In this document: piece after piece, positions 1-53,760 of the stretch
Position numbering within the stretch: position 1 is the first letter of the stretch
How the letters are laid out: every line of letters begins with the position of its first letter
IMG/VR virus record: IMGVR_UViG_3300035698_014126
Span: 1 to 53,760 of that record
Reading direction: 5' to 3' (one strand)
DNA from: a virus
Length of the DNA stretch: 53,760 bases
Program-made: the position numbers and the translations under genes
The notes under the pieces: generated by a model
Database searches by the model: none
The model's input: only the letters and a program-made list of their open reading frames with translations
What the model was told of the DNA's origin: nothing

Positions 1-78
1 CGGTTTAAATTTTTAAAGAGTGATGGGGTGAGGTATTTTGTGAATGTGGGGTTGGTGGTTGAACCTGGGAGTAGTTGA
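1..78 (+). CDS. C-terminal end of an unidentified protein (cut by window edge)
   Basis: Frame 1 is open from the first base and ends with TGA at 76-78, giving 25 residues that finish VGLVVEPGSS. It ends 35 bases before the next gene on the same strand, so it is probably the tail of the previous gene in the same operon. Too little is present to assign a family. Confidence 0.5.
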   Translation, partial: RFKFLKSDGVRYFVNVGLVVEPGSS

Positions 79-113
79 TTTTAATTAATTAATAAATATT
101 TAATGGGGGTATT

Positions 114-380
114 ATGAAATGTTCAAAGTGTAAATCAAATTTATTTACAATTGATATTATTTCATGTTGTGACGATTGTGATCAGAATGGAGCATATGAC
201 GAAGAAGCTGGTGAATATGTTTATGATTATAGGATAATCGAAGAAAAAATACTTGAAAGAAACCAGGTGTCAGAAGATGGAGAATGTAAATTTGATACTG
301 CTTTTGGACCAGGTTGTTATATGTTCAGATGTAATAAATGCGGTCATAAAACAAATTTAGCTATGATGGACGGTTGTTAA
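114..380 (+). CDS. small zinc-ribbon-like protein
   Basis: An 88-residue protein with a CSKC pair at residues 3-6, a CCDDC cluster near residue 18 and a CNKC pair near residue 73, a pattern expected for a treble or ribbon zinc site. A strong GGGGG ribosome site lies just upstream of the ATG. It heads a run of short Cys-rich genes in the left arm. The family is not recognised; the metal-binding role is inferred from Cys spacing only. Confidence 0.75.
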   Translation: MKCSKCKSNLFTIDIISCCDDCDQNGAYDEEAGEYVYDYRIIEEKILERNQVSEDGECKFDTAFGPGCYMFRCNKCGHKTNLAMMDGC

Positions 381-399
381 ATCGTAAAGGAAAAATAAC

Positions 400-609
400 A
401 TGTCATTATGTATTCAATGCGGTAGGCCAACGGTTATCATAAAAGATAGAAAAAATATATGTCGCAGTTGCATAAACAAAAATATAAATAATGAAATTGA
501 TATTGCTATTTTTTATATGATGATGGGATATTCACTTGAATTTGCGATATCTGAGTCTGTTGGGTTAAATTATAGCCGCGAAGAAACAACACAAGGGGGT
601 TATGTATGA
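400..609 (+). CDS. small protein with N-terminal zinc finger
   Basis: A 69-residue protein starting with CIQC (residues 4-7) and CRSC (about 21-24), together a four-Cys zinc knuckle, followed by a helical tail. AAAGGA precedes the ATG. Its stop overlaps the start of the next gene in an ATGA arrangement, so the two are probably translationally coupled. Function unknown. Confidence 0.75.
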   Translation: MSLCIQCGRPTVIIKDRKNICRSCINKNINNEIDIAIFYMMMGYSLEFAISESVGLNYSREETTQGGYV

Positions 610-746
610 AAAATTTAATCGGTTTATTCTATTCACTGGCAAGGTCTTTGAATACGGTCAATCATCTTTTTAAAGGTACGATATTAAAAAGGTTGGTAAA
701 TATAGGCATAGGCAGGCTTTTTGTGTCAAAATTATGGAGGAGATGA
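606..746 (+). CDS. small basic phage protein (46 aa)
   Basis: A 46-residue ORF beginning inside the stop of the upstream gene (ATGA overlap) and ending FVSKLWRR. It is very basic and amphipathic with no acidic residues. It resembles, from memory, short Arg-rich phage proteins that end in a K/R-x-W-R pattern and sit among early genes. No function is known to me. The start is supported by the coupled overlap and an upstream GGGGG stretch. Confidence 0.6.
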   Translation: MKNLIGLFYSLARSLNTVNHLFKGTILKRLVNIGIGRLFVSKLWRR

Positions 747-749
747 ACA

Positions 750-1130
750 ATGATAGTAATTAAAAACATTGATTTGTTTGAGATTGCCAGGGAAAGAGTC
801 GAAATTTCAATTAATCAAAAAATATGTGCGTGTGACCCCGGGGCAAAACCAACTTTTAATACAATAGAAAACGAAATTATTAATGGTGAGAGATTCTATT
901 TACCAGACGGTAGAAAAATAATTATCGGGTGGTCGCAACAAGTTAGAGATGCCATTGGTATTCCCCTTACAATATTCGGAAACATGCGAAATGAAATAGA
1001 TGGTATTGAAAAGGAAAAATTTAATCTATCGGTTAGTCTCAGGAAAAGCAAAGCTGAATTGACCACATTTAAAACAATGAATTTTTGGAACAGATTAAAA
1101 TTTTTAATAGGCATCAAAGGAGACAAATAA
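750..1130 (+). CDS. hypothetical phage protein (126 aa)
   Basis: A soluble 126-residue protein. The GGAGGAG within the end of the previous gene is correctly placed as ribosome site. A CAC near residue 26 is the only Cys cluster. The middle (residues 45-65) reads as a small beta region and the C-terminal third is a basic helix. No recognisable domain. It sits within the left-arm early operon. Confidence 0.7.
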   Translation: MIVIKNIDLFEIARERVEISINQKICACDPGAKPTFNTIENEIINGERFYLPDGRKIIIGWSQQVRDAIGIPLTIFGNMRNEIDGIEKEKFNLSVSLRKSKAELTTFKTMNFWNRLKFLIGIKGDK

Positions 1131-1133
1131 ACC

Positions 1134-1331
1134 ATGAGACTTCAAACAGATCCTAATTTCAGAATCCTGAACAATAAAGAGCGAATCCACAAACACGATA
1201 TTATATTTGGCAAAACCACAAAAGGTAATATTGAATGGTGTATGCCGGGTGGGTTAAAAAATAAAAAATGGTTTAAATATGATCCGTTTTCGCCGAGTAT
1301 TGTGATGCGGATGATGGGGAACGGGGTTTGA
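1134..1331 (+). CDS. hypothetical protein (65 aa)
   Basis: A short basic protein rich in Lys and Asn, three bases after the previous gene and preceded by a GGAG ribosome site inside that gene's end. The middle reads GNIEWCMPGGLKNKKWF, a compact beta-like segment. Family not recognised; operon position is the only clue. Confidence 0.6.
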   Translation: MRLQTDPNFRILNNKERIHKHDIIFGKTTKGNIEWCMPGGLKNKKWFKYDPFSPSIVMRMMGNGV

Positions 1332-1348
1332 TAAATAAGGGGAAAATT

Positions 1349-1498
1349 ATGAAAGAAGCTAAGTATTCAGAATTAGAATATTGGGGTTGGGAATGTCCAG
1401 ATTGTCAAAATTGGAATGAAACCCAAGATGATCCATCCTATGATGAATCTATTTTTTGTGATAAATGCGGCCATGAATTTGAACCGATTCAGGAATAA
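1349..1498 (+). CDS. small zinc-ribbon protein (49 aa)
   Basis: A 49-residue acidic ORF with CPDC at residues 16-19 and CDKC at residues 37-40, the two knuckles of a classic zinc ribbon. AAGGGGA lies six bases before the ATG. It is the last gene before the repeat-rich intergenic region. Rubredoxin-like and ribbon-type regulators share this layout; a precise role cannot be given. Confidence 0.7.
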   Translation: MKEAKYSELEYWGWECPDCQNWNETQDDPSYDESIFCDKCGHEFEPIQE

Positions 1499-1519
1499 AA
1501 TGATAAACCTATTCCCAAA

Positions 1520-1610
1520 TGAATCCAATTCACCAAATGAATCCCATTCATTCGGTCTAAATGAATCTAATTTTACAAATAAATCATATTTATTCACTGA
1601 ATCAGATTCA
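1520..1610. repeat. four spaced TGAAT-N3-ATTCA palindromic sites
   Basis: Copies with the arms TGAAT and ATTCA around three variable bases start at 1520, 1538, 1562 (right arm degenerate) and 1598. The start-to-start distances are 18, 24 and 36 bases, all multiples of six. This is a regular array of short inverted repeats, as used by dimeric DNA-binding proteins or replication initiators. It lies immediately upstream of a second repeat set and an AT-rich tract. Confidence 0.6.
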
Positions 1611-1644
1611 TTTAAGGATGGAAATAGGGTTGAAATGGGCTTGA

Positions 1645-1938
1645 AAAGCCCTTTTGCCCTTGGAAAGCCCTGTAAAAGCCCTTTCTTATGCCCTTTCTAA
1701 GTTATTGTTATTATTATATATATTATATATATAGGGTAAAAAGGGCATAATATATATATATAAAGACCTGTATAGGGTGTATATGATATACGTTCACTGT
1801 ATAGAAAAAAAGCCAGTATAAAAGGTTTTGTTATTTGGCCTTTTTTATGCCCGAAACGCCCTTTTTGAAAATTGTGTAATAAAATCAATAACTTATTTTC
1901 TCACTGACAGGGCTTTTTGAATGAAATTTAGGGCATAA
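1645..1938. repeat. candidate replication origin: mirrored boxes around an AT-rich tract
   Basis: This gene-free stretch holds AAAGCCCT boxes at 1645, 1664 and 1675, TTATGCCC at 1686, GGGCATAA at 1743, TTATGCCC at 1845, GGGCATAA at 1931 and the reverse AGGGCTTT at 1909. The 1686 and 1739-1750 boxes form an 11-12 bp inverted repeat whose loop (1697-1738) is almost pure A/T. Further AT-rich DNA follows to about 1800. Repeat boxes flanking an easily melted tract, next to primase genes, fit a phage origin, but an intergenic regulatory region is also possible. No gene is visible between 1499 and 2111. Confidence 0.5.
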
Positions 1939-1986
1939 CGATTAAGTAGTTGAAATTATAGGATAAATTTTTAATAGAAAAAAGGC

Positions 1987-2015
1987 TTGACTTTATGTTG
2001 TTTTTTATTTACAAA
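1987..2015 (+). promoter_or_regulatory. probable sigma-70-type promoter for the HNH/AP2 genes
   Basis: TTGACT at 1987 is followed after 17 bases by TACAAA at 2010. The spacing is ideal but the -10 box is weak. It points at the gene beginning at 2112, and supports that start over upstream in-frame ATGs. Confidence 0.35.
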
Positions 2016-2111
2016 TTAATATGTGAGGAGGCGGCGGCCCTTATCTGTATCTCAGCAGGACTCACATTTCATATCTTTAAATCTGAGATAATAACTATGA
2101 GAGGTTATCCT

Positions 2112-2690
2112 ATGCAAAGAAGATTCACCACAAAAGATTTAACTCAGAAAAAATTAAAAGAAAATCTTATTTATGATCCAGAAATTGGTATTTGGATTTG
2201 GAAAAATCCAAGCAATATTAAAATGAAAAATGGTGGTGGTGTTGCAGGAAATATTGATAAAGCTGGATATCGTTCAATATGTATAAATGGAAAACCTTTT
2301 CGTTCCGGTAGGCTTGTATTTCTTTATATGCTCGGATATTTTCCAAAATATGACGTTGATCATAAAAACAGAATTCGTGATGATGATAGGTGGGAAAATT
2401 TAAGAGAGATTACTAATCGTTGTAATGCAATGAATACAGGTGTTCGTAAAAAAAGTATATCAGGCATTAAAGGTGTTCAATGGGACAAAAGACAAAAATC
2501 ATGGAGAATTACTATCACGATTAATGGAAAGCTAAAAAGAAAAAGAACAAAACATCTGCATGATGCAGCCAGGATAAGATTTGAATTTGAAAAAAAATAT
2601 AATTTTTTAAAATATGATCCCAATAGCAGTGCCTTTAGATATTTGAAAGAAAATAATTTATTACAAAAAAAAGACAAGGAATATCTATAA
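2112..2690 (+). CDS. HNH homing endonuclease with C-terminal AP2 DNA-binding domain
   Basis: A 192-residue protein. The central segment with YDVDHKNR then a WENLREITNRCNAMN stretch is the HNH_3-type nuclease core (metal-binding D-H plus downstream N). The C-terminal part from about residue 115, SGIKGVQWDKRQKSWRITI, is an AP2-type DNA-binding domain. This HNH+AP2 pair is typical of free-standing phage homing endonucleases. The ATG at 2112 has AGAGG seven bases upstream; the longer frame from 1995 would run through the promoter and lacks a site. It overlaps the next AP2 gene by one base (TAATG). Confidence 0.85.
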   Translation: MQRRFTTKDLTQKKLKENLIYDPEIGIWIWKNPSNIKMKNGGGVAGNIDKAGYRSICINGKPFRSGRLVFLYMLGYFPKYDVDHKNRIRDDDRWENLREITNRCNAMNTGVRKKSISGIKGVQWDKRQKSWRITITINGKLKRKRTKHLHDAARIRFEFEKKYNFLKYDPNSSAFRYLKENNLLQKKDKEYL

Positions 2691-3175
2691 TGCTAATCAT
2701 AAGAAAAATAAAAAGCAACAATTCTTCAACCATCACTGGTGTGTCATTCAGCAAAAAAAAGCAAAAATGGATTGCTACATTTACGTCAAATAAGAAAAAA
2801 CACCAATCAAAATATTATGAGCATTTTATCACGGCTGTTATAGTGAGGGCTAAATTTGAAAAAGAATTTGGGTCTTATCTTGACAGCGAACATAGCCCGG
2901 CCCAGCAATACATAAAATTGAAAAATGATTCTAAAAAATTGATTGATAATTTTATAGAGGAAAAATGTGTACAGGGATATACTGAAGACATTAAATTTTT
3001 AACTCCTGAGAATGTGATTTATGATCATTTCAGGAAATATTGTATTGACCAAATCCATATTGATCCTGACAAGGTTTTGACTGAAAAGCAGTTCTTTGAT
3101 TTTGCGTTAATCTTTTTTTCACTTGAATTTGATAAGGGTATTCCGTCTTATTTGCATATTGATTTTAAGGATTGA
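2690..3175 (+). CDS. AP2-domain protein, nuclease-less relative of the upstream gene
   Basis: A 161-residue protein. Residues 10-60 (TGVSFSKKKQKWIATF and the following helix with AKFEKEFG) closely match the AP2 part of the preceding gene (KGVQWDKRQKSWRITI, RFEFEKKY), so it is probably a duplicate of that domain. The C-terminal 100 residues are helical and unrecognised, and there is no HNH motif. It may act as a DNA-binding partner or be a decayed mobile gene. Confidence 0.75.
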   Translation: MLIIRKIKSNNSSTITGVSFSKKKQKWIATFTSNKKKHQSKYYEHFITAVIVRAKFEKEFGSYLDSEHSPAQQYIKLKNDSKKLIDNFIEEKCVQGYTEDIKFLTPENVIYDHFRKYCIDQIHIDPDKVLTEKQFFDFALIFFSLEFDKGIPSYLHIDFKD

Positions 3176-3178
3176 TCA

Positions 3179-4309
3179 ATGGATGAAAATACACATAAAT
3201 TTAATTATAAATGGAAACTATCAGATGGTTATCCGGCCCCCGGGATAGAATATCACGGTGCCAAGGTCTTTTCCTGTTTCTCATGTGGTGGTGGTTCAAC
3301 AATGGGTTATAAGCTGGCTGGGTTTGATGTGATAGGATTTAACGAAATAGACCATAGGATGGCAAAATGTTATATTGCAAACCATAATCCAAAATTTAAA
3401 TATATTGAACCTATCCAGGATTTCAAAAACCGTGATGACTTACCAGAAGAATTATACAATCTTGATGTTCTTGATGGATCACCACCATGTTCAAGTTTTT
3501 CAATGGCCGGCAACCGAGAAAAAGACTGGGGCAAGAAAAAGAAATTCAGGGAAGGTCAACAGAAACAGGTATTAGATACATTGTTCTTTGATTTCCTTGA
3601 CGTTGTTAAAAAATTAAAACCAAAAGTCGTGCTATGCGAAAATGTCAAAGGGTTGCTGCTTGGTAATGCTGCTGAATACTTTGGCGCTGTTATGACAAGA
3701 TTTAAAAAGATCGGATATAATGTTGGTTACAGGCTCTTGGATGCTTCCAAAATGGGTGTACCGCAAAAACGACAACGAGTGTTCATCTATGCAGTTAGAA
3801 ACGATTTATTGAAGCGTTTAAAGACTTGTGATTTGTTTGGCGTTGAACCTGAATTAAATCTTGATTTTTATGAAAAAGATATACCATTTAAAAAAATAAA
3901 AAGCGATGGTAAAAGAAAACCAATTCAAGATGCTATAAGGGATTCTTATCAATACTATTTAGATAATAATAATGCAGATTTCGCAAAATATTTTGAAATT
4001 ATGGAAGGGAAAAGAAAATATTTTAATACCAGATTAATTTTCAATAATGATGTTTGTTCAACTATTAAAGGAGATTGTACCCATGTAATAGAGGGCGAGT
4101 CAGCCTATATAAATAGAAAAGAAGTGATAAAAGCAGGGTCATTTCCAGGTGATTATGATTTTAAAACGAATAAATATGACTATATCGTCGGAATGTCAGT
4201 TCCACCAGTAATGACAGCACAAATAGCACACAGAATAAAAGAACAGTGGCTGGATAAAATAAATAAATCAGTTACAAAATTTAATTTATTCAAGGTAAAT
4301 AATACATGA
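3179..4309 (+). CDS. dcm: DNA (cytosine-5)-methyltransferase
   Basis: A 376-residue C5-cytosine methyltransferase that transfers a methyl group from AdoMet to cytosine. Visible motifs in order: motif I variant VFSCFSCGGGSTMGYKLAGF (about 30-50), motif IV with catalytic Cys GSPPCSSFSMAG (about 100-112), motif VI LCENVKG (about 151), motif VIII PQKRQRVF (about 196), and C-terminal MTAQIAHRIKEQWL (motif X region). Motif I departs from the usual FxGxG. No restriction enzyme is adjacent, so it is probably a self-protection orphan enzyme. It overlaps the primase gene (ATGA). Confidence 0.9.
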   Translation: MDENTHKFNYKWKLSDGYPAPGIEYHGAKVFSCFSCGGGSTMGYKLAGFDVIGFNEIDHRMAKCYIANHNPKFKYIEPIQDFKNRDDLPEELYNLDVLDGSPPCSSFSMAGNREKDWGKKKKFREGQQKQVLDTLFFDFLDVVKKLKPKVVLCENVKGLLLGNAAEYFGAVMTRFKKIGYNVGYRLLDASKMGVPQKRQRVFIYAVRNDLLKRLKTCDLFGVEPELNLDFYEKDIPFKKIKSDGKRKPIQDAIRDSYQYYLDNNNADFAKYFEIMEGKRKYFNTRLIFNNDVCSTIKGDCTHVIEGESAYINRKEVIKAGSFPGDYDFKTNKYDYIVGMSVPPVMTAQIAHRIKEQWLDKINKSVTKFNLFKVNNT

Positions 4310-5019
4310 CCATCCTCGATCTAATATCAAGCGAAACAAATTTGATTTTCAAAAAGAAATCATCAAAAGAATGGGGCGGGCCTTGCTTTATGCCAGGTTG
4401 TGGTGGTGTTGATCGTTTTTCTATCTTACCTGATCAAGATAAATTTATTTGCCGTAAATGCAGGGTTGTCGGAGACTCAATAACCTTCATAATGAAATTT
4501 CACAACAAAACATATTTCCAGGCCTGCACTCAATTAAACATAACCCCGAACATCCAATATAAATCACTCAACTCAGCAACCGAAAAACCAAATCAGAATG
4601 AAATTGTATGGAAACCACGTGAAATAACATATCCGAATAATCAATGGCAAACCAAGGCTGAAGCATTCCTATTTGAATCCTACAAATTTTTATTATCCAA
4701 ATCGGGAAAATCATACCGACATTGGTTGAATAAACGGGGGATTAATAATGACACAATCAAAAAAAATAGAATCGGTTACAATAGGTCAAATATTAATTTT
4801 TCACTTGAAAGCTGGGGATTGATACCCGAAAAACCCAAAACAAATAAGAAAGAGGGTGTATGGCTGCCTGAAGGTTTGTTATTGCCGACTTGGATGGATA
4901 AAAAACTAATTGGATTAAGAATAAGAAGATTTGAACCTGACATACAAAATCGGTTTGTTGTGGTGACCGGATCTTATTCTGGACCTATTGATCATGATGA
5001 GGTTGATGGTTTATCTTGA
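4306..5019 (+). CDS. primase, N-terminal part (CHC2-type zinc-binding domain), split gene
   Basis: A 237-residue protein. Residues 23-60 hold the zinc-binding fold (GPCFMPGCGGVDRFS and FICRKCRVVGD: C-x4-C then C-x2-C) typical of phage DnaG-type primases. A helical linker follows, then a beta region ending RFVVVTGSYSG. The full family continues directly from that GSS-type turn into the TOPRIM domain, which here lies 900 bases downstream at 5915. The final residues after the turn and the stop at 5017-5019 look like read-out into inserted sequence. It may work as a two-subunit primase or be inactivated. Confidence 0.8.
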   Translation: MTILDLISSETNLIFKKKSSKEWGGPCFMPGCGGVDRFSILPDQDKFICRKCRVVGDSITFIMKFHNKTYFQACTQLNITPNIQYKSLNSATEKPNQNEIVWKPREITYPNNQWQTKAEAFLFESYKFLLSKSGKSYRHWLNKRGINNDTIKKNRIGYNRSNINFSLESWGLIPEKPKTNKKEGVWLPEGLLLPTWMDKKLIGLRIRRFEPDIQNRFVVVTGSYSGPIDHDEVDGLS

Positions 5020-5051
5020 CTTTGTTGTTAAATTTATAAAGGAGGCGCAAA

Positions 5052-5903
5052 ATGTATGCACATCAAATAATTGATGATTTGAAAAAAGATATGCCTAAAA
5101 ATAATTCAGAATATATTAAAGCATGCTCAAAGATAATTGAGACAATTAACGATTCACAAAAATTTTATATAGGTGAAGTAGATAAGCAAGGTATTATTGA
5201 AAAGTATACAGGAAAGCAATTATTTAATGATCCTGATCAATCGTTTATAAAATTTCCATATGAAAAAACATGGATAGATTGGCAAGATTGTAGCAAATAT
5301 CCAGATATGGATTATCAAAAAGATAAAATATATATTAAAAAGCTTGGAGCATTAATTGTCACTCTTAGCAATAAATATCATAATATATTTTTATTTAATT
5401 ATCTTAAAACACTTAATAGATGGATTTTATTGCCTATTTTTTTTAATCTTTATTATGATGAAGAGGTATGTAATTTTTTAACTCAATCAGCACATTTAAA
5501 TTATTTAAATAGTATTGGGAAAAAAAGAATAAAAGTTATGACAGAAGAAGCAACCAGGGAGCTAACCACAATAAATTTATTTATTGATTTACTTAATTGC
5601 AAAAATATAACCACTATAGACAATCCACCACCTAAAAAACTAAACAAAAAACGTATAAAAAATAATAAACAACCTCTTTTCACATTTAAAACCCTTATCA
5701 TCAAGCCTACCGGTAAAAAACAAAAATCAACTCCAAGAGGATTATGGGAGAATAGAGTTCATCTTTGTCGTGGTCATTTCAAAGAATTCACAAAAGAAAA
5801 TCCTCTTTTTGGAAAACATACCGGAAGATATTGGTGGCAACCTTCAGCCCGTGGCAATAGTAGCAAGGGCGTTATTGAAAAGGATTATACTTTTGAAACT
5901 TGA
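5052..5903 (+). CDS. phage protein of unknown function inserted into the primase gene
   Basis: A 283-residue protein with its own AAAGGAGG ribosome site five bases before the ATG. The last 50 residues, RVHLCRGHFKEFT then PLFGKHTGRYWWQPSARG and KDYTF, form a conserved ending that I recognise from uncharacterised phage and prophage proteins with variable N-termini. No HNH, GIY-YIG or LAGLIDADG motif is visible, so it is not an evident homing nuclease. Its AT-rich body differs from the flanking primase halves, supporting insertion. Confidence 0.75.
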   Translation: MYAHQIIDDLKKDMPKNNSEYIKACSKIIETINDSQKFYIGEVDKQGIIEKYTGKQLFNDPDQSFIKFPYEKTWIDWQDCSKYPDMDYQKDKIYIKKLGALIVTLSNKYHNIFLFNYLKTLNRWILLPIFFNLYYDEEVCNFLTQSAHLNYLNSIGKKRIKVMTEEATRELTTINLFIDLLNCKNITTIDNPPPKKLNKKRIKNNKQPLFTFKTLIIKPTGKKQKSTPRGLWENRVHLCRGHFKEFTKENPLFGKHTGRYWWQPSARGNSSKGVIEKDYTFET

Positions 5904-5914
5904 AATGGAATTAA

Positions 5915-6592
5915 ATGAATAAGCCATACATAGTAGTGGAAAGCACCCTGGATGGAATCCTATTGCATCAGGAATTAAGTGATATATTCAAAGTCTATTC
6001 ATTAGGAAGTGCCCAGGCAAGACCGAATAAGGATATGCACGAATATATTAAAAATCATCCAGGAATTATCAGCCTTGATGATGACATGGCTGGCCACACA
6101 GAAGAACAATGGTGGACGAATCAATACAAAACATGTATTCCACTATATCTTGAATTTGGCAAAGATCCTGGCGAGGCTTTTGAAGCTGGTGAAAATATCA
6201 GGGCCTGGGGTATTGACGGGCTTAATAGGTTAAAAAAAGCGTTTCCAGGTGGTGATGATAAGATTGTGAAAAGTGATAATAGCAAAACTGAAAGCTTTAA
6301 AAATGAAGTTTATCAGGATTTTGATAAAAATAAACCAGTATCAAAACCAATATCAACACCTATTCTTGACCCGGTATTTATCCCTGACCCGGCTTTAATC
6401 CCATCAATCCCAATATCAAAAGTCTGTATTCATAATAAATTTTGTCAATCACTAAAAAGCAATATTTGTTTAATTGACAACATAAATATCTATGATGACG
6501 ATAAACAATGTCCCAAGGAGCAATGGTCAAAATTTGTTCATGCCGGCGGGGTTGTCACGGAAATTATATTAGGTGTTGGGGTTCGGAAATGA
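5915..6592 (+). CDS. primase, C-terminal part (TOPRIM domain) with Cys-rich tail, split gene
   Basis: A 225-residue protein. It opens directly with the TOPRIM core: YIVVESTLDGILL (conserved Glu), SLGSAQARP, then ISLDDDMAGH (conserved Asp pair) and GKDPGEAF, about residues 5-100. The zinc-finger half lies before the inserted gene at 5052. A Pro-rich linker (about 145-170) leads to a tail with CIHNKFCQ, NICL and QCPKEQW. The ribosome site is weak, as expected if the start was created by the insertion. Confidence 0.8.
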   Translation: MNKPYIVVESTLDGILLHQELSDIFKVYSLGSAQARPNKDMHEYIKNHPGIISLDDDMAGHTEEQWWTNQYKTCIPLYLEFGKDPGEAFEAGENIRAWGIDGLNRLKKAFPGGDDKIVKSDNSKTESFKNEVYQDFDKNKPVSKPISTPILDPVFIPDPALIPSIPISKVCIHNKFCQSLKSNICLIDNINIYDDDKQCPKEQWSKFVHAGGVVTEIILGVGVRK

Positions 6593-6649
6593 TTGAATGA
6601 TAGTAAATAAAAAAAGCAGTATATTAAAAAAAATATAATGGGAGGACGT

Positions 6650-6835
6650 ATGAAACAAGAAGATATAAATAACCTAATAGCTAAAAATCCATCTCCTGAA
6701 GCAGAAATAAACAGCCGACCAACCTATGGTTTTTCAAAAGAATTTATTATAAAAACGGTTGATAATCTTTTTCATAAATATGCAAGTGATTTCAGACAAG
6801 ATGCCAAAGAAGATTTAAAAAAATTATTAAAATAA
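6650..6835 (+). CDS. small hypothetical protein (61 aa)
   Basis: A short helical protein starting MKQEDINNL. I place the start at 6650 because the GGGAGG four bases before it is an excellent ribosome site; the in-frame ATG at 6638 would contain that site. It ends in a Lys-rich helix. No family recognised. Confidence 0.65.
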   Translation: MKQEDINNLIAKNPSPEAEINSRPTYGFSKEFIIKTVDNLFHKYASDFRQDAKEDLKKLLK

Positions 6836-6855
6836 TTAAAGGAGAATAACAACCC

Positions 6856-7065
6856 ATGAACTGTAACAACATTATCTGTCAACACTACAATTCAGAATAT
6901 ACCAACAATTGCCAAAACCTAAAAATCACAAATACAGCAACTTGTCCAGGTGCAATTTTTATAAAAAACTGTTCTACCTGTGGAAAGTTTCTGCAATATG
7001 GTGGTGGGTGCCAAGATGATATTAAACTGTGTACGGATGATAATTTTTCCAGGTGGGAGGTGTGA
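6856..7065 (+). CDS. Cys-rich small protein, probable zinc binder
   Basis: A 69-residue protein with eight cysteines: an N-terminal C-x4-CQH unit, NCQNL, TCPGA, and a second unit CSTCGKF, GGGCQ, LCTDD. AAAGGAG precedes the ATG. Its C-x-H unit and CP motif resemble the tail of the TOPRIM primase half upstream, suggesting a shared small metal-binding module. Function unknown. Confidence 0.7.
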   Translation: MNCNNIICQHYNSEYTNNCQNLKITNTATCPGAIFIKNCSTCGKFLQYGGGCQDDIKLCTDDNFSRWEV

Positions 7066-7069
7066 TAAG

Positions 7070-7312
7070 ATGAAATCAATTATCACAACCCTATTCTTCC
7101 TATCCCTATCCATTTTCCTGACCTGGCAATATTATCCAAAAACAACCACCATACCAACCGCCAATATCAAACTTGAACCTGAACAAAAATTAGTCAAGCA
7201 CGAATTGATGAAAAAATATATGCCGATTGAGTTTGATTTTTATGATGAGGATGTTGTATGGAAAGTTACAGATAGAAATTTAATGAAAAAAATAGGAAAT
7301 ATCAATAAATAA
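7070..7312 (+). CDS. small membrane-anchored protein
   Basis: An 80-residue protein with an N-terminal hydrophobic segment (ITTLFFLSLSIFLTW, residues 4-18) followed by a hydrophilic, acidic C-terminal part. GGAGG nine bases upstream fixes the ATG at 7070 rather than the longer frame from 6980. It probably sits in the inner membrane by a signal anchor. No family assigned. Confidence 0.65.
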   Translation: MKSIITTLFFLSLSIFLTWQYYPKTTTIPTANIKLEPEQKLVKHELMKKYMPIEFDFYDEDVVWKVTDRNLMKKIGNINK

Positions 7313-7364
7313 TAATTAATTAATAATCAATCAAGAATTAATCAATAATCAAAGGGGAAAAATT

Positions 7365-8153
7365 ATGAAAGATGGAATGTTTGAAAAAGGTGATCGGTTG
7401 GTATGTGTGGATGATTCAAGAAGAGACGATTTATATCTTGGAGAAATTTATATTTATGATAGATCTTCAAAATTAGAGAATATTATTTATGTGGCAGGGG
7501 ATGAGGAGGGATATTATACAAATAGATTCAAGCTTTATCCTACCACTGACCCGGTAAGCTGTGCGCCAGCACCATTCATCCCTGAATACTTTTCCGCATT
7601 GAATGAAAAAGACGCTGAAAAATATATCGGGAAGGTTATGGAGTTTGCAGATGGTGATAGATTAAATAATTGGGAAGTAGGGGTTTTAAAAGAGACAAAA
7701 AAAAATAGTGTGTATTCATTTTTCTGCCGGAACACACCTTGGCATTTTACTCGCACCTGTCCACAAACCTTCCAGGACAAACTATCAAAACCCAAACCAC
7801 CAACAACCGATCCCGCCCTGATCAAAGCACTCGAATTAACAGTCCAGACATGGCAAATCATGTTTGATGCCGACAAGGATAAAGAGGCTGTTTATAAATT
7901 TTTGGGTGGGATGGCAAAAACAAAAACGTATTGTTTTTTATGTGATTATGTCGGAGGAAGTGAATCTGGAAATTGTGATAAATGTATTAAATGGGTTGAT
8001 GATCCATGGGGAAAGAATCCTTGTTGTAGCCCTGGTAGTTCATATCACCTATATATATGCCGTGAACATGAAAACCAGCAAGATAAACAAGAAATCCTGG
8101 ATGTACTCAACCATCTCAAACAAGCCTTGAAAGAATTAAAAAATGAAAAATAA
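7365..8153 (+). CDS. hypothetical phage protein with C-terminal Cys-rich domain
   Basis: A 262-residue protein. The N-terminus (KGDRLVCVDDS, DDLYLGEIYIYD) resembles a short SH3/KOW-like beta fold. A middle segment EKDAEKYIGKVMEF and NNWEVGVLKE resembles, from memory, recurring phage early proteins. Residues 190-230 have CFLC, CDKC, CC and ICREH, a probable zinc site, and the end is a helix. AAAGGGGA precedes the ATG. Overlaps the next gene by 11 bases. No enzymatic motif. Confidence 0.65.
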   Translation: MKDGMFEKGDRLVCVDDSRRDDLYLGEIYIYDRSSKLENIIYVAGDEEGYYTNRFKLYPTTDPVSCAPAPFIPEYFSALNEKDAEKYIGKVMEFADGDRLNNWEVGVLKETKKNSVYSFFCRNTPWHFTRTCPQTFQDKLSKPKPPTTDPALIKALELTVQTWQIMFDADKDKEAVYKFLGGMAKTKTYCFLCDYVGGSESGNCDKCIKWVDDPWGKNPCCSPGSSYHLYICREHENQQDKQEILDVLNHLKQALKELKNEK

Positions 8154-8697
8154 AAAAACTATAACAGACCTTAAAAACCTAACCATCAAAACAGCAAATC
8201 ACTACATAAAAAGCCAAGGCATAACAATCATCCCTGGCAAGGCATACAATCTATATGTTTGCGGTTGCATAATCGAAAATGAAAAAGATCCAAATATCTT
8301 ATTTTACTATCCCGCAAAAAGATCAAAACAACGATCATGCCCAATTCATAAAGGATCTGAATTTATTTCAAAGTATAAAATATGTCAGTGTGGAAAGGAA
8401 TATTTTTCAATCCGGGTTAGTTCCAGTGAAAGGTGTGCTGCGTGTTATCATTCAAAGGGGGCAGTTAGGGCTCCGAAACATCCGAGTTATAGGAATATAC
8501 GGTTATATGATCCAACAAGATATGATTGTGAGTACCGGCCAGAATGCCTGACAAAATATGATAAATATCAATGTGTCCCGTGTAAAAATTGTAAAAAATA
8601 TAAGCAGAAGATTTTTGATGTAGCTGAATATTTATGTCCGGCTGGTGGTATGGAGCCAAGCAATAATTTTAAGCATACCAGCCGGGAATTGTTTTGA
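8143..8697 (+). CDS. Cys-rich hypothetical protein, probable zinc binder
   Basis: A 184-residue basic protein with many Cys pairs: VCGC (about 39), a CPIH site, CQCGKEYF, CAACYH and CVPCKNCKKY. The CQCGKEYF...CAACYH unit is a zinc-ribbon-like pattern, as in HNH-associated recognition domains, but no HNH residues are present. It is the last gene of the rightward left arm, ending 18 bases from a convergent gene. Confidence 0.65.
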   Translation: MKNKKTITDLKNLTIKTANHYIKSQGITIIPGKAYNLYVCGCIIENEKDPNILFYYPAKRSKQRSCPIHKGSEFISKYKICQCGKEYFSIRVSSSERCAACYHSKGAVRAPKHPSYRNIRLYDPTRYDCEYRPECLTKYDKYQCVPCKNCKKYKQKIFDVAEYLCPAGGMEPSNNFKHTSRELF

Positions 8698-8715
8698 TAA
8701 GTTTAAATAATTAAA

Positions 8716-9006
8716 TTAGTCAATACAAACCGGAACAAATAACCCACAACCCTGACCACATTTATCGAGATTCCCGGCATTAATACAGCGGTTATAATTA
8801 TAACATTTTTGATTATTCTTGCTGTCATGGCCACAATTGTACCGGTGCTTATGCCGGTATTCAATTAGTGCGATCTGTATTAATCCGGATATGCTTGATA
8901 TATTTGACGTACCTGACATGGCTTTGTTTTGATTGTTCAATTGATCTTTCAACCATGCGATAGTGCCCGGGAGAAGATTTATTTTTATTTGGTTTTTATT
9001 GTTCAT
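8716..9006 (-). CDS. ribbon-helix-helix-like protein with Cys-rich C-terminus
   Basis: A 96-residue protein. Residues 6-55 (IKINLLPGTIAWLKDQ, then SISGLIQIALIEY) follow the strand-helix-helix pattern of Arc/MetJ-like repressors. The C-terminal 40 residues contain CGHDS, CYNYNRC, CGQGCG and a final C, a probable metal site. Last gene of the leftward operon; its ATG overlaps the stop of the peptidase gene. The repressor role is inferred from pattern only. Confidence 0.55.
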   Translation of the reverse strand: MNNKNQIKINLLPGTIAWLKDQLNNQNKAMSGTSNISSISGLIQIALIEYRHKHRYNCGHDSKNNQKCYNYNRCINAGNLDKCGQGCGLFVPVCID

Positions 9007-9410
9007 ATTATACTCACTTTCAAAAAAGATGTGATTTTATGTCCAGGAGTTTCGATAAACTCATTTATTTTAGTTATGCCAGTTTTTCCAGGATCAAGAA
9101 TCATATCTCCATGTTTTAAAACCCAGTGCCAGTTTGATTTTTTCCAATCAAGTTTTATTTTTAAAATAGCAGTATGTGGCAGTTTTGATAAATTACCAAA
9201 AATAGGAGTTAATGATTTTTTAGGACCACAATTAATACCATAAAAAGATAGAGCCTTATGAATTGTTTTTGTATTTGTGCTACCCTTTTTATCCATTATG
9301 GCGAAAACCTGTTCAATAGCCACCCCTGCTGCCATGGCAACACAACATTGGCCACAACAATATGATTTTTTGGGTTGTTCAATATATTTTATTGTATTCA
9401 TATTATTCAA
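9003..9410 (-). CDS. C39-like (papain-fold) cysteine peptidase
   Basis: A 135-residue single-domain protein. The N-terminal YCCGQCCVAMAAGV supplies the catalytic Cys at a helix start, and WHWVLKHGDMILDPG near residue 100 supplies His and Asp, the C39-like layout. C39 domains normally cut double-Gly leader peptides on ABC transporters, but no transporter is encoded here. It lies in an operon with an XRE-type HTH protein and an RHH-like protein, suggesting regulatory proteolysis or a defence/immunity task, which is inference. Confidence 0.75.
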   Translation of the reverse strand: MNNMNTIKYIEQPKKSYCCGQCCVAMAAGVAIEQVFAIMDKKGSTNTKTIHKALSFYGINCGPKKSLTPIFGNLSKLPHTAILKIKLDWKKSNWHWVLKHGDMILDPGKTGITKINEFIETPGHKITSFLKVSII

Positions 9411-9658
9411 TACTCCATCTTAAATAACGTATTCAATGGCTTTCCGGTGTCCGCATCATATCCCGGCATCCATTCGTCATTATTTCCGTTTATATCGTCC
9501 ATGGGTCGGATTTTAAAAGTTAAAGGATTAAGGTTGCGGTATCTCCAACTTAATGAAATATCCCCTGCTGTTCCGGTTTCAAGTGGAAGTGTTGGTATAG
9601 AATCATATTTATAAAAAATACCGAATTGCCTGGAATTTTTAGAATTTGGGTTTTTCAT
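9407..9658 (-). CDS. hypothetical protein (83 aa)
   Basis: An 83-residue protein with no recognisable domain, beta-rich in the centre (GDISLSWRYRNLNPLTFKI). A GGGGGG ribosome site precedes its ATG; its start overlaps the HTH gene stop and its own stop overlaps the peptidase start, so it is translationally coupled to both neighbours. Confidence 0.6.
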   Translation of the reverse strand: MKNPNSKNSRQFGIFYKYDSIPTLPLETGTAGDISLSWRYRNLNPLTFKIRPMDDINGNNDEWMPGYDADTGKPLNTLFKMEY

Positions 9659-9876
9659 TTTTTATTCCCCCCACTAAACTTTCTCAAATATATATCAAAC
9701 ATTCCAACATAATTTAGCCACAGCAACACCCTAAGCAACCGATAAGGCCCTGCCGTGATACCTTGTTCTTCTCGTTCCCATTTCAACCATGTACCCCGCG
9801 CCACGCCCATAGCCTTTGCCATTTTTGTCTGGGTGAGGTTCAGGGTTTCGCGGGCTTGTTTTAGGTTTATTTTCAT
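9655..9876 (-). CDS. XRE/Cro-type helix-turn-helix regulator
   Basis: A 73-residue protein. Residues 3-38 (LKQARETLNLTQTKMAKAMG then VARGTWLKWEREEQGI) are a textbook XRE HTH: turn after LTQ, recognition helix ARGTWLKWE. The short C-terminus lacks a dimerisation or peptidase domain, so it resembles Cro more than CI. It is in the leftward operon below a consensus promoter and next to a divergent promoter pair, so autoregulation or switching between the two directions is likely. Confidence 0.85.
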   Translation of the reverse strand: MKINLKQARETLNLTQTKMAKAMGVARGTWLKWEREEQGITAGPYRLLRVLLWLNYVGMFDIYLRKFSGGNKK

Positions 9877-9923
9877 TTTTGTATTATTCCTTTGTGGGGC
9901 CTTTCAGCCCCGGTTTGTTTGGT

Positions 9924-10097
9924 TTATGACCAGTTTAACTCTGTGAGTTTTACAAGGCCCTCATATGCATCAGTGTCACGGACTTCAGCATGTTTTGGAG
10001 TTAACCGGATAATTGTTCCATAATTTTTAATGCTGGAATATTTTCCGTCAAACCATTCAACCTGATCACCTACTTTAAACTGTAATTTTGTTTTCAT
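9924..10097 (-). CDS. small SH3/KOW-like beta protein (57 aa)
   Basis: A 57-residue protein starting MKTKLQFKVGDQVEWFDG with GTIIRLTPKHAEVRD, a short beta-barrel pattern. The ATG at 10097 has GGGGGAG five bases upstream; the longer frame from 10142 would begin at the predicted transcription start. It is the first gene of the leftward operon. A 5-bp GC hairpin (9896-9911) separates it from the HTH gene. Confidence 0.7.
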   Translation of the reverse strand: MKTKLQFKVGDQVEWFDGKYSSIKNYGTIIRLTPKHAEVRDTDAYEGLVKLTELNWS

Positions 10098-10142
10098 GTT
10101 TTCTCCCCCTATTTTATGTGTGTATGTTTTTTCCATGCTCAT

Positions 10143-10171
10143 ACTATAGTCCCTATCATATACAATGTCAA
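10143..10171 (-). promoter_or_regulatory. leftward consensus promoter for the regulatory operon
   Basis: Read on the - strand, TTGACA (10171-10166) and TATAGT (10148-10143) are separated by exactly 17 bases. It lies 46 bases upstream of the first gene start at 10097. The 58 bases between this promoter and the rightward one are AT-rich and probably carry operators. Confidence 0.8.
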
Positions 10172-10229
10172 GGGGTAAATCACATTTATTTTAAAATAAT
10201 TCATATTTATTTTTATTAATTGTTTTTTC

Positions 10230-10258
10230 TTGACAAATAATTTAATCGTATTTATAAT
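10230..10258 (+). promoter_or_regulatory. perfect sigma-70 promoter reading the structured RNA
   Basis: TTGACA at 10230-10235 and TATAAT at 10253-10258 with exactly 17 bases between them match the housekeeping consensus fully. The expected transcription start near 10265 lies about ten bases before the closing helix of the structured RNA. Confidence 0.85.
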
Positions 10259-10332
10259 ATATATAGTTTGTGTATTTTGAGCATGGGTTCCCCAGGACGG
10301 ATGACATGGGAACATCTAGCCCGACACCCGCA

Positions 10333-10385
10333 AGGGTCGTCTGATGAGTCGAAAGACGAAACGTGACCGCGTAGCGTGGAACCCT
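10333..10385 (+). ncRNA. hammerhead-ribozyme-like core (type I arrangement)
   Basis: CTGATGA (10341-10347), stem II GTC-GAAA-GAC (10348-10357) and GAAA (10358-10361) match the hammerhead catalytic core exactly. Stem III would be ACGT/GCGT (10361-10364 with 10369-10372), giving a GTA cleavage triplet and predicted cleavage after A10373. Stem I would be CGT/GCG (10338-10340 with 10374-10376) then AGGGT/ACCCT (10333-10337 with 10381-10385) around a four-base bulge. Stems I and III are short and competing pairings exist, so activity is a prediction. Confidence 0.6.
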
Positions 10386-10470
10386 CCCAGTCGGGGAATA
10401 ACTGAGGGTCTAGGCCGTCCACCCCCGCTCAAAATGCATAAATATAAAATCATACCCAATACCTGACAAT

Positions 10471-10506
10471 AAAAAGCATCGTTCATTAATTTGTTCGGTG
10501 CTTTTT
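10471..10506 (+). terminator. intrinsic terminator after the structured RNA
   Basis: AAAAAGCATCG (10471-10481) pairs with CGGTGCTTTTT (10496-10506) over 11 bp including one wobble, followed by U-rich sequence. It closes the RNA unit 36 bases after its outer helix. The A-run on the left arm makes it potentially bidirectional. Confidence 0.8.
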
Positions 10507-10622
10507 ATGTTTATTTTTATATATTTATTCCATATTCTAATCAAAACACTTGTAATTATCCAAATTTTGTGTCAATAATATTATTATTTATTGTTTTTTT
10601 TGTTATATGAATATGAGGTAAT

Positions 10623-11402
10623 ATGGATGTGACTTCTAAAATTTGTTCTATGTGTGGAAGAATAACACCAGCACATATTGATTATTTTCAAAATAGAAAA
10701 GATTCAAAAGATGGGTTAAGAGCAAATTGTATGAAGTGTACTCAGAGTATAAATAAAGTCAAATATATAAATAATAGAAACCAGATACTTGAGAGAGTAA
10801 AGAAATATAATTTAAAAAATAAAGAAAAAGTAGAAATCTATCAGATAAAATATCGGGAAAAGAATAAAGAGAATCTAAAAAAACATTATAAAAATTATCA
10901 AAAAGAAAACAAAATTAGGATTGCAGAATACAAGAGCGATTATTATCAAAAAAATAAAACCAGGATTAATAATTATTGTAAAAAGTATTGGAATATTTCA
11001 GAAAATAAAATACGTAAAAGTAAACAGAAGAGATCGAGATATCGGAATGATTCATTATATAGATTAAATTATATGATGTCTAATACAATAAGACTTTCAT
11101 TAAAGAATGGATCAAAAAATGGTCAGCATTGGGAAACCCTTGTTGATTTTACGATTGAAGAATTATCAAGCAAGTTAAAACATTCTATCCCAAAAGGATA
11201 TACGTGGGATGATTTTATGAGTGGAAATCTTGAATTAGATCATATAAACCCGATATCTAAACATTCTTACACAAAGCCAAATGATGGTGATTTCAAAAAT
11301 TGCTGGAGTTTGTCTAATTTTCAATTGCTTCCCGCTATGGAAAATAAAATAAAAAGCAATAAACTAAAAAAACCTTTACAAATGGGGCTTGTCTTTGGAT
11401 AA
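10623..11402 (+). CDS. HNH endonuclease with zinc ribbon and Lys/Asn-rich helical repeats
   Basis: A 259-residue protein. The N-terminal CSMCGRITPA and CMKC (residues 8-40) form a zinc ribbon. Residues 45-125 are a charged helical array with repeated YQKENK/YYQKNK-like units. The C-terminal nuclease part has LELDHINPISKHS, DFKNCWSLSNFQLL and ENKIKSNK, the HNH core. GAGG lies four bases before the start. It sits between the control region and terminase. Two further genes (17664, 29174) share the architecture. Confidence 0.8.
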   Translation: MDVTSKICSMCGRITPAHIDYFQNRKDSKDGLRANCMKCTQSINKVKYINNRNQILERVKKYNLKNKEKVEIYQIKYREKNKENLKKHYKNYQKENKIRIAEYKSDYYQKNKTRINNYCKKYWNISENKIRKSKQKRSRYRNDSLYRLNYMMSNTIRLSLKNGSKNGQHWETLVDFTIEELSSKLKHSIPKGYTWDDFMSGNLELDHINPISKHSYTKPNDGDFKNCWSLSNFQLLPAMENKIKSNKLKKPLQMGLVFG

Positions 11403-11445
11403 CAAAAAAAATAGCTTAATAGTTGAAGGAAGTTGAACTATAAAT

Positions 11446-11808
11446 ATGATTATAACAGTTAAACAGATAGAAGATGCACTCAGAAAAAATGGCGGATTTG
11501 TAACCAGAGCAGCGAAAACTCTTGGGGTATCATATCAAGCTATATATAAACGTATGCAAAAAAATAAAAAGTTATGGGATATAAAAACAGAGATAGAAGA
11601 ATCATATCTTGACTTGGCAGAATCAAAATTATTAACAAAGATGGATGAAGGTCATTTTGGATCATTGTGTTTTTATTTAAAATGCAAAGGCAAAAAGCGT
11701 GGCTACATTGAAAACCAACAGGTTAATGATAATCAAGATGTTAAACCACAGCCGGTTAAAATAGAGTTTGTGGCTGTTGATGGTAGGGTAATAAAAAATG
11801 CGAGTTGA
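11446..11808 (+). CDS. terS: terminase small subunit
   Basis: A 120-residue protein. Residues 12-42 (GGFVTRAAKTLGVSYQAIYK) are a helix-turn-helix that would recognise the packaging site. A central helical oligomerisation region follows, then a beta-like tail. It overlaps the large terminase gene by 11 bases, the standard order for DNA packaging. The short N-terminal HTH type (Fis-like) is usual for phages with this terminase. Confidence 0.8.
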   Translation: MIITVKQIEDALRKNGGFVTRAAKTLGVSYQAIYKRMQKNKKLWDIKTEIEESYLDLAESKLLTKMDEGHFGSLCFYLKCKGKKRGYIENQQVNDNQDVKPQPVKIEFVAVDGRVIKNAS

Positions 11809-13054
11809 AACCATAATTCCACAAACAAATTTTTTAGCTATGTCCCATAAATTTAGAGCATTTGTTGCAGGATATGGATCGTCTAAAACATTTACTGGAT
11901 GTTTATCTATGTGTCAGCACTTTTACCAGTGGCCGCTTATTAATCAAGGTTATTTTGCCCCAACATACCCGCATATTCGTGAAATTTTCTATCCCACCAT
12001 TGAAGAAGTTGCAGACAAAATGGATATGTCAGTTGATATCAAAGAAGGAAACAAAGAGGTTCATTTTTATTCAGGAGGCCAATATAGGGGCACAACTATC
12101 TGCCGATCTTTAGAGCGTCCAGGGTCAATTATCGGTTTCAAAATCGGTCATGCTTTAGTAGATGAATTAGACACACTCCCCATCCACAAAGCCCGGACAG
12201 CCTGGTTAAAAATCATTGCCAGGATGCGATATAAGGTTGATGGTCTAAAGAATGGAATTGACGTTACAACCACCCCAGAAGGATTCAAATATGTTTATCA
12301 GTTATTCAAAAAAAATCCGGCTGAAAATCCTAAGTTATTGAAAAATTATGGTATGATCCAGGCCAGCACGTATGATAACGAAAAAAATCTGCCCGAAGAT
12401 TATATCCCCAGCCTTATTGAAGCATACCCGAAAGAATTAATTGATGCATATGTCGAAGGCCAATTCACAAACCTTACCTCTGGCACGGTATATCGAAATT
12501 ATGATCGGAAAATAAACGGTTCTGACGAGATAATTCAGGAAAAAGAACCCCTCTACATCGGCATGGATTTTAACGTTGAACACATGGCTGCTGTAGTGTT
12601 TGTAAAGCGTGGTATTAAGTTCCATGCGGTTGCAGAGTTAAAGGAAATCTTCGACACCCCCGACATGATCAAGATAATCAAGGAACGATTCCAAAATCAT
12701 TTGATAAAAGTTTATCCGGATGCAAGTGGGAAAAATCGAAAATCAAATAATGCCTCAGAAAGTGATATAGTATTATTGAGACAAGCTGGGTTTCAGATAT
12801 TAAATTTCAATTCAAATCCATTAGTAAAAAATAGGGTCTTATCTGTCAACAAAGCTTTTGAAGATGACAAGGTTGCTGTTAATTGTATTGCTTGTCCGAC
12901 TGTCGCTGAATGCCTGGAACAGCAAAACTATGATACTAATGGGGAGCCTGATAAGAAGTCTGGATTCGATCATATGAATGATGGATTCGGTTATTTTGTA
13001 AGCTATGAAATGCCTATTCGACAACGGGCATCAACTGTGTCAAGTACGTGGTGA
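11798..13054 (+). CDS. terL: terminase large subunit (packaging ATPase and nuclease)
   Basis: A 418-residue protein. The ATPase has a Walker A variant VAGYGSSKTF (about 27-36; Ser replaces the usual Gly) and Walker B HALVDELD (about 113-120). The C-terminal RNase H-like nuclease begins at LYIGMDFNVEHMA (about 250) and continues with VYPDASGK and a late acidic stretch DHMNDGFGY. It drives DNA into proheads at the portal and cuts the concatemer. The length is normal. Confidence 0.92.
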   Translation: MRVETIIPQTNFLAMSHKFRAFVAGYGSSKTFTGCLSMCQHFYQWPLINQGYFAPTYPHIREIFYPTIEEVADKMDMSVDIKEGNKEVHFYSGGQYRGTTICRSLERPGSIIGFKIGHALVDELDTLPIHKARTAWLKIIARMRYKVDGLKNGIDVTTTPEGFKYVYQLFKKNPAENPKLLKNYGMIQASTYDNEKNLPEDYIPSLIEAYPKELIDAYVEGQFTNLTSGTVYRNYDRKINGSDEIIQEKEPLYIGMDFNVEHMAAVVFVKRGIKFHAVAELKEIFDTPDMIKIIKERFQNHLIKVYPDASGKNRKSNNASESDIVLLRQAGFQILNFNSNPLVKNRVLSVNKAFEDDKVAVNCIACPTVAECLEQQNYDTNGEPDKKSGFDHMNDGFGYFVSYEMPIRQRASTVSSTW

Positions 13055-13089
13055 TATTTATAACTAGCCTGGTTATATTGTGATATTTC

Positions 13090-13118
13090 TTGACAAAATA
13101 TTTTTAATTTAATATAAT
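13090..13118 (+). promoter_or_regulatory. perfect sigma-70 promoter after terL
   Basis: TTGACA at 13090-13095 and TATAAT at 13113-13118 with a 17-base spacer. It lies 36 bases after the terL stop and 43 before the first small membrane gene. It could boost transcription of the membrane peptides and the head genes. Confidence 0.75.
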
Positions 13119-13160
13119 GTTATATTTAGGTTTTTATTTTTTTAATTTGAAAGGAATATA

Positions 13161-13304
13161 ATGATCAGATTTATTTTAAAACGTTGGTATTCTCTAATCT
13201 GGTTTATTTTTGTTATCACGTTCTTTTTTAGTGGTAGTGATTTAGAATTTTGGGCTTGTTTGATAATTCTTCATATAATTAGGATAGATCATATAAAAGA
13301 ATGA
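13161..13304 (+). CDS. small membrane protein (47 aa)
   Basis: A 47-residue protein with a long hydrophobic stretch SLIWFIFVITFFF (about 11-23) and a second weaker one (CLIILHIIRI). AAAGGA sits five bases before the ATG. Its start MIRFILKRWYSLIWF resembles that of the peptide at 13757, so they are likely paralogues. Function unknown; holin- or superinfection-type roles are possible but unsupported. Confidence 0.6.
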   Translation: MIRFILKRWYSLIWFIFVITFFFSGSDLEFWACLIILHIIRIDHIKE

Positions 13305-13378
13305 TATATCCATCTTTATTTTTGATAGTTATTGTTAGTGTTGTGGCTGGTTTGGCCATGTCAATAATTTTAATTTGA
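13301..13378 (+). CDS. very small membrane peptide (25 aa)
   Basis: A 25-residue single-span peptide starting MIYPSLFLIVIVSVVAGLAM. It starts inside the stop of the upstream gene (ATGA overlap), which supports coupled translation. It ends ten bases before the next gene. Confidence 0.5.
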   Translation: MIYPSLFLIVIVSVVAGLAMSIILI

Positions 13379-13388
13379 AAGGGTCAAA

Positions 13389-13748
13389 ATGAAACGATAT
13401 GAAATAAAACATCTATCTGGTATTCCTGGTATAAATGTAAAAGAATCAGGATGTGGTAATTGGCACAGGCGTCAAGACGTAAAGATACTTGAAAATATTC
13501 ACAATGAGCTGACCGAGAAATATAATAAGTTGAAAACAGCATATGATGATCTTGTTAAGCGTTCATTTGATGAATTAAAAGAAGCTAAATTTTATGATGA
13601 GGTTAAGCGTATTTGGGGGATTGAAAACCCCGAGCCTGTTGAGTTGGTGTCTGTTGAGTGTAATTGTAGTTATATGGCTAATTGGTTAAGCCTCGGACAA
13701 AGTAAAACTACGTGGATTTGCCCAGTTCATGGATATAAAAAATTATAG
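13389..13748 (+). CDS. coiled-coil protein with C-terminal zinc site
   Basis: A 119-residue protein with a long charged helix at residues 30-70 (ENIHNELTEKYNKLKTAYDD) and a C-terminal segment CNCSY...WICPVHG that reads as a C-x-C...C-x2-H metal site. GAAAGGGTC precedes the ATG. It lies between small membrane genes upstream of portal. Not recognised. Confidence 0.65.
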   Translation: MKRYEIKHLSGIPGINVKESGCGNWHRRQDVKILENIHNELTEKYNKLKTAYDDLVKRSFDELKEAKFYDEVKRIWGIENPEPVELVSVECNCSYMANWLSLGQSKTTWICPVHGYKKL

Positions 13749-13756
13749 GATAATCA

Positions 13757-13846
13757 ATGATAAAATTTCTTAAAAAACATTGGTTTATTATAATATGGCT
13801 TATATGGTCGGGATTTGTAGGATATATTTTTGGGGTGATGGAATAA
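13757..13846 (+). CDS. small membrane peptide (29 aa)
   Basis: A 29-residue peptide starting MIKFLKKHWFIIIWLIWSG, one membrane span preceded by a positive N-terminus. It resembles the N-terminus of the 13161 product. The TAATG overlap with the next gene supports expression. The ribosome site (ATAGGAT) is moderate. Confidence 0.5.
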   Translation: MIKFLKKHWFIIIWLIWSGFVGYIFGVME

Positions 13847-14040
13847 TGAATAAAAAAACAATAGATGGTATTAGAAAATATTATCAACTTCCATATTGGG
13901 TGACGGACGATCAGATAGTTTTAGATTTAAAAGGGTCACTTGGTGAAATTTGTGTTAATATTAGAATTGCAAAGCAAAAATTAAAAAAGTCGTTTATTGA
14001 AACATTACCAATGTGGATACAAAAGGTAACTAATGGATGA
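13846..14040 (+). CDS. hypothetical protein (64 aa)
   Basis: A 64-residue soluble protein starting MNKKTIDGIRKYYQLPYWV and overlapping both neighbours (TAATG upstream, eight bases into portal). The start at 13846 is preferred over the longer frame from 13780 because of that coupling. Middle ILDLK-like beta strand, C-terminal helix. No family known to me. Confidence 0.65.
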   Translation: MNKKTIDGIRKYYQLPYWVTDDQIVLDLKGSLGEICVNIRIAKQKLKKSFIETLPMWIQKVTNG

Positions 14041-15451
14041 TATAAAAAACAAATTTGACGAATACCAGGAAGATTATATTGATTTACATGATTTTTTTGC
14101 CGGCGAACGACAAGTAAAAGAAAAGGGCACCCGCTACACCCCCATGCTCGAAGGCCAGGAAAAAAGCAAAAATAGTTCAGCCATGTATGATAAGTATAAA
14201 TCATTTGGGATTCTATATAATGCACTTGCTCGTACTCGCCAGGGCCTGAAAGGAGCTATCCTTAGAAAACCAATTGATATCCAATTTCCAGACCGTCAAA
14301 AAGACTTACTTAATAAAATCATGCTCAATGGCGCTTCATTTAATGATCTGACCCGGGAAATAACAGATGCCGTTCTTGGCTATGGTCGTATTGGTGCCCT
14401 GGTCGATATGCGCAATGAAATCCCTTATGTTAGTCTATACAATGCTTTATCTATCATTGAATGGCCGGAAATAATCATTGAGGGCGTCGAACAAAGAATT
14501 ATTTTAAGTGAAATGGTCGAAGTTATTGACCCAAAAGATCCATCAAAAATGAAAATAGTCGAACAGCGACGATATTTAGAGCTTGATGAACATGGAGAAT
14601 ATATTGTCACAGTAAAACAGAAAACTGATGAAACTAACGATTTGTGGGTGGCTGTCCTAAGCACACCGGAAAATCCAAATCCAGTAATGCCAAGCTATAA
14701 GGGAAAGCGGCTGACCACCATACCTTTTTCTTTCATTGGCTCCTCAAACAACACACCAACACCATCGAGGCCCCCATTGCTTGACCTGCTTAATTTATTG
14801 AAAGGCCATTGGAAACTTACAGTGGCTTATCAGTACGGGCTAAATTTTGCCGGTCTTCCTACGCCTTGTTTTGCTGGTTTTAATTTTGATGCTGATGCGG
14901 AAATACCATTGGGGCCTGGGGCAGTTCACCACACACCAGAGCCGGGGGCTAAGTCCTGGTTTATGTCTACTGGTGGGATTGGGCTTGTTGAAATGGCTGC
15001 TGGCCTTGACAGATTAGAAAAACAGATGGCGGTTGTGGGGGCTCGATTACTGGAAGAACAACGACCGGGTGTTGAGTCAGCCGAAACTGTACGATTAAGA
15101 GGCTCCGGTGATTCTGCCACCCTTGCTGATATAGCTGGAAATGTTGAAAATGGCCTGACAGATATTTTAAAGGATATTGGATTCTGGGTGGGTGTTGCCG
15201 AGAGTGAGTGTCAAGTAACCGTTAATAAAGATTTCTTGAGTACGAGACTTGGGCCACTGGATATAACGGCATTACTTGGTGCTGTCCAGGCTGGTGAAAT
15301 GTCCTCTGATACATTCCTTTGGAATTTACAGCAGGGTGAAATATTGCAACCAGGTAAAACGGTAAAAGAAGAGCAGGAAGCAATTGCCGAGGATACAGCA
15401 AAGAATCAAAAGAATAATATAGCTCTTCAGGGGCTGGGTGGGAGTGTTTGA
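14033..15451 (+). CDS. portal protein (DUF4055-type)
   Basis: A 472-residue protein. The N-terminal region with YTPMLEGQEKS, MYDKYKSFGILYNALARTRQ and LKGAILRKP matches the DUF4055 family, used by several phages as portal. It forms the dodecameric ring at the unique head vertex through which DNA passes. Residues 330-400 include the long helix typical of the portal stem region (DRLEKQMAVVGARLLEEQRP). Position directly after packaging genes and before the minor head protein fits. Confidence 0.85.
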   Translation: MDDIKNKFDEYQEDYIDLHDFFAGERQVKEKGTRYTPMLEGQEKSKNSSAMYDKYKSFGILYNALARTRQGLKGAILRKPIDIQFPDRQKDLLNKIMLNGASFNDLTREITDAVLGYGRIGALVDMRNEIPYVSLYNALSIIEWPEIIIEGVEQRIILSEMVEVIDPKDPSKMKIVEQRRYLELDEHGEYIVTVKQKTDETNDLWVAVLSTPENPNPVMPSYKGKRLTTIPFSFIGSSNNTPTPSRPPLLDLLNLLKGHWKLTVAYQYGLNFAGLPTPCFAGFNFDADAEIPLGPGAVHHTPEPGAKSWFMSTGGIGLVEMAAGLDRLEKQMAVVGARLLEEQRPGVESAETVRLRGSGDSATLADIAGNVENGLTDILKDIGFWVGVAESECQVTVNKDFLSTRLGPLDITALLGAVQAGEMSSDTFLWNLQQGEILQPGKTVKEEQEAIAEDTAKNQKNNIALQGLGGSV

Positions 15452-15462
15452 ATTTTTAATAT

Positions 15463-15545
15463 GTCCAGGGGCATTATCAGTCCTGTGAATAAAATGATAA
15501 TGTAGGCAGCTTAACAGGAGCGTGGTTCGATTCCACACCCTGGGC
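15463..15545 (+). ncRNA. tRNA-like structure with internal pseudoknot
   Basis: GTCCAGGG (15463-15470) pairs with CCCTGGGC (15538-15545) as an acceptor-like stem. GTGG-TTCGATT-CCAC (15522-15536) is a canonical T-arm loop next to it. In place of D and anticodon arms, CATTATCA (15472-15479) pairs with TGATAATG (15495-15502), while TCCTGT (15481-15486) pairs with ACAGGA (15514-15519), forming an H-type pseudoknot. There is no anticodon arm and no CCA end. It lies in the 116-base gap between portal and the next gene. Confidence 0.6.
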
Positions 15546-15567
15546 CTCAAAAAAGAAAGGGTCGAAA

Positions 15568-15945
15568 ATGAAAAACAAAATTAACATAGTATCAAGTGAA
15601 AACAGACAATCATTTCAACAAGGGGATGGTTATATGTTTTATATCCCAATGACAAGTGGTGAAGCCGCAATGCTCGCCCCTTGTGTTATAAAGCCGTGTT
15701 GGAGGATAAAATGTAAAGCACCACTTGAAGAAGATGTAATATATACAAAAGAAAAGCGCCCTGAAACAAAAAAGACACCAAAAGAAATATTGGCAGACGA
15801 AATTTTAAAGGCTGTCGGTAAATTTGAAGTGAATACCGGGGCAGAAGTTTATGATATACGATTTCCAGAAAGGCTTAATAATACAGAATTTAAAGATATA
15901 TTAGAATCGTCTTGTATAACAAAAATAGAATTTGACATGAGTTAA
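15568..15945 (+). CDS. hypothetical phage protein (125 aa)
   Basis: A 125-residue soluble protein in the portal to minor head interval. AAAGGGTC precedes the ATG. The N-terminal half is beta-like (FQQGDGYMFYIPMTSGEAAML); the C-terminal half is mixed. No motif recognised. Confidence 0.65.
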   Translation: MKNKINIVSSENRQSFQQGDGYMFYIPMTSGEAAMLAPCVIKPCWRIKCKAPLEEDVIYTKEKRPETKKTPKEILADEILKAVGKFEVNTGAEVYDIRFPERLNNTEFKDILESSCITKIEFDMS

Positions 15946-15959
15946 ATGAAAGGGTCAAT

Positions 15960-16172
15960 ATGAATAGACGTAAATTCATAAAATTTATAGCAGCAACAAG
16001 TATTATTTTTTCTATACCAATTGAACCATTTGAATTTGCAACCGGTGGTATTGCTACTGCTCCGGAACACTTGCCCATAACAACAGAATTTGGTGAATTT
16101 GGTGATAGATTTGTGAAGGGTGGTGGGTGGTCATTTGGTGGTGTTGAATCTTTTACGTTTTATAAGGGTTAA
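15960..16172 (+). CDS. small protein with twin-arginine-like N-terminus
   Basis: A 70-residue protein. The start MNRRKFIKFIAATSIIFSIP has the RRxFxK pattern and hydrophobic stretch of a Tat signal. The remainder contains a segment FATGGIATAPEHLPITTEFG that I recall as common in uncharacterised phage proteins. AAAGGGTCAAT precedes the ATG. If the signal is real, the mature product is under 50 residues; coincidental resemblance is possible. Confidence 0.6.
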   Translation: MNRRKFIKFIAATSIIFSIPIEPFEFATGGIATAPEHLPITTEFGEFGDRFVKGGGWSFGGVESFTFYKG

Positions 16173-16188
16173 ATGAAAGGGTCTGAAA

Positions 16189-16452
16189 ATGGACATTGAA
16201 ACATTAAAAAAAATTAATTATTTACAGGACAAGATTGAGCGACTTGAAGAAGAATTGGAAATATGGAATAATACAATAAAAAAGAAAATGAATCTAAGTT
16301 ATTGTACCGGAAAATATGAAAGGTATCCAGAAGAATCCAAATGGTTATGTACCGAAATGTCTGATAAGTTATTTAAAGATATCAGGCTTAAAATAATATC
16401 TGATTTGAATTTACAATTAGAAACAGCCCGAAATGAATTTATATTATTATAA
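16189..16452 (+). CDS. small coiled-coil protein (87 aa)
   Basis: An 87-residue protein with heptad-like residues 5-32 (LKKINYLQDKIERLEEELEI) and a second helix at the end. AAAGGGTC precedes the ATG. No homologous family recognised. It lies immediately before the minor head protein. Confidence 0.65.
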   Translation: MDIETLKKINYLQDKIERLEEELEIWNNTIKKKMNLSYCTGKYERYPEESKWLCTEMSDKLFKDIRLKIISDLNLQLETARNEFILL

Positions 16453-16471
16453 AAGTGATATATAAAATAAA

Positions 16472-17575
16472 ATGCCAACAAAATTAACAGATAATGAAAT
16501 ACAAAAGCTTATCCAATTAGCCCAAAAAACGCAATGGGATTATAAATTATCCCTATATGAAACGGATGCACTAACAAGGATCAATAAATCAGTGAAAAAG
16601 GTTTCTGATAGCATAACTAAAAAGCTAAAAACCATCAGTCCAGATGCCATTTTTTCAACGGACCGAATGAATGCCTTGTCAGACGAAATGAACAAATTAA
16701 CCGGGGCATTACAAAGCCAGATATCAAATCAGATCGCTGATACGGCTGGCGTGGCCGGTGCCGCTTCTTATACTGCTCAAAGTGAAATCGCATCATTTGG
16801 TGGGCTTGTTCCTAACTTCAATAACGTGGCTTTGTCCGCTGCCCAGATGAAATCACTTGTCACCACCACACCAATCGGCGGCAAAAAACTCAATCAATGG
16901 GTTGAAAAGAGTTTTTCCTATAGATTACAGGATAAATTCAAGTCAGATATAATAAGCGGTATGTTGCTGGGTGAAAGCTATCCGAATATGTTGAAGCGGT
17001 TTAATAAAGGTATTTATTCTGATTTTGCAGGTGATATGGAAGGCTTGACACGGACATATGTGCAATCAGTCAATGTCAATGCCATGAATGAGGTCATGAA
17101 GGCCAACGATGACATTGTGAAAGGTTGGAAATGGAGCAGTGTTGCTGAGAACCATACGTGCGTTCGCTGCTTATCATTGGATTCGGCTGGGATAGTTTAC
17201 CCGATAAACGGTGGGCCAGAAATGCCGTTGCACCTGAACTGCCGTTGTTTCAAAGACATAATTACTAAGACTTTCAAGGAGTTAGGCGTAAATATTGAAG
17301 AGGTAAAAGAAAATTTTAAGCCCTATACTATTCGGGGTAAGATTGATCCAATTACAGGAAAATTGACACCAGGCAAAATAGGGATAGGTGGAAATAAAAC
17401 TGTTTCGGTTGGTAGGTTCCTTGGTTCATACGATAATTTCTTTGAATCATTACCTAAACAGGTTCAGGTTCAAATGTTAGGCCCAACAAGACACGGACTG
17501 TGGAAAAGCGGTATGCCGTTGAGTGATTTCACAACCAAAGATGGAAGGCAGAAATTAATAAAGGAATTGATTTAA
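16472..17575 (+). CDS. minor head / head morphogenesis protein (Mu gpF, SPP1 gp7-like)
   Basis: A 367-residue protein. A helical N-terminal half is followed by the family signature at about 220-265: GWKWSSVAENHTCVRCLSL then PEMPLHLNCRC, a Cys/His pattern shared with SPP1 gp7-like minor head proteins. These attach to the portal inside the head and aid DNA entry. The C-terminal region with LGPTRHGLWKSG is also typical. Downstream, a hairpin and an HNH gene interrupt the head module. Confidence 0.85.
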   Translation: MPTKLTDNEIQKLIQLAQKTQWDYKLSLYETDALTRINKSVKKVSDSITKKLKTISPDAIFSTDRMNALSDEMNKLTGALQSQISNQIADTAGVAGAASYTAQSEIASFGGLVPNFNNVALSAAQMKSLVTTTPIGGKKLNQWVEKSFSYRLQDKFKSDIISGMLLGESYPNMLKRFNKGIYSDFAGDMEGLTRTYVQSVNVNAMNEVMKANDDIVKGWKWSSVAENHTCVRCLSLDSAGIVYPINGGPEMPLHLNCRCFKDIITKTFKELGVNIEEVKENFKPYTIRGKIDPITGKLTPGKIGIGGNKTVSVGRFLGSYDNFFESLPKQVQVQMLGPTRHGLWKSGMPLSDFTTKDGRQKLIKELI

Positions 17576-17598
17576 ATATGATAAAATGGTATAAAATA

Positions 17599-17634
17599 AA
17601 AGGCAGCATAGGTGTTGGTTCCCATCCTGCCTTT
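17599..17634 (+). other. 8-bp hairpin after the minor head gene
   Basis: AAAGGCAG (17599-17606) pairs with CTGCCTTT (17627-17634) around a 20-base loop. No U-run follows, so it is not a standard terminator; it may be a processing or stabilising element. Confidence 0.4.
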
Positions 17635-17663
17635 CCAATAACACATATTAGGAGTATGTACTA

Positions 17664-18503
17664 ATGGATGCCATAGATATACATCAAATACCTGCCAAAA
17701 GTCAAATCAAGAAATGTTATAAATGTGAAATTGAAAAGCCAATATCTTCATTTAGTAAAAATAAAAGAAAAAAAAATGGCATTAACAATGAATGCAAAAA
17801 ATGCTCTTCTGTAAGATCAAAATCATATTATCTAAAAAACAAAAAAATGTTAAATGAAAAAAATAGGAAATATTATAAGCTGAATAGTATTAAGATTATT
17901 AAGAGAACAGGAAAATATAATTTAGATAATAAAGAATTAACAAAAGAAAGATATAGGTTATATTATCTAAAAAATAAACATGTATTAAGTGAAAAAAGTA
18001 AAAAATATTATAGTTTAAATAAGGACAAAAAAAATATACAGAATAAAATATATCGTGAAAAAAATAAAGAAAAGATAAGAATAAAGCATCATGAATATTA
18101 TGAAGAAAATAAAGAGACTCATGCAATGTTGGCGAAACAATATCGCAAAAAGCATAAAAAAGAGATAGCGAATGCCCGTAAATTATATTTAAAAACAGAT
18201 ACCGGGAAAGAATCAATACATAGATACAACCATAAACGGCGAACACTTAAATATGGTGTAGGTTATGAGATATTTAATATAAAAGATGTTTTTGAACGTG
18301 ATAATTATATTTGCCAACATTGTGGCAAAAAGACAAGACCAACATTTAACCATCATCATCCTATGTACCCAAATCTTGATCATATAATACCGATTAGCAA
18401 AAGTGGGCCGCATACCAGACTAAACACTCAGTGTTTATGCCATCGATGTAATACAAATAAGGGGAATGACGCAAATGGTGAACAATTAAGGTTATTCGGA
18501 TAA
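17664..18503 (+). CDS. HNH endonuclease with zinc ribbon and helical repeats
   Basis: A 279-residue protein. An N-terminal ribbon (CYKCEIEKPISSF, CKKC) is followed by about 150 residues of Lys-rich repeats with YYLKNK, YYSLNK and YYEENK units. The C-terminal HNH domain has CQHCGKKTRP, PNLDHIIPISK and LCHRCNTNKG, with the ending GEQLRLFG. It is close kin of the gene at 29174 and shares layout with 10623. It is inserted between head genes, and its stop overlaps the next start (TAATG). Confidence 0.85.
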   Translation: MDAIDIHQIPAKSQIKKCYKCEIEKPISSFSKNKRKKNGINNECKKCSSVRSKSYYLKNKKMLNEKNRKYYKLNSIKIIKRTGKYNLDNKELTKERYRLYYLKNKHVLSEKSKKYYSLNKDKKNIQNKIYREKNKEKIRIKHHEYYEENKETHAMLAKQYRKKHKKEIANARKLYLKTDTGKESIHRYNHKRRTLKYGVGYEIFNIKDVFERDNYICQHCGKKTRPTFNHHHPMYPNLDHIIPISKSGPHTRLNTQCLCHRCNTNKGNDANGEQLRLFG

Positions 18504-18712
18504 TGCCAAAAGATAAACCAATAGACAAATCAACTGAAAACGACAAAGATTCAGAAGATTACGTCAAATCAACCATCCTCCACGCCCAAAGAATGGCTGA
18601 TATCCTTCTATTGGCTCAATATTACCGGGAAAGGTATGAGGCAATGATACAGGTTGGGTTTACACCGGTTGAGGCGTTGGAAATTCTAAAGGCAAGGGGA
18701 CTTAGTATATAA
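18503..18712 (+). CDS. small phage protein (69 aa)
   Basis: A 69-residue acidic-then-helical protein with the C-terminal motif YYRERYEAMIQVGFTPVEAL, reading as two helices. It overlaps both neighbours by one base (TAATG). I recall similar small helical proteins in the head module of other phages; no function is assigned. Confidence 0.65.
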   Translation: MPKDKPIDKSTENDKDSEDYVKSTILHAQRMADILLLAQYYRERYEAMIQVGFTPVEALEILKARGLSI

Positions 18713-18921
18713 TGGGTAAAATAATTCCGATAGGCGGAGTAACAATTCTTGATTTACCTGCTGACCAAATCCTTGAAGCCGCAAAGGGTAAAATGGACGG
18801 CGTTATTTTAATTGGATTTGATAAAGATGGCGAAGTCTATGCCGCATCTTCTTATGCTGACGGTGGCGATGTGATGTGGTTGCTCGAGGCGTGTAAAATT
18901 AAAATGATGGAAGGTATTTGA
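18712..18921 (+). CDS. conserved small phage protein (69 aa)
   Basis: A 69-residue alpha/beta protein with ILIGFDKDGEVYAASSYADG and a C-terminal helix VMWLLEACKIKM. This pattern recurs, from memory, in phage head-module hypothetical proteins. One-base overlap with the previous gene. Function unknown. Confidence 0.7.
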   Translation: MGKIIPIGGVTILDLPADQILEAAKGKMDGVILIGFDKDGEVYAASSYADGGDVMWLLEACKIKMMEGI

Positions 18922-18923
18922 TA

Positions 18924-19037
18924 ATGGGAAATAAAAAAGCAAAACCAAAAAAAGATGGAAGCGGTGGCGGAGTTTGTGCCAATACCGGCAGGGGTGGTTG
19001 TAATCCTCCAAAACGAAAAAATAAGAAAGGAAAGTGA
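18924..19037 (+). CDS. small basic Gly-rich protein (37 aa)
   Basis: A 37-residue protein, MGNKKAKPKKDGSGGGVCAN then TGRGGC and a Lys-rich end. The KDGSGGG...N.GRGGC pattern recurs in small phage proteins near capsid genes. It begins two bases after the upstream stop and ends one base before the next ATG. Role unknown. Confidence 0.6.
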   Translation: MGNKKAKPKKDGSGGGVCANTGRGGCNPPKRKNKKGK

Positions 19038-19038
19038 A

Positions 19039-19293
19039 ATGTTTCAAGAATACGAAAAGTTACCAAAAAAAGTTGAAGCTGTTCAATTTACAGAAGAAAA
19101 CAAAGATCAAGTATTTAATTCCTTGACAGGGCAACATGCACCAGATTTTGAAGATGGATTACCAATTTTAAAAGTCAAAACTGTTCATGGTGACATTGCA
19201 ATTATTCGTATTGGTGATTGGGTTGTGAAGGATAGAGACATAGGGACATACTACCCCATTAAAGATGATATTTTTAAAAGCGATTACGTATAG
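19039..19293 (+). CDS. PGDYG-like small phage protein (84 aa)
   Basis: An 84-residue protein starting MFQEYEKLPKKVEAVQF. A GDIAIIRIGDWVVKD stretch followed by GTYYPIKDDIF matches the GDW...G.Y.P...F pattern of PGDYG-type phage proteins. The start at 19039 has GGAAAG upstream and avoids overlapping the 37-residue gene; the long frame from 18955 is a shadow. Function unknown. Confidence 0.65.
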   Translation: MFQEYEKLPKKVEAVQFTEENKDQVFNSLTGQHAPDFEDGLPILKVKTVHGDIAIIRIGDWVVKDRDIGTYYPIKDDIFKSDYV

Positions 19294-19351
19294 GTAAAAT
19301 AAGTGTAAGATGTAATTATGCACGCATATAAGAATAACCGAAAGGATCAAA

Positions 19352-19822
19352 ATGGAAATTCCAAAAACAATGAAAATTGGTGGCCACACGTACAAAATTA
19401 TTTTTCCTTATATTTTTAAAGAACGATTTGACCGGGCGGCTGATTGTGATCCAGATACTTGTGAGATTAGAATAACCGAAAAATCAGTTGACATCCCAAG
19501 ATCAGAATCAAATATTGCAGTGAGTCTTATCCATGAAATTCTGCACGCCATTGATTTCACAACTGGTCATAAAATGTTCGATGGCCAGGAGGGTGAAAAG
19601 AAGATTGAAGGCTTGTCAGAGGGTATTTATCAGGTGCTTGTTGATAATGGGTATCTGGATGTTGATAAAAAGAAAATTGATTCCGGCGCACAAACTTACA
19701 ATCACAGGGTAGGTGATATAGTCTCTATTGATAATTTTAAAGATAATTTTATTATTGATTTTGATAAGTATGGAAATATCACCTTATTTGAATATAATAA
19801 GTGGATTAAAAAAAACCAATAA
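19352..19822 (+). CDS. putative zinc metallopeptidase
   Basis: A 156-residue protein. HEILHAID (about 66-73) is an HExxH zincin site, and an acidic IEGLSEGIYQVL about 20 residues later could give the third ligand. The N-terminal strand region (TMKIGGHTYKIIF) resembles ImmA/SprT-like small metallopeptidases found in phage head modules. The last 50 residues (VGDIVSIDN, FEYNKWIKK) form an extra small beta domain. Substrate unknown. Confidence 0.7.
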   Translation: MEIPKTMKIGGHTYKIIFPYIFKERFDRAADCDPDTCEIRITEKSVDIPRSESNIAVSLIHEILHAIDFTTGHKMFDGQEGEKKIEGLSEGIYQVLVDNGYLDVDKKKIDSGAQTYNHRVGDIVSIDNFKDNFIIDFDKYGNITLFEYNKWIKKNQ

Positions 19823-19844
19823 TTAAAAAAGAAAGGAAATTAAA

Positions 19845-20591
19845 ATGTTAGTACCAAGCTACGCGACACAGGAAGAAATTCCCGAAGGACTCAAAGAACA
19901 TTACGAAGAAAAAGAAGGTGCTTGGGTGCCACAGGGTTTTGTTTCAAAATCAAAACTGGATGAGTTTAGAAACACCAACATATCCCTTGCAAAAGAACAA
20001 GAAACCTTGAAGGCACAGCTTTTGAAGGTAAAAGATATTGATCCTGTGATTTATGCTGACACGGTTAAGAAACTTCAGGAACTTGAAAACACACGGCTTG
20101 AACAAGCAAGTGAATGGGGTGTTTTGAAGGCAAATTTAGCTCAACAGCATTCTGATGAAATGAAAATAGAAAAAGAAGGATCTGCTAAAATTCAGGCCGG
20201 TTGGAATGCTGAAAAAGTCGGCAATGCTGTCGCAATGACTGTTTCAAAATACGCCATGCCAGCCGAAGGGAACATGCCATATATACAAGATGATATTAAA
20301 AAAATTGCCTCAATTGATCCTGATACAAATGAAATTGTTTTTTTGAATGACAAAAAACTTCCGAAAAAGAATGAGGCTGGTGATGGAAATTTGACTCTTG
20401 ATGAATATTTGACAAAAATCTATATTCCAAAGTCAAATTTGTTCAGAAAATCAGAAGGTTCTGGGTCATTGGGCGGGCATGATGTTCCACTTATTAACGC
20501 GGGCCAGGTAAGTGTAAATGATGTCTCTGGAAAAGATATTTCTGGTGATATGATAAAAAAACTTGCAAACGGTGAGATAAAAGCTATATAA
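19845..20591 (+). CDS. probable scaffolding protein
   Basis: A 248-residue protein with a long charged helical region (about 40-135; LKAQLLKVKDIDP, ELENTRLEQASEWGV) and a flexible C-terminal half. It sits directly before the coat gene, the usual place of the scaffold that guides procapsid assembly and then leaves. Length and composition fit; no catalytic motif is visible. The identity rests on position and shape. Confidence 0.7.
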   Translation: MLVPSYATQEEIPEGLKEHYEEKEGAWVPQGFVSKSKLDEFRNTNISLAKEQETLKAQLLKVKDIDPVIYADTVKKLQELENTRLEQASEWGVLKANLAQQHSDEMKIEKEGSAKIQAGWNAEKVGNAVAMTVSKYAMPAEGNMPYIQDDIKKIASIDPDTNEIVFLNDKKLPKKNEAGDGNLTLDEYLTKIYIPKSNLFRKSEGSGSLGGHDVPLINAGQVSVNDVSGKDISGDMIKKLANGEIKAI

Positions 20592-20611
20592 TGATATTTA
20601 TAATTTAATAT

Positions 20612-20790
20612 AGTGTCTTTTCGGCGGTGCCGGGAAGAAGATTCCGGTGGAATCATAACAAAAATAAATAAATAGCAATATCGAAGAAAAAAAAGTCTCT
20701 TGGCGGTGTCAAGTGGACGGTCCCCGGGGGGGATGTTAATTTTAATTTCCCCTGGGAACAATCCCAGGCAACCTACAGGAGACTTTTATA
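20612..20790 (+). promoter_or_regulatory. structured leader of the coat-protein gene with three GGT-triloop hairpins
   Basis: The 199-base gap before the coat gene folds extensively. Three hairpins have six-base-pair stems and an identical C[GGT]G tip: 20620-20634 (TTCGGC/GCCGGG), 20640-20654 (GATTCC/GGAATC) and 20699-20713 (CTTGGC/GTCAAG). AAAGTCTC (20692-20699) can pair with GAGACTTT (20779-20786), overlapping the AGGAG ribosome site (20777-20781). CCTGGG/CCCAGG (20751-20768) forms another hairpin. This looks like a translational control region; the binding partner is unknown. Confidence 0.6.
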
Positions 20791-21951
20791 ATGAGTAACA
20801 CCTTAACAGCAACCCTTGTTCAGATACTTTCGAAAGGTATGATGGGCTTGCGCCAGCAAGTTTTAATGACAAGGCTCGTAAACACCGACTATTCCATGGA
20901 TGCAAAAGCAAAGGGACAGACTATAGATATCCCTATTGCCACTGCAATGACTGCTACAGATGTAGTTCCGGCAGCCGTTCCAACAGCACCTACCGATTTA
21001 ACCACAGCAACCACTCAAATAACCCTTGACGAATGGCAACATGCTGATTTTGCCCTTGACGATCAGGAAATTGGCAGAATCCGAGCAAGTGCCGACTTCG
21101 TACCACTTCAAATGAATGAAGCTTTTAAATCAATCGCAAATGCCATCAATGATTCTGTCTTTGCAACATATAAAGGTATCTATGGGTATGTTGGCACAGC
21201 AGGAACCACTCCCTTCGGATCTGGTGTTGAAGTCGCCAGTGCAACCAACCTGAGAAAAACCTTGCAGAATCAGGTATGCCCCAGGGATAATAGAATTGGT
21301 ATGCTTAACTTTGATGCAGAAGCCGCAGCCCTTAATTTGTCACCTTTTTCAGATGCCAATAAACGGGGAAGTGCCGACACAAAAAGATCCGGCGAATTAG
21401 GCGATATTTTTGGCTTTAATTGGAACGCTGATGATGGTGTTCCGACACATACTGCCGGAACTGCCTCAACTATTGCAACTAACGCCTCTGGTTATCTTGC
21501 TGGTGTTAAATCCATCACAATGACTTATGGTGGAGTGGGAACTGGTATGTTAGAAGGTGATGTTTTTACCATTGCCGGTGATGATCAAACATATACAGTT
21601 TCAGCTACTGCGGCAACCGCAGGTGCAGTAACATTTACCCCTGGCCTGAAAGTGGCCATTACAACCGCTGCAACAAATGTTACTCTGAAGGCTGCCCATG
21701 TTGTAAATCTTGGTTTTAACCGTGATGCATTTGGTTTGGCTGTTCGATCACCTGATGCTGGCTTGAAAGAACTTTTGGGTGTAGGTAAGGCTGGTAATGT
21801 TGAAGAATCTGTTACCTTGGCCGATCCTGTTTCCAAACTGATCATGCGTCTTGAATTAATTCGTGGTTACAAAATGACAATATGGGATGTTGATTGTTTG
21901 TGGGGAACAGCACTTATTGATCCTCTTAGAGCTTGTCGTCTCGCTGGATAA
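20791..21951 (+). CDS. major capsid (coat) protein, P22 gp5-like
   Basis: A 386-residue protein. The N-terminus with LSKGMMGLRQQVLMTRLVN and KGQTIDIPI fits the P22 coat family, an HK97-fold protein without a cleaved delta domain. Residues about 215-300 (TYGGVGTGMLEGDVFTIAG and following) are a beta-rich inserted domain. The C-terminus ends WGTALIDPLRACRLAG, also typical. No prohead protease is near, in line with P22-type assembly. A strongly structured leader precedes it. Confidence 0.88.
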   Translation: MSNTLTATLVQILSKGMMGLRQQVLMTRLVNTDYSMDAKAKGQTIDIPIATAMTATDVVPAAVPTAPTDLTTATTQITLDEWQHADFALDDQEIGRIRASADFVPLQMNEAFKSIANAINDSVFATYKGIYGYVGTAGTTPFGSGVEVASATNLRKTLQNQVCPRDNRIGMLNFDAEAAALNLSPFSDANKRGSADTKRSGELGDIFGFNWNADDGVPTHTAGTASTIATNASGYLAGVKSITMTYGGVGTGMLEGDVFTIAGDDQTYTVSATAATAGAVTFTPGLKVAITTAATNVTLKAAHVVNLGFNRDAFGLAVRSPDAGLKELLGVGKAGNVEESVTLADPVSKLIMRLELIRGYKMTIWDVDCLWGTALIDPLRACRLAG

Positions 21952-21965
21952 TAATAGGTGGGTTT

Positions 21966-21989
21966 ATGGTGGGTTTAATAGCCCACCAT
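21966..21989 (+). other. 8-bp hairpin just after the coat gene
   Basis: ATGGTGGG (21966-21973) pairs with CCCACCAT (21982-21989) around an eight-base loop. No U-run follows. It may protect the abundant coat mRNA from 3' decay or cause partial termination. Confidence 0.5.
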
Positions 21990-22021
21990 TACCATTATAA
22001 TAATAAAGAAAGGAAATTATC

Positions 22022-22240
22022 ATGGGAGTTTTAGAAACCGTCAAAATTGTATCAAAAAACTCAGAGCATGGCTATCTGGTTATTAACAAATCTGATTTGA
22101 CAAACAAACATGAGCTTTTTGTAGCAAAGAAAATTCAGCCGAAGGTGGCAAAACTGAAAGTAGTTGAGCCGAAAGTGGTTGAAACTCCTGCCAAGGCAAA
22201 AGAGGCCAAGACAGAACCAAAAGCAAAACCAAAAAAATAA
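22022..22240 (+). CDS. small Lys/Ala-rich protein (72 aa)
   Basis: A 72-residue protein. The first 40 residues are beta-like (VLETVKIVSKNSEHGYLVIN); the rest is a Lys-Pro-Ala-Glu low-complexity tail ending KPKK. AAAGGAAA precedes the ATG. Similar charged-tail proteins follow coat genes in other phages, but no role is assigned. Confidence 0.65.
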   Translation: MGVLETVKIVSKNSEHGYLVINKSDLTNKHELFVAKKIQPKVAKLKVVEPKVVETPAKAKEAKTEPKAKPKK

Positions 22241-22267
22241 TGAAAAAATGAATATGGAGGACCGAAG

Positions 22268-24253
22268 ATGAAAAAACAAATTCTTATACCCTTTATCCTG
22301 ATTGCAGTTCTTATCGCGGGATTTCTGGGATTTCAAACCCTTGTGGCTGCACCGAATTATACGCAGCCTTTATATGGGTCATATGAAAATGTGCCCACAG
22401 CCGATACCACTGACAATGTTACCCAAAGGGATGTTGTTGGAAATAAAACTGATGCAGCCGCAGCCGGGGCAGTGAGTGAAACCGAATCCTTGATGGGCTA
22501 TTTGAAACAGTTGGTTTCAGATGCTATTGCCTCGACTGCTTCACTTGTTACCATTGACGGATATTTTGATGTGCCGGCAAAAGATGCCACAACAGACACA
22601 ATCATGCGGGATGTTATCGGTAAAAAAGATGATACAGAGGTGGCAGCGCCCACGACAGATAAATCCTTGATGGCATATCTCAAAGGTGTTTTGACCGATA
22701 CAAACAATACCATCCCGGCATCCATCGTGGTGCTTGATGCTATGCACGATGTTCCAACAGTTAACGGGACAGATGATGCAATAATGAGGGATGTTATTGG
22801 TAGAAAAACCGATGCCGCTGTTGGAACACCCGCCACGACTAATTCTGAAATGGCGTATATCAAAGGTATTCTTACTGACACAGAAACTACTATTCCGGGA
22901 ACAATTACAACCCTACAGCTTGGCGTTGGAGCTATAGACGTCAGTGCCAATGGAATTACTCTTTATGTCGACAGTGCACTTGGAAGTGATGCCTATGACG
23001 GATTGACCTGGGCTACAGCAAAAGCAACAATCGGAGCCGCAGTAGCACTTGCTGAAGATTATTCGACTATTTATGTTGGCGGTGTTTCATATACCGAAGC
23101 GGTCACAACTCCTGTAGGAATTGAAAGAGTTAGATTAATAGGTGTTTGTGCAAACAACCAAATTCCTTACTGGCAATCAGGCGCTGCTGATGCTATTCAG
23201 CTAGCAATTGTAAGTGGGGAATGGGAAGTAGCTGGTTTCCGATTTGCAAGTACATCTGCTACAGTTGCTAATGTTACGATTAATAGAACTGGAAGTTCTT
23301 CAATAATCAGAGATTGTTGGTTTTCTGGAAGTGGATCTGAATCCGGTATCGAAGGTGTTGGACCGACCGGGCCACCTACTGATCTTAAAATTCTCAACAA
23401 TAGATTTTCTGGTTTTACAACTGGCGGCGCGTTAGAAGGGGCTGTTTGTGCAACTGATTATTCAGAATCAGGCGCAGTTGTTTGGGAAATTATTGGGAAC
23501 ATGTTTGGTGATAATACCCATAACATAAATCTGGATGCTCTTTCTTGCCGTATTGAAGGGAATACCTTTACGAAAAGCACTTCCGCTTCTGCAATGACCA
23601 TACTTATTAGCACAAGGGGTGCCGCAGGTGTTGCTGGTGCTGGTGGTGGAAATGCAGTTGTAGGAAATTATTTTTATGATAGATCTGATCAAGTAACCGT
23701 TGCAAATGGTTATTTGAGTTCTACTGATGACACCTGGGCTGGAAACTTTTGTATTGATGGAAAAATGAATGATGGCCTTCCCCATGAACCACGCTCCTTT
23801 ATTGTTACCGCTGATCTTGGTAATGCTACCTGGCAAACTGCTGCTGCTCATGAAATTGCAGTTGTAACCGGGGCTGTTAGGATGCAGATTTGGGCTAATG
23901 TTACTGAAACAGTTGTTACCACTTCCAATGATGGAACAATGGCTCTTGGTTTTGCTGGAAATGTTGCTTCTATATTTGCCGCAACCGCACTTGATAGTGC
24001 TGGAACTACTTTCACTGATGGTGATATTGTTTCTGCTGTATACGGAGCAGCCGCCACAACTCCTGTTGCTGGTGCTGAAGCACAATCTGCTTTGACTCAT
24101 GCTATGTTTGATGTAATTTCAACTCAAGGTGTGGATGTTGGGTATACCATTGCTACTCATGCAGCCACTGATGGAACTGTTATTTTTCATGTTACATGGG
24201 AACCACTTGATGCAACTGGCCTGGTAACTGCCGGAGCTGGTGGTGCATTTTAA
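22268..24253 (+). CDS. exported beta-helix protein with three N-terminal repeats
   Basis: A 661-residue protein. The N-terminal MKKQILIPFILIAVLIAGFL is a Sec-type signal peptide. Three repeats of about 60-75 residues follow (marked by VPTADTTDN/RDVVGNK, RDVIGKK, RDVIGRK and YLK-VLTD). A right-handed beta-helix (about 220-490; IRDCWFSGSG, ILNNRFSGF, IEGNTF) comes next, then a C-terminal beta domain ending TWEPLDATGLV. That ending is shared with the 27465 product. It sits in the head module, so it could be a decoration or fibre-like protein, but the signal peptide implies export. Confidence 0.75.
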   Translation: MKKQILIPFILIAVLIAGFLGFQTLVAAPNYTQPLYGSYENVPTADTTDNVTQRDVVGNKTDAAAAGAVSETESLMGYLKQLVSDAIASTASLVTIDGYFDVPAKDATTDTIMRDVIGKKDDTEVAAPTTDKSLMAYLKGVLTDTNNTIPASIVVLDAMHDVPTVNGTDDAIMRDVIGRKTDAAVGTPATTNSEMAYIKGILTDTETTIPGTITTLQLGVGAIDVSANGITLYVDSALGSDAYDGLTWATAKATIGAAVALAEDYSTIYVGGVSYTEAVTTPVGIERVRLIGVCANNQIPYWQSGAADAIQLAIVSGEWEVAGFRFASTSATVANVTINRTGSSSIIRDCWFSGSGSESGIEGVGPTGPPTDLKILNNRFSGFTTGGALEGAVCATDYSESGAVVWEIIGNMFGDNTHNINLDALSCRIEGNTFTKSTSASAMTILISTRGAAGVAGAGGGNAVVGNYFYDRSDQVTVANGYLSSTDDTWAGNFCIDGKMNDGLPHEPRSFIVTADLGNATWQTAAAHEIAVVTGAVRMQIWANVTETVVTTSNDGTMALGFAGNVASIFAATALDSAGTTFTDGDIVSAVYGAAATTPVAGAEAQSALTHAMFDVISTQGVDVGYTIATHAATDGTVIFHVTWEPLDATGLVTAGAGGAF

Positions 24254-24283
24254 TTAACATTTAATGATACACTAACCATCCTT

Positions 24284-24313
24284 AAGCCGGGGTGAAATAT
24301 ACCCGGCTTTTTT
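24284..24313 (+). terminator. intrinsic terminator
   Basis: AAGCCGGG (24284-24291) pairs with CCCGGCTT (24302-24309) around a ten-base loop and runs into six T residues. It closes the coat and exported beta-helix transcription block. Confidence 0.85.
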
Positions 24314-24329
24314 AAAAAAGGAAAATATC

Positions 24330-24842
24330 ATGGCAATTACAGTAATTGTGGAAACCGGTGCTGGGATAACAGGAGCGAACTCATATCGCTCTATTGCTGA
24401 TATTGATGCCTGGGTTTTAACCAACCCACACGACACGACCTGGACAGCCCTGACCGATGCCGCAAAAAATGGGTATACAGTATGGTCATGCCGTTTAATG
24501 AACGAACAAATGGACTGGGACGGATGGCAATCTGATTCTGACCAGGCACTTGATCTACCCCGCTCCGGCATGGTTGATAAAAATGGAAATTCGATTGACG
24601 ATGATGAAATCCCCACCGAAGTACAAAATGCACAATCAGAATTGGCTCGATTATTGGTCATTGAAGATAGAACGGCTGATAATGGGATGCTTGGTTTTAA
24701 GCAGATAGAAGTGGGAAGTATAAATTTGGTTGCAGATAAAAATGATCGGGCACCCGTCATGGCAGCAGCAGTATTTGATATGCTCAGGGCGTTTGGTGAT
24801 AAGGCTGTTACAACCGGAATAAGCAGAACGATAAGAATTTAA
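24330..24842 (+). CDS. head-tail connector-like protein (DnaT-like family)
   Basis: A 170-residue protein. ANSYRSIADIDAWV, a middle DLPRSGMVD with IPTEVQNAQSELARLL, and a C-terminal helix match a phage family annotated as DnaT-like or head-tail connector. It follows the head genes and precedes closure and tail genes, fitting the first adaptor ring on the portal. AAAGGA lies before the ATG. Confidence 0.7.
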   Translation: MAITVIVETGAGITGANSYRSIADIDAWVLTNPHDTTWTALTDAAKNGYTVWSCRLMNEQMDWDGWQSDSDQALDLPRSGMVDKNGNSIDDDEIPTEVQNAQSELARLLVIEDRTADNGMLGFKQIEVGSINLVADKNDRAPVMAAAVFDMLRAFGDKAVTTGISRTIRI

Positions 24843-24851
24843 AGGAGCCAC

Positions 24852-25070
24852 ATGCAAATACCTACACTTTTGAAACTTTTAGTCACAGTAGCTTCGGGAA
24901 TAATTTTGACATGGTGTGTGTGGGTTTCTGCTTCAACATTGGGTTTGCAAGTAAGTGTAGCAGAGGTTAGGCAAGAAGTAACATCGGAAATTGAATCAAT
25001 TAAATGCCGGCTTGATCTACATTATGATTTATTGAAAGAGATTAGAGATGATCAAAAAAAACGCAAATAA
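24852..25070 (+). CDS. small membrane protein with coiled-coil tail
   Basis: A 72-residue protein. One membrane span (about 8-30, LLVTVASGIILTWCVWVSAS) is followed by a charged helix (VAEVRQEVTSEIESIKC, LLKEIRDDQKKRK). The layout resembles XhlA-type or spanin-type proteins, but it lies in the connector region rather than with lysis genes. AAAGGAGC precedes the ATG. Confidence 0.65.
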   Translation: MQIPTLLKLLVTVASGIILTWCVWVSASTLGLQVSVAEVRQEVTSEIESIKCRLDLHYDLLKEIRDDQKKRK

Positions 25071-25086
25071 AAACAGGAGCTAAAAA

Positions 25087-25422
25087 ATGGCAATAACACG
25101 AAAAGTTTTATACGGAAAAAATATGCCGGTTACGTCTGGCACAGCCTTGTCAGCGAGTGGAATTGCTTTGAATGGATCTGGTCAATTTCACGGATTTGCC
25201 ATAAAATGTGACGGCACAAATGATGTGACTGTCAATGTTTTCGATAATACATCAGCAGCCGGAACGAAATTAATCCCGACCGATTCAGTATTTGATGGGA
25301 CTGTAAAATTAAACGCCTGGAATGATAATCCACCTATATCTGTTGATACTGGAATTTATATTGAGATTGCGGTGGCGGGTGGTGGATCTTGTGAAATTGT
25401 GCCACGGTATATTGCAGATTAA
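25087..25422 (+). CDS. small beta-rich virion-like protein (111 aa)
   Basis: A 111-residue protein, beta-rich with SGQFHGFAIKCDGTNDVTVN and a conserved-looking SVDTGIYIEIAV near the end. It resembles small phage decoration or tail-tip beta-sandwich proteins by composition. AACAGGAGC precedes the ATG. Function is not known. Confidence 0.6.
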   Translation: MAITRKVLYGKNMPVTSGTALSASGIALNGSGQFHGFAIKCDGTNDVTVNVFDNTSAAGTKLIPTDSVFDGTVKLNAWNDNPPISVDTGIYIEIAVAGGGSCEIVPRYIAD

Positions 25423-25432
25423 GGATGAAAAT

Positions 25433-27454
25433 ATGAAACGATTAATAATTTTATTTACATTTTTAATAGCTTTTTTCTTTACTGCCAATGTTTTTGCCGG
25501 GCCTGTTATATCTGGAAAATCATATCCTAAAAACCCTACTTTCTATAATGTAACATTAAGTGAAACTTTAAAGACTCATCAAGGGGCTGATGTTGCTTCT
25601 GCCACGGCTGTTACATTGGGCGTTGGTAATTATTTTGACATAACCGGGACAGTAACAATTGCCACAATTACAACCATTGCCGAGGGTACTCAAATTACAT
25701 TGCATTTTGATGGTATCCTTATTCTGACTCATTCAAATGATTTATTTTTGCCAACCGCTGCGAATATCACTACAGCAGCCGGGGATATAGCCATATTTTA
25801 TGAATATTCTGCCGGAGATTGGCGGTGTATTTCTTATGCACGGGCTGATGGTTCGGCCATTGCCCCAGCCACAGGAGTAGTATTAAAAACCGATTTTAAT
25901 GCCAATACAATTCTCAGGGCCACGACAGATGATACACCACAGGCCATGGCTATTGCAGAACAAACAATAGTAGGCCGAAAAACTGGTGGAAATATTGATG
26001 ATCTATCAGCCACAGAAGTTCGGGCTATTATAAGTGTAGCAGATGGAGCAGACGTTACAGGGGATAACGCACCCAAAGCCCATGCAGCAAGTCACACAGA
26101 CGGAACTGATGATATTCAAGATGCAAGTACAAGTCAAAAAGGGCTATTGAACGATACTGATTGGGATACGTTTAATGAAAAAGCAGCAGCCGGAGCAAAC
26201 ACAGACATATATTCACTCGAAGGTGCAGCAGGAATAGCACCTGCAATGGTAACCTCATTCACAGGCACAATCTCCGCAGGAACCAGAACAGTGACATTTT
26301 CAGCCACGGCAGATTACACCCTATGTAAAATAGGCTCAAGGCTAAAAGCTTCAGATGATGTTAGAATTGTCATGGCTTTGCTTGGTTCGGATCAAGTAAC
26401 CATTGATGCTAATACCACATGGGGTGCAGGTACAACTATTCAGGAACTTCAAGAACCTATTTCCCAAAACATAACTGATGGTACAGTGGTTGGGTATATC
26501 AATGCTCTTGGTGGGCAAGGTTTTGTTGGTGGGTTTGGCGCTCAATATGGGGTAATGTTTGATCAAGATGGTGATAGCGAAATTTATGCAAGTGCTGATG
26601 ATACTATCATGGTTAAAGCTGGTGCTGGCGAGATAGGGTTTTTTAGTTCACAGGGATTTGGTTGTAGAATTGCCGATAGTGCAAAGATGCGTAATAGGTC
26701 ATCAATGGCAACAATCACTACTGTCATACCAAACAGAACGTATGAAACTACTGGTATAGGGGGTGAAGATGGTCATTTATCCCAAATAGCCGGTGGAGTA
26801 GAAGCAATACGCTCAATCGAAGCAAACTCCATAGTCTACAATGTCCTAAACGCAGTCCAAAAAGAATCAGTAACAGATGCCTCAACAGACGGAACCACAA
26901 CAGTAGTAAAAGCCGGAACGAATTTCACAACAAACTGTGCAGCCGGTGATCTTGCAATAATCTGGTCAGGAACAACAGTAGCAGATTTTGGGGTTTATAT
27001 CGTTGAAAGCGTGGCAGACGGGAGTATCGTTTTTGATTCAGCTCCAAGTGGGTCTAATGCAGACGTCGATTTTTATGTTTTTAATGGCGGGACAGTTACG
27101 ACAGGATCAAGTTTATATACCGGGTCAATAATAGCAATGGGTGGAATAATAATGCACAGAACAGCAGCAGCAACCGATTATAATCCATCAATTTTAACCA
27201 ATGACTACATTATAGCAGTAACGTCAACTGGAGCAGATAGGGCAGTTACCATATCCACTGAAGATGTCAATTCAGGCAGCACAGATAATCCCAGAATTTT
27301 TATTATAAAAGATGAGGGTGGTGGTGCTGCTGCAAATAATATTACAGTGAGCCTTGAGTCTGGAAATATTGATGGGGCCGGGACAGCGGTAATATCTGCA
27401 AATTATGCCAGTGTGACCATTTATCTTGATGGTACAAATGGCTGGATTTATTAG
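25433..27454 (+). CDS. exported fibre-like protein with Sec signal peptide
   Basis: A 673-residue protein. The start MKRLIILFTFLIAFFFTANVF ends with the signal-peptidase box AGP. The ATG at 25433 has AAGGA seven bases upstream; the longer frame from 25322 is a shadow. Downstream are fibre-type motifs: VGRKTGGNIDDLSATEVR and APKAHAASHTDGTDDI, typical of phage tail fibres, then beta-rich repeats. The combination of virion-fibre features and a signal peptide is unusual. Confidence 0.75.
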   Translation: MKRLIILFTFLIAFFFTANVFAGPVISGKSYPKNPTFYNVTLSETLKTHQGADVASATAVTLGVGNYFDITGTVTIATITTIAEGTQITLHFDGILILTHSNDLFLPTAANITTAAGDIAIFYEYSAGDWRCISYARADGSAIAPATGVVLKTDFNANTILRATTDDTPQAMAIAEQTIVGRKTGGNIDDLSATEVRAIISVADGADVTGDNAPKAHAASHTDGTDDIQDASTSQKGLLNDTDWDTFNEKAAAGANTDIYSLEGAAGIAPAMVTSFTGTISAGTRTVTFSATADYTLCKIGSRLKASDDVRIVMALLGSDQVTIDANTTWGAGTTIQELQEPISQNITDGTVVGYINALGGQGFVGGFGAQYGVMFDQDGDSEIYASADDTIMVKAGAGEIGFFSSQGFGCRIADSAKMRNRSSMATITTVIPNRTYETTGIGGEDGHLSQIAGGVEAIRSIEANSIVYNVLNAVQKESVTDASTDGTTTVVKAGTNFTTNCAAGDLAIIWSGTTVADFGVYIVESVADGSIVFDSAPSGSNADVDFYVFNGGTVTTGSSLYTGSIIAMGGIIMHRTAAATDYNPSILTNDYIIAVTSTGADRAVTISTEDVNSGSTDNPRIFIIKDEGGGAAANNITVSLESGNIDGAGTAVISANYASVTIYLDGTNGWIY

Positions 27455-27464
27455 GAGATTATAA

Positions 27465-28721
27465 ATGAAAAAATTATCAAGATTATTTTTAATATTAATT
27501 TTATTCCTGGCCTTTGTTCTTCCTGTCAATGCAACCTATTTGCCTGATATTCAAATCCCAAAATTCATCGGTGCAATTTTTTATGTTGATCCTGGAGTGG
27601 CAACCTCAGGGACAGGATTTACACCGGGTACGGCGTTTAAAACAATCGGAGAGGCTATTATAGCAGGTGGCCCAGGGGATGCCATAACAATCACCAATGG
27701 AACCTATGATGAAAATTTGACCATTAGTGATAAAGGCATGGAGCTTTGGTTCGAAATTGGGGTAATTCTTGACCCAACAGCGGGTACTGCTATAACCATA
27801 ACCGCAGATAGTGTACGATTAAAGGGGGGAGTGAGAATTACACCGGCATCCGGAGCAACAGGGATGTCTATCACAGGAGATTTTTGCAGGGTAGGTAATG
27901 GAGGTGGCCCGACGGTTGTTGGTGGCGGAACTGGTATTAATATTACAGGAACAGGTAATATGATATCAAACGGAGCTTGCGGGTTACAGACTATAGCTAA
28001 TTACGCTATATCTGGTAATCAAACAAGGCTTATTGATTGTATCGGAGTTGGGACAGGGGATACATCCAAAGGTTATAACGTAACGGCTGGAGCATTAGGG
28101 GTATTCAGAAATTGTACCTCTACAAGCAATAAGTCATCCAGTTTTTACCTTGCTTCTGGAGTTTCAGATTACACCATTTTGAATTGTTCCAGTGGGGCTG
28201 ATGATGGTAGATGGGTGGATGTAGACGCAAAAAATGTATTTAGTAATTTTAGTTTTGATTCTGAAAAAGTTGAACACACTGACTGGAGTACAATAGCCGC
28301 TGGGGCAGGTAGTCAAAATTTATTTAGGGTGTATGGAGTAGTACAAATACTTGGTCTTGCGGGACATGTAGAAACAGCTTGTGCCGCGGATATTGGGAAT
28401 GTCAAAATTGAATTATATGATGAAACTGATATTGTTTTAATTGCAAATAATGTTGATATGTCAAGTGTGCCGGTTGGATCATATGTAGCCAAGGAGAAAA
28501 AAGCGAATGATGCTCTTGTTCTTTATACATCTGCGTCAGCAAGAACGATGGTTGAGACTGATCTTAAAAAATTAGTATTTGGTGTTGTCGCTGTAAATGA
28601 CGGAACTGATGCAACTTATATCAGAGTTACCTGGGCCGGGGATGCCACATCAGGGGTGATACATTGGCATTTGACCTGGGAGCCATTAACTGAAGAGGGT
28701 TTTGTGGAGGCTATTCCATGA
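27465..28721 (+). CDS. exported beta-helix protein with Sec signal peptide
   Basis: A 418-residue protein. The N-terminus MKKLSRLFLILILFLAFVLP then VNA gives a clear signal peptide. Residues 35-230 are a pectate-lyase-like beta-helix (FYVDPGVATSGTGFTPGTAF, ITNGTYDENLTI, GTGINITGTGN). The C-terminal domain ends HWHLTWEPLTEEGFV, matching the end of the 22268 product. It follows the 25433 gene by ten bases, so the two are co-expressed. Confidence 0.75.
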   Translation: MKKLSRLFLILILFLAFVLPVNATYLPDIQIPKFIGAIFYVDPGVATSGTGFTPGTAFKTIGEAIIAGGPGDAITITNGTYDENLTISDKGMELWFEIGVILDPTAGTAITITADSVRLKGGVRITPASGATGMSITGDFCRVGNGGGPTVVGGGTGINITGTGNMISNGACGLQTIANYAISGNQTRLIDCIGVGTGDTSKGYNVTAGALGVFRNCTSTSNKSSSFYLASGVSDYTILNCSSGADDGRWVDVDAKNVFSNFSFDSEKVEHTDWSTIAAGAGSQNLFRVYGVVQILGLAGHVETACAADIGNVKIELYDETDIVLIANNVDMSSVPVGSYVAKEKKANDALVLYTSASARTMVETDLKKLVFGVVAVNDGTDATYIRVTWAGDATSGVIHWHLTWEPLTEEGFVEAIP

Positions 28722-28783
28722 TTATTAGGAATCAAGACGGAACGACTTGTGTTTATAATGTGACAGTTATTTATAGGGATTAA
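28718..28783 (+). CDS. 21-residue peptide with a strong ribosome site
   Basis: ATG at 28718 overlaps the upstream stop (ATGA) and has GGAGG exactly seven bases before it. It encodes MIIRNQDGTTCVYNVTVIYR plus a final D and stops three bases before the next ATG. The optimal signal suggests real translation, perhaps as a coupling leader for the next gene. Confidence 0.45.
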   Translation: MIIRNQDGTTCVYNVTVIYRD

Positions 28784-28786
28784 ATA

Positions 28787-29164
28787 ATGGGATTAGCAGA
28801 AACAATACAGAAGGCCGCTAAAACAGCATTCGTTGTAATAGGTAATATCCCATTGACTTGCACATATACATCAGTCGGGACACCAGTATATGTGCCAGCA
28901 ACGGGTGTATATTCTTCCACTGACACGGATTATACGGAATTATCAATATTATTTGAAGATTATACGGCGCGGGAAATAGACCAGGCTGGGGGGGTGATTT
29001 TGGCCACAGATTTAAAGGCCAGTATTCCAAATGTGAATTTAACACCCACTCCGAAAGTCTCAGATATTATTACTGACTCAGATAGTAAAAAATGGACTGT
29101 TGAGGATGTATTGATTGACCCTGCGAGAGCACTGTGGATAATGAGAGCACGTCGGTCTGCATAA
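28787..29164 (+). CDS. head-tail joining (head closure) protein
   Basis: A 125-residue protein. An N-terminal helix is followed by a beta-rich body with TYTSVGTPVYVPATGVYSST, ILFEDYTAREID and SDIITDSDSKKWTVEDVLID. The pattern of nicking-type residues then DxxxxxVxxV is that of gpFII/head-closure-type proteins. It lies between connector and gp10-like genes, the expected order, although an HNH gene now separates it from the latter. Confidence 0.65.
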   Translation: MGLAETIQKAAKTAFVVIGNIPLTCTYTSVGTPVYVPATGVYSSTDTDYTELSILFEDYTAREIDQAGGVILATDLKASIPNVNLTPTPKVSDIITDSDSKKWTVEDVLIDPARALWIMRARRSA

Positions 29165-29173
29165 GAAGGTAAA

Positions 29174-30103
29174 ATGGATATTATCAATAAAATATTATCA
29201 GAAAATTGTGTAATTAAAAAATGCATAGAATGCAATTGTGAAAAATTAATTTATGAATTTAATAAAAGTAAAAAACATAAAACTGGAATAAATTCAGTAT
29301 GTAAAATTTGTGTTAATAAACGTAATGCAAAATATAGAAAAAAAAACAAAGATAAAATAGCAATGTCAAATAAAAAATACAGCATTACCCATAAAAAAGA
29401 AATAACGGCCAAAAATTTAGAATATAAGAAAAAAAATAAAGAAAAGCTTAAAGAATGGTTTAGACAATATCACCAGGACAATAAAGAAAAAAGGAATCGT
29501 CAATCTATTTTGTATTATCAAGAAAATAAAAAAATAATAAATATAAAAGCAAAAAAATACAAACAAGACAATAAAGAAAATATATCAGCACAGGGTAAGG
29601 CATATTATGAAGCAAACAAAGAAAAATGCTTAAAAGACCGTAAAGAATATCAACAAAATAATAAAAAAAGAACAGCAGCAAGAAAAAAGATATATAGAAT
29701 TAAAAACATAGAGGCTATTTCAAAAAGAGATAAAAAATATTGGGAAGACAATAGAGAAGTTTTGTTGATGAAAAAAAGAGAATATTTGCAAACAGATAGA
29801 GGCAAGGAACTGGACAGGATAGGCAGCCAAAAACGAAGAGCATTAAAAGCGGGCGCAAAATATGAAAAGTTTTCTTCCATTGAAATCTTTGAAAGAGACG
29901 GATATAAATGTCAGCACTGTAACAAGAAAACCAGACCGGATTTTAAAAATCCAAACCATCCACTCTATCCTAATTTAGATCATATTATACTATTGAGCAA
30001 GGGTGGTGATCATACGAGATTAAATACACAATGCTTGTGCAGATTATGTAATATGAAGAAACACAATAATACAAACGGAGAACAGCTAAGGCTGTTTGGA
30101 TAA
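29174..30103 (+). CDS. HNH endonuclease with zinc ribbon and helical repeats
   Basis: A 309-residue protein. Ribbon CIECNCEKLIYEF and CKIC (about 17-50); then about 190 residues of Lys/Asn-rich units (YHQDNKE, YYQENKK, YYEANKE, YWEDNRE); then HNH domain CQHCNKKTRP, PNLDHIILLSKGGDH, LCRLCNMKKH, ending GEQLRLFG. It is a close paralogue of the 17664 product with more repeats. It is placed between head-closure and gp10-like genes and is probably a free-standing homing endonuclease. Confidence 0.85.
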   Translation: MDIINKILSENCVIKKCIECNCEKLIYEFNKSKKHKTGINSVCKICVNKRNAKYRKKNKDKIAMSNKKYSITHKKEITAKNLEYKKKNKEKLKEWFRQYHQDNKEKRNRQSILYYQENKKIINIKAKKYKQDNKENISAQGKAYYEANKEKCLKDRKEYQQNNKKRTAARKKIYRIKNIEAISKRDKKYWEDNREVLLMKKREYLQTDRGKELDRIGSQKRRALKAGAKYEKFSSIEIFERDGYKCQHCNKKTRPDFKNPNHPLYPNLDHIILLSKGGDHTRLNTQCLCRLCNMKKHNNTNGEQLRLFG

Positions 30104-30104
30104 A

Positions 30105-30488
30105 ATGAGTCGAGTCGATTTCAATACAAAAAAACTTGCTGACAAAGTTAATAAAAAATTCTCTGTTTTTGTCAGAAAAGTGGTGCTTGATGGAATGAAA
30201 CAGCTTATTAGGCAAAGCCCAGTAGATACAGGTAGATTCCGTGCAGCATGGTCAACGTCAATAAGTAAAAATAATTTTGAGACAACAACAAATATAATAT
30301 CAAATATTACAAAACAATCTAAGGGAATTTCAGCTTATAAATTAGGCCAGACAATGTATCTCTATAACAATTTAGAATATGCAATGCCTTTGGAATTTGG
30401 AACGTCACAGCAGGCACCCAAGGGATGGGTTAGGCAAACAGCCAAACAGATGCAGAAAAAACTTGATGAGGTTAAAAATATTTTATGA
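30105..30488 (+). CDS. HK97 gp10-like tail-completion / joining protein
   Basis: A 127-residue protein. VRKVVLDGMKQLIRQSPVDT then GRFRAAWSTS is the gp10 signature (helix followed by SPVDTG-R-SW). NNLEYAMPLEFGTSQQAPKG matches the Y-x-xxxEfGT...P-x-G end. It acts at the head-tail interface. An upstream in-frame TTG at 30096 is less likely than the ATG at 30105. Overlaps the next gene (ATGA). Confidence 0.85.
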   Translation: MSRVDFNTKKLADKVNKKFSVFVRKVVLDGMKQLIRQSPVDTGRFRAAWSTSISKNNFETTTNIISNITKQSKGISAYKLGQTMYLYNNLEYAMPLEFGTSQQAPKGWVRQTAKQMQKKLDEVKNIL

Positions 30489-30874
30489 GTTATGTAGTTG
30501 AAAGAAGCGATATTGAAGCAAGGCTTAATACAGGTTGGACGACAACTCCAATTGCCTGGGATAATATCCCATACGTGCCAACCCCTGGAATATCCTGGAT
30601 AAGATGTACTATTTTACCCGGGGATGTTGAAACGCTTGAATTCGGACGGGATACCACCAAAGAATATATGGGTATCATTGATATTGGAATATTCACACAA
30701 AAAAACACAGGGTCAGTGGTTGCTAGGGGATATGCTGACACATTGTCAACCTTATTCAGTATGGTGGCTTTTGGCACAATTGATTGTGATCCGGCAAAAG
30801 TTATGAATTTAGGAATTGATGAAGATTGGTATATGATGAATGTTTCAATACCTTACACGCGAAGGGAAGTCTAA
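30485..30874 (+). CDS. tail terminator / tail completion protein
   Basis: A 129-residue protein of the small gp17/gpU-like class: GWTTTPIAWDNIPYVPTPGI followed by WIRCTILPGD and beta strands MGIIDIGIFTQ, and helix RGYADTLSTLF. That P-W-N-P...W-R pattern is typical of DUF4128-like tail terminators. It is coupled to the gp10-like gene upstream. It would cap the tail tube where it meets the head. Confidence 0.75.
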   Translation: MSYVVERSDIEARLNTGWTTTPIAWDNIPYVPTPGISWIRCTILPGDVETLEFGRDTTKEYMGIIDIGIFTQKNTGSVVARGYADTLSTLFSMVAFGTIDCDPAKVMNLGIDEDWYMMNVSIPYTRREV

Positions 30875-30875
30875 A

Positions 30876-31169
30876 ATGGATGATCCAGAAGTAAAAGTCA
30901 AATGTGAGGCCTGCGGGAATGAATTCACGACAATTGCCAGCATTTATGAACAAGCCATGGAAGCTGAAGAACCTTTGCTGTGTTCTGTTTGTTCTGACAA
31001 GGCTATTGATTTTGAAGCCCTGGAAAATGAACCACCAAAAAGATGCTTTGGGTATTGCAGTTTTTCTTTAATCAGTATTGAAAAAATGAACAAACTTGGT
31101 CTGGATGGATGGGAATTAATCGTTATAACAAGAGGTCAAACATATTTCAAAAGGGAGTTTTTAAAATGA
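30876..31169 (+). CDS. zinc-ribbon protein (97 aa)
   Basis: A 97-residue protein with CEACGNEF (about 9-16) and CSVCSDKA (about 36-43), a four-Cys ribbon, then an alpha/beta end GLDGWELIVITRGQTYFKRE. Start at 30876, one base after the previous stop. It is followed by another ribbon protein. The C-terminal GWELV...YFKR segment is common in small bacterial proteins. Role unknown. Confidence 0.65.
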   Translation: MDDPEVKVKCEACGNEFTTIASIYEQAMEAEEPLLCSVCSDKAIDFEALENEPPKRCFGYCSFSLISIEKMNKLGLDGWELIVITRGQTYFKREFLK

Positions 31170-31360
31170 TAGCTGTAAATTGCGCAGATTGCGGTAAAGA
31201 GTATAAAATTTCAGGAACGGATTTTAACGAACAAAAGGCAGCCGGGACTAAATTTCTTTGTCCTGTTTGCCGGGTTAAACCAGTAAAGCCTGTCAAGATT
31301 GTAAAATCCGTTGAACCAAAAACAGAGATAAAAAAAATATCTGGAAAGGCCAAAAAATAA
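31166..31360 (+). CDS. zinc-ribbon protein with basic tail (64 aa)
   Basis: A 64-residue protein: CADCGKEYKIS (about 6) and CPVCRVKPVK (about 32) form a ribbon, followed by a Lys/Val/Pro low-complexity tail. AAGGGAG lies nine bases before the ATG, and the ATGA overlap couples it to the previous gene. The longer frame from 31109 is a shadow. Confidence 0.65.
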   Translation: MIAVNCADCGKEYKISGTDFNEQKAAGTKFLCPVCRVKPVKPVKIVKSVEPKTEIKKISGKAKK

Positions 31361-32064
31361 TGAAGTTAGTTGGAATCACTAAAATCAGGAACGAGCAAGC
31401 TATAATTCAAGATACACTTGATTTTTATTCTTTTTGTGATGCTCTTTATGTTTATGATGATATGTCAACAGATGACACTGTTAAAATCTGCAAATCTCAT
31501 CCAAAAGTCAAAGGATTAATTGAGGGTAAAATTTGGGACACGAACAGATTAAGAGCAGAATATCAAACCCGTCAAGCCGTTTTAAATTTAGCCAAAAAAG
31601 ATAATCCTGAATGGATCATTTATTTTGATGCGGATGAAAGGATTGATTATGATTTTAAAAATTATGAATCATATGATGGTGTTATAATGAGATTGTTTGA
31701 TTATTATATCACTGACGAAGACAAAAACCTGCCATACCATAAAAGGAAATGGCTGGGACCGGAATACAGAAATATTTTAATGATGTTCAGGAATACTCCA
31801 GAGGTTTTTTATTGGGCAATGGATCAAAGAGAGGCAACCTTGAAACATGGTGCCAAAATTCTTAATGCCGGATATGTCAAACATTTTGGCAAGGCAATTT
31901 CAGTAGAAGAATGGGAAGCAACATGTGATTATTATTATAAATATTTTCCACAATACAGCAAGAAATGGCTAAAACGTAAAGGAAAGGCAATTCATACAAT
32001 GTCAGATTTTAACAGGCCTTTAATTAACTGGGAAGAAAAAAATACGAAAGGAATACTGCTTTGA
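31360..32064 (+). CDS. glycosyltransferase family 2-like protein
   Basis: A 234-residue protein. ITKIRNEQAIIQDTLDFYSF with YVYDDMSTDDTV at the N-terminus and WIIYFDADERID (about 85-96) give the GT-A fold with DxD-type metal site of GT2-like transferases. It would move a sugar from a nucleotide donor to an unknown acceptor. It overlaps a second, larger transferase gene, and both are embedded between tail terminator and tail tube genes. Confidence 0.8.
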   Translation: MKLVGITKIRNEQAIIQDTLDFYSFCDALYVYDDMSTDDTVKICKSHPKVKGLIEGKIWDTNRLRAEYQTRQAVLNLAKKDNPEWIIYFDADERIDYDFKNYESYDGVIMRLFDYYITDEDKNLPYHKRKWLGPEYRNILMMFRNTPEVFYWAMDQREATLKHGAKILNAGYVKHFGKAISVEEWEATCDYYYKYFPQYSKKWLKRKGKAIHTMSDFNRPLINWEEKNTKGILL

Positions 32065-34139
32065 GGATATTAATTTTTGCAATTGATGTAAGTGGAAATA
32101 TAAACTTTGGAGGTTCAGGCCGGTTTATGAAGTGTGTCGCTGATACACTCAAAAACATGGGGCATGAAATAACCACAGATCAAAGAGATGATTGTGACCT
32201 TATTATAGCAAGCCATTACACAGACCAAATCAAAGATAAGAAAGCCAGAAAAATATTTATCTCCCACGGAATCGTTAAAGATGAAGCTTTTAAAAAAGGA
32301 GCTGACAGATACGTTTCTATAAGCAAGGAAGTCCAATTAGCCCAAGCTGCAAACGGTTTTACCAGTGACGTTATTGCCCAACCTATTCCGATTGGCACCC
32401 GTAAGCAACCAGGGGCATCTTTAAGAAATATTTTGATAATCAGCAGAAAAGAACAACAGTCAAAAGGCAACCCGTTTAGCTTTTTATCGAAACATTATAA
32501 TGTAAAAATGAGTGACCCGACAAAACCAATTGAAAATCAAATTGATTGTGCTGATCTTTGTATTACATTGGGCCGGGGAGCACTCGAAAGCATGTCCAGG
32601 GGTAAACCTGTTTTAGTTGCTGATAATCGAAGCTATATGGGTGCTATTGGTGATGGCTATGTGACCAAAACAAACATCAAGGAAATAGCCCTAAACAACT
32701 TTTCAGGCAGGCGGTTTCATATACCAGTGACCAAAGAATGGTTAATGTCTGAGCTTGAAAAATACAATCCGGATGATTCTCAATTTCTTTATGATTATGT
32801 CAATGAAAACCATAACCATATAAAAATAATCAAACAATATTTAAAATGGACAAAACCTGTTAATAAAAAAATCCATCTTGTAATACCGTTTATGCGATAT
32901 GAAAATAAAGAAAAATTAATCAAAGCTTATCGGCCTATGGATGTGATTTTACACCCGGTTATGTTTCAAGATGAAAATATAGATTTTAATGAACGGTGGA
33001 TATTCCCGGCAATAATCCCAATGGATTCAAAAGATTGTAAATCCAAAATGATAGAGTGCTTTAAACGGAATTGGTTTATTAAAAACTGCAATATCAATGA
33101 TGATGATTATTATGGTCTTGCTGATGACGATGATTCTTATGAAGATAATGTTTTTGACGCTATAAAAAAACTCGATTCAGAAGTGGTTGTTATATCTGCC
33201 AAGCGTGGCCATTATATTCCAGATAGAGTTGCAGAAGTCAGGAGATATTCAACCGTAACTTTATTTGCCAGTCCGGATGGTATGCAATGCGGAATGGTGA
33301 GCGCACAACAGCTATTCGCTAAAGGAAAAGTCTTTAAAAAATACACATACAAAGACATGTCGTGCTGGGATGGCGACCTTGCAGAACAGTACAAGAAATT
33401 CCATAAGGTTGAATACAGGCCAGATCTATACGCCCGATTTAATTATTTTGAGCCAGGCCGATGGAACAACACAGAAGAAATAGCAGAAGGCCCGACAGTT
33501 GCTTTCGGCTGTATGGTTAACAACTGCAAACGGCTTGATTTAATACTTAGAAATTCATGTATCGGTGATACCCCATGTTTCACTATTATGAACCCAGAAA
33601 CAGCAACCATGGGGCTTAATACGCTCCTCGACACCATAGAAAAAAGCGGTGCCGAAATAGGTATTTTAAGTCACCAGGATATGTTTTATAGGAAACATTG
33701 GCTCCCGACAGTTAAAGAGCAAATAGCAAAGCTCCCGGAAGACTGGGTAATTGCTGGTATAGTTGGAAAAGATGAAACAGGAGAACTTTGTGGGCGTTTC
33801 CACGATATGAGCTCACCATTATGGATAGTATCAGGCCATGAATTTCCTGAAAAATGTTCTTGTATAGATGAATGTACGATTATAGTAAACATGAAATCTA
33901 AATTTAGGTTTGAAAGTATGGAGGGGTTTGACCTTTACGGCACCTATGCATGTATGCGGGCTAACGAAATTGGTTCAGCTTGGATTATAGACGCATGGGC
34001 AGAACATTACTGCACACGGTTTCACAGTGAGTGGGAACCGGATGAAACTTTTATGAAGATGTGGAGATGGTTATATGATCGTTTCCCAAACAAAAGATTG
34101 GATTCAACAGTCTTAATAAACGAGATAGGAGGAGACTAA
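32061..34139 (+). CDS. multi-domain glycosyltransferase
   Basis: A 692-residue protein starting at TTG (32061) with AAAGG upstream. Residues 1-270 look GT-B-like (FAIDVSGNINFGGSGRFM; LCITLGRGALESMSRGKPVL, the usual donor-site G-x-x-E region). Residues 280-480 resemble a GT-A domain with acidic YYGLADDDDSYEDN. Residues 490-690 resemble a further GT2-like domain (VAFGCMVNNCKRLDLILRN; GILSHQDMFYRKHWL). It overlaps the upstream transferase gene by four bases. Targets may be virion proteins or host glycans. Confidence 0.75.
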   Translation: MRILIFAIDVSGNINFGGSGRFMKCVADTLKNMGHEITTDQRDDCDLIIASHYTDQIKDKKARKIFISHGIVKDEAFKKGADRYVSISKEVQLAQAANGFTSDVIAQPIPIGTRKQPGASLRNILIISRKEQQSKGNPFSFLSKHYNVKMSDPTKPIENQIDCADLCITLGRGALESMSRGKPVLVADNRSYMGAIGDGYVTKTNIKEIALNNFSGRRFHIPVTKEWLMSELEKYNPDDSQFLYDYVNENHNHIKIIKQYLKWTKPVNKKIHLVIPFMRYENKEKLIKAYRPMDVILHPVMFQDENIDFNERWIFPAIIPMDSKDCKSKMIECFKRNWFIKNCNINDDDYYGLADDDDSYEDNVFDAIKKLDSEVVVISAKRGHYIPDRVAEVRRYSTVTLFASPDGMQCGMVSAQQLFAKGKVFKKYTYKDMSCWDGDLAEQYKKFHKVEYRPDLYARFNYFEPGRWNNTEEIAEGPTVAFGCMVNNCKRLDLILRNSCIGDTPCFTIMNPETATMGLNTLLDTIEKSGAEIGILSHQDMFYRKHWLPTVKEQIAKLPEDWVIAGIVGKDETGELCGRFHDMSSPLWIVSGHEFPEKCSCIDECTIIVNMKSKFRFESMEGFDLYGTYACMRANEIGSAWIIDAWAEHYCTRFHSEWEPDETFMKMWRWLYDRFPNKRLDSTVLINEIGGD

Positions 34140-34140
34140 A

Positions 34141-34560
34141 ATGAGCGCCACCGCTGGAAAATTAGCAAAAGTGATGTATGGCAGTGTAAAAATTGCCGGA
34201 TTATCAACATGGACAATGAGTGGGTACGAAGCACAGACACTTGAAGATACAGAGTTTGGAGATAGCGTTCAAAGCTTTGTTTTCGGAGGTGCTGGAAACC
34301 CCGGAACGGTAACTTTTACAGGATATCACGATAGCGCAGATTCAACAGGGCAGGCGGCTTTTTCAACAGCTTGCAAGGCTGGAATTGAGCTCACAAACTT
34401 GTATTTTTATGAAACTGCAACGAAATATTGGGCAGTTGCCGCAGGTGGGAAAATCTTGCCGACTAAATGTGATTCAATTAAATTTGACAAGAATGCATTG
34501 GGCCAGGTTGACTTTGCTGGAAAAGTTTCTGCGGCTGTAATGACTGCATATGGAACTTGA
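34141..34560 (+). CDS. major tail (tube) protein
   Basis: A 139-residue beta-rich protein. TWTMSGYEAQTLEDTEFGDS and GNPGTVTFTGYHDSADSTGQ followed by LTNLYFYETATKYWA fit the tail-tube fold with its G-x-v-t-f-x-G-x-x-D loop. It lies before the chaperone and tape measure genes. The small size agrees with siphovirus tube proteins lacking extra domains. A hairpin without a U-run follows. Confidence 0.75.
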   Translation: MSATAGKLAKVMYGSVKIAGLSTWTMSGYEAQTLEDTEFGDSVQSFVFGGAGNPGTVTFTGYHDSADSTGQAAFSTACKAGIELTNLYFYETATKYWAVAAGGKILPTKCDSIKFDKNALGQVDFAGKVSAAVMTAYGT

Positions 34561-34589
34561 TAAGTTTTATTTTAACATTTTAATCTATG

Positions 34590-34608
34590 TGGGGTGGCTA
34601 CCACCCCA
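34590..34608 (+). other. 8-bp hairpin just after the tail tube gene
   Basis: TGGGGTGG (34590-34597) pairs with CCACCCCA (34601-34608) around a CTA triloop. No U-run follows. It occupies the same relative place as the hairpin after the coat gene, suggesting mRNA stabilisation or dosage control. Confidence 0.5.
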
Positions 34609-34649
34609 TTACAATGAAAAGTAACAAAAATACGAAAGGAAAGGCCAAC

Positions 34650-35129
34650 ATGGAAAACGGTGTAATTTTTAATCTTGAAAAAACTGATGGGGATTGGTTT
34701 GATTTCTTTGAATCAACAATCGACTTGGCAACTGGTGAAATTAAGTATGATGATCCAAAACCCGGAACCGGAAAAGCTTGTTTAAGATCTGCAAGAAAAT
34801 TGATACTGGAACAAACTTCAAAAAGAAAAAAAACATCTGAAATCGTACTCAATCCGAAATCAAGAACCATGGAACGGATTGAATATTATAAAAGTCAATC
34901 TGCCGAAGAAGCCCAAAAAGATGCTGATGATCGAATTGACTATATGATTACGGATTTAAAGGATTTTTTTGACGGTAAAAAGAAACCAATTGAGTGCACC
35001 AGAGAAAATAAAATTCTTCTGGCAAAAGTGCCTGTATTTGATCGATTTCTGGCAAGGTGTATGGAATTGCAATTGAATGCATCGGCAGTACAGACGGAGA
35101 AGGAAGGAAAAAACTTGTCGAAACCGTAG
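34650..35129 (+). CDS. tail assembly chaperone, short form
   Basis: A 159-residue helical protein (FNLEKTDGDWFDFFESTID; GTGKACLRSARKLILEQTSK). The ATG at 34650 follows AAAGGAAAGG. It lies between tail tube and tape measure, the position of lambda gpG. A perfect slippery heptamer near its end would give a longer second form by -1 frameshifting. The chaperone pair is thought to hold the tape measure during tail assembly. Confidence 0.75.
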   Translation: MENGVIFNLEKTDGDWFDFFESTIDLATGEIKYDDPKPGTGKACLRSARKLILEQTSKRKKTSEIVLNPKSRTMERIEYYKSQSAEEAQKDADDRIDYMITDLKDFFDGKKKPIECTRENKILLAKVPVFDRFLARCMELQLNASAVQTEKEGKNLSKP

Positions 35130-35434
35130 AATGGCATGACATTTATGCTGAACAATGTGAGGCATGTCGTGAAATGTACGGGAATCGCAAGCCACCAGAA
35201 AAACCGCCCTGTAGCACTTGCAAGCCGGAAAGAATAGAAGAAAATGAGCAAGCGGTAAAAATATTTTATCTGACAAGGAATCAACTTATAATGGGACAGA
35301 AAGGGCCAATTGATATCATGCATGGACCGATTTATAAAGCAATGGATCTGTATGATGTTGTTGGCCAGAAAGGATGCTTTGAAAAAGTTTTAACAATGTC
35401 AAGAATATGGCTGAATAATATGAGGGAAAAGTGA
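35057..35434 (+). CDS. tail assembly chaperone, frameshift extension
   Basis: This frame overlaps the short chaperone by 73 bases and is offset by -1. Its expressed part probably begins at 35114 through the slippery site rather than at its own ATG, which lacks a ribosome site. It adds about 106 residues with a Cys pair unit CEACREMYG...CSTCKPE, perhaps metal-binding, and a C-terminal helical part. It corresponds to the T part of lambda gpGT. Confidence 0.75.
   Translation: MYGIAIECIGSTDGEGRKKLVETVEWHDIYAEQCEACREMYGNRKPPEKPPCSTCKPERIEENEQAVKIFYLTRNQLIMGQKGPIDIMHGPIYKAMDLYDVVGQKGCFEKVLTMSRIWLNNMREK
35108..35114 (+). other. programmed -1 frameshift site A AAA AAC
   Basis: The heptamer AAAAAAC is in the correct register (GGA AAA AAC) 15 bases before the stop of the short chaperone. 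Slipping back one base joins the frame of 35057-35434, reading ...GKK LVETVEWH. The fused product would be 261 residues. Only a weak downstream hairpin (GCAT/ATGC) is visible. Confidence 0.75.
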
Positions 35435-38400
35435 TGGCGACTAAGGCTGGTGGAGTCTATTTAGAAATACGGGCAAAAGATGATAAGCTGAAGGGTGATT
35501 TGGATAAGTCATCTAAAACGGTTACATCTGCTGCCACAAAGATGCAGAGTCAAGTCACAAGGGCTTTCACTGTTATGTCAGTTGCTGCTGCTGCTGCTTT
35601 GGCTGTTGTTGCTTATAAAGTAGTATCATTGGTTAAAGACTCCGCCCTTCTTGCTGCAAGATTTGAAACTCTTGACATTGTTATGAAACAAGTTGGTAGT
35701 AATGCCGGTTATTCTGCAAGCCAAATGGATGCTTTTGATGTGGCATTGAGAAAAACCGGCATATCAATGATTGAATCACGGGCATCGTTGACCAAAATGG
35801 CCCAGGCACAACTTGATTTAACAAAAGCCACTCAACTTGGTAGAATTGCACAGGATGCCGCCGTAATTGGTAACATAAATTCATCTGAGGCTTTTGGAAG
35901 GATGATAGATGGAATTCAAACAGGCAGATCAATGATATTAAGAACAATTGGTATCGTTATTGATTTTGGGAAAGCCTATAAAGATGTTGCCACTGCCACC
36001 GACAGAGCAGTTTCTTCATTTAGTGCAGCAGAAAAAACAATTATCAGACAGAATGCAGTCCTTAATTATGGGTCAAGAATAGCCGGTACTTATGAAGCTG
36101 CTATGACAACAGCCGGGAAAAAATTAAATTCTTTTACTCGTTATGTTGAAGACTTCAAAGTTAAAATGGGGCTGGCATTTGGCCCTGCTATGGTTATTCT
36201 TATTGATAAAGCAACAGAATCCATGAAACAAATGCAGATTGAAATATCAAAACCTGAAACCCAAAAAGCACTAAAAAATATATCAATGCACTTGGCAAAT
36301 ATAGTTACTGATCTTGGTTCTAATTTGCCGGAAAAAATAGATAAAATTGAAGAATCATTAAGTGGGATAGTTTCAATTTACAATTCTTTGCCTGATGGTG
36401 TTGTTGGTGCTGCTGGGTATGGTATTTTAGGGAGAATTTTAACTGGATCAACCCCATTTGGGTTATTTGTAACAGGAATGGTAGCTATAAATGCTCAGTT
36501 AAAAAAACTTTATACTGAGAATGATTTAGCTGCTGCCAAAATTCTTCAGGCTGGAGGGACAGCAGCAGAGATAGTGGCAGCGGCAATGCCTGGTGAGGGT
36601 GCTCTTGTTTTCCCAATGCCTGAATATACTCAAAAACAATATGATCAAATGCAGTTGGCCATAGATCAGATAAAAGAGTATGAAAAATCATTAAAATCTG
36701 TAGAAACAACAACTGACAATGTAAAAAAACTAACAGATGCAGAATTAAAAGCACTCCAAGATGCCAATATCGAAAAATATAAAATTGAAATTGAACTGGC
36801 TAAACAAATTCAAGATGATACATGGCTCATTCGTGAAAAGGGATATGAAAAAGCCGTTGAACAGGCTGAAGATTATATTACATGGAAAACACAAAATGAT
36901 TATGATCTTGAAGAAAAGGCCCTAAATGATCTCGAAGAATTGCGCGAAGATGCATTAAAAGAACAAACAAAATTACAAGAAGAGGCATTAAAAGAACAGG
37001 AAGAAGCCTACGAACACATGTATGATAATATCCACGATATTGCCTCTGATTTTTGGGTTGATATGCTGGATGGTGAAACTGATCTATGGGAAGGTGTGCT
37101 GGATACTTTCAAAAGCGTCTACGCTGAAATATTAGCAAAAGCCACCACTACCATGATTATTGATGTTGTGGGAAGTATCACTGGTAGTTATGGTTCTTCT
37201 GGTAGTTCTGGCTCATTTTTAAGTTCATTGGGCCTTGGTTCTGATGCTGATGCTGATGGTGGTAGTTTGATGCAGGGCGGTTCTATTGCAAGCAGCTTAT
37301 GGGGGGCTTATTCAGGTTCTACTTCATCCGCCGCAATGTCTTTATTTACTTCTGATCTTGGCACGTCTATCGGAAGTGCACTCGTTGGTGGTGAGGCCGC
37401 ATGGTTGGGAACTGCTGCCTCAACAGGCGCAATTGCAGCCGGGGGTGAAATTGGATGGGGTGCGGCAACTTTGGCAGAGATAGCACCAGCAACCACTGGC
37501 CTTGCATCTTCGCTTGCCTCTATCGTACCCTATATCGGCCTTGCTGTAGGCGCGATAAGTCTAATTGATAATCTCTTTGGTCACGAGTCAGATCCGCCTT
37601 ATTTAGAAGTTGAAAGCCTTAGTGCAGCCCAGACTCATTTTAGCGAGGGGCAAGTAATTTCATCTGACATGTTTGATTTTAAAACAGATGTGGGTGATGT
37701 GGGAACCCAGGAGGCAAAAGATGCGATTAATGATGTTCTTATAAATTATTTTGACAGCATTTTTACAATACTTGATGATTCAATCAGTACTGATTTAAAT
37801 GATATTTTATCGTCCACAGATTTTGGGGCGCAGCTTCTTTTAGCAGATCGAGATATCAGCGACGAAGAACTTGAATCCGTATTAGCAACTTTTGCAAGTG
37901 ATATTTTTAACGATTTACGAGAATCCCTTGTCAGTTCAATTATTGAAACCGGCGGAGAGTCTTTCGATGAATCATTTTTTACAGATCTTGCAACCAGCCT
38001 CGGTGTAGGAACAAGTATAGAAGCTTTCGCATATTTTAGTGAGGCAATTGAAGAAGTTACTGATTTCATGGATAGATTTACAAGACAAGTAGAAGAATTT
38101 GGTGAAACCTCACTGGATGCTTTCGAAAATATCGTAATCGTTGAATCCTACCTGGAAGAAATCGGAACCGGCCTTGATGAAATGTTTGATTCCGCCATAA
38201 CAACAGAAATAAACACCTTAAAAACTTCGTGGGAAGAATTAATTGATGTTTTAAATGATGCCAATATCAGTGTTGAAAATTTGACTGAAATTGAGTCTGC
38301 AAGAAATGTCGCTCTCGGTGCTTCTGTCACAGGATTGAGTACGACTGCCTTACAATCAGCGATTGCCGGTGGTGGCGACATTAATTCAATCCTTTCCGGA

Positions 38401-39183
38401 TCGGTCTCAAATATCATGGCTTCAGTCGTTGCAGAAGCTATCTCAGAATATTATATTATGCCGCTTAATGAGGCAGTCGGTGCGGCCATTGCTGCCGGGG
38501 ATGATCTATGGTCAATTACTGCAATGGTTGGTGCATATGATCTGTCTGGAGCACAAGATATTGTTGATCTTTATACAGACGTATTTGGGACAATTGAAGA
38601 CGGGACAGAAACAGTCGATAACCTTATAGATGCAGAGAACGAATTAACAGCAGCAAGAGAGAGTGCATTGGACAATATTCAATCTCTCATTGATAACATA
38701 ATGGGTGGGTCAAACGGGCCTGTATCAGCCGATTATATGCAAAGTCATTATGACGAACTTTATGGAGCAGCAATTGCAGACCCAGAATCTGTATCTGATT
38801 TCACAAGTTTTGCATCACAATTTTTAGATTGGGCCACTGATTATGGTTCACCAGCAGTTACGGAACAAGTATTATCAGATGCAGGATTTTTACAAAATCT
38901 ATATTCACAACCAGCACCATCATTTGATGACGGCGGGATTATTTCTGGGCCAATGTCAGGGTATACGATCCCAACAACTTTCCATGGTGTCGAGCATATC
39001 ACAACTGACAATGACATGAAGGATATTAAATCGATTCTCCAAAAACTTGTAAATAATAGTGGTGGCGGGGATACTCAAATCAGGGTGTTTATAGGCGACA
39101 AAGAGTTGAAATCATTAACGGCTGAAACAATCAGGACTGACCCTGAAACACAAACACAAATAAGGAGGGTTGTCCATGTATAG
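35434..39183 (+). CDS. tail tape measure protein
   Basis: A 1250-residue protein if counted from GTG 35431, one less from the preferred ATG at 35434. Hydrophobic helix AFTVMSVAAAAALAVVAYKV near residue 50, tape-measure core with VGSNAGYSASQMDAFDVALR (about 90), coiled coil (about 430-530; EEALKEQEEAYEHMYDN), Gly/Ser linker (about 585-605), and the C-terminal DDGGIISGPMSGYTIPTTFH with GVEHI. It sets tail length and enters the host envelope. At about 1.5 angstrom per residue this predicts a tail near 190 nm. Confidence 0.9.
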   Translation: MATKAGGVYLEIRAKDDKLKGDLDKSSKTVTSAATKMQSQVTRAFTVMSVAAAAALAVVAYKVVSLVKDSALLAARFETLDIVMKQVGSNAGYSASQMDAFDVALRKTGISMIESRASLTKMAQAQLDLTKATQLGRIAQDAAVIGNINSSEAFGRMIDGIQTGRSMILRTIGIVIDFGKAYKDVATATDRAVSSFSAAEKTIIRQNAVLNYGSRIAGTYEAAMTTAGKKLNSFTRYVEDFKVKMGLAFGPAMVILIDKATESMKQMQIEISKPETQKALKNISMHLANIVTDLGSNLPEKIDKIEESLSGIVSIYNSLPDGVVGAAGYGILGRILTGSTPFGLFVTGMVAINAQLKKLYTENDLAAAKILQAGGTAAEIVAAAMPGEGALVFPMPEYTQKQYDQMQLAIDQIKEYEKSLKSVETTTDNVKKLTDAELKALQDANIEKYKIEIELAKQIQDDTWLIREKGYEKAVEQAEDYITWKTQNDYDLEEKALNDLEELREDALKEQTKLQEEALKEQEEAYEHMYDNIHDIASDFWVDMLDGETDLWEGVLDTFKSVYAEILAKATTTMIIDVVGSITGSYGSSGSSGSFLSSLGLGSDADADGGSLMQGGSIASSLWGAYSGSTSSAAMSLFTSDLGTSIGSALVGGEAAWLGTAASTGAIAAGGEIGWGAATLAEIAPATTGLASSLASIVPYIGLAVGAISLIDNLFGHESDPPYLEVESLSAAQTHFSEGQVISSDMFDFKTDVGDVGTQEAKDAINDVLINYFDSIFTILDDSISTDLNDILSSTDFGAQLLLADRDISDEELESVLATFASDIFNDLRESLVSSIIETGGESFDESFFTDLATSLGVGTSIEAFAYFSEAIEEVTDFMDRFTRQVEEFGETSLDAFENIVIVESYLEEIGTGLDEMFDSAITTEINTLKTSWEELIDVLNDANISVENLTEIESARNVALGASVTGLSTTALQSAIAGGGDINSILSGSVSNIMASVVAEAISEYYIMPLNEAVGAAIAAGDDLWSITAMVGAYDLSGAQDIVDLYTDVFGTIEDGTETVDNLIDAENELTAARESALDNIQSLIDNIMGGSNGPVSADYMQSHYDELYGAAIADPESVSDFTSFASQFLDWATDYGSPAVTEQVLSDAGFLQNLYSQPAPSFDDGGIISGPMSGYTIPTTFHGVEHITTDNDMKDIKSILQKLVNNSGGGDTQIRVFIGDKELKSLTAETIRTDPETQTQIRRVVHV

Positions 39184-39640
39184 ATATTTAAGTGGGGCAT
39201 CCGCTGATTATACAGCAACTATATTTGAAGTTAAGCCTACGACTATCCTGCCGCAGACTGGTGATAAAAAACAGGTCGCGCATGAGTTTGACGATGGTAC
39301 GATTTCGATTGTTGGAATATCCACAAGTGTTTATTTCGATGTAGAGTTACGATGGGCTTATATCTCAGATGCAAATCACGATATTTTGATTGATTTTTGG
39401 TTTAACGAAACAAAAGGTGCAGGTAGAAGAAGAACATTCCTTTGGAAGCATCCAGTCGATGGGCATATTTATGTAGTTAGGTTTTCAAAGCCATTAACAA
39501 CCTCATACGAACCAACCGGTCATTTGTCCATAAGTCCAGTTGTATTAAGAATAGAAGGTGCTGGAGGAATTGTTTACGCTGACCCATGGACTGTTTATAC
39601 AGATATTTGGAGCGTGGCATATACCGCAGCGTGGTTATAA
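39176..39640 (+). CDS. distal tail protein
   Basis: A 154-residue beta-rich protein directly after the tape measure. AAGGAGGG seven bases upstream fixes the ATG at 39176. Motifs VAHEFDDGTISIVGIST and RTFLWKHPVDGHIYVVRFSK followed by EPTGHLSISPVVLRI fit the small distal-tail or baseplate-hub-upstream proteins of siphoviruses. The C-terminal WSVAYTAAWL is aromatic-rich. The exact ring it forms is inferred from order. Confidence 0.65.
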   Translation: MYRYLSGASADYTATIFEVKPTTILPQTGDKKQVAHEFDDGTISIVGISTSVYFDVELRWAYISDANHDILIDFWFNETKGAGRRRTFLWKHPVDGHIYVVRFSKPLTTSYEPTGHLSISPVVLRIEGAGGIVYADPWTVYTDIWSVAYTAAWL

Positions 39641-39658
39641 AATTAAAAGGAGTTAAAA

Positions 39659-40882
39659 ATGGCTATAACATTTACTACAATTGATGCCGTTGGTTCGTTA
39701 ACAACCCCAAAATCAATGATGAGTGCAATTGATGGAAACTTTACTGGTGCTAAAGCGGCAATTGATCTTAACACTTTGAAATTAACAAATGCAAACCATA
39801 CCGGGGAAGTTACTGGCAGTGGTGCTTTAACAATTACAGCAAAAGCAGTCACATACGCAAAAATTCAAGATATTACAGCTACTGATAAAATTCTGGGTAG
39901 GAAAACAGCCGGGGCCGGAGTTACGGAAGAAATCACTTGTACCGCAGCAGGAAGGGCATTGATTGATGATGCAAGCGCAGCAGATCAAATAACAACGCTT
40001 GGTGCCTTGGCTAAATCAGATTTTACAGCAGCAGATGAAATAATTGTCGGGACAGGGGTTGGAACACATAATCAGGTTACACTTGCAGCGAGTGAATTTT
40101 TGGCAAAAAAAGCATCAGGGGTTGCAACAAACGTGAGCGCAGCAGAAGTGATGGCGATTCTGAATGCAGCAGCAACAGCCGGTTTTTCATTTAATAGTCA
40201 AGATGTTGATGCTGGCACAATTACGACAGATCCAACTGCCTTACCAGGATTTGAGTTTAAAGATTCCGATGGTGACGATCCAGATATAAATGGAAAAATA
40301 TATGGGAATTTAACTGACACTGGAAGTGGTACTGAAGACTTTGATATACATATTCAACAGCAAGTTGCGGGAACAATAACAGACACTATTTTCTCTGATG
40401 CAGACGGAAACCTCGAACTTGGAACAGCGGCACAACCAGTTGAAGTAAAAGGCGGTCAGGTAATCTTCCCTTCAACAGCCATCCCAAGTGCAGATGTAAA
40501 TACCCTAGACGATTATACAGAGTATGTGGCTGCTTCAACTGCTTGCACCGGTGCAATCACGACAGAAGTTATATGGAAAGCTACGAAGATAGGAAACGTT
40601 GTTACAGTTGTTCTCCCATTAACAGCCCAAGGAGCTGGCGTGGCCGTAAATGCCATAACCTTTGGTGTTGCTCTACCAGCAGCCTTTAGACCAGCAGCTA
40701 TTACAGCAATTCTTGGACCGATTTTAATTGATAATGCAGCCACTTTAACTGCACCAGGAGTTTGTTATATAACAACGGCTGGAGTTATGGAGTTATATAT
40801 TGATTCATCCCTTGGTACGGCTTTTACCGTGACTGCTAATGCCGGGCTTGCTTATGATTTTTCATTTTCATTTGTGGTATAG
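39659..40882 (+). CDS. tail fibre-like protein
   Basis: A 407-residue Ala/Thr-rich protein. ILGRKTAGAGVTEEITCTAA with GRALIDDASAADQITTLGAL are repeating motifs of phage fibre shafts, shared in style with the exported protein at 25433. The C-terminal 130 residues (GNVVTVVLPLTAQG and following) form a beta tip that could bind a receptor. AAAAGGAG precedes the ATG. No signal peptide. Confidence 0.7.
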   Translation: MAITFTTIDAVGSLTTPKSMMSAIDGNFTGAKAAIDLNTLKLTNANHTGEVTGSGALTITAKAVTYAKIQDITATDKILGRKTAGAGVTEEITCTAAGRALIDDASAADQITTLGALAKSDFTAADEIIVGTGVGTHNQVTLAASEFLAKKASGVATNVSAAEVMAILNAAATAGFSFNSQDVDAGTITTDPTALPGFEFKDSDGDDPDINGKIYGNLTDTGSGTEDFDIHIQQQVAGTITDTIFSDADGNLELGTAAQPVEVKGGQVIFPSTAIPSADVNTLDDYTEYVAASTACTGAITTEVIWKATKIGNVVTVVLPLTAQGAGVAVNAITFGVALPAAFRPAAITAILGPILIDNAATLTAPGVCYITTAGVMELYIDSSLGTAFTVTANAGLAYDFSFSFVV

Positions 40883-40894
40883 GGGGGAGTTATA

Positions 40895-41899
40895 ATGGCT
40901 ACTTTTAGCGGAGTTAAACTATCGGGGATATCAACTTTAGATAATTATCAATTCTATCAAGAAAAGACAATCACGGATCAAGTGTCGAATAATGATTTAA
41001 CCGACACCAGCGCAGGCTCAACCGGATATCTTGATGAATTAAACAGTAATACTTTCGTTTCAGTTGCAGCCACGGAAGTTCTGAACATACCCAAAACAGG
41101 CCCAACAAGTCACGCAAATTTTGAGCAATTTCTAACCGTCCCACTCACCCCCGCAAATCAAACCACAGCAAGTCTAGGAACAGGTGAATATTTCCTATGG
41201 ATTTTGGGTGGTGGATCGGTAGCAGTAAGTGCGAATACAGCCACAATAACAGGCGCAGGATCAGCAACGGAAGGAACAGGGGTTAATTTCCAGGTAACCG
41301 GTGCTGGAACTGTTGATATCGCTATTACAGGTGCTTGTACTCATTTTCAATTGACCGACGGAACGATTTCTTTATACCCGATTTTCAATAACGCTGTAGG
41401 ATCAATAGCCAGCCGAGCCGGAACAATCCGGGCTGCGGATCTGGCGGGGGATTTCCCGAAGCTTAAAACGGCGCTTGAGGGTAGTTTTCGGATGACGGGG
41501 GTTTGGACTCCTGGGGTCACGTATTCTGATACGGTTGGTAATTATGCAGACATTTTAAGAATAAATAATTATGTGGCCTTCAATAATTTTTTAACACAGC
41601 GCATTAATGGTCGTATTTATTTGGGCGATGGGTCTGGATTGTTCGCTGCTGTTGATGTTGATTGGGTAGCAGGAACCCCATACCCCTTTGAAATAGTAGC
41701 AGGATACAACACAGCTTTGTCAGCAAATAAAATGCAGCTAAACGTCAAAGTCTCAGGCATATGGCAAACCGACATCGCTGATTACGATGGTTCTTTTAAC
41801 CCCACAACAAATATGGTTTTTGGCCTGTCGAATGCTTATCAATCAAGCATCAAAGACTTGAAATGCGAAGATTTAAAACAGAGCCATTGGAGGCCATAA
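40895..41899 (+). CDS. tail fibre / receptor-binding-like protein
   Basis: A 334-residue beta-rich protein starting MATFSGVKLSGISTLDNYQF. Central LGTGEYFLWILGGGSVAVSA and GTGVNFQVTGAGTVDI are fibre-like; the C-terminal half (GRIYLGDGSGLFAAVDVDW) has a lectin-like jelly-roll look. GGGGGGAG precedes it. Co-directional with the upstream fibre, and coupled to the next gene (TAATG). Receptor binding is an inference. Confidence 0.6.
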   Translation: MATFSGVKLSGISTLDNYQFYQEKTITDQVSNNDLTDTSAGSTGYLDELNSNTFVSVAATEVLNIPKTGPTSHANFEQFLTVPLTPANQTTASLGTGEYFLWILGGGSVAVSANTATITGAGSATEGTGVNFQVTGAGTVDIAITGACTHFQLTDGTISLYPIFNNAVGSIASRAGTIRAADLAGDFPKLKTALEGSFRMTGVWTPGVTYSDTVGNYADILRINNYVAFNNFLTQRINGRIYLGDGSGLFAAVDVDWVAGTPYPFEIVAGYNTALSANKMQLNVKVSGIWQTDIADYDGSFNPTTNMVFGLSNAYQSSIKDLKCEDLKQSHWRP

Positions 41900-42303
41900 T
41901 GGATGAACTATTTTTGATACTCCCAGAACAGCACGCCGATAAATGGGCCTGTCAAATCCCCATGAAAGACGATAATAGCTTCTTTGATATTTTTCCGGTC
42001 AATTCTAAAACCATGAAAACTCATGAAGGCAAAGCAATTGTCAGTCTATTCTTGGGAGCCATAAAGGGTGCTGAAATTTTAGCCGATTTACAGGATTTGA
42101 CTGACTCTGATAATCCCTTGTCAGATGAAAATTATGTGGCTACAAATGAGGCGTTATTTCTGGAAGACACATGGGTGCTCGGAACAAAAGAACAGCTATT
42201 TTCGATACTGCCTGAACTTGAAGGTAAAGAGATTGTAGGTGTTGATGAAGACGGCCATGACGTTTATAGAGATATAATTATTTTTACAACGTGGGCACGA
42301 TGA
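41899..42303 (+). CDS. small tail-region protein (134 aa)
   Basis: A 134-residue acidic protein. ATG at 41899 with GGAGG five bases upstream, overlapping the previous stop. Two helices flank a beta end (EIVGVDEDGHDVYRDIIIF). It resembles the short chaperone-like or structural proteins found next to fibre genes; no firm family. The longer frame from 41863 is ignored because of the ribosome site. Confidence 0.6.
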   Translation: MDELFLILPEQHADKWACQIPMKDDNSFFDIFPVNSKTMKTHEGKAIVSLFLGAIKGAEILADLQDLTDSDNPLSDENYVATNEALFLEDTWVLGTKEQLFSILPELEGKEIVGVDEDGHDVYRDIIIFTTWAR

Positions 42304-42464
42304 AATTAGATAAAACAGAAATAGCTCTGATAATAATCCTTATTATCTTTTGCATATGGACGGGCTCGGTAATACACGGAACTATAGAACCATTGCCACG
42401 AGTGCCAAATGCAATTGACCATGAAATATATGTGATAATTAATGAAACTTTAGGAATAAAATGA
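42300..42464 (+). CDS. small membrane protein (54 aa)
   Basis: A 54-residue protein with one span (IALIIILIIFCIWTGSVI, about 8-25) after a charged N-terminus MKLDKTE. It overlaps both neighbours in ATGA arrangements, which strongly supports its existence between two tail genes. Function unknown. Confidence 0.6.
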   Translation: MKLDKTEIALIIILIIFCIWTGSVIHGTIEPLPRVPNAIDHEIYVIINETLGIK

Positions 42465-45400
42465 ACATTTCCTGGCTTTTTGAAATAGACACATATAAAT
42501 GGAGTACAAAAGCTGTCACCTTTTCAGCAGTTGATTATACAGCAAAAGTATTTCCTGATTCTTTTGGTGGTATTTCAATGGGCTGGGATATCAGCGGTGG
42601 CGGCCTTATCTATCCATCCGACCTTGAATTTGAAGTGGACAATGCTGATGATGCGTTGGCCCGCACCGATTTGGAAGGTGAATATTGTACCATTAAATTA
42701 ATAACTGATGGTTCCTTAACACGAACTTGGAAATTTGAAATCCGTTCCGCTATTTTAAGTTATGGGAAAATCCAAGTTTATTGTTCCGGCATTCTTCAGA
42801 AATATTTAGATGGCGACTATCCAAATACTCCGCATCCACGTGAAACATGGGTGTCGGCTAATGTTCAACCAATAGACGATGATAATAGGATACCAGTAAT
42901 ATTCGGCACGGCTTATATTCCATTAACATATATTTATAACGATGGTGATTCAACCGGGTATTATGTTCTTGGTGACGATGTGGTTTATACAATTGATGAA
43001 GTAAAATCACCGCCAGAATCAGGAGAAAATATATGGACAAGTGCCGGTTATACATTCAACCAATCCTCTGATTCGGGATATAAATTAGCAGAGTTTGTAA
43101 TTGCTCCCCCCTCTCCATATACAGAAGGAACATGGCCATCAGACCAAAAACCTTTAGTCAAATATTCAGTAACATCAGGGTCAACCGTACTCCCTGCGAC
43201 AATTCTATCCACTATTTTGCAAGATTTTGGAGTGCCTGCCGGGGATATAGACACAGGAACTACTTTTGTATCAGCGGCGGCGACATATGTTACCCAGGGA
43301 ATTGAATGGAATGGAGGGTACTATGAAATTCAAAACAGGGAATCGGTTTTGTCTGACCTTCTTATTCAATGCGATTCCACCTTATATGTTTCAGATAAAA
43401 TAGAACTGCATCCTTTTTCTAAAACAAGTAAGGAAACCTTCACAACAGCAAAAACAAAAAAACTATCTTATAACCCGTCAAGAATTACACAATCCACATC
43501 TGATTCCGGTCATGTGTCTTGGGCAGAAGATGGTTATGCTCAAAATAATTTAGTTGGCAAGGCGCTCGTACCCGTTAATGCAACAACGGCAGAACCGGAT
43601 AGTTCAACCCTTGAGTGTAAATTTATTGGTGATAGCCAAGTTGCTCAAAAACTTGGGATATTACATTTCCAAAGAAAATTGGCAGTAAGAGATTCCATAA
43701 GTTTCTCAACAACGGGTTCTGTTATGACGACACTCGCAACCCTAAAACCTTCCGATGTCGTTACAGTCAATGACACTATGTTGGGTGGCAATCAAGATAT
43801 AATTATTTCTGAGCTTAAAATAAAGTCTGATTTGACAGTAACAATAACCGGGAAATCTTTTTCAATATTACAAGAATTTGCTGATTTATCACCGGCAGCA
43901 GTTGCAGTAGCTGTGGATTCAACAACACCAGTTTTGGGCAATATAGACACCGTTTATATTTCAGGTTCTAACGTATTCAAATTTCTTACAGGAGAAGTCG
44001 TTCCCGTAACCTCTCCGGTTACGTTGACTGCGAATCTGGTGGGTGATACAGATACTTATGATTGGGAATATTGGACAGGGGTTGCATGGGCAAATTTATC
44101 AGGAACACAGGATGCAAGCACATACAGTCTTGCCTATGATAATGCAGCATGGAGTACAGATATTCTAATAATTAGATGCGTTTTCGGTGATGTATTTGCT
44201 CAAATAACAATTACAAAAATATACGATGGGGACGATGGTGCCGCTGGTGCTGATGCTGGAAATTGGAGTTCGACTCTTGTTTTAACATCATCTGATTATA
44301 GAACAGTCGGATGGTCTGCTGGTAATGATGAAACTATAATAATTGATGGCACAACTTATACGATTACTGCTGGCAATACAGGTTTAATGTCTCCTGCAAC
44401 AACATATTATATTTACCTAAAACCATCTGTTTCAACAACTGTTTTGCAAGTAACCACGACAGCAAGCGATGCTGTTGGAGCAAATCAAATATTAGTTGGA
44501 GTGGCATTTCCAAGTGTAAGCCCAATCTTTGCTCAATTTCAGGCTTTTGGTGGTATGGGTGGTGTGTTTATCGGTGCTGATAGTATTGCTGCTGGCAGTA
44601 TTACAGCCGATAAAATAGTTGCTAATTCACTTACTTCAACACAGATTGACACCACGAGTATAACAATAGGGTCATGGGATGGCGCGGGGAACTTAGTTGA
44701 TCAGGATAGGTCTGATCTTAATTATACAGATGGGGCGGATGTCACCAGTGCTAATACAGCAGCAGACACAACATTAGTAAGCGGGATTGCCGCCGCTACG
44801 ATTGAAACTGGAGCAGCAAATGGAACAGGTATCCGCAATGGCACTTATGATGCTTATGATACAGCCAGGGTCAACGCAATGGCTTCAACCACCTTGATAA
44901 GTGGTGGGTATATTGGAACAAATTTAGTCGAGGCCGACTCAATAAAAGTGGGTGCAATAGTAGCAGCTAAACTTGATTCCGCTGCAATTTCAACCTGTAA
45001 GTTTTTTTGCTCTGACACGAATACATCAGGCTACACTAATAATAGGGCATATTTTACTACTGCTTCATCCTATTCTTGTCTTGGTGTTAGAAATACATAT
45101 GCAGGCGCTAGTGTAAGAGAGGGTATATATTCTGTAACCGCAAGCACCGCCACTACAAGCAGTGCCATAAAAGGTTTGTGCAATGCTGGTTCAGGTGTTT
45201 ATGGTTTGGCTTCAACTGGTAATGGGATTAAAGGACAAGCTACAAGTTCTGGTATTGGTGTGAATGGTTCATCAGGTAGTACTTATGGTGTTTATGGAGA
45301 TACCGCAACTGGGACCTATGGTGTTGGAACTGGCGATAAAATGTACGCCGCCGGGGGATATGTGCCGTTTACTGGTAGCCATTTAGGTTTTTCTAAACAG

Positions 45401-46012
45401 AAAATGGTTACAGGTGATATTGCATGTTCGGAAGGATCTTTACTTTTGAGTGTTAGCGAAGGATTACCTTTTTTAAATGTATCAAATAAAATAAAAGACA
45501 AGGCTGTGATAGGTATAATTAATATTATTTCTGAAACTACCAATGTCACAGAATCAAATATTTTAGGCACCTTATTAACCGATGAACGATTTTTCGATGA
45601 AATAATTATAAACGAAAAGATAACTACCGCTAAAAAAGATAATCCCGATTTGGGCATAAAAAAAGGCGATGAATTAAAGACCAATGATGGTATTAAATAT
45701 GTGTTAAAATCTGTTTCTACTAAAAAAATAATTGATGGTCATCCAGATACTTTGCGGGGTGTGGTTGAGAGCAATGAATACCATGTGGCATTGATCAACG
45801 CATTGGGAGAAGGTGGGGTTAATGTTTGTTCAGAGGGTGGTGATATTGAGATTGGGGATTATATTTGTTCATCTTCTATCCCAGGAAAGGGGATGAAACA
45901 ATCAGATGATTTACTTCACAACTATACAGTAGCAAAAGCAATTGAAAAAGTTATTTGGGCTAATGAACCAGCAACAATAAAGATGGTGGGGTGTACTTAC
46001 CATTGTGGATAA
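42461..46012 (+). CDS. tail tip / host-recognition protein with C-terminal maturation-like domain
   Basis: A 1183-residue protein. The N-terminal 450 residues are a baseplate-hub-like beta region (SFGGISMGWDISGGG; VLSDLLIQCDSTLYVS). The middle has Ig-like and collagen-like GDDGAAGADAG segments and a SIAAGSITADKIVANSLTST module typical of tail-tip proteins. Residues about 930-960 are Gly-rich repeats (GVYGLASTGNGIKG). The C-terminal 170 residues with IGDYICSSSIPGKGMKQSDD and VAKAIEKV resemble peptidase G2-like autocleaving chaperone domains. Confidence 0.75.
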   Translation: MNISWLFEIDTYKWSTKAVTFSAVDYTAKVFPDSFGGISMGWDISGGGLIYPSDLEFEVDNADDALARTDLEGEYCTIKLITDGSLTRTWKFEIRSAILSYGKIQVYCSGILQKYLDGDYPNTPHPRETWVSANVQPIDDDNRIPVIFGTAYIPLTYIYNDGDSTGYYVLGDDVVYTIDEVKSPPESGENIWTSAGYTFNQSSDSGYKLAEFVIAPPSPYTEGTWPSDQKPLVKYSVTSGSTVLPATILSTILQDFGVPAGDIDTGTTFVSAAATYVTQGIEWNGGYYEIQNRESVLSDLLIQCDSTLYVSDKIELHPFSKTSKETFTTAKTKKLSYNPSRITQSTSDSGHVSWAEDGYAQNNLVGKALVPVNATTAEPDSSTLECKFIGDSQVAQKLGILHFQRKLAVRDSISFSTTGSVMTTLATLKPSDVVTVNDTMLGGNQDIIISELKIKSDLTVTITGKSFSILQEFADLSPAAVAVAVDSTTPVLGNIDTVYISGSNVFKFLTGEVVPVTSPVTLTANLVGDTDTYDWEYWTGVAWANLSGTQDASTYSLAYDNAAWSTDILIIRCVFGDVFAQITITKIYDGDDGAAGADAGNWSSTLVLTSSDYRTVGWSAGNDETIIIDGTTYTITAGNTGLMSPATTYYIYLKPSVSTTVLQVTTTASDAVGANQILVGVAFPSVSPIFAQFQAFGGMGGVFIGADSIAAGSITADKIVANSLTSTQIDTTSITIGSWDGAGNLVDQDRSDLNYTDGADVTSANTAADTTLVSGIAAATIETGAANGTGIRNGTYDAYDTARVNAMASTTLISGGYIGTNLVEADSIKVGAIVAAKLDSAAISTCKFFCSDTNTSGYTNNRAYFTTASSYSCLGVRNTYAGASVREGIYSVTASTATTSSAIKGLCNAGSGVYGLASTGNGIKGQATSSGIGVNGSSGSTYGVYGDTATGTYGVGTGDKMYAAGGYVPFTGSHLGFSKQKMVTGDIACSEGSLLLSVSEGLPFLNVSNKIKDKAVIGIINIISETTNVTESNILGTLLTDERFFDEIIINEKITTAKKDNPDLGIKKGDELKTNDGIKYVLKSVSTKKIIDGHPDTLRGVVESNEYHVALINALGEGGVNVCSEGGDIEIGDYICSSSIPGKGMKQSDDLLHNYTVAKAIEKVIWANEPATIKMVGCTYHCG

Positions 46013-46025
46013 ATATAAATTAATA

Positions 46026-46062
46026 TAGTCTAACAGGAACGCCAAGCGCGGCAATTCCTGAG
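46026..46062 (+). other. hairpin between tail tip and lysis regions
   Basis: CAGGAA pairs with TTCCTG, with GCC/GGC stacked inside, in the stretch 46033-46060. No U-run follows. It separates the tail genes from the decayed endolysin remnant; role unclear. Confidence 0.35.
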
Positions 46063-46087
46063 CATAGCTATAGCAAGGATGTAAATT

Positions 46088-46216
46088 ATGAAATTATCTA
46101 CAAAACAACAAATCTTTACAGTTTGCCTCGGAAAGTTAATCCTGTTTGCTTGTTCGAGAAATTATGGATTGACTCAGGGTGATAGGCACCAGGATAAAAG
46201 GGTGTTCGGAGAATAA
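46088..46216 (+). pseudogene. remnant of an M15-type peptidase endolysin (N-terminal 42 aa)
   Basis: MKLSTKQQIFTVCLGKLILF followed by YGLTQGDRHQDKRVFGE matches the first 40 residues of phage M15 (VanY/endolysin) peptidases, which read LSxKQxxFTxxxAKLIxxA...GyxLTxGdayRdpRvhGe. A TAA stops it before the zinc-binding H and D motifs. Only this N-terminal piece remains, so it is probably a dead fragment. Confidence 0.65.
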
Positions 46217-46233
46217 AATCAAGGGGTGACAAT

Positions 46234-46287
46234 ATGAATTTCAGCAAGCTCCAAAAGCAATTAACCGACCATGAACGTGAAAGGTAA
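46234..46287 (+). pseudogene. second, truncated lysozyme start (17 aa)
   Basis: MNFSKLQKQLTDHERER matches the start of the intact lysozyme at 46942 (MNISVLTEQLKKHEGF) at M, N, S, L, Q, L, H and E, with an AAGGGG ribosome site. It stops at 46287. It looks like the remaining 5' end of an older lysozyme gene displaced when the HNH gene and the present lysozyme arrived. Confidence 0.55.
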
Positions 46288-46297
46288 CAATAGGTTA

Positions 46298-46326
46298 TTG
46301 ACAGCAATCTTTAAAAAAAGTATAAT
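46298..46326 (+). promoter_or_regulatory. perfect sigma-70 promoter for the HNH/lysis genes
   Basis: TTGACA (46298-46303) and TATAAT (46321-46326) are separated by exactly 17 bases. Transcription would begin near 46333, inside a palindrome. It reads the HNH gene and then the coupled lysozyme. Confidence 0.85.
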
Positions 46327-46329
46327 CCT

Positions 46330-46347
46330 AATTAAGTACACTTAATT
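46330..46347. promoter_or_regulatory. palindromic operator at the transcription start
   Basis: AATTAAGTACACTTAATT is an inverted repeat with 8-base arms around AC. It covers the predicted +1, so a bound dimer would block transcription. The HNH product's own C-terminal HTH is one possible binder. Confidence 0.6.
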
Positions 46348-46360
46348 ATTGGAGGATTAT

Positions 46361-46945
46361 ATGGAAAAAGAAGTCTGGAAGGGGGTAGACGGGTTTGAAT
46401 TTTATGAAGTGTCTAACCATGGTAGGATTAAATCGAAAATGAGAAAAATCACAAGGAAAAACCCAAGATGGGAAAACGGAAAATCCCAAATTGTTACGTT
46501 AGGAGGAAAAATAATAAACGGATGGGTAGCAAAGCCAAGAAGTACCTGTTTATATTACAGGCGTAGCGTAGCGTTAAGAAAAGATGGCAACACGTATATA
46601 AAAAAAGTACATCAGTTAGTGCTTATGGCTTTTATTGGAGACTGTCCAAAAGGAATGGAATGCTGTCATATAGATGGAAATCCTCTTAATAATTATTATA
46701 AAAATCTTAGATGGGGGACACATAAATCGAATGTAAAGGATAGCATAACCCATGGTACAAAAACAAATCCGCCAGTTCATATCGGTGAGACACACCCCAA
46801 TGCTACGATATCTGACAAAGATGTTAAAAAAATTAGAAATATAAAATACTACCGTGGTCTTTATTCCTCTTTAGCAAAAAAATTTGGGGTTGTACCCATT
46901 ACAATAAAAAGAATTTACAATTATGAATCGAGGAATATTAAATGA
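46361..46945 (+). CDS. NUMOD4-HNH homing endonuclease
   Basis: A 194-residue protein. The N-terminal EVWKGVDGFEFYEVSNHG then RIKS is the NUMOD4 motif. The nuclease core is VHQLVLMAFIG, CCHIDGNPLNN and NLRWGTHKSN. The C-terminal helix pair (TISDKDVKKIRN; YSSLAKKFGV) is a helix-turn-helix. GGAGG six bases upstream sets the ATG at 46361. Its stop overlaps the lysozyme start (ATGA). Confidence 0.88.
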   Translation: MEKEVWKGVDGFEFYEVSNHGRIKSKMRKITRKNPRWENGKSQIVTLGGKIINGWVAKPRSTCLYYRRSVALRKDGNTYIKKVHQLVLMAFIGDCPKGMECCHIDGNPLNNYYKNLRWGTHKSNVKDSITHGTKTNPPVHIGETHPNATISDKDVKKIRNIKYYRGLYSSLAKKFGVVPITIKRIYNYESRNIK

Positions 46946-47349
46946 ATATTTCAGTATTAACTGAACAATTAAAAAAACACGAAGGATTTAGTAGCACAGC
47001 ATACAAGTGTCCAGCAGGCCGTTTGACTTTGGGCTATGGACGCAATATTTCTGACAAGGGTATCACAGAAGAAGAGGCAATTCATCTTCTTAACAATGAT
47101 ATCAATGAATGTTATACAGACCTGCTTCCATTATTTATTCAATTTGAAAATCTACCCGATTCAATTCAGCATCCTCTTTTAGATATGCGATTTCAACTTG
47201 GCGCCCGGGGATTCCGAAAGTTTAAAAAAATGATAACCGCAGTTAATAAAGGTGATTTTAAAAAAATGGTAATTCAAATGCGCGATTCGCTCTGGTATCG
47301 CCAGGTGACTAATCGAGCAGATAATTTAATTAAAATGATAGAGGGGTAA
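46942..47349 (+). CDS. endolysin: lysozyme (GH24, T4-like)
   Basis: A 135-residue muramidase that cuts the glycan strands of peptidoglycan. The catalytic Glu is in KKHEGFSS (about 14) with AGRLTLGYGRNISDKGI downstream, the GH24 signature, and ITEEEAIHLLNNDI. The C-terminal MRFQLGARGFRKFKKMI and RDSLWYRQVTNRADNL are also typical. No signal peptide, so it depends on the holin for export. Coupled to the HNH gene. Confidence 0.88.
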   Translation: MNISVLTEQLKKHEGFSSTAYKCPAGRLTLGYGRNISDKGITEEEAIHLLNNDINECYTDLLPLFIQFENLPDSIQHPLLDMRFQLGARGFRKFKKMITAVNKGDFKKMVIQMRDSLWYRQVTNRADNLIKMIEG

Positions 47350-47353
47350 AAGT

Positions 47354-47524
47354 ATGAAAAAATTAATCGTGTTGGTTATTGTGGGATTTCTATTTGTATC
47401 ACTATCAGGCTGTGTTCTCAGAGTACGAACAAAGCCCATTGATTTTGATTATACATCAGTGGGAACCACGGAAGAATTGGAAGAAGTTGAGAGTATAATT
47501 AGCCCTTTAGACAAACTAAAATAA
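47354..47524 (+). CDS. small lipoprotein, probable outer-membrane spanin
   Basis: A 56-residue protein: positively charged start MKK, hydrophobic core IVLVIVGFLFVS, and lipobox LSGC with the Cys at residue 20. The mature part of about 37 residues is short and acidic. Position between lysozyme and holin-like genes fits an Rz1-type outer spanin, implying a Gram-negative host. No clear inner spanin is adjacent, so the role is inferred. Confidence 0.65.
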   Translation: MKKLIVLVIVGFLFVSLSGCVLRVRTKPIDFDYTSVGTTEELEEVESIISPLDKLK

Positions 47525-47536
47525 AGGAGTAAAATT

Positions 47537-47767
47537 ATGGAATGGTGGATAAAGTTTTTAAAAACGCATGGTGAACGACTTATTTTCATGCTCTTGGCTT
47601 TGGTTTTGGCATGGATGCTGTATGGTCTTGGGATGAAGGAAGAAGCTTCAGTAGTTTTTATTGGTCTTGCAATGATGTGTTATAATAAAGCAAGAGAAAC
47701 TAAAATTATTACTTCTGACCCTGTACATAAGGTAAAAGAAATTAAAAGTGTAAAAGTAATTAAATGA
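47537..47767 (+). CDS. candidate holin (two membrane spans)
   Basis: A 76-residue protein with spans LIFMLLALVLAWMLYGL (about 15-31) and ASVVFIGLAMMCY (about 37-49) and a charged C-terminal tail VHKVKEIKSVKVIK. Size, two spans and adjacency to lysozyme fit a class II holin that opens the inner membrane at lysis. AAAGGAG precedes the ATG. Overlaps the next gene (ATGA). Confidence 0.65.
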   Translation: MEWWIKFLKTHGERLIFMLLALVLAWMLYGLGMKEEASVVFIGLAMMCYNKARETKIITSDPVHKVKEIKSVKVIK

Positions 47768-48117
47768 CAACAATATACATGAGAAATGTTGAAGGCAAGC
47801 CAAAAATGAGGGCTTTAACGGCTCCCTTATCTTGTAAAATGTGGGATGGGACAGAAGATATAATTCCAATTGATTTTATGTGGGACGGTTCTTCTGTCCC
47901 GGCTATTTTTCAAGGAATATTTCCCAGACACCACCATCCGATAGCATCTTGCAAACACGATTGGCGATGTGGCAAAGCAAAATGTAGTGCTGAAAGAACC
48001 TGGTATGATAGAGAGTTTAAACATGATGTGGATATAACGTCTTGGAAAATTACAGGATTGATAGGTTATGCCGGGGTCAGAATTGGTGCATGGTTTGGGA
48101 TTGGTTCAAGTTTTTAA
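47764..48117 (+). CDS. DUF1353-like phage protein
   Basis: A 117-residue protein. FMWDGSSVPAIFQGIFPRHH then PIASCKHDWRCG is the DGxSxP...HDxxC signature of DUF1353 proteins, common beside phage lysis genes. The conserved D-G-S and H-D suggest a metal-dependent or structural role, which is not established. C-terminal hydrophobic stretch WKITGLIGYAGVRIGAWFG may associate with membrane. Confidence 0.75.
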   Translation: MTTIYMRNVEGKPKMRALTAPLSCKMWDGTEDIIPIDFMWDGSSVPAIFQGIFPRHHHPIASCKHDWRCGKAKCSAERTWYDREFKHDVDITSWKITGLIGYAGVRIGAWFGIGSSF

Positions 48118-48152
48118 CCTGAAGTTTTAAATTATTTAAAATAAGAGGTTGA

Positions 48153-49301
48153 ATGAATGCTACAAAAAGACAGATAGAAGTAAACGAATTATATCATAAA
48201 TCCAATTGTAATTCTTCTGTGGTGGCGAGAGAGTTGGGGATAGGTGTCTCGGCTGTAAATAAATGTCTATTCTATGGGGCAAGGAACGGTCTCATGCTCA
48301 CGCCCGATGGATATTCGCCTGTCGCTCCTGCTGGATGGAGTTCAATATTTAAAACTGTGCAATTTAAAGGTGACGGAGAAGTAATACAAACTTGGGACAG
48401 ACTAAAACCTGATGAAATGCAGATCGAACAATTTTGGGAATTTCTTGAAAAACGGACTCCTGTTTTGTCTGAAATAATAAAACTGCCTGAAGTATTTGAT
48501 AAAAACATTTGCCTTGAATGGAAATTAATGGATCATCATTTGGGAATGATGGCACATGCGAAGGAAGTTGGCGAAGATTATGATATTAAGATGGCAAGTG
48601 ATTTAATTATTCGAGCAGCTAAAAAAATATTTTCCAAATATGAATACGTTGAAAAAAGTATAATTGTAATGGGTGGTGATAATGTACATGCGGATAATAG
48701 ATCAGCGGAAACAGAAAAAGCACACCACAAACTTGATGTAGATACCAGATATGGAAAAATGGTTGATTGTATTTATGAAAGTATGGTTACTGCGATTGAC
48801 CTATCATTACAAAGATCCAATGAGGTCTTGATAGAAGTATTGTCCGGTAACCATGATTATCACAGCGCTATGAATCTTGCCAGAATACTAAAGGCCCATT
48901 ATAGAAAAAATGATAGAATAGTCGTTGATACATCTTTGTCATTACACAAGTATGCATATTGGGGCAATACAGCCTTTATGTATACACATGGGGCAACAGG
49001 GACAGACAAAAAGTTTGCTACATTCTTTTTGAATTATTTATTAGAGCATAATAAAACTGGAATAAAAAGGAAATTAATTAGGCGGGGCCATGATCATAAA
49101 CAAAAAAAAGAAGTGCCCCCCGGATTAATTGAAGAGGACGGGGTTTTAATAGAACATTTTCCAACCTTGGCTCCACGTGATGCCTTTGCTTATGAAGCAG
49201 CTTATTCAAATACAAGAGCTACTGTTGTTGAATGGCATCATAAAAAATATGGTCAGGTAGGACGGCGGGAATTGGGTATATTGGAACTTATGGAAAATTA
49301 A
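48153..49301 (+). CDS. phage metallophosphoesterase-like protein with N-terminal HTH
   Basis: A 382-residue protein. Residues 5-45 (QIEVNELYHKSNCNSSVVAR, ELGIGVSAVNK) form a HTH. From about 120, calcineurin-like phosphoesterase motifs appear: DHHLGM, VMGGDNVHADN, LSGNHDYH, MYTHGA and IRRGHDHKQ, with conserved TLAPRDAFAYEAAY at the end. This phage family is sometimes labelled oxidoreductase, without basis. It probably cleaves a phosphodiester. Last rightward gene before a convergent block. Confidence 0.85.
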   Translation: MNATKRQIEVNELYHKSNCNSSVVARELGIGVSAVNKCLFYGARNGLMLTPDGYSPVAPAGWSSIFKTVQFKGDGEVIQTWDRLKPDEMQIEQFWEFLEKRTPVLSEIIKLPEVFDKNICLEWKLMDHHLGMMAHAKEVGEDYDIKMASDLIIRAAKKIFSKYEYVEKSIIVMGGDNVHADNRSAETEKAHHKLDVDTRYGKMVDCIYESMVTAIDLSLQRSNEVLIEVLSGNHDYHSAMNLARILKAHYRKNDRIVVDTSLSLHKYAYWGNTAFMYTHGATGTDKKFATFFLNYLLEHNKTGIKRKLIRRGHDHKQKKEVPPGLIEEDGVLIEHFPTLAPRDAFAYEAAYSNTRATVVEWHHKKYGQVGRRELGILELMEN

Positions 49302-49520
49302 CCGTTCATACATATTTCCTGTTTATCCCTGAATTTAACCCTACGGTATATTCCCGATACCGCATAACGCCATTTAATTTTACGCTGGGTGCCAAAATAT
49401 ACCCGTTAAGGAATGTGCCATAAACGAACCACGAAACAGTTTTATGCGCCATATAAAAACCAGAAGTGTTGGTATTCAGACATTGCGTGAATAGTGGCAT
49501 TTGATGTATAGTTCAAATAC

Positions 49521-49787
49521 TTACTTTTTTTTTAATTTTGAATAATAAATTAATTGAAACAACCAAATTGTATTTACAATAACAATTGCAACACCACCAA
49601 AAAACGAAAACCATTGATCTAAAGAAGGATAATAATATAAATTCCAAACACCCCACGTTGTAAAAAATCCGGCATGTATCCAACTAACGCCCTGTACTTT
49701 TTTATCTTTATATAATTTAATTACACTTAAAAAAATAAATGGCGCTCCAAATAGTTCATAAGATCCGTTAATAATATCCTGCCACAT
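49521..49787 (-). CDS. small PQ-loop/SemiSWEET-like membrane protein
   Basis: An 88-residue protein with three hydrophobic segments. GAPFIFLSVIKLYKDKKVQG followed by VSWIHAGFFTTWGVWNLYYY and SFFGGVAIVIVNTIWLFQLI resembles SemiSWEET-like half-transporters seen in several phages, where VxGVSW...HAGFFTxWGxWNLYYYPSL is strikingly conserved. AAAGGGAA lies before the ATG. Function in phages is unknown. Confidence 0.75.
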   Translation of the reverse strand: MWQDIINGSYELFGAPFIFLSVIKLYKDKKVQGVSWIHAGFFTTWGVWNLYYYPSLDQWFSFFGGVAIVIVNTIWLFQLIYYSKLKKK

Positions 49788-49819
49788 TTTTATTCCCTTT
49801 ATTTTTCTTTATTTACATT

Positions 49820-49895
49820 TGGAAGCCGGTGCAGAGATTCGAACCTGCATAGTCACCGTCAAAGGGTGATGTCCTACCTATTGGACGAACCGGCT
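49820..49895 (-). tRNA. tRNA-Gln (anticodon TTG)
   Basis: On the - strand: 7-bp acceptor AGCCGGT/ACCGGCT, D-arm GTCC/GGAC, anticodon arm TCACC-CTTTGAC-GGTGA giving anticodon TTG, T-arm around GGTTCGAATC, and an encoded CCA end (49820-49822). The T-stem is irregular: a simple count leaves a loop of eight or an A-C mismatch. It is the only complete tRNA seen, between leftward small genes. Confidence 0.9.
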
Positions 49896-50033
49896 ATAGT
49901 TTAAAATCATCAAAATATCACAAGTTAAATTTGTTATTCCCAACATAATAGGCACAATAGCAGTTATTGTACGGTTTTATAGTCATTTTGTATGCGGGTG
50001 GACAAAAAGTTGTACAGATTCACATAATGTTAG

Positions 50034-50270
50034 TCAATGCCTAACTTTCTGTGCTGATAATTTCTCCCACTCTTTAATATCTATACCATCCCCGGCACAA
50101 TCCGTTTCTATTGCAGTTTTAATTTCTGATTTTATTTTGCACTGAATATGATCAGACAAGTTCTCCCATTCTTTTTGCAGAGTTTCAACCATAATACTCA
50201 CGGCATATGTTCTACGGCCCAAAGCATATCGAAAAGCGAAAAATAGAATTGTCTCTTGGTCTTTTGTCAT
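50034..50270 (-). CDS. conserved phage protein (78 aa)
   Basis: A 78-residue helical protein starting MTKDQETILFFAFRYALGRR followed by TYAVS. The ETILFFAFRYALGRRTYAV run is very characteristic of a recurring uncharacterised phage protein family. It is acidic at the C-terminus. AAAAGGTAAT lies before the ATG. Function unknown. Confidence 0.8.
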   Translation of the reverse strand: MTKDQETILFFAFRYALGRRTYAVSIMVETLQKEWENLSDHIQCKIKSEIKTAIETDCAGDGIDIKEWEKLSAQKVRH

Positions 50271-50489
50271 GATTACCTTTTGTTCATTTATTTATACTGT
50301 TCATAAAACTTGTACGTCTGATATTTTGGACATACTGATCACAAATATGTGAACAGATGGCATAAGGTGGTTATGTATATGTGTTATTTTCCTATGGAAT
50401 CTCTGGATATTTAAGGATTAATCCCATCTTCAGCACCCATGAGATGTATGGGGCAGTTTCCCACCCCATTAATATTATTCTTGAATATA

Positions 50490-51281
50490 TTATTCAAGTA
50501 AGCCAGTAGCAAACCCAAACCCAAGAGCCTCAATACCATTCACCCAAAGTTCTTTTTTTCTAATTTTTTGGTCAAGTTCTTTTTTGGTCATATCGGATAT
50601 TTCACCGATCATGCTATTCGCGGTATCCTGGAGGTGTCTTAATACAGCGGCTTGATCTTCCTTGTCAGATGGTCCAGATATGTCAAACATCGAAAATGTG
50701 ATAAGCTCATGCCACATCAATTCAGCCTGAGGTGATATTGTCCGGGGATTACCAGCACAAAAAATAAAAAATCCTGCACTTGCAGCAAATCCATGAACCC
50801 GTGTCTCTATAGTGTATCCTTTTGCTCTCCAATGCTTTATAATACCCACAATTTTATATCCATCAAATAGTGACCCACCGGGGGAATGAATTTCAATTAT
50901 AACCCTTGACACAGCCGGATGATTAAGGTTCAGATATGTAATGAATTCGTTAAAAGAATTTGCCATGTATCCATTAATACCGCCACTGGCATCAAATTTA
51001 CCTATAATTTCGTCATTTTCCATCCCAAGATTTGAGCGTGTATTCGGCATTTCAAATTCTTCAAACATTGCAACTTCGCGGATTTTAAATGTTTTTTCAA
51101 GGTGGCAAATAAGGCAATCTTTTACTTCACCAGAAATTAATGTTATAGGACAATAGCCATATTCAATCTTAACTTCTTTTTCTTCAACATCTTCTTTGTC
51201 AATTTCACAAAACGCACTTGTGCTGAAAAGCATAAATGCTGCGATAATCAATGTAAATAAACTTAAAAATACTTTTTTCAT
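50490..51281 (-). CDS. exported ClpP-like serine protease with a CxxCH motif
   Basis: A 263-residue protein. MKKVFLSLFTLIIAAFMLFS is a Sec signal peptide ending near AFC. A short domain with YGYCPITLISGEVKDCLICH follows (CLICH is a CxxCH motif, the covalent heme site of c-type cytochromes). From about 90 is a ClpP/SppA fold: EIHSPGGSLFDGY, catalytic Ser in GFAASAGFF, His in LMWHELITF. AAAGGAATGAT precedes the ATG. No ClpX partner is present. Likely periplasmic. Confidence 0.8.
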   Translation of the reverse strand: MKKVFLSLFTLIIAAFMLFSTSAFCEIDKEDVEEKEVKIEYGYCPITLISGEVKDCLICHLEKTFKIREVAMFEEFEMPNTRSNLGMENDEIIGKFDASGGINGYMANSFNEFITYLNLNHPAVSRVIIEIHSPGGSLFDGYKIVGIIKHWRAKGYTIETRVHGFAASAGFFIFCAGNPRTISPQAELMWHELITFSMFDISGPSDKEDQAAVLRHLQDTANSMIGEISDMTKKELDQKIRKKELWVNGIEALGFGFATGLLE

Positions 51282-51350
51282 GATCGATCATTCCTTTTTG
51301 TTGATTGTGGTTTGTTTTAAACTTCTACACATGCCTGTTTTTATACCCCC

Positions 51351-51464
51351 TTAATTAAAAAATTTATCAAAAATATAAGGTCCAAAAAATTTTATAATAG
51401 AATAAACACACCATATAATGAGTAAGAAAAAAAGATAAACTATTATTTCAGCTATTGTTGACAT
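51351..51464 (-). CDS. small membrane peptide (37 aa)
   Basis: A 37-residue single-span peptide (AEIIVYLFFLLIIWCVYSII, about 5-24) with a basic and aromatic C-terminus. Its ATG lies one base after the stop of the upstream leftward gene, and GGGA precedes it, so coupled translation is likely. No family known. Confidence 0.5.
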   Translation of the reverse strand: MSTIAEIIVYLFFLLIIWCVYSIIKFFGPYIFDKFFN

Positions 51465-51465
51465 T

Positions 51466-51681
51466 TTATTCCCACATAAACTTTACTTCTCTTTTCGGGA
51501 TGATGACAACATTTATAATTTCACCATCCTCATATGATCTTGAAAAATCTTGTATAGCTGTTTGGTAACAGCCTTGTTCTTTAGACCACCAAATATCAGG
51601 AGCAAAATATTCATACCGTCCGTTTAATGTGTTAATTTCGTTTGCCTCAAATTCAAGCCATTCAAAATCTATAAAAATCAT
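51466..51681 (-). CDS. hypothetical protein (71 aa)
   Basis: A 71-residue protein, acidic and aromatic (MIFIDFEWLEFEANEINTLN; YEYFAPDIWWSKEQGCYQT), beta-rich with a C-terminal strand IINVVIIPKREVKF. GGAGGAAAG precedes the ATG and the start overlaps the upstream gene stop (ATGA). No recognisable family. Confidence 0.6.
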   Translation of the reverse strand: MIFIDFEWLEFEANEINTLNGRYEYFAPDIWWSKEQGCYQTAIQDFSRSYEDGEIINVVIIPKREVKFMWE

Positions 51682-51962
51682 CTTTCCTCCTTTGGTGTTT
51701 CATAATTTCCACAATCGGAACAATTATAAAAGTCTGTGCTGCCACATGTTGCGTATTTCGCGCATTGGGGGCGCTTATTTTCAGTGGCCTTTTTACCAAG
51801 AGACGGATTGATACGATCCAAAAGTATTTCCTTGCAAATAACCAATTGTTTTTTATGATACTTAAAGGTGCTGTGCTTAGGGTTTAATTTATCAAAATAC
51901 CCAAGGCACTTAGCATGTGAAATTGTCGCATCTAAAAGTTGCTCTATTGTTTGATTTTCCAT
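51678..51962 (-). CDS. helical protein with C-terminal zinc ribbon (94 aa)
   Basis: A 94-residue protein. GGAGG upstream sets the ATG at 51962 (MENQTIEQLLDATISHAK). The helical N-terminal region is followed by PQCAKYATCGSTDFYNCSDC (about 65-85), a four-Cys ribbon. It belongs to the leftward run of small genes. Function unknown. Confidence 0.65.
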   Translation of the reverse strand: MENQTIEQLLDATISHAKCLGYFDKLNPKHSTFKYHKKQLVICKEILLDRINPSLGKKATENKRPQCAKYATCGSTDFYNCSDCGNYETPKEER

Positions 51963-51977
51963 AATTTCCTCCAATAA

Positions 51978-52073
51978 TTAATGCCCAAATATAAAAAACC
52001 AAATCCCCGACAGCATGAATCCATAGATCAGAATTATTGTTGTGAAGATGATTATGGTCGATAGTTTTTTCAT
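51978..52073 (-). CDS. small membrane peptide (31 aa)
   Basis: A 31-residue peptide MKKLSTIIIFTTIILIYGFM then LSGIWFFIFGH, essentially one long membrane segment. Its ATG overlaps the stop of the 52070 gene (ATGA). Its LSG is not followed by Cys, so it is not a lipoprotein. Confidence 0.45.
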   Translation of the reverse strand: MKKLSTIIIFTTIILIYGFMLSGIWFFIFGH

Positions 52074-52270
52074 TCTTTCATTCTATCCTTCACAAAATAA
52101 TAAAGATCCTGGACAATATGAATGGGCCACAATAATGATATCATATATGCGGTCAGCCAATCCATGAAATCCATTTTGAATCCGAGCTCATGGGCATTTT
52201 CGTTGTAATCGTTTGCCGTGAATATAAGATATAATGCAGTGATTAATAAATATGATATTAAAATTTCCAT
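52070..52270 (-). CDS. small membrane protein (66 aa)
   Basis: A 66-residue protein with an N-terminal span (LISYLLITALYLIFT, about 4-18) and a second hydrophobic segment (WLTAYMISLLWPIHIV, about 38-53), ending with a charged tail YYFVKDRMKE. The ribosome site is weak. It is coupled to the downstream membrane peptide. A holin-like layout, but it is far from the lysozyme. Confidence 0.55.
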   Translation of the reverse strand: MEILISYLLITALYLIFTANDYNENAHELGFKMDFMDWLTAYMISLLWPIHIVQDLYYFVKDRMKE

Positions 52271-52302
52271 GTGATGCCTTTATTTTTTTGAATAAATATT
52301 AT

Positions 52303-52767
52303 TCATGCCTTATTTCTAACCCGTTTTTTCCGACTATTAAAATTAATATCAGTCCCAACAACATCAGTCCCAAGATATTTAACGCTGACCCCGTTAATTT
52401 CAATAATTTCACCAATTGTCAATTTTCGGCAAAACTTAAATTGATTCTCAGGCCGTTTTTGTATCCGCTTTATAAACGTATCCAAGCTATCATTCTTTTT
52501 TAAACTATTGCATTTTGAACAAGCCGGGATCAAATTGTCAATCTCTGTTTTGCCGCCATCATCTTTAGGAATAACATGATCCATGGTCATATAATTAGAG
52601 AGTTTATGATTTTTATTTTGCAATTTTCTACTACAATAATAACACCGGCCTTTGGTTTTTTTGAAGACATTGACTCGAAGATTGTTATTGACCGGAAAAA
52701 TAACGAATTTATTATTTTTTTGCATATTTTCAACTTTCTGATAAACAAACTGGTTGGTTTCAAACAC
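52303..52767 (-). CDS. HNH endonuclease (McrA-like)
   Basis: A 154-residue protein. The core VFKKTKGRCYYCSRKLQ, MTMDHVIPKDDGGKTEIDNL and PACSKCNSLKKN is a complete HNH domain with two CxxC knuckles (about 36-95). The C-terminal 45 residues have a small beta unit (TIGEIIEINGVSVKYLG). Upstream overlap of eight bases with the 52760 gene. It may be a mobile endonuclease or a phage nicking enzyme. Confidence 0.85.
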   Translation of the reverse strand: MFETNQFVYQKVENMQKNNKFVIFPVNNNLRVNVFKKTKGRCYYCSRKLQNKNHKLSNYMTMDHVIPKDDGGKTEIDNLIPACSKCNSLKKNDSLDTFIKRIQKRPENQFKFCRKLTIGEIIEINGVSVKYLGTDVVGTDINFNSRKKRVRNKA

Positions 52768-53110
52768 CCCTCAACAAATAATGCACCCCGTCAACATGAT
52801 TTTTCAACACTTCGCCGCGTTTTTGTAGGAATCTCATGGCCATAAGCTGCAAAAAACCGGCTTTTTGTCTGCATTTCATTGTTTTAAACCCATATAATTT
52901 CATTTTTGTCTCAGCCAGGCCGATTAATTCCGGGGAATTCTGCTTAATTCTGTATATTCTTGCCGTGACAGTGTTGGAAACTTCGTCTAATTGGGGAATG
53001 AACATGAATGATTTGCGGTTTTTGCTGGGGCTGGTTGGTTTGTTATTGCTGACACGGTTGTTTTTGGTGATATTTTTTACTGATACGGCTGGTCTCGTTA
53101 GGCTTCTCAT
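52760..53110 (-). CDS. hypothetical basic protein (116 aa)
   Basis: A 116-residue basic protein; low-complexity Ser/Asn/Lys N-terminus, then a folded half (DEVSNTVTARIYRIKQ; GLAETKMKLYGFKTMKCRQK). GGGAG eight bases upstream supports the ATG at 53110. It overlaps the 53043 gene by 68 bases in another frame, so one of the two may be longer than the true gene. Confidence 0.55.
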   Translation of the reverse strand: MRSLTRPAVSVKNITKNNRVSNNKPTSPSKNRKSFMFIPQLDEVSNTVTARIYRIKQNSPELIGLAETKMKLYGFKTMKCRQKAGFLQLMAMRFLQKRGEVLKNHVDGVHYLLRGV

Positions 53111-53255
53111 GGTTTTTTCTCCCTTGGTTATTGGTTTGTTTTAAAATTTCAATTTCATCCGGACAAATCCAACCGGCTGGAAACTCAATTATCACACAGT
53201 CGCCACGGTTGGGACCAGATTTTTTTTCATATTGGCATTTGCCGGTGTTGCACAT
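53043..53255 (-). CDS. small Cys-containing protein (70 aa)
   Basis: A 70-residue protein starting MCNTGKCQYEKKSGPNRGDC and IIEFPAGWICPDEIE, reminiscent of small phage zinc proteins. The basic C-terminal half lies in the overlap with the 53110 gene and may be low-constraint sequence. Moderate ribosome site. Confidence 0.5.
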   Translation of the reverse strand: MCNTGKCQYEKKSGPNRGDCVIIEFPAGWICPDEIEILKQTNNQGRKNHEKPNETSRISKKYHQKQPCQQ

Positions 53256-53257
53256 GG

Positions 53258-53518
53258 TTATTTATCCTGTTCTAAATGATTTATTATTTCAGTTAATCTT
53301 TTGATAAGATATTTTGGGGTATATGCGTGACAGGGACAGGACCAACCTTGAACAGCTTTTGGAAACATAGCTTTACAAATTTGGCAATCTTCTGTAATAC
53401 TACCCGTCCAGTCAGGGCAAGAAAAAGATCTACCATATAATAATATTTGTTTTTTGATTATTTTGAGTCGGTCAACTAATTTTTTTGAATATTTTAAATC
53501 TGGATGTATTTTTGGCAT
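53258..53518 (-). CDS. Cys-rich helical protein (86 aa)
   Basis: An 86-residue protein with helical ends and a central FSCPDWTGSITEDCQICKAM then GWSCPCHAY, five or six Cys plus His forming a probable zinc site. The ATG at 53518 is preferred to the TTG at 53524; AAAGGAAT lies upstream. Overall layout resembles other left-arm small proteins of this phage. Confidence 0.6.
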   Translation of the reverse strand: MPKIHPDLKYSKKLVDRLKIIKKQILLYGRSFSCPDWTGSITEDCQICKAMFPKAVQGWSCPCHAYTPKYLIKRLTEIINHLEQDK

Positions 53519-53545
53519 GATCAAAATTCCTTTTTATAATAAAAT

Positions 53546-53760
53546 TTATAAAAAATTAACCTTTGCCCATCTCAATAAATTTTTAAGTTCAGTAAAAATA
53601 GGAAGATGTAATTCAATAGCCCGATTAATCTCCTTATCAACCCCGCCCTTATCACCAACACCAGATATCACATAAACAGCGTCAGACATTTCCATCCATG
53701 CCAGCGAAGCATCATAAAACATCTGTTTTGTATATGTGCCCTCAGGATTGTCAAGGATAA
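53546..53760 (-). CDS. DUF4406 / nucleoside 2-deoxyribosyltransferase-like protein (cut by window edge)
   Basis: The - strand is open from the window end to TAA at 53548-53546 (70 residues). ASLAWMEMSDAVYVISGVG followed by GVDKEINRAIELHLPIF is the C-terminal Rossmann-like pattern of DUF4406 and deoxyribosyltransferase-like proteins: D-A-x-y-x-i-x-G, then E-x-x-x-A-x-x-x-x-x-P-I. The N-terminus lies outside the window. Confidence 0.65.
   Translation of the reverse strand, partial: ILDNPEGTYTKQMFYDASLAWMEMSDAVYVISGVGDKGGVDKEINRAIELHLPIFTELKNLLRWAKVNFL

Follow-up and report, generated by a model that had tools for sequence, protein, structure and literature searches.

A phage non-coding RNA with two interlocked halves and an optional hammerhead ribozyme, from an apparently undescribed class

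The RNA described here is encoded between positions 10230 and 10507 of a viral DNA stretch of 53,760 nucleotides (IMG/VR record IMGVR_UViG_3300035698_014126, referred to as the window), and is one member of a widespread class of phage non-coding RNAs that has apparently gone undescribed. Its core of about 100 nt consists of two similar halves with pseudo-twofold symmetry, a structure and a class that, as read from the sequences, are well supported. The favoured reading, held with somewhat better than even confidence, is that of a stand-alone, trans-acting phage RNA of a new class, often self-cleaving, horizontally exchanged and probably directed at the host. The class combines a compact, strongly covarying fold, apparently undescribed and found in phages of many bacterial phyla, E. 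coli prophages included, with a natural circular permutation of a non-coding RNA and the gain and loss of a ribozyme. It also gives phage hammerhead ribozymes a concrete RNA to belong to, and the members in Mycobacterium phage Gaia, Arthrobacter phage Constance and E. coli prophages bring its function within direct experimental reach.

The RNA gene and its two-half core

An earlier note on this DNA had described a self-contained structured RNA gene, with a perfect promoter, nested helices, a terminator and no open reading frame. The promoter is as claimed, with TTGACA at 10230-10235 and TATAAT at 10253-10258 separated by a 17-nt spacer, and is the sole 12/12 consensus match within 9600-11500. 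No open reading frame of at least 60 amino acids overlaps 10143-10622. The 281-nt stretch has a folding energy of -87.7 kcal/mol as against -67.6 when shuffled (z -4.07, with 0 of 200 shuffles as good). The idea of a self-contained structured gene holds up. The proposed terminator is only partly upheld: a hairpin at about 10470-10507 is present (fold z -5.6), with GTTTATTTTTA directly after it, but its role as a terminator is plausible only, because a consensus terminator scan did not list it. With its own promoter and a terminator-like hairpin, the window RNA is, on this reading of the DNA, a stand-alone RNA gene. A near-consensus divergent promoter (TTGACA-17-TATAGT, 10171-10143, minus strand) faces the HTH repressor gene at 9655-9876.

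The 9-bp outer stem ATTTTGAGC/GCTCAAAAT (10274-10282/10427-10435, entirely Watson-Crick) and the 6-bp helices, among them GGACGG/CCGTCC (10295-10300/10415-10420), are also present, but the helices are not simply nested: four of 6 bp form two pseudoknots. The features of the gene, with what each assignment is based on, are as follows.

10230-10258, plus strand: sigma-70 promoter TTGACA-17-TATAAT (12/12 consensus match)
10274-10282, plus strand: outer stem, 5' strand, partner 10427-10435 (sequence; outer-stem pairing of N-order relatives)
10281-10286, plus strand: start element of half A, XCGUGG, GCAUGG in the window with X=G (motif common to 120 non-redundant members)
10287-10292, plus strand: P1A 5' strand GUUCCC, partner 10308-10313 (family covariation)
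10295-10300, plus strand: P2 5' strand GGACGG in loop A, partner 10415-10420, in a pseudoknot with P1A (covariation)
10308-10313, plus strand: P1A 3' strand GGGAAC (family covariation)
10314-10325, plus strand: tail A, AUCUAG followed by CCCGAC, the P3 5' strand with partner 10390-10395 (covariation)
10326-10337, plus strand: linker hairpin ACCC-GCAA-GGGU, found in the window member (sequence)
10338-10340, plus strand: hammerhead stem I 3' strand CGU, partner 10374-10376, one G-U (family stem I pairing)
10341-10347, plus strand: hammerhead core CUGAUGA (sequence; CUGANGA in 95 hammerhead-bearing members)
10348-10357, plus strand: hammerhead stem II, GUC-GAAA-GAC (sequence; stem II varies between members)
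10358-10363, plus strand: GAAA and stem III 5' strand, GAAACG (GAAA[CU] in 94/95 members)
10370-10373, plus strand: stem III 3' strand CGU and cleavage-site A (NUH triplet in 95/95 members)
10374-10380, plus strand: start element of half B, XCGYGGA, here GCGUGGA, its GCG doubling as hammerhead stem I (family motif)
10381-10386, plus strand: P1B 5' strand ACCCUC, partner 10404-10409 (family covariation)
10390-10403, plus strand: loop B, GUCGGG (P3 3' strand), then GAAUAACU; conserved GGGGAAUAACU (covariation)
10404-10409, plus strand: P1B 3' strand GAGGGU (family covariation)
10410-10420, plus strand: tail B, ending in CCGUCC, the P2 3' strand (family covariation)
10427-10435, plus strand: outer stem, 3' strand (sequence; outer-stem pairing of N-order relatives)
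10470-10507, plus strand: terminator-like hairpin and U-rich tail (fold z -5.6; absent from the terminator scan)

Each half is composed of the element XCGYGG, a 6-bp hairpin (P1A or P1B) and a tail, and each hairpin loop pairs with the tail of the opposite half. P1A, P1B, P2 and P3 are all present in the window, each with 6 Watson-Crick pairs. Since P1A crosses P2 and P1B crosses P3, the core would form two interlocked pseudoknots with an approximate twofold symmetry.

To place the helices in the family as a whole, conserved sequence motifs and not complementarity served as the guide; the control consisted of 3' strands re-dealt among members. P1A then gives 5.68 of 6 pairs against 4.01 shuffled (z 23.6), P1B 5.90 of 6 against 4.11 (z 22) and the variable part of P3 2.95 of 3 against 2.04 (z 19.5), while the longest pairing run of P2 is 7.92 against 4.67 (z 31). 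The covariation score, taken over all four helices in a 41-sequence alignment, is 0.673, compared with 0.185 when shuffled and at most 0.174 when slid. The outer stem closes many members with half A first, with a mean longest run of 9.47 bp as opposed to 5.85 in cross-paired controls. Compensatory changes in homologues had been set beforehand as a refutation test, and the helices do covary. The first reading had missed the hammerhead core at 10341-10373, together with the pseudoknot helices 10287-10292/10308-10313, 10320-10325/10390-10395 and 10381-10386/10404-10409, which go with 10295-10300/10415-10420.

The two halves are further linked by the base denoted X, which is the same in half A and half B in 117 of 120 members, although G, C, U and A are all seen at this position. 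In hammerhead-bearing members (identity in 92 of 95) the X of half B takes part in stem I pairing. Members without an intact hammerhead nevertheless retain the identity (25 of 25, where 39% would be expected) and have no complementary cis partner; pairing of X with a cis complement was considered and set aside, as no position qualifies among these members. That the two halves share their X hints at a twofold-symmetric partner, and we infer that the same thing may read both halves, most simply the identical subunits of a symmetric partner.

The hammerhead ribozyme inside the RNA

The middle region of the window RNA (10338-10376) contains a full hammerhead core, CUGAUGA-GUC(GAAA)GAC-GAAAC, at 10341-10362, in which CUGANGA and GAAA are joined by stem II (10341-10361). 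Its blocks run CUGANGA, stem II, GAAA, closed stem III, NUH and stem I, the order of a type I hammerhead. Stem III is ACG/CGU (10361-10363/10370-10372), the NUH triplet is GUA (10371-10373), placing the predicted cut at 10373^10374, and stem I, CGU/GCG (10338-10340/10374-10376), has only 3 bp including one G-U pair. Across the family stem I forms 3.82 of 4 pairs as against 3.14 when shuffled. On an IMG/VR contig (L003, 8984-9005) there is a hammerhead core identical to that of the window but with no match to the two-half core model, which makes it a different setting for a hammerhead.

Of 120 members, 95 carry the hammerhead, a class assigned by the CUGANGA motif plus a GAAA. As these two motifs served to class the members and the NUH triplet was not used for selection, NUH and the stems provide independent tests; NUH is found in 95 of 95 and GAAA[CU] in 94 of 95. 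The other 25 lack an intact hammerhead but have an intact core; in them tail A either runs on to half B directly, across a few nucleotides, or is connected to it by a short hairpin or by a degenerate ribozyme such as the UUGAUAA of phage Gaia. It is because these members keep the whole core that the core is taken as the conserved unit. As the ribozyme core and the NUH site are conserved across the hammerhead-bearing members, the prediction from the consensus is that the window transcript would cleave itself between A10373 and G10374. The ribozyme is probably an accessory for nicking or end-making, with the core as the working part.

A purely cis-acting role, in which the hammerhead cuts long phage transcripts such as tRNA arrays and late mRNAs and the core does no more than fold the ribozyme or shield the ends so produced, is considered unlikely. 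Such processing is proposed for hammerheads flanking prophage genes in PMC3088659, and many members are indeed found within tRNA arrays or late operons, on the strand of these. However, the 25 of 120 members without an intact hammerhead preserve both the full core and the X identity, and the window RNA has a promoter and terminator-like hairpin of its own.

It is quite unlikely that the hammerhead-like motif is a non-cleaving structural relic within a plain structured small RNA or riboswitch-like element. Stem I of the window is weak, and a permissive search with Rfam Hammerhead_1 (RF00163) scores it at 13.7 bits, below the gathering score of 34, which is a model cut-off and not a defining feature of hammerhead ribozymes; 20 further loci, almost all of them with the core, likewise give no hammerhead hit. 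Degenerate hammerheads also occur in relatives such as L178 and L369. A relic would nevertheless be expected to drift, and the unselected NUH triplet and the GAAA[CU] block have not done so.

Relatives, permutation and exchange between phages

Distant BLAST matches outside long genes were obtained in the Arthrobacter phages Karkharias and Constance, in Microcystis phage Mwe-JY26 and later in mycobacteriophages, and further members came from pattern scans of IMG/VR and bacterial contigs. After the removal of near-duplicates there are 120 phage and prophage relatives, from phages of Actinobacteria, Cyanobacteria and Enterobacteria and from contigs of other phyla. The earlier suggestion of a phage small RNA holds up. 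A profile built from 40 relatives with the window left out gives two collinear matches in the window, 10372-10420 (E 1.5e-8) and 10284-10330 (E 4.3e-5). Two members without an intact hammerhead (L312 and L316) are on contigs labelled archaeon and Patescibacteria, which may reflect binning errors or phages of such hosts.

The RNA exists in two circularly permuted gene orders, termed N, in which half A comes first as in the window, and P, in which the hammerhead and half B lead and a hairpin, often CCTAAG...CTTAGG-like, connects to half A. The 120 divide into 82 of order N with a hammerhead, 25 of order N without an intact one and 13 of order P, the last being truly 12 since the L087 row wrongly pairs two tandem copies. 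In L087 the RNA is present twice in tandem, with core positions 1341 and 1515 on the minus strand, about 175 nt apart. The joints of the P members L109, L119 and L174 are unrelated, hinting at more than one origin of order P.

The P-order RNA of E. coli EC6622 belongs to a P22-like prophage, where the antiterminator gene and the holin gene flank it, and that of the T7-like Enterobacter phage SDFMU_EhYP (Autographiviridae) lies between capsid and tail genes. The two are 95.7% identical over 207 nt, and this cassette is the only nucleotide similarity between the SDFMU_EhYP and EC6622 prophage genomes. Phage lambda matches the EC6622 prophage on either side of the cassette, where its own short insert differs. 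Mobility of this one cassette between unrelated phages is thereby shown at the level of genome comparison. The closing stem ACAACAGGTAAGAGCA...TGCTCTTTCC recurs in many phages of this kind around 73 inserts that differ from one another and measure 35 to 176 nt, some of them bearing a tRNA T-arm-like motif. In lambdoid phages (lambda itself, L384, 991-1063, as well as L385 and L390-L503) the interval from Q to the holin gene carries a fixed stem, ACAACAGGTAAGAGCA...TGCTCTTTCCGTTGT, which across 102 cases surrounds these 73 inserts; the P-order RNA is among them, and some others resemble pieces of tRNA.

It is very unlikely that the RNA is a selfish cassette that spreads among phages without benefit to them. 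Its occurrence as a nearly identical unit in two phages with no other common DNA, as one of many inserts within a fixed lambdoid stem and as tandem copies in L087 would all fit such a reading. The RNA encodes no mobility function, though, it is not regularly accompanied by HNH or endonuclease VII genes, and long-term conservation with compensatory change requires selection on RNA function.

The genomic settings of the relatives are diverse, including tRNA clusters, places among structural genes or beside lysis genes, all in unrelated phages. For 25% of members there is a tRNA no more than 300 nt away, as compared with 10% of random places on the same contigs, and the tRNAs within 500 nt of members are on the strand of the RNA in 101 of 101 cases. 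The window contains a tRNA-Gln (anticodon TTG) at 49820-49895 on the minus strand, distant from the RNA. The RNA itself has the divergent HTH repressor gene on one side and, on the other, an endonuclease VII-like gene, after which come terminase and portal genes. In the neighbourhoods of the relatives no constant protein neighbour or co-occurring gene was found that would hint at a target. Control of an early/late switch, raised in the earlier note, finds no support in these varied settings.

Place among known RNAs and possible mode of action

A covariance search against Rfam 15 (4227 families) agrees with the earlier impression that the fold belongs to no known class: no family reached its gathering score in the window or in 27 related loci, where only tRNAs were matched. 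No published description of the core was found in the open-access literature covered, where a search on RNAs of the lambdoid late region was equally without result. The core is rated as a candidate new RNA class, and its ribozyme module as one of a known kind; the claim of novelty rests on the core, because members without a ribozyme show that the ribozyme does not define the class.

The module resembles type I hammerheads (RF00163; PMC3088659) in its block order, open stem I and phage or prophage setting, but it is here an optional insert in a covarying core of 100 nt, an arrangement not found reported for hammerheads in the literature covered. The phage hammerheads of Perreault et al. 2011 (PMC3088659) were considered as possible members; the genomes concerned, PaP3 and Bcep176, are without any member of the class. 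ROOL and GOLLD (PMC12286853) are likewise non-coding RNAs of phages and prophages, elaborately folded and frequently close to tRNA islands, but measure some 600-800 nt or more and have other folds, and no Rfam match to either was obtained here. The theta ribozymes of gut phages (PMC10879173) are also self-cleaving and linked to phage tRNA genes, although their fold is HDV-like and no HDV-type Rfam match was seen in the window or the loci tested. The type-SGC permuted hammerheads and HRIMA-1 (PMC10085705) also have a hammerhead within a pseudoknotted RNA that shows permutation. In those, however, the ribozyme core itself has its blocks in a non-circularly changed order, whereas here the core keeps the classic type I order and the circular permutation concerns the RNA around it; that non-circular order is absent from the present members, which run CUGANGA, GAAA, NUH. 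The role of phage hammerhead ribozymes is still termed an open question in the literature covered (PMC6155905).

In the favoured trans-acting reading, transcription would start near 10265 and the RNA would cut itself between A10373 and G10374. Cleavage would leave two pieces that P2, P3 and the outer stem keep joined, half B beginning with a 5'-OH at X; the core would act as the working part and the hammerhead as its nicking or end-making module. The weakest step is the last, in which the RNA, in the course of infection, may target a host factor in trans, for counter-defence or host takeover; it is suggested because nearly the same RNA serves unrelated phages without a shared partner gene. Mobility and context point faintly to a host-directed role, and any specific function for the phage would be a guess. 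A broader proposal, offered tentatively and thought less likely than not, is that these RNAs represent a broad effector class of interlocked twofold design, often self-nicked, which binds a symmetric host factor and is swapped between unrelated phages as cassettes, the lambdoid stem being an exchangeable RNA slot.

A packaging or capsid-assembly RNA resembling phi29 pRNA is highly improbable, for although terminase and portal genes follow the RNA within 4 kb in the window and, of the 25 records in which a terminase was found, around 5 have it downstream at no more than about 3 kb, in most of these records it is far off or on the opposite strand, and members occur in unrelated phage families and deep within tRNA arrays. 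A partnership with HNH or endonuclease VII proteins, prompted by the window and the Arthrobacter phages, was discarded as not general among relatives. Transcription starting exactly at the X of half A was likewise rejected, a TATAAT box at that spacing being present in only a few members. In five of the relatives (L073, L103, L157, L019 and L328) a -10 box does lie just upstream of half A, from which the start would fall at about X.
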